Below, piece after piece: positions 1 through 13,006 of a stretch of DNA of 13,006 nucleotides. A program made the position numbers and the translations under genes. The DNA lies in the NCBI GenBank assembly GCA_018110855.1, contig JAGBFZ010000299.1, positions 1 to 13,006 of the forward strand, in the 5' to 3' direction. Below the pieces are notes generated by a model that did not search any database, had not been told where the DNA came from, and saw nothing but the letters and a program-made list of their open reading frames with translations. Every line of letters starts with the position of its first letter. Within the stretch, counting starts at the first letter, position 1. The DNA is from Oscillospiraceae bacterium (GTDB taxonomy: Bacteria > Bacillota > Clostridia > Oscillospirales > Ruminococcaceae).

Positions 1-644
1 GCTATTATCTTGCAAAGCAGATAATCAAGATGATCTGGGCTCTGGGCGAGGAAATAAGAAAGAACCCCGTTATCAGCAAGAAGCTGCAGGTATTCTTCCT
101 TGAGGATTACCGTGTAACAATGTCCGAGCTTCTTATGCCCGCTGCAGAGGTCTCCGAGCAGATATCTCTTGCAGGCACAGAGGCTTCGGGTACAGGTAAT
201 ATGAAGCTTATGCTCAACGGCGCTCTTACTCTCGGTACTCTCGACGGCGCAAACGTTGAGATCAAGGAGCAGGTAGGCAAGGACAACATCTTCATCTTCG
301 GTATGACCACCGAGGAGGTTCTTGCAAAGAAGGCTCAGGGCTATCGTCCCGAGGATTATGTTAACAACAACGAGGTCATTCGCAAGGCTCTCGCAAAGAT
401 GTACAGCGGCATCAACGGCTGCACATTTGAGGAGGTTGCAGACACCCTCAAGTTCAAGGATCCTTATATGGTACTTGCAGATTTCGATGCTTACCAGTCC
501 GCTCAGCAGTACGTTTCCGAGTGCTACAAGGACAAGGCTAAGTGGAACAAGATGTCTCTCCACAACATTGCAGGTGCGGGTGTATTCTCCGCTGACCGTG
601 CTGTTGACGAGTATGCTAAGAACATCTGGAAGCTGACTAAGTAA
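1..644 (+). CDS. glgP: Glycogen/maltodextrin phosphorylase, C-terminal part (5' truncated by window)
   Basis: This enzyme releases glucose 1-phosphate from alpha-1,4-glucans using phosphate and pyridoxal phosphate, in the cytoplasm, during glycogen or maltodextrin breakdown. The reading frame is already open at position 3 (YYLAKQIIKMIWALGEE), so the gene starts outside the window; about 214 C-terminal residues of a usually 750-850-residue protein are present. The family signature EASGTGNMKLMLNGALTLG is intact, and its lysine at 204-206 corresponds to the residue that forms the Schiff base with PLP. It is followed by GTLDGANVEI, also typical. Every lysine codon I checked is AAG, suggesting high expression. 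The gene ends with TAA at 642-644 and is followed by a hairpin terminator, so it is the last gene of its transcript. The family is certain; whether glycogen or maltodextrin is the natural substrate cannot be told from this part. Confidence 0.96.
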   Translation, partial: YYLAKQIIKMIWALGEEIRKNPVISKKLQVFFLEDYRVTMSELLMPAAEVSEQISLAGTEASGTGNMKLMLNGALTLGTLDGANVEIKEQVGKDNIFIFGMTTEEVLAKKAQGYRPEDYVNNNEVIRKALAKMYSGINGCTFEEVADTLKFKDPYMVLADFDAYQSAQQYVSECYKDKAKWNKMSLHNIAGAGVFSADRAVDEYAKNIWKLTK

Positions 645-668
645 TTTCCTGATATAATCAGGCATAAT

Positions 669-710
669 AAAGCTGCCCTGCTTTTATCGGCGGGGCAGCT
701 TTTTATTATT
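669..710 (+). terminator. Intrinsic terminator of glgP, facing the antiporter gene
   Basis: A 13-bp stem (669-681 with 690-702, one G-U pair) with an 8-base loop is followed by a T-rich run. It lies 24 bases after the glgP stop. The flanking AT-rich arms also give a weak U-rich tail on the minus strand, so it may end both convergent transcripts. The last bases overlap the stop codon (706-708) of the minus-strand antiporter gene. Confidence 0.88.
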
Positions 711-1893
711 CAGAATCATCGGACAGGAGCTTTGCGAAGCTGTTGTCTATACCTATTGCTCCCAGAGGGGCGGTTATTATTATGGCGAGGACTGCTACCG
801 ACAGGATCATTTTGCCGCCGGGAAGCCCTGCTGCGAGAGGTACGGCTCCGAATGCTGCCTGCACTGTGGCTTTCGGAAGATAGGCTATTATGCAGAATAT
901 CCTTTCCTTTATGCTGAGCTTTGTTTTTACGAGGCAGAGTATCACTCCCACTGTGCGGAAGCAGAGGGATATAAATATTATTGCTATGGCTCCCATGCCT
1001 GCTGCCATGGTATAGCGGATATCCACTGCCGCTCCCACAAGGGCAAATAACAGACATTCTGCTGCTATCCAGAGCTTTCCGAATTTGGCGGAGAGCTTTT
1101 TTGTCTGCTCCGATGATGTTCTCAGCTTGAGGACGCACGCCATGGACACTACGGCAAGAAGTCCCGAGAGGGCTATGTGATCCTTTGCCCATGTTTCTAT
1201 GGTCATCAGCATGAAGGCGGACGAGAGAAGAATGATGGTTTGGGTGGTGCTGCGGATATTTGCGGAGCTGAATATTTTTCCGAGCATTGCTCCCGCAATT
1301 GCGCCCAGTGCTGCTCCGAGTATTATGGATATGGGGATATCCCACAGGCTTGCGGCATTGAAGCTGCCGCTTTGCGCCATGGTGAGAAATGCGGATATCA
1401 GCACGATGACAAAGATATCGTCGCAGGAGGCTCCTGCAAGGATAAGCTGGGGAACACCTGTTTTTGTTCCTCTCTTTTCCTCGATGAGCTTTACCATTCG
1501 GGGAACTACCACTGCGGGGGACACTGCGCTCAGCACTGCTCCCATGACTGCCGCTTCGCTTCGGCTTATCCCGAAAATTATGGGGGCAAATATCACATAG
1601 CCCGTTATTTCAAAGGCGGCTGGGAGAAAGGACATAAGCACTGCGGGTCTGCCTATCTTTTTCAGGTCGGACAGGTCGAGAGACAGTCCTGCTTTTATGA
1701 GAATTATTATCAGCGACATTTTCCGAAGCTCGGCGGATATCCCAAGAATTGACGGGTCGAGAAGGTCAAGGACGTATGGTCCGATGATCATCCCTGCGGC
1801 GAGTATCCCAATTATCCTTGGGAGCTTTATTCTTCGGAATATTTCTGCGGCGCTAAAGCCCACTATAAATATTAGCCCAAGTGAAAATAACAT
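706..1893 (-). CDS. Cation:proton antiporter, NHA/CPA2-like, under fluoride riboswitch control
   Basis: This is a polytopic membrane protein of 395 residues with about 11-13 hydrophobic segments, resembling the NHA branch of monovalent cation:proton antiporters. Visible family features are the N-terminal LPRIIGILAAGMIIGP, the LSAVSPAVVVP helix (about 121-131), a paired-aspartate ion site in GASCDD (158-159) and the YLPKATVQAA motif (about 338-347). The start is placed at the ATG ending at 1893 because GGAGG (1901-1905) is 7 bases upstream of it. An ATG two codons earlier (1897-1899) is only 1 base from that site and is unlikely to be used. The gene is transcribed alone from a consensus promoter through a fluoride riboswitch, so its likely job is fluoride tolerance, for example by adjusting proton or sodium balance. 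Sodium/proton antiporters are, as I recall, among the gene classes reported under this riboswitch. The transported ion is not provable from sequence. Confidence 0.9.
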   Translation of the reverse strand: MLFSLGLIFIVGFSAAEIFRRIKLPRIIGILAAGMIIGPYVLDLLDPSILGISAELRKMSLIIILIKAGLSLDLSDLKKIGRPAVLMSFLPAAFEITGYVIFAPIIFGISRSEAAVMGAVLSAVSPAVVVPRMVKLIEEKRGTKTGVPQLILAGASCDDIFVIVLISAFLTMAQSGSFNAASLWDIPISIILGAALGAIAGAMLGKIFSSANIRSTTQTIILLSSAFMLMTIETWAKDHIALSGLLAVVSMACVLKLRTSSEQTKKLSAKFGKLWIAAECLLFALVGAAVDIRYTMAAGMGAIAIIFISLCFRTVGVILCLVKTKLSIKERIFCIIAYLPKATVQAAFGAVPLAAGLPGGKMILSVAVLAIIITAPLGAIGIDNSFAKLLSDDSE

Positions 1894-1913
1894 ATTCATT
1901 CCTCCATTAATCT

Positions 1914-1957
1914 AAAAAAGCCGACAACTTCTGCGTAAGATCGCAGACGTCATCAGC
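1914..1957 (-). terminator. Riboswitch-controlled intrinsic terminator upstream of the antiporter
   Basis: On the minus strand, left arm 1957-1942 pairs with right arm 1935-1920 around the loop AUCUUA. This gives 16 positions with a single G-A mismatch and a few G-U pairs, followed by six U residues (1919-1914). The left arm consists of the 3' part of the fluoride aptamer, including its GCUGAUGA segment and the ACGUC pseudoknot strand. Terminator and ligand-bound aptamer therefore cannot form together. This predicts termination without fluoride and read-through into the antiporter gene with fluoride. Confidence 0.88.
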
Positions 1958-2009
1958 TTGTTAAGGCGGTTTTGATTTTTTTAAAATCAAGGGAGAACAT
2001 CATTCCCTG
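1942..2009 (-). promoter_or_regulatory. Fluoride riboswitch aptamer (crcB motif)
   Basis: Read on the minus strand, the RNA begins with hairpin AGGGA/UCCCU (2008-2004 with 1994-1990) whose loop is AUGAUGUUC. It continues with an AT-rich insert hairpin (1989-1973), then AAACCGC (1972-1966) and GCUGAUGACGUCUGC (1957-1943). These match, in order and spacing, the crcB-motif elements as I know them: GG..AUG..GUUC..CC, AACCGC and GCUGAUGA...CUAC. The diagnostic pseudoknot is present: GAUGU in the first loop (2001-1997) pairs with ACGUC (1950-1946), including one G-U. Deviations are CUGC in place of the usual CUAC and an extra AT hairpin in the linker. The aptamer starts within about 3 bases of the predicted transcript start, and its 3' half is shared with the terminator. 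Identification is from memory of the consensus; a covariance-model scan was not possible. Confidence 0.87.
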
Positions 2010-2017
2010 TTTTTTTT

Positions 2018-2046
2018 ATTATAGCATGGTTTCTTTTATTTGTCAA
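2018..2046 (-). promoter_or_regulatory. Sigma-A promoter of the fluoride riboswitch-antiporter transcript
   Basis: On the minus strand, TTGACA (2046-2041), a 17-bp spacer and TATAAT (2023-2018) match the sigma-A consensus exactly. The predicted start near 2011 lies just before the first aptamer hairpin. Such a strong constitutive promoter suits control by transcription termination rather than by initiation. Confidence 0.92.
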
Positions 2047-2058
2047 CGGAAAATCTGC

Positions 2059-2094
2059 AAAAAAACTCCCTCTGCACTGTCTGCGCAGAGGGAG
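2059..2094 (-). terminator. Intrinsic terminator of the PocR-chemoreceptor/YjfB unit
   Basis: On the minus strand a perfect 10-bp GC-rich stem (2094-2085 with 2075-2066, loop of 9) is followed by seven U residues (2065-2059). It lies 33 bases after the YjfB stop codon and just upstream of the -35 box of the antiporter promoter, which separates the two minus-strand transcripts. Confidence 0.9.
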
Positions 2095-2126
2095 GACGCT
2101 GCGGAAGCGTTATGACTTTCGGGGAA

Positions 2127-2318
2127 TTATGCTCTTACGTCAAGGATAGAGCCGATCTGACCCTGTACCTTGGGCATATTCTGAGCCATCTGAATGATCC
2201 CCTGAGCCTGAGTTTCCATTACGTCCTGAGACTTCTTCAGCATTGCGGTGCTGACTGCATTTGCAAGCTGTGCCTGCTTCATGCCTGTTGCCATGGAAGC
2301 AATTGAAGTAGGATCCAT
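2127..2318 (-). CDS. YjfB-family small putative motility protein
   Basis: This is a 63-residue protein without membrane segments or signal peptide. It is alanine-, methionine- and glutamine-rich and predicted mostly helical. The N-terminal pattern (helix with ATGMKQAQLANAVSTAMLKK, then a QAQGIIQMAQ helix) fits the YjfB-like small proteins that are annotated as putative motility proteins; their molecular role is unknown. A ribosome binding site AAAGGAAG lies about 6 bases upstream of the ATG. It follows the PocR/chemoreceptor-like gene by 41 bases with no terminator or promoter visible between them, so the two are probably co-transcribed; the pairing with a chemotaxis-type protein agrees with the family name. 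No flagellar gene is in the window. Family assignment rests on size and overall pattern, so it is less certain than for the larger genes. Confidence 0.78.
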   Translation of the reverse strand: MDPTSIASMATGMKQAQLANAVSTAMLKKSQDVMETQAQGIIQMAQNMPKVQGQIGSILDVRA

Positions 2319-2359
2319 AAAAACACTTCCTTTCGGTATATACGCTTACAGCGGTGGTC

Positions 2360-3355
2360 TTATGACTTTATCTCGCTGATAACGTTCTTTAACTCTTCGA
2401 TTCCCGATACTGCTTCGGATATCAGCTCGGAGGCGTCCTTTGCGCTGTTGTTGATATCTGCGGCGCAGCTTCCGATGCTCTTGATCTTCTGCTCAATGGT
2501 ATCGGCTGAGGTCTTGGAGGTGTCTGCAAGGCTTCTTACCTCCTGCGCGATAACGCCGAAGCCCTTACCGCTTTCCTTGGCTCTGGACGCTTCGATAGAC
2601 GCATTGAAGCCAAGTATTCTGGTATTCATTGCGATATCCAGTATTACCTTTGCGGCATCGTTTGCGGTCTTTACCTCGCCGACGCACTTTTCTGCAATGT
2701 TTGAAAGCTGTCTGAAGGTCTCGTCCATTCGGGAAACGGCGGTTATGCAGCCCTCGGCAATGTTGTTTACCCTGCGGATAATATCGTTTGTGGCGGTCAT
2801 GTTGCTTGACAGGGCGCTGTTATTTTCCTTCATGCAATAGCTGGAATATGCCATTGCGGAGATGTTCTTTGCAATGGTATGCAGGAATCTTGCAGCTGCT
2901 TCCACTCTCTCCTTGGGTACTATCTTTACCTTTCTGAGAGCTGCGATATATTCATCGGGATTGATGCCAAGCTCCGCTGCTATCCTGCGGAATTTGTTCT
3001 CATCGGGCTTTTCTGTGAGTACCTGTCCGCCGATGAAGGAACCTATAAATTCCCCGTTTACCATTATGGGTGCAGCAAAGTCCATAAGTCCTGCATGGCA
3101 GGGATATGCTGCGGCTCTTCCCGTGCGGTGGGTCTGCTCGCCGCCCTCACGGTCGCAGCGTTCACATCTCTCGCAGCCCAGCTTGGAGCGGCGGGTATAT
3201 TTCATGCAGAAATCGGTGAAGTTGCTGCCCTTTGTAACAGGGTTGCCATCGGCGTCTGTGGTGAGCGCTGCCATTCCCGTTACCTCGGCAAAGCCGTCCT
3301 GTATCTCCTGAAGGACGCGGACATCAATAAGTTCTGTAAGCTTTAAGGATGACAT
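2360..3355 (-). CDS. Soluble PocR-domain sensor with short chemoreceptor signalling domain
   Basis: This is a 331-residue protein. Residues about 5-170 form a PocR-type sensory domain, recognisable by NFTDFC, the cysteine group GCERCERC (61, 64, 67) and YPCHAGLMDFAAPI followed by GSFIGGQVL. Residues about 180-331 are helical and contain a degenerate methyl-accepting hairpin tip: NTRILGFNASIEASRAK, then GKGFGVIAQEVRSLA. There is no transmembrane segment, so it should act in the cytoplasm, perhaps sensing a small metabolite and signalling to CheA/CheW-type partners; none are encoded nearby. The signalling domain is much shorter than in a standard receptor. GGAGG (3365-3369) lies 9 bases before the ATG, and a consensus promoter lies further upstream. 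The YjfB-like gene follows in the same transcript. The domain calls are firm. The ligand is unknown, and PocR domains have been linked to hydrocarbon-derivative or propanediol sensing elsewhere. Confidence 0.88.
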   Translation of the reverse strand: MSSLKLTELIDVRVLQEIQDGFAEVTGMAALTTDADGNPVTKGSNFTDFCMKYTRRSKLGCERCERCDREGGEQTHRTGRAAAYPCHAGLMDFAAPIMVNGEFIGSFIGGQVLTEKPDENKFRRIAAELGINPDEYIAALRKVKIVPKERVEAAARFLHTIAKNISAMAYSSYCMKENNSALSSNMTATNDIIRRVNNIAEGCITAVSRMDETFRQLSNIAEKCVGEVKTANDAAKVILDIAMNTRILGFNASIEASRAKESGKGFGVIAQEVRSLADTSKTSADTIEQKIKSIGSCAADINNSAKDASELISEAVSGIEELKNVISEIKS

Positions 3356-3400
3356 TATGTAAAACCTCCATGTGTGGATTTGCTATAATATTACATAATA

Positions 3401-3429
3401 ATTTTACTATATTTATGCTCGTTTGTCAA
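3401..3429 (-). promoter_or_regulatory. Sigma-A promoter for the PocR-chemoreceptor/YjfB unit
   Basis: On the minus strand, TTGACA (3429-3424), a 17-bp spacer and TAAAAT (3406-3401) form a near-consensus promoter. The predicted start near 3394 gives a leader of about 40 bases before the ATG at 3355. No motility-type (sigma-D) promoter was recognised here. Confidence 0.8.
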
Positions 3430-3564
3430 TCTTTTTCATGCTCATTCTCTCTCTTTTCGTGCAATTATACAAATTTTCACGGAGATTTATGTTATTAAGA
3501 AAAATATACTGAATATATTTGATTTCAGCGGAAAATATGTTTTTAAAAATATCAGGATTTGCTA

Positions 3565-3593
3565 TTGCTTTTTATTTCAATGTGGTGTATAAT
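3565..3593 (+). promoter_or_regulatory. Likely promoter of the PP2C phosphatase gene
   Basis: TTGCTT (3565-3570), a 17-bp spacer and TATAAT (3588-3593) precede the phosphatase gene, with a predicted start near 3600. The stretch 3430-3564 between this promoter and the divergent minus-strand one is AT-rich. It holds only a weak inverted repeat (3502-3508 with 3514-3520), and I see no gene in it. Confidence 0.65.
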
Positions 3594-3630
3594 ATAATAT
3601 GTATATTTATAGCTGTCCGAGGTGTCCGAT

Positions 3631-4380
3631 TTGTATTATTGCTGCGGTATTTCCGACAAGGGAGCTGTCCGTGAGCATAACGAGGACGCTTATCTTGTCA
3701 ATAAAATTGTTTTGTCAAAGGCTCAGATGGAGAGTGATGTGAACGCTCCCTTTATCGCTGCCGTTGCCGACGGCGTGGGCGGCGAGGCTTCGGGGGAGAT
3801 CGCTTCCCGAATGGCTCTTGAGCTTTTATCGGGCGTGAGATTCGGCAAAAAGGTGGATCTCAGGGCAAAGCTCCTTTCTATCCATTCGAGACTTAAACGC
3901 TATGGCATTACCCATGGCAGCTCTGCTAATATGCAGACCACCCTCTGCGCTCTTGCTGTGGACGAAAACGGCAGGGCTTTTGTGGCGAATGTGGGGGATT
4001 CCCGTATGTACCGCTGCAGGGGCGGTATTATCAGGCAGCTTTCCACCGATCAGTCCCTTGTTCAGCTTCTCTATGAGCAGGGGAAGATAACGGGCGAGGA
4101 GAAAAAGACCCATGCTCAGAGGAATGTTATTTTCCCCGTTTTAGGCAACATTGCCGATGATCCCGACCCTATGGTGACGGAGATAGACGGGGGCATCAAA
4201 AAGGGCGACATCATCATCATCTGCAGCGACGGGCTTTCCGATTACATCACCTCCGGGGAGTTTGAGGAGATTCTTGCCATGCCCATGCGTCTCCCGAAAC
4301 GTCTCAGACGGCTTATCGACACTGCCATTGACAACGGCAGCACCGATAATATCACCGTTGTGGGAGTTTCCGTTATCTGA
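3631..4380 (+). CDS. PP2C-family serine/threonine protein phosphatase (PrpC/Stp type)
   Basis: This is a cytosolic metal-dependent phosphatase of about 249 residues, typical of bacterial PrpC/Stp enzymes that reverse Hanks-type kinase phosphorylation. All metal-binding motifs are visible: REHNEDAYL near the N-terminus, VADGVGGEASGE (about 45-56), VANVGDSRMYRC (about 118-129), CSDGLSD (about 198-204) and STDNITVV (about 237-244). I start it at TTG 3631 because GAGGTG (3618-3623) lies 7 bases upstream. A GTG in frame at 3622 would overlap that ribosome binding site but would add only three residues. No partner kinase gene is adjacent, which is unusual since prpC and prkC are often neighbours. 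Its TGA (4378-4380) overlaps the end of the convergent spoVAC-like gene by 8 bases, and no terminator is visible between them. Confidence 0.93.
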   Translation: MYYCCGISDKGAVREHNEDAYLVNKIVLSKAQMESDVNAPFIAAVADGVGGEASGEIASRMALELLSGVRFGKKVDLRAKLLSIHSRLKRYGITHGSSANMQTTLCALAVDENGRAFVANVGDSRMYRCRGGIIRQLSTDQSLVQLLYEQGKITGEEKKTHAQRNVIFPVLGNIADDPDPMVTEIDGGIKKGDIIIICSDGLSDYITSGEFEEILAMPMRLPKRLRRLIDTAIDNGSTDNITVVGVSVI

Positions 4381-4813
4381 GGAAAAAATAGTAGATAAGC
4401 CCGTACAGCACCGAGGCGGCTGTTCCGTAGAGGATAACGGGTCCTGCTATTATGAATATTTTTGCTCCGAGTCCCAAAACATAGCCCTCGGATTTAAATT
4501 CTACTGCCGGAGAGGCTACGGCGTTGGCAAAGCCTGTTACGGGTACGAGAGTGCCTGCTCCGCCGTATTTCGCCAGCTTTTCATACAGCCCCAGACCCGT
4601 AAACAGGGCGGAGAGGAAAACAAGGGTTATTGTACAGAAGGCGGAGGCTGTTCTGTCGTCAAGCCCCATGTTCGAGTAAAGGTCTGTGAGTGCCTGCCCT
4701 ATGACGCAGATAAGTCCGCCGATGAGAAATGCAAGGGGAACGTCTCTGTAGCATTTTGAATTCGGAGAGGCTTTTTTTACCATTTCGCTGTACTGCTTCT
4801 GCGATATTTTCAT
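4373..4813 (-). CDS. spoVAC: SpoVAC-like sporulation membrane protein
   Basis: This is a 146-residue membrane protein with an N-terminal amphipathic part and about four hydrophobic segments. Family features include DVPLAFLIGGLICVIGQAL, then GLGLYEKLAKYGGAGTLVPV and TGFANAVASPAVEFKSEGYV, all closely like SpoVAC, a component of the channel that moves dipicolinic acid across the inner spore membrane. The start is the ATG ending at 4813, with AAAGGA (4829-4824) 10 bases upstream. An in-frame TTG at 4834 lies before this site and is rejected. In spore formers spoVAC normally sits with spoVAD and spoVAE/AEb; here none of them flank it. It is divergent from the cysteine-cluster/GNAT gene and convergent with the PP2C gene. 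I could not recognise a convincing sigma-G promoter. Family is confident; a role in true sporulation is inferred. Confidence 0.9.
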   Translation of the reverse strand: MKISQKQYSEMVKKASPNSKCYRDVPLAFLIGGLICVIGQALTDLYSNMGLDDRTASAFCTITLVFLSALFTGLGLYEKLAKYGGAGTLVPVTGFANAVASPAVEFKSEGYVLGLGAKIFIIAGPVILYGTAASVLYGLIYYFFLR

Positions 4814-4853
4814 AATTTTTCTATCCTTTCCCAAGAAAAAATAATGTATAATA

Positions 4854-4882
4854 TTGCCGTTTTATCGGCTTTATTCTATTAT
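4854..4882 (+). promoter_or_regulatory. Possible promoter of the thyX-cmk-plsC-ispH/rpsA operon
   Basis: TTGCCG (4854-4859), a 17-bp spacer and TATTAT (4877-4882) lie 54 bases before the first gene. The -35 box is moderate. A small inverted repeat (GCCG 4856-4859 with CGGC 4866-4869) overlaps it. This is the best promoter candidate before the five-gene run. Confidence 0.5.
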
Positions 4883-4936
4883 ATCCCGCATATGAGCCTA
4901 TATTCCCGAAAATAATTATGAAAAGGAAAATGACTT

Positions 4937-5926
4937 ATGCTAAAAAACATTCTATCGGGCGAGACCTGCGCAAAGTGCCGTCTTTGCTGCATTTTTGACA
5001 AATACGATGTATGGGAGACCCCTGTTATCACAAGGGAGCTTTATACGAAAATTTCAGCCGAACGTCCCGAGCTGAAAATGGTTTCCAAAGGAGTCAGCGG
5101 CGGCTATGTTTTCAACATGGAGGACTGCTGGGACGAAGAGGAGGAAATTTACCGCTGTCCTGCTCTCGACCCACAAAAGGGCTGCACTCTCGGTGAAAAC
5201 AAGCCCTTCGACTGCAGCATATGGCCTTACAGAGTCATGGATCTGAACGGCGCAAGAGTTATTTCCATTGCTTCCGTATGCCCCGAGCTTTACAAGAAGC
5301 CTTTGAATGTTCTTGTTGAGGAGCTTGAAGGCGGTCTTGCGGATATTATTTTTGCGGAGGCTGCAAGGAATCCTTCCATTGTTAAGCCTTATGAGCAGGG
5401 ATATCCCATTCTTAAAGTGAGAAACGAGCTTTGCGGCAAAAAGGTCCGCCTTGCGGAGGTTAAAAGAGGGGATCTGCCCTATCTCTGCGAGCTTTACAAC
5501 CGTGCCGAGCTGCTTGACAGGCTGGGTGCGGGCGTGCTTGACATCGAAGACTGGGATGAGGCATTCGAGCAATGGCGTGAGGACGATGACGAGGAGGACT
5601 ACATTATCTATTACGGCTCCGACCCTGCGGGCTGGGTAAAGCTCAGCGGTCTTGAAAGCGGTGACTGCGGCTGGATCTCCATGCTTGTTATTGACCCCGA
5701 GTTCAGAGGTCAGGGCATCAGCAAGGATTGTATCCGTCTTGCAGAGGATATCTTTATTGAAAAGGGCATCAACAATGCTGCCATGCACGTTTACAGCTCC
5801 AATGCCGCTGCGGAAAAATGCTGCCTGAGCTGCGGCTATACTCCCGTTCCCGATGACACGGGGGATGGGGAGAGTGTTATGTATATAAAGGAGGATCTTA
5901 ATGAAAATTATCGCACCCTCTCATGA
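4937..5926 (+). CDS. YkgJ-like cysteine-cluster domain fused to a GNAT acetyltransferase
   Basis: This is a two-domain protein of 329 residues. The N-terminal part (about 1-125) has the cysteine pattern of YkgJ-type putative zinc- or iron-binding proteins: CAKCRLCC (11, 14, 17, 18), then C74, C83 within a GC motif, KPFDCSIWP (C93) and C115. Residues about 169-318 form a GNAT N-acetyltransferase domain, with the acetyl-CoA loop VIDPEFRGQGIS (251-262) and the C-terminal pattern N289...CGYTPV. The substrate is unknown. The protein has no signal peptide or membrane segment. The ATG at 4937 follows AAAAGGA with normal spacing. The 3' end overlaps thyX by 26 bases, and the thyX ribosome binding site lies inside this gene, so the two are probably translationally coupled. 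Both domains are clearly recognisable; the joint function is not. Confidence 0.88.
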   Translation: MLKNILSGETCAKCRLCCIFDKYDVWETPVITRELYTKISAERPELKMVSKGVSGGYVFNMEDCWDEEEEIYRCPALDPQKGCTLGENKPFDCSIWPYRVMDLNGARVISIASVCPELYKKPLNVLVEELEGGLADIIFAEAARNPSIVKPYEQGYPILKVRNELCGKKVRLAEVKRGDLPYLCELYNRAELLDRLGAGVLDIEDWDEAFEQWREDDDEEDYIIYYGSDPAGWVKLSGLESGDCGWISMLVIDPEFRGQGISKDCIRLAEDIFIEKGINNAAMHVYSSNAAAEKCCLSCGYTPVPDDTGDGESVMYIKEDLNENYRTLS

Positions 5927-6539
5927 GATAATTTCCGATATTGACGGCGATAAAATGCTGCGCAATATTGAGCTTTGCGGACGTGTCTGCTACAAGAGCG
6001 AGGACAGGATCACTGCAGGTTCTGCGGAGAAATTCGTGGGAATGATACTTAAGTCGGGTCACGAATCCGTTCTCGAGCATGAGAAGATAACCGTCAGATT
6101 TATCTGCGACAGGGGCGTTACTCACGAGATCGTCCGTCACCGCATTGCAAGCTACAGCCAGGAAAGCACACGCTACTGCAACTATTCCAAGGACAAGTTC
6201 GGCCGTGAGATAACCTTTATCCGTCCCTTTTTCTGGGACGAGGACGAGGAGAAGTTTGCAGTCTGGAAAAACACCATGCAGGAGATAGAAAACGCTTACA
6301 GCAAGCTCATTTCTCTCGGCGCTAAGCCCGAGGAGGCAAGGAGTATTCTTCCAAATTCCGTCAAGACCGAGCTTATGGTTACTATGAATCTTCGTGAGTG
6401 GAGACATTTTTTCAGGCTTCGCACCTCGGAGAGGGCACACCCTCAGATGAGAGAGCTGGCACTTCCATTGCTTAACGATCTCAAGCGGCTGGTTCCCGTT
6501 ATTTTTGATGATATTGACGGGTCGGACGCTTCATATTAA
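5901..6539 (+). CDS. thyX: Flavin-dependent thymidylate synthase
   Basis: ThyX makes dTMP from dUMP using methylene-tetrahydrofolate and reduced FAD, replacing ThyA. The 212-residue length is normal. The family signature RHR-X7-S is present as RHRIASYSQES (79-89), followed by TRYCNYS. The downstream NLREWRHFFRLRTSERAHPQ (about 163-182) is also characteristic and contributes to nucleotide and flavin binding. The start at 5901 is set by AAGGAGG (5888-5894), 6 bases upstream. The gene overlaps the preceding cysteine-cluster/GNAT gene by 26 bases and is followed 12 bases later by cmk, so pyrimidine nucleotide supply genes are adjacent in one operon. Confidence 0.97.
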   Translation: MKIIAPSHEIISDIDGDKMLRNIELCGRVCYKSEDRITAGSAEKFVGMILKSGHESVLEHEKITVRFICDRGVTHEIVRHRIASYSQESTRYCNYSKDKFGREITFIRPFFWDEDEEKFAVWKNTMQEIENAYSKLISLGAKPEEARSILPNSVKTELMVTMNLREWRHFFRLRTSERAHPQMRELALPLLNDLKRLVPVIFDDIDGSDASY

Positions 6540-6551
6540 GGAGTTTTTATA

Positions 6552-7217
6552 ATGAGCATTAACATTGCTATTGACGGTCCTGCAGGTGCGGGCAAATCTA
6601 CCATTGCACGCAGGGCTGCTGCTGAGCTGGGGTTTATTTATGTTGACACAGGGGCGCTTTACCGCTCTGTGGCTTATCACTGCATTTCAAACGGCGTTGA
6701 TATTAACGCTCCCGAACAGGTGGAGGGTATTCTTTCGGGCATTACTCCCGAGCTGCGCTTCATTGACGGCGTTCAGCACGTTTTTTTAAACGGTGAGGAC
6801 GTTTCGGACAGGATACGGACTCCCGAGGTCTCCATGGGGGCTTCAAAGGTTTCCGCTATTCCTGCGGTAAGGGCGTTTTTATTTGATTTGCAGAAGAAAA
6901 TTTCCCGTGAGAACAACATCATCATGGACGGCAGGGACATCGGTACGGTTGTGCTTCCAAATGCCGACCTTAAAATATTCCTCACCGCTTCTCCCGAGGC
7001 GAGGGCTGACAGGAGATACAGGGAGCTTATGGGCAAGCCCGACGCTCCTTCCTATGAGCAGGTGCTGGCGGACATTATCAAGCGGGACAGGGACGATTCC
7101 ACAAGAGAAATTGCTCCTCTGAAACAGGCGGAGGACGCTGTGCTGTGTGATACTACCGAGCTGTCCCTTGAGGAATCTGTCGAGAAAATTATCCGAATGA
7201 TAAAGGAAATTCTGTAA
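6552..7217 (+). CDS. cmk: Cytidylate kinase
   Basis: This kinase phosphorylates CMP and dCMP with ATP in the cytoplasm. The 221-residue protein has the P-loop GPAGAGKST (9-17), VDTGALYR (31-38) for nucleotide monophosphate binding, MDGRDIGTVVLPNADLK (about 125-141) and the lid arginines in RDRDDSTREIAPLKQAEDA (about 178-196), all typical of bacterial Cmk. AAGGAG overlapping the thyX stop (6538-6543) gives an 8-base spacing to the ATG, which indicates tight coupling to thyX. plsC follows after 16 bases. The order cmk, plsC, ispH-rpsA is common in Clostridia. Confidence 0.97.
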   Translation: MSINIAIDGPAGAGKSTIARRAAAELGFIYVDTGALYRSVAYHCISNGVDINAPEQVEGILSGITPELRFIDGVQHVFLNGEDVSDRIRTPEVSMGASKVSAIPAVRAFLFDLQKKISRENNIIMDGRDIGTVVLPNADLKIFLTASPEARADRRYRELMGKPDAPSYEQVLADIIKRDRDDSTREIAPLKQAEDAVLCDTTELSLEESVEKIIRMIKEIL

Positions 7218-7233
7218 AGGAAGGTATGGCTCT

Positions 7234-7857
7234 TTGAACGCTTTTGTAAGATACACTGTAATGGGCATTTACAAGCTGTTTTATAATTTTAAGATAGAGG
7301 GCAGGGAGAATGTTCCCGAGACGGAGGGGCTTATCATTGCCTGCAATCACCGCAGCTATGCCGATCCCGTTATCATCACCATGCCCATGAAAAGACCCGT
7401 TACCTACATGGCTAAGGAGGAGCTTTTCAAAAACAAGCTTTTCGGTGCGTTTATCCGCTTCCTTGGTGCATTTCCCGTCAAGCGGGGTGCGGGGGATATG
7501 AAGGTCATTGATGACTGTGTGGATATCCTTCACAGCGGCAGGAATGTAGTCATTTTCCCCGAAGGCACTCGTTCCAAGGAAAACAAGGTGGGCAGGGGCA
7601 AGACGGGGGTTGCGCTTATTGCTGCTAAATCGGGTGCGGACGTTCTTCCCATGGGCATTGTTTTCGAGGGGGAGAAGCTTCACTTCCGCAGCAAGGTCAC
7701 TCTGAAGATAGGTAAGGTCATTAAATCGGAAGAGCTTGACATCGGCGAGGGCGACTCCAAAAGTCTCAAAAGGGTGAAATCCGTCATTATGGACGCTATT
7801 ACTGAGCTGGTGGAAGGTCCGAAAACTGAGGAAATTTCTTCCGATATGGCTGAATAA
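7234..7857 (+). CDS. plsC: 1-acylglycerol-3-phosphate O-acyltransferase (PlsC family)
   Basis: This enzyme acylates lysophosphatidic acid to phosphatidic acid at the membrane, an early phospholipid step. The 207-residue protein carries the acyltransferase motifs NHRSYAD (H39 and D44 of HX4D), FPVKRG (80-85), FPEGTRS (108-114) and VLPMGIV (about 137-143). The start codon is TTG at 7234, chosen because AGGAAGG (7218-7224) lies 9 bases upstream. The nearby ATG at 7226 is out of frame and quickly stops, and the first in-frame ATG (7261) has no ribosome binding site. The N-terminus is weakly hydrophobic, as expected for membrane association. The gene is in an operon between cmk and the ispH-rpsA fusion. 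Confidence 0.94.
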   Translation: MNAFVRYTVMGIYKLFYNFKIEGRENVPETEGLIIACNHRSYADPVIITMPMKRPVTYMAKEELFKNKLFGAFIRFLGAFPVKRGAGDMKVIDDCVDILHSGRNVVIFPEGTRSKENKVGRGKTGVALIAAKSGADVLPMGIVFEGEKLHFRSKVTLKIGKVIKSEELDIGEGDSKSLKRVKSVIMDAITELVEGPKTEEISSDMAE

Positions 7858-7903
7858 TCCAATTTTTTATGGCAATAATACACATAAAGACGGTCTGAAA
7901 ATT

Positions 7904-9877
7904 ATGAAAAAATTCACAATTACCGCCGCAAAGTCCGCAGGTTTCTGTTTTGGTGTTGACAGAGCGGTAAAACTCGTGTATAATGAAATAGAACACGGCT
8001 TTAAGACGGCTACTCTCGGCGAGATAATCCACAATCCTTCAGTGGTGGGTGATCTTGCCAAAAAGGGCGTAAGGGTCATTTCTTCTCCGTCTGAGGCTGA
8101 ACATGATGAAAAGGTCATTATCCGTTCCCATGGAGTGGGTATGGAGGTTTACAGAGAGCTGGAGGAGAGAGGGATATCCTATTCCGACGGCACCTGCCCC
8201 TTTGTGAGACGTATTCAGAATACTGCCGCAAAATGCTCCCGTGAGGGCTGCGATGTTATCATTATGGGTGACAAGTCTCACCCTGAGGTGGTCGGTATTG
8301 CAGGTCACTGCGAAAATGGAGCGTATGTTTTGCAGAATTCGGAGGAGCTTGACGCTTTTCTGAAAAAAAATTATGAAAATTCAAAAAAAAAGGTTGCAAT
8401 TATGCCGCAGACAACGTATAATATAAATATGTGGCAAAATTGCGTCCGTATAGCTGCCTCTTATCCCAATGCAGAGACCTTTGACACCATCTGCAGCGCT
8501 ACCTCGGAGAGGCAGGAGGAGGCTATGAGGCTTGCTGCCGAAAGCGATATCATGATCGTGGTCGGCGGGCGGCACAGCTCTAATACCGTTAAGCTCTTTC
8601 GGATATGCAGCGGGCTTTGCGGGTGCTGCTTTCATATTGAAAGCCCTGAGGAAACAGGTTTGCTGAAAATGCCGGAAGGCTTTTCTAATAAAAGTGATAT
8701 CCGTATTGGTATCACCGCCGGAGCGTCCACCCCGGCATCTATTATCAAGGAGGTCAAAAACCAGATGAGCGAAATTATCAAAAACATGGACGAGGACTTT
8801 AACTTTGAGGAGGCTCTCGACGCTTCTTTCAAAAGATTATATACCGGTAACAGGGTGAAAGGATACATAACTGCTGTAAACAACACAGAAGCTATTGTTG
8901 ACGTGGGTACTAAGCACACAGGCTATGTGTCTCTGTCCGAGCTGACAGACGATCCTTCCCTCAAGCCCGGCGATGTGGTTAAAGTCGGCGAAGAGGTCGA
9001 TCTTATCGTTATCAAGATCAACGATGCGGAGGGTATCGTTCAGCTCTCCAAGAAGAAGGTCGACGCTCTCAAGGGTCTTGACGAGCTTGCCAAGGCTAAG
9101 GAAGAGGGCACTATCCTCGAGGGTACTGTTACAGGCGTTGTTAAGGGCGGCGTTATCGTTCTTTCTAACGGTGTAAGAGTATTTATCCCCGCTTCTCAGG
9201 CTACCATGAGAAGAGACGAGAAGCTTGAAGAGCTTCTCAAGAAGAACGTTAAGTTCAAGGTTATCGAAGTTAATGAGCAGAGAGGCAAGGCTGTGGGCTC
9301 TATCAAGGCTGTTCGCAGTGCTGAAAGAGACGCTGCCAAGGCTAAGTTCTGGGAAACCGTTCAGGTGGGCGACGTTTTCAAGGGCGAGGTAAAGTCTCTT
9401 ACTTCTTATGGTGCTTTTGTTGATCTCGGCGGCATTGACGGTATGGTTCACATTTCCGAGCTTAGCTGGGACAGGATCAAGCACCCCTCCGAGGTTGTTT
9501 CCGTTGGCGACACTCTCGAGGTTTATGTTAAGGATCTGGACAAGGAAGCAGGCAGAATTTCCCTCGGCTACAAGAAGGACGAGGACAACCCCTGGGTGAA
9601 GTTCGAGAACGAGTATAAGGAAGGCGATGTTGTTAACTGCAAGATCGTTTCCATCACTGCTTTCGGCGCATTCGCTCAGATCATTCCCGGTATTGACGGT
9701 CTTATCCACATCTCTCAGGTGGCTGACAAGAGAGTTACCAATGTTAAGGACGTTCTTTCCGTTGGTGATGAGGTCACTGCTAAGATCACCGAGATAGATT
9801 CCGAGAAGAAGCGTATCAGCCTTTCTATCAGAGCGGTTCTCGAGGAGAACGGCGCTGAGGTTTCCGAAGAGGAATAA
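7904..9877 (+). CDS. ispH-rpsA: 4-hydroxy-3-methylbut-2-enyl diphosphate reductase fused to ribosomal protein S1
   Basis: This is a 657-residue fusion. Residues 1 to about 288 are IspH, the last enzyme of the MEP isoprenoid pathway. The iron-sulphur ligands C15, C98 and C197 are present, with IIHNP, RSHGV, SHPEV, SATSERQ, HSSNT and AGASTP. Residues about 316-385, 401-472, 487-557 and 571-643 are four S1 RNA-binding repeats. The third and fourth are the most typical (SYGAFVDLGGIDGMVHISEL; TAFGAFAQIIPGIDGLIHIS). The same fusion is known in Clostridia, so it is not an assembly error. The ATG at 7904 has only a poor ribosome binding site, whereas a perfect one lies inside the gene just before M288. 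Lysine codons change from mixed AAA/AAG in the IspH part to AAG only after about residue 360. Two runs of 8 and 9 A (8363-8370, 8383-8391) lie in the IspH part. A terminator follows. Confidence 0.96.
   Translation: MKKFTITAAKSAGFCFGVDRAVKLVYNEIEHGFKTATLGEIIHNPSVVGDLAKKGVRVISSPSEAEHDEKVIIRSHGVGMEVYRELEERGISYSDGTCPFVRRIQNTAAKCSREGCDVIIMGDKSHPEVVGIAGHCENGAYVLQNSEELDAFLKKNYENSKKKVAIMPQTTYNINMWQNCVRIAASYPNAETFDTICSATSERQEEAMRLAAESDIMIVVGGRHSSNTVKLFRICSGLCGCCFHIESPEETGLLKMPEGFSNKSDIRIGITAGASTPASIIKEVKNQMSEIIKNMDEDFNFEEALDASFKRLYTGNRVKGYITAVNNTEAIVDVGTKHTGYVSLSELTDDPSLKPGDVVKVGEEVDLIVIKINDAEGIVQLSKKKVDALKGLDELAKAKEEGTILEGTVTGVVKGGVIVLSNGVRVFIPASQATMRRDEKLEELLKKNVKFKVIEVNEQRGKAVGSIKAVRSAERDAAKAKFWETVQVGDVFKGEVKSLTSYGAFVDLGGIDGMVHISELSWDRIKHPSEVVSVGDTLEVYVKDLDKEAGRISLGYKKDEDNPWVKFENEYKEGDVVNCKIVSITAFGAFAQIIPGIDGLIHISQVADKRVTNVKDVLSVGDEVTAKITEIDSEKKRISLSIRAVLEENGAEVSEEE
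8747..8767 (+). promoter_or_regulatory. Internal Shine-Dalgarno and in-frame ATG at the IspH/S1 junction
   Basis: AAGGAGGT (8747-8754) lies 10 bases before ATG 8765-8767. That ATG is in frame with the fusion (residue 288) and sits exactly between the last conserved IspH segment (AGASTP) and the first S1 repeat. Initiation here would give a free S1 of about 370 residues. It is the best ribosome binding site in the operon together with that of thyX. The bases also encode part of the protein (KEVK), so chance or amino-acid constraint remains possible. Confidence 0.5.
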
Positions 9878-9899
9878 TCTTATTATAATGCTTTTTCAG

Positions 9900-9934
9900 A
9901 CGGCAGAGCCTTCGGGCTTTGCCGTTTTGTCTTT
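9900..9934 (+). terminator. Intrinsic terminator of the thyX...ispH-rpsA operon
   Basis: An 11-bp stem (9900-9910 with 9915-9925, one G-U pair) closed by a UUCG tetraloop (9911-9914) is followed by a T-rich run to 9934. It begins 23 bases after the stop of the fusion gene. Confidence 0.92.
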
Positions 9935-9976
9935 GAAAATTAACTGCGTTTTTAGCTAAAATAGGGTTACGAATAC

Positions 9977-9997
9977 GTTTATTTATTAAAAATAAAC
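9977..9997. repeat. AT-rich inverted repeat upstream of the solute-binding protein promoter
   Basis: GTTTATTT (9977-9984) and AAATAAAC (9990-9997) form a perfect 8-bp inverted repeat with a 5-base spacer, 34 bases upstream of the -35 box. It could be a regulator site; no specific binding protein can be named. Confidence 0.4.
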
Positions 9998-10030
9998 AAA
10001 TCGAATAGGAAATTTAGTTGCAAAACGTCA

Positions 10031-10059
10031 TTGACAGCCTGCGTGAAAAATGATAAAAT
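10031..10059 (+). promoter_or_regulatory. Sigma-A promoter of the solute-binding protein gene
   Basis: TTGACA (10031-10036), a 17-bp spacer and TAAAAT (10054-10059) are near consensus. The predicted start near 10066 leaves a leader of about 100 bases. An inverted repeat AATATT-GCG-AATATT (10060-10074) sits right at the start point, and a short hairpin GGGAA/TTCCC (10100-10104 with 10111-10115) lies in the leader. I recognise no known riboswitch in it. Confidence 0.82.
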
Positions 10060-10074
10060 AATATTGCGAATATT
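10060..10074. promoter_or_regulatory. Operator-like inverted repeat at the transcription start
   Basis: AATATT (10060-10065), GCG, AATATT (10069-10074) form a perfect 6-bp inverted repeat directly after the -10 box. Its position would let a bound repressor block initiation, as for many sugar-responsive systems. The AT-rich arms make chance a real alternative. Confidence 0.35.
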
Positions 10075-10166
10075 TTAATGTACGGCATGAACGTATACAG
10101 GGAACAAGTATTCCCGCCTTTGCAGCAGGAGGGAGACTTTTCCTAATCAATTTTTGGAGGTTTTAT

Positions 10167-11627
10167 ATGAAGAATTTCAAGAGAACAATTGCCGGTATTT
10201 CCGCTCTTACCTTTACTCTCGGTCTTACTGCCTGCGGCGGTGGCTCCGAGGAAGGCAAGAATGCGAATGATACCGAAAACACTACCGTTGTTACCACTAC
10301 TGCGGCTACTGTTGAGCTGAACACTGCTACATACGCCGAAGAGGACAAGGCTACTCTCGAGGAGATAGCTGCCAAGGAGCTGAAGGATGTTGAGCTTGAA
10401 AACAAGACTATCAAGTGGATGGCTCATTATGACATCAATCCTTCTACCTCCAAGGGTGATTCTGAGGCTGTAAACATCACTCTCTTCAAGACTAAGTACG
10501 GCGGAACTATTGAATATGTTCCCACTACATGGAATACAAGATACTCCGACCTTTCCACCAAGGTTCTGGGCGGCGAAGGCGTTGACTTCTTCCCCTGCGA
10601 TACCGCTGCTCTTCCTAAGGGCGTTATCAACGGTATGTTCCAGCCTGTCGATGATTACATCGACATGGATTCTCCTCTCTGGGCTGATGTTAAGGATGCT
10701 ATGGAGATCTACAACTTCAAGGGCAAGCATTATGAGCTTGTAACCTCCGTTTCTGCTGAGGCTGTTGTAATTTACAACAAGCAGACTATCGAAGAAAACG
10801 GCTTTGACGATCCCTGGGAGCTTTACAAGGCAGGCGAGTGGAACTGGAATACCTTTACCTCAATGCTGGAGCAGTTCTGCGACCCCGACGCCGATCAGTG
10901 GGGTCTTGACGGCTACTGGGCTGAAAAGGCTCTGTTCCTCTCCGCAGGCGTTCCCTCCGTTAAGTCCGTTGACGGTTCTCTTACAACAAATCTGATGGAT
11001 CCTACCGTTGAAAAGGCTATGAACTGGATGTACGAGCTTTACAACAAGGGTCTTGTTATGGACAGATCTCTCTTTGACTGGAACGAGCAGCCTGCTTTCA
11101 TGGGCGAGGGCAGAGAGCTTTTCTATATCGTTGGCGCATGGCACGTTCAGTCTAATCCCGATACATGGGCTACAGGCATCAAGCCTGAGAATCTCGGTCT
11201 TGCTCCCGTTCCTTCTCCTGAAGGCTCCGATCCTTATCAGGGTGCAACTCTCGACGGCTGGGTTCTCTGCAAGGGCGCTGCTAACCCCGAGGGTGTTGGC
11301 CTCTTCGCTGACTGCACACGTCTTGCTAACACCAATGACGAGGCTATCGCTATTGCAGACCAGAAGGCTATGGACGACTATCAGTGGTCCGAGGAGCTTG
11401 TTGCTATCAACAAGGAGATCAATGACCTTGCTCGTCAGTATCCCGTTGTTGACCTTGCTACAGGCGTTTCTACCGACGTTGCTTCCCTCACTACCGACGG
11501 CGGCGATGAGATCGGTCTGAGAGCTGCTCTTCACGGCGTTGATTGGGCTACCAACAGAGAAGAAATTTCCGCTGTTGTTGAAATGCTCGTTCAGGAAGCT
11601 GACGCTGCTCTTCAGGAAATGCAGTGA
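10167..11627 (+). CDS. Extracellular solute-binding lipoprotein (ABC-type, probably sugar)
   Basis: This is a 486-residue secreted lipoprotein. The N-terminus has a positively charged start, a hydrophobic segment and the lipobox LTAC with C23 as the lipidated residue, followed by a Thr/Glu/Asn-rich linker to about residue 55. The rest resembles family 1 ABC solute-binding proteins: an early KTKYGGTIEYVPTTWNTR, a central NPDTWATGIKPENLGLAPVP and GATLDGWVLCKGAANPEG typical of carbohydrate binders. GGAGG (10156-10160) lies 6 bases before the ATG. All lysine codons are AAG, pointing to very high expression. It is a one-gene transcript between its own promoter and a UUCG-loop terminator; no permease or ATPase gene is adjacent, so it must work with a transporter encoded elsewhere or act as a binding protein only. 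The substrate is not known; sugars or oligosaccharides are the most likely. Confidence 0.9.
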   Translation: MKNFKRTIAGISALTFTLGLTACGGGSEEGKNANDTENTTVVTTTAATVELNTATYAEEDKATLEEIAAKELKDVELENKTIKWMAHYDINPSTSKGDSEAVNITLFKTKYGGTIEYVPTTWNTRYSDLSTKVLGGEGVDFFPCDTAALPKGVINGMFQPVDDYIDMDSPLWADVKDAMEIYNFKGKHYELVTSVSAEAVVIYNKQTIEENGFDDPWELYKAGEWNWNTFTSMLEQFCDPDADQWGLDGYWAEKALFLSAGVPSVKSVDGSLTTNLMDPTVEKAMNWMYELYNKGLVMDRSLFDWNEQPAFMGEGRELFYIVGAWHVQSNPDTWATGIKPENLGLAPVPSPEGSDPYQGATLDGWVLCKGAANPEGVGLFADCTRLANTNDEAIAIADQKAMDDYQWSEELVAINKEINDLARQYPVVDLATGVSTDVASLTTDGGDEIGLRAALHGVDWATNREEISAVVEMLVQEADAALQEMQ

Positions 11628-11646
11628 TTTTAATATGTTTTTTCTT

Positions 11647-11680
11647 CGGGTATCACGCTTCGGTGTGATACCCGTTTTTA
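11647..11680 (+). terminator. Intrinsic terminator of the solute-binding protein gene
   Basis: A 12-bp stem (11647-11658 with 11663-11674, one G-U pair) is capped by a UUCG tetraloop (11659-11662) and followed by TTTTT (11675-11679). It starts 19 bases after the stop codon. Confidence 0.95.
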
Positions 11681-11684
11681 TATC

Positions 11685-11713
11685 TTGACATAATTCGGCT
11701 TATGTGGCATAAT
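11685..11713 (+). promoter_or_regulatory. Sigma-A promoter of fprA
   Basis: TTGACA (11685-11690), a 17-bp spacer and CATAAT (11708-11713) give a near-consensus promoter directly after the preceding terminator. The predicted start near 11720 leaves a leader of about 30 bases with no room for a riboswitch. Confidence 0.85.
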
Positions 11714-11750
11714 AAATTTAGACAAGTTCTTATTGAAAGGAAGTTTTTCT

Positions 11751-12905
11751 ATGCTTATCTCAGATGATATCAGATACATTGGCGTGGACGATCATGCCAT
11801 TTCCCTTTTTGAGGGTCAGTACAGCGTTCCTAATGGTATGTCCTACAATTCCTATGTTATTCTTGATGAGAAAACCGCCGTTATGGACACGGTGGACAAG
11901 GGCTTTACCGATGAATGGCTTTCAAAGCTTGAGGACGCTCTTGAGGGTAAAGCTCCCGATTATCTTGTGGTTCATCACATGGAGCCTGACCATTCCGCTA
12001 ATATTGCTGTGTTTATGGAGAAATATCCCCATGCGGTCGTTGTTTCCTCGCAGAAGGCTTTCGCTATGATGAAGAATTTCTTCGGTACGGATTATCCCGA
12101 CAGGAGAATTGCTGTGGGGGAGAATGACTCTCTCCCATTAGGAAAGCACACGCTCACCTTCATTACCGCGCCAATGGTTCACTGGCCTGAGGTAATTATG
12201 AGCTATGACAGCCTTGACAAGGTGCTTTTCTCCGCTGACGCATTTGGCAAATTCGGCGCTCTTGACGCTCCTGAGGAATGGGACCCGGAGGCAAGGAGAT
12301 ATTACTATGGTATTGTGGGCAAGTTCGGTATGCCTGTCTCGGGTGTTCTCAAGAAGGCTGCAAAGCTTGATATTTCTATGATCTGTCCTCTTCACGGTCC
12401 TGTGCTTTCCGATGATCTTTCTCATTACATGGAGCTTTACTCAAAATGGGCGGCTTATGAGCCTGAGAATGAGGGCGTTCTTATTGCATACACCTCGGTT
12501 TACGGAAATACGAAAAAGGCTGCTGTGATGCTTAAAGACAAGCTCGCTGCAAAGGGCTGCGATGTCCGCATTATTGACCTTGCAAGGGGCGATATGTGCT
12601 ATGCTCTGGCTTCTGCTTTTGAATATAAGAAGCTTGTATGCGCTTCGACTACATACAACGGCGGTGTTTTCCCCTTTATGAGAGAGTTTATCACCGATCT
12701 TTCCGAGCATGGCTATAAAAACAGGCAGGTCTTTCTTATTGAAAACGGCTCATGGGCTCCGACGGCGGCAGGTGTTATGAAAAAGCTTTTCGAGGGCTGC
12801 AAGGATATTGTTATTTCGGACAGCATCGTTAAGATAAGCTCTGCTGTGAGCGCTGAAAATGAGGCTCAGATAGAGGCGCTTGCGGAGGAGATATCTGCTT
12901 TGTAA
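11751..12905 (+). CDS. fprA: FprA-type flavodiiron protein (oxygen/nitric oxide reductase)
   Basis: Flavodiiron proteins reduce oxygen to water or nitric oxide to nitrous oxide in the cytoplasm and protect anaerobes. The 384-residue protein has a metallo-beta-lactamase-like domain (about 1-240) with diiron ligands in HMEPDH (H76, E78, D80, H81), H144 in MVHWPE, D163 in SADAFG and H215 in CPLHGPV. It also has a C-terminal flavodoxin domain (about 243-384) whose FMN phosphate loop is TSVYGNT (248-254). The start is ATG 11751, preceded by AAAGGAAG (11736-11743) at 7 bases; an in-frame TTG at 11733 would lie upstream of this site and is rejected. There is no fused rubredoxin or flavin reductase domain, so a separate electron donor is needed. 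No terminator follows, and an aldo/keto reductase gene begins 35 bases later, probably in the same transcript. Confidence 0.96.
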   Translation: MLISDDIRYIGVDDHAISLFEGQYSVPNGMSYNSYVILDEKTAVMDTVDKGFTDEWLSKLEDALEGKAPDYLVVHHMEPDHSANIAVFMEKYPHAVVVSSQKAFAMMKNFFGTDYPDRRIAVGENDSLPLGKHTLTFITAPMVHWPEVIMSYDSLDKVLFSADAFGKFGALDAPEEWDPEARRYYYGIVGKFGMPVSGVLKKAAKLDISMICPLHGPVLSDDLSHYMELYSKWAAYEPENEGVLIAYTSVYGNTKKAAVMLKDKLAAKGCDVRIIDLARGDMCYALASAFEYKKLVCASTTYNGGVFPFMREFITDLSEHGYKNRQVFLIENGSWAPTAAGVMKKLFEGCKDIVISDSIVKISSAVSAENEAQIEALAEEISAL

Positions 12906-12940
12906 TATGTCAAAAAATATATTTTAATTGGAGGTTCGGT

Positions 12941-13006
12941 ATGATCACAAGGGATTTTCAGAATATTAAGCTCTCTGCTCTCGGTATGGGCAATATGCGC
13001 CTGCCC
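12941..13006 (+). CDS. Aldo/keto reductase, N-terminal fragment (3' truncated by window)
   Basis: Only 22 codons are inside the window: a short beta-hairpin start and KLSALGMGNMRLP, which matches the opening of aldo/keto reductases, including the type with a C-terminal 4Fe-4S domain common in Clostridia (usual form LSALGFGCMRLP). GGAGG (12930-12934) lies 6 bases before the ATG. It is 35 bases after fprA without a terminator, so co-transcription is likely. Subfamily and substrate cannot be judged from this fragment. Confidence 0.75.
   Translation, partial: MITRDFQNIKLSALGMGNMRLP

Follow-up and report, generated by a model that had tools for sequence, protein, structure and literature searches.

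A fluoride riboswitch overlapping a predicted terminator precedes an NHA-type antiporter whose Clostridia carriers mostly lack detected CrcB and CLC-F exporters

Organisation of the locus

The stretch of DNA analysed here, called the window, is 13,006 nt long and carries on its minus strand a sigma-A promoter, a fluoride riboswitch aptamer, an intrinsic terminator and the gene of an NHA/SLC9B-type antiporter (Table 1). The antiporter looks like a one-gene unit. The window also encodes, at 2360-3355(-), a 331-aa protein in which a chemoreceptor signalling domain comes after a PocR sensory domain.

Table 1. Positions of the riboswitch, expression signals and antiporter gene in the window
Feature	Positions	Strand	Description
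Sigma-A promoter TTGACA-17-TATAAT, TG before -10	2018..2046	-	12/12 consensus positions
Fluoride riboswitch aptamer RF01734	1937..2016	-	covariance-model match, full model
P1 hairpin, loop holding pseudoknot 5' side GAUGU (2001-1997)	1990..2008	-	model alignment, fold
AT-rich hairpin in the P1-P2 linker	1973..1989	-	fold; insert relative to the Rfam consensus
P2, 3/4 consensus pairs and one C.A mismatch	1956..1967	-	Rfam alignment
ACGUC, pseudoknot 3' side	1946..1950	-	5/5 pairs with GAUGU
Intrinsic terminator	1914..1959	-	left arm 1959-1942, right arm 1935-1918, U-run 1919-1914
NHA/SLC9B-type antiporter	706..1893	-	395 aa from ATG 1893; 397 aa from ATG 1899
Terminator-like hairpin	669..702		between the antiporter and the convergent glycogen phosphorylase gene

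Identity and anatomy of the aptamer

Scanning the window with the Rfam covariance models returned a single match at the gathering level, RF01734 at 1937-2016(-), which covers the full length of the model (positions 1-64) with 45.8 bits for a gathering cut-off of 34 and an E-value of 3.5e-10. It is also the only RF01734 match across the assembly from which the window comes. The E-value and the overlapping terminator rule out a chance match, and the RNA class that a sequence-only reading had proposed from individual motifs is borne out by the covariance model.

P1 is formed by AGGGA/UCCCU and closes the loop AUGAUGUUC. The pseudoknot GAUGU/ACGUC claimed by the sequence-only reading does form all of its pairs; P2 contains the one C.A mismatch, a correction to that reading. 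These elements were compared within a set of 82 leaders, of which 2 belong to crcB and some come from genomes that occur in two collections. In the 80 leaders that could be parsed for the pseudoknot (2 of the 82 could not), 45 form it in full, 29 with one internal mismatch and 6 with fewer or other pairs; the middle pair is U.G in the window versus A-U in 32 leaders. UCUG stands in place of UCUA in 72 of the 75 leaders parsed by a separate script, which left 7 of the 82 unparsed. The aptamer spans 71-78 nt in most matches from the family and near relatives, so that the linker insert is common among them, and 58-63 nt in many distant matches. Thus the CUGC tail and the extra linker hairpin are present as the sequence-only reading had described them, but they are the norm of the bacterial group and not odd, which rules out regarding this aptamer as unusual. 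With respect to the RF01734 consensus, the window shares the full-length match above cut-off and a predicted terminator-type ON layout; it departs from it by the CUGC tail and the linker hairpin, both usual in the group, and by the one C.A in P2.

The closest relative found (L032:2304-2464, with an 88% identical antiporter) has an aptamer of 161 nt. Its 81 additional nt lie within P2, contain a 13-bp inverted repeat as judged by eye and resemble a small inserted element; the RF01734 score is down to 31.1 bits.

Promoter and terminator

The perfect sigma-A promoter of the sequence-only reading was recovered at 2046-2018(-). It ends at 2018, one base ahead of the RF01734 match. The exact TTGACA-17-TATAAT pattern occurs twice in the window (this promoter and one more) and in none of 200 shuffles. 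From the promoter spacing, transcription would start near 2011, at the foot of P1 or just before it.

The terminator is predicted to fold, at -23.4 kcal/mol (z -5.7), into a 17-pair stem with a single internal mismatch, and U6 follows it. The terminator, the six U and the use of the aptamer 3' half as left arm stand as previously described, that description counting 16 stem positions. As the left arm, 1959-1942, sits in the 3' half of the aptamer, whose tail thus enters the terminator stem, the aptamer and the terminator cannot form together in the predicted structure; the same sharing upholds the terminator logic of the earlier reading. Ahead of a U-run, the same stretch reaches a folding energy of -10 kcal/mol or lower in 79 of the 82 leaders, that of the window among them.

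The antiporter protein

Translation likely starts at ATG 1893, located 6 nt after GGAGGA, rather than at ATG 1899. The protein contains a PF00999 domain (E 8.8e-45), and a sequence comparison with solved structures places two chains of NHA2 nearest to it (E 3.8e-32 and 5.4e-32, human and bison according to their titles), the identity to NHA2 being 30%. An AlphaFold2 model built from a 30-row alignment (mean pLDDT 83.4, pTM 0.80) superposes on 7b4l with a TM-score of 0.91. The assignment to the NHA type (SLC9B, CPA2) made from the sequence alone is therefore sound. With the antiporter models of NCBIfam (PRK05326 models for K+/H+ antiporters, CPA2 2a37) the protein scored below the cut-offs, at 65.3 versus 355, 55.2 versus 238.3 and 37.5 versus 309 bits.

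Excerpts of PMC8850199 describe seven side chains at the ion site of NHA2: D277, D278, E214, R431, W456, K459 and T461. Six of them are kept (D277-D278 as D160-D161, E214 as E97, R431 as R315, K459 as K343 and T461 as T345), so that the residues of both the DD ion site and the NHA2-specific Glu-Arg salt bridge, whose roles are taken from the same excerpts, are present. The seventh, W456, corresponds to Y340, with Y in 98% of the 124 rows of the clade. In these rows the conservation is 0.99 for each of D160 and D161 and 1.0 for E97 and R315, and neither an anion-binding motif nor an anion-site signature was found. Compared with NHA2/SLC9B2 (7b4l, 7p1k), the bacterial antiporter thus shares the DD motif, the E214-R431 pair, K459 and T461, and it differs by the Y in place of W456, by a shorter N-terminus and by the fluoride riboswitch ahead of its gene.

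Linkage of riboswitch and antiporter in relatives

The clade of window-type antiporters was delimited by scores of at least 200 bits, versus at most 67 bits for the next CPA relatives examined. Within GTDB genomes, 61 antiporter loci were collected and 60 of them scanned with Rfam at the gathering level; RF01734 lay ahead of the antiporter in 48. In five of the 61 a contig end removes the upstream DNA (L068, L072, L077, L091 and L092). The 56 loci with an intact 5' end thus comprise the 48 above threshold, 4 with a sub-threshold aptamer of 25-33 bits at the right place (L032, L059, L066 and L079) and 4 in which no RF01734 was found before the antiporter (L061, L067, L081 and L090). The riboswitch label applies to 111 of the 124 distinct clade proteins placed on a tree, 4 of these labels resting on sub-threshold matches (L032, L059, L066 and L132), and the 13 unlabelled proteins are scattered over it.

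Among 148 genomes of the family, RF01734 was detected at 44 places in 41 genomes, 5 places being below the curated cut-off. The window-type antiporter directly follows at 36 of the 44 places, in 35 genomes, and is the commonest use of the fluoride riboswitch in this gut-bacterial family, where the sequence-only reading had counted sodium/proton antiporters among its rarer targets. The remaining 8 places include crcB (G023, G033) and CLC-F (G025, G137). No riboswitch was found before the antiporter in 3 of the 38 family genomes that have one (G046, G081 and G145), and a laxer aptamer search of G081 stretches found nothing.

A class sample of 343 Clostridia genomes of at least 90% completeness was surveyed as well. 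RF01734 occupies 99 places in 81 of them, and at 48 of these places, spread over 47 genomes, the antiporter comes next. In 9 of the 56 class genomes with an antiporter no riboswitch was detected before it; a laxer aptamer search of stretches from these nine gave one 19.9-bit trace (G339).

A decayed remnant of the same antiporter follows a strong fluoride riboswitch (58 bits) at L241 (G421).

Distribution of the antiporter and of known fluoride exporters

The search for CrcB (PF02537), which matches 10 of 14 control genomes, gave no match in the window's own assembly, itself incomplete and mixed (455 contigs, 95.04% complete, 6.25% contaminated). The earlier remark that no crcB gene is adjacent thus holds and extends to the whole assembly. 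CLC-F proteins are recognised by the signatures GNNLI/GMGLI, GREGT/V and GEVTP, as given in excerpts of PMC11139923. The sole CLC of the assembly is a fragment (C132) whose third motif reads GEIVP instead of GEVTP, the first two motifs lying outside the fragment, so that a hidden CLC-F is ruled out at the motif covered. Apart from the antiporter, no riboswitch-controlled fluoride unit was detected in this genome.

Within the family, the antiporter clade was identified in 38 genomes, CrcB in 19 and CLC-F in 3 (G025, G137 and G054). None of the 38 is among the 22 exporter genomes, for 5.6 expected (P 8e-4); this P value and all other co-occurrence P values ignore relatedness, treat genomes as independent and are descriptive. 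The 38 include broken (split or stop-bearing) or cut antiporter copies (G062, G086, G101, G145) and partial ones (G007, G031, G046). In all 17 family antiporter genomes with a CLC match the three CLC-F signatures were read and no complete set was found, one or two motifs being uncovered by sequence in G000, G057 and G116. More distant CPA paralogues exhibit no exclusion: they occur in 11 of 19 crcB genomes, compared with 60 of the 110 genomes that lack the clade. The window's genus is represented in the family sample by one further genome, G090, in which neither the antiporter nor CrcB nor CLC-F was found.

In the class sample, the antiporter is present in 56 genomes and CrcB in 72, and both occur in 1 (G465) for 11.8 expected (P 9e-6). 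Counted by genera, the antiporter is found in 47 and CrcB in 49 of 199, with one genome having both. With CLC-F added, exporters are present in 82 genomes and overlap with 3 of the 56 antiporter genomes (G403, G443 and G465), for 13.4 expected (P 9e-5). The CLC-F count required an E-value of at most 1e-60 to one query, plus the signatures, a strict single-query criterion by which CLC-F is undercounted (G449 surfaced later); three proteins counted as CLC-F in the two samples are off in one motif (G054 GEVAP, G313 GREGA, G443 GEVVP). A second CLC-F query covered only genomes with the antiporter, 33 of the 56, which biases the count towards finding overlap. Four antiporter genomes (G282, G327, G420 and G428) encode ambiguous CLC proteins (L294-L297), 48-52% identical to a CLC-F, that read GND, GREGA and GEVIP instead of the CLC-F signatures. 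When these four are counted as exporter genomes the overlap becomes 7 versus 14.0 expected (P 0.01).

The exclusion depends on the closeness to the window's antiporter. With antiporters at least 47% identical to it, the overlap is 0 of 30 for 7.2 expected, the P value of 2e-4 being descriptive because the split was placed once the genomes with both were known. Antiporters under 47% identity show a weak exclusion, with 3 of 26 versus 6.2 expected and 4 more genomes carrying ambiguous CLC proteins.

Neither CrcB nor CLC-F was detected in 45 of the 47 riboswitch-antiporter class genomes in the first survey, and in 44 once G403 had been found; three of these 44 (G282, G327, G420) carry ambiguous CLC proteins. 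This absence is not special to the carriers, since in 209 of the 343 Clostridia genomes the searches found no transporter of any of the three types. In G403 a CLC reading GNNII, GREGT and GEVTP (L298, G403:C19:1610-2797) is divergent from a riboswitch-antiporter pair, and these neighbours are the closest case of both together, G443 and G465 being the other genomes with both.

In six genera of the class sample and three of the family sample (g6, g14 and g29), some sampled species have the antiporter, others crcB and none both. A swap of antiporter and crcB in the same slot was considered for 12 pairs of sister species from 8 genera. Nine pairs share no flanking ORF, g209 and g138 share weak matches only, and in g188 (L283, L285) two neighbouring genes are shared, with the antiporter and crcB on different strands with respect to these genes. 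This comparison of flanks does not support a clean in-place swap.

Interpretation

Control of Na+/H+ antiporters by fluoride riboswitches is already known: according to excerpts of PMC11139923, these antiporters are the next-most common association of the riboswitch after exporters and are explained by pH homeostasis, in part since Fluc and CLC-F need the proton-motive force for export. The same excerpts count two bacterial fluoride exporter families, Fluc and CLC-F, described as 'usually mutually exclusive'. The window shares the pairing of riboswitch and Na+/H+ antiporter with the systems of these excerpts and with CD0656-CD0657 of Clostridioides difficile (excerpts of PMC11477304). The window's antiporter is of NHA/SLC9B type and the sole gene of its unit. 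In CD0656-CD0657 the antiporter follows a CLC, whereas the genomes with a window-type antiporter are mostly without detected Fluc or CLC-F. Fluc/CrcB and CLC-F have the same switch as the window's antiporter and apparently the same niche, the response to fluoride, but they belong to other protein families and rarely share a genome with it. The pH-homeostasis explanation sits least easily with genomes in which no exporter is found, and a riboswitch link conserved across many Clostridia lineages, mostly without detected exporter, fits poorly with a pH-support role. It raises the question whether an NHA antiporter alone is enough for fluoride tolerance, and whether it moves F-.

We tentatively favour, at somewhat less than an even chance, a fluoride ON-switch in control of an antiporter that gives fluoride tolerance on its own, most likely as a Na+/H+ exchanger, and not as a helper of Fluc or CLC-F. 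Without fluoride, the growing RNA would fold the terminator and transcription would stop ahead of the antiporter gene. Mg-bound fluoride would stabilise the P1-loop pseudoknot, hold the 3' half of the aptamer and prevent the terminator, upon which the antiporter would be made. The latter, as an NHA/SLC9B-type cation/proton exchanger, would act as a stand-alone tolerance transporter; its exchange of Na+ for H+ would reset the pH difference behind HF entry and F- trapping. Computation shows the promoter, the aptamer, the terminator, the family of the gene, the conservation of the linkage and how scarce known exporters are in carriers; we infer fluoride binding, induction, the substrate and this physiological effect, and with them the role of the antiporter as a fluoride-tolerance protein. 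Cation/H+ exchange is preferred as the activity, since the ion site of NHA2 is kept almost entirely. The antiporter may be the main fluoride defence of its carriers, as mostly no known exporter was found in their genomes. The tolerance reading and the auxiliary, direct-export and decay readings considered below exclude each other.

It seems rather unlikely that the antiporter is an auxiliary of pH homeostasis, repairing acidification or supporting the proton-motive force, with a known exporter missed or unneeded. This is the view printed in PMC11139923 for riboswitch-linked Na+/H+ antiporters, as far as its excerpts go, and those of PMC11477304 place a CLC and an NhaP-type antiporter of C. difficile in one riboswitch operon; the antiporter relative beside a CLC in G403 and the presence of both in G443 and G465 are in keeping with it. 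The 44 riboswitch-antiporter class genomes in which neither CrcB nor CLC-F was found argue against it, even with the ambiguous CLC of three of them.

We consider it unlikely that the antiporter itself exports fluoride in a proton-coupled manner, as one of a bacterial family of exporters that has the NhaA/CPA fold and takes the place of Fluc and CLC-F. The near-exclusion of known exporters in carriers, which resembles that of Fluc versus CLC-F, and the distant CPA paralogues showing no exclusion would both be consistent with such an activity. Drosophila Nha1, a member of the NHA family, has been proposed to be an H+-Cl- cotransporter, according to excerpts of the review PMC9174904, and this precedent makes direct F- export less outlandish. 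Against it, the NHA2 ion site is kept except for the W456 to Y change, no anion-binding motif was found in the clade and, from the same excerpts, human NHA1 shows no residue change favouring Cl-. Searches of open-licence PMC papers turned up none that presents this clade as exporting fluoride. Improbable as we judge it, riboswitch-controlled NHA antiporters of Clostridia could represent a third kind of bacterial fluoride exporter, and animal NHA1/NHA2 might share a halide-proton chemistry.

That the RNA is real by sequence but decayed, the gene being constitutive, is very improbable: the C.A mismatch in P2 and the lengthened P2 of the sibling L032 would agree with it, but the pseudoknot, the terminator and the core motifs of the window are intact and the aptamer scores well above cut-off.

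Other fluoride riboswitches in the surveyed genomes

The fluoride riboswitches of L245 (G220) and L246 (G335) adjoin other genes, presumably encoding an enolase and a dynamin-like protein, respectively. Fluoride aptamers also occur as tandem pairs at G326:C11:68817-68968 (L244) and G419:C42:372-540 (L272). The G326 pair precedes a different CPA antiporter. G419 has a riboswitch-crcB pair in addition; of the close relative of the G326 antiporter found with its tandem aptamers, no more than the C-terminal part is seen as an ORF.
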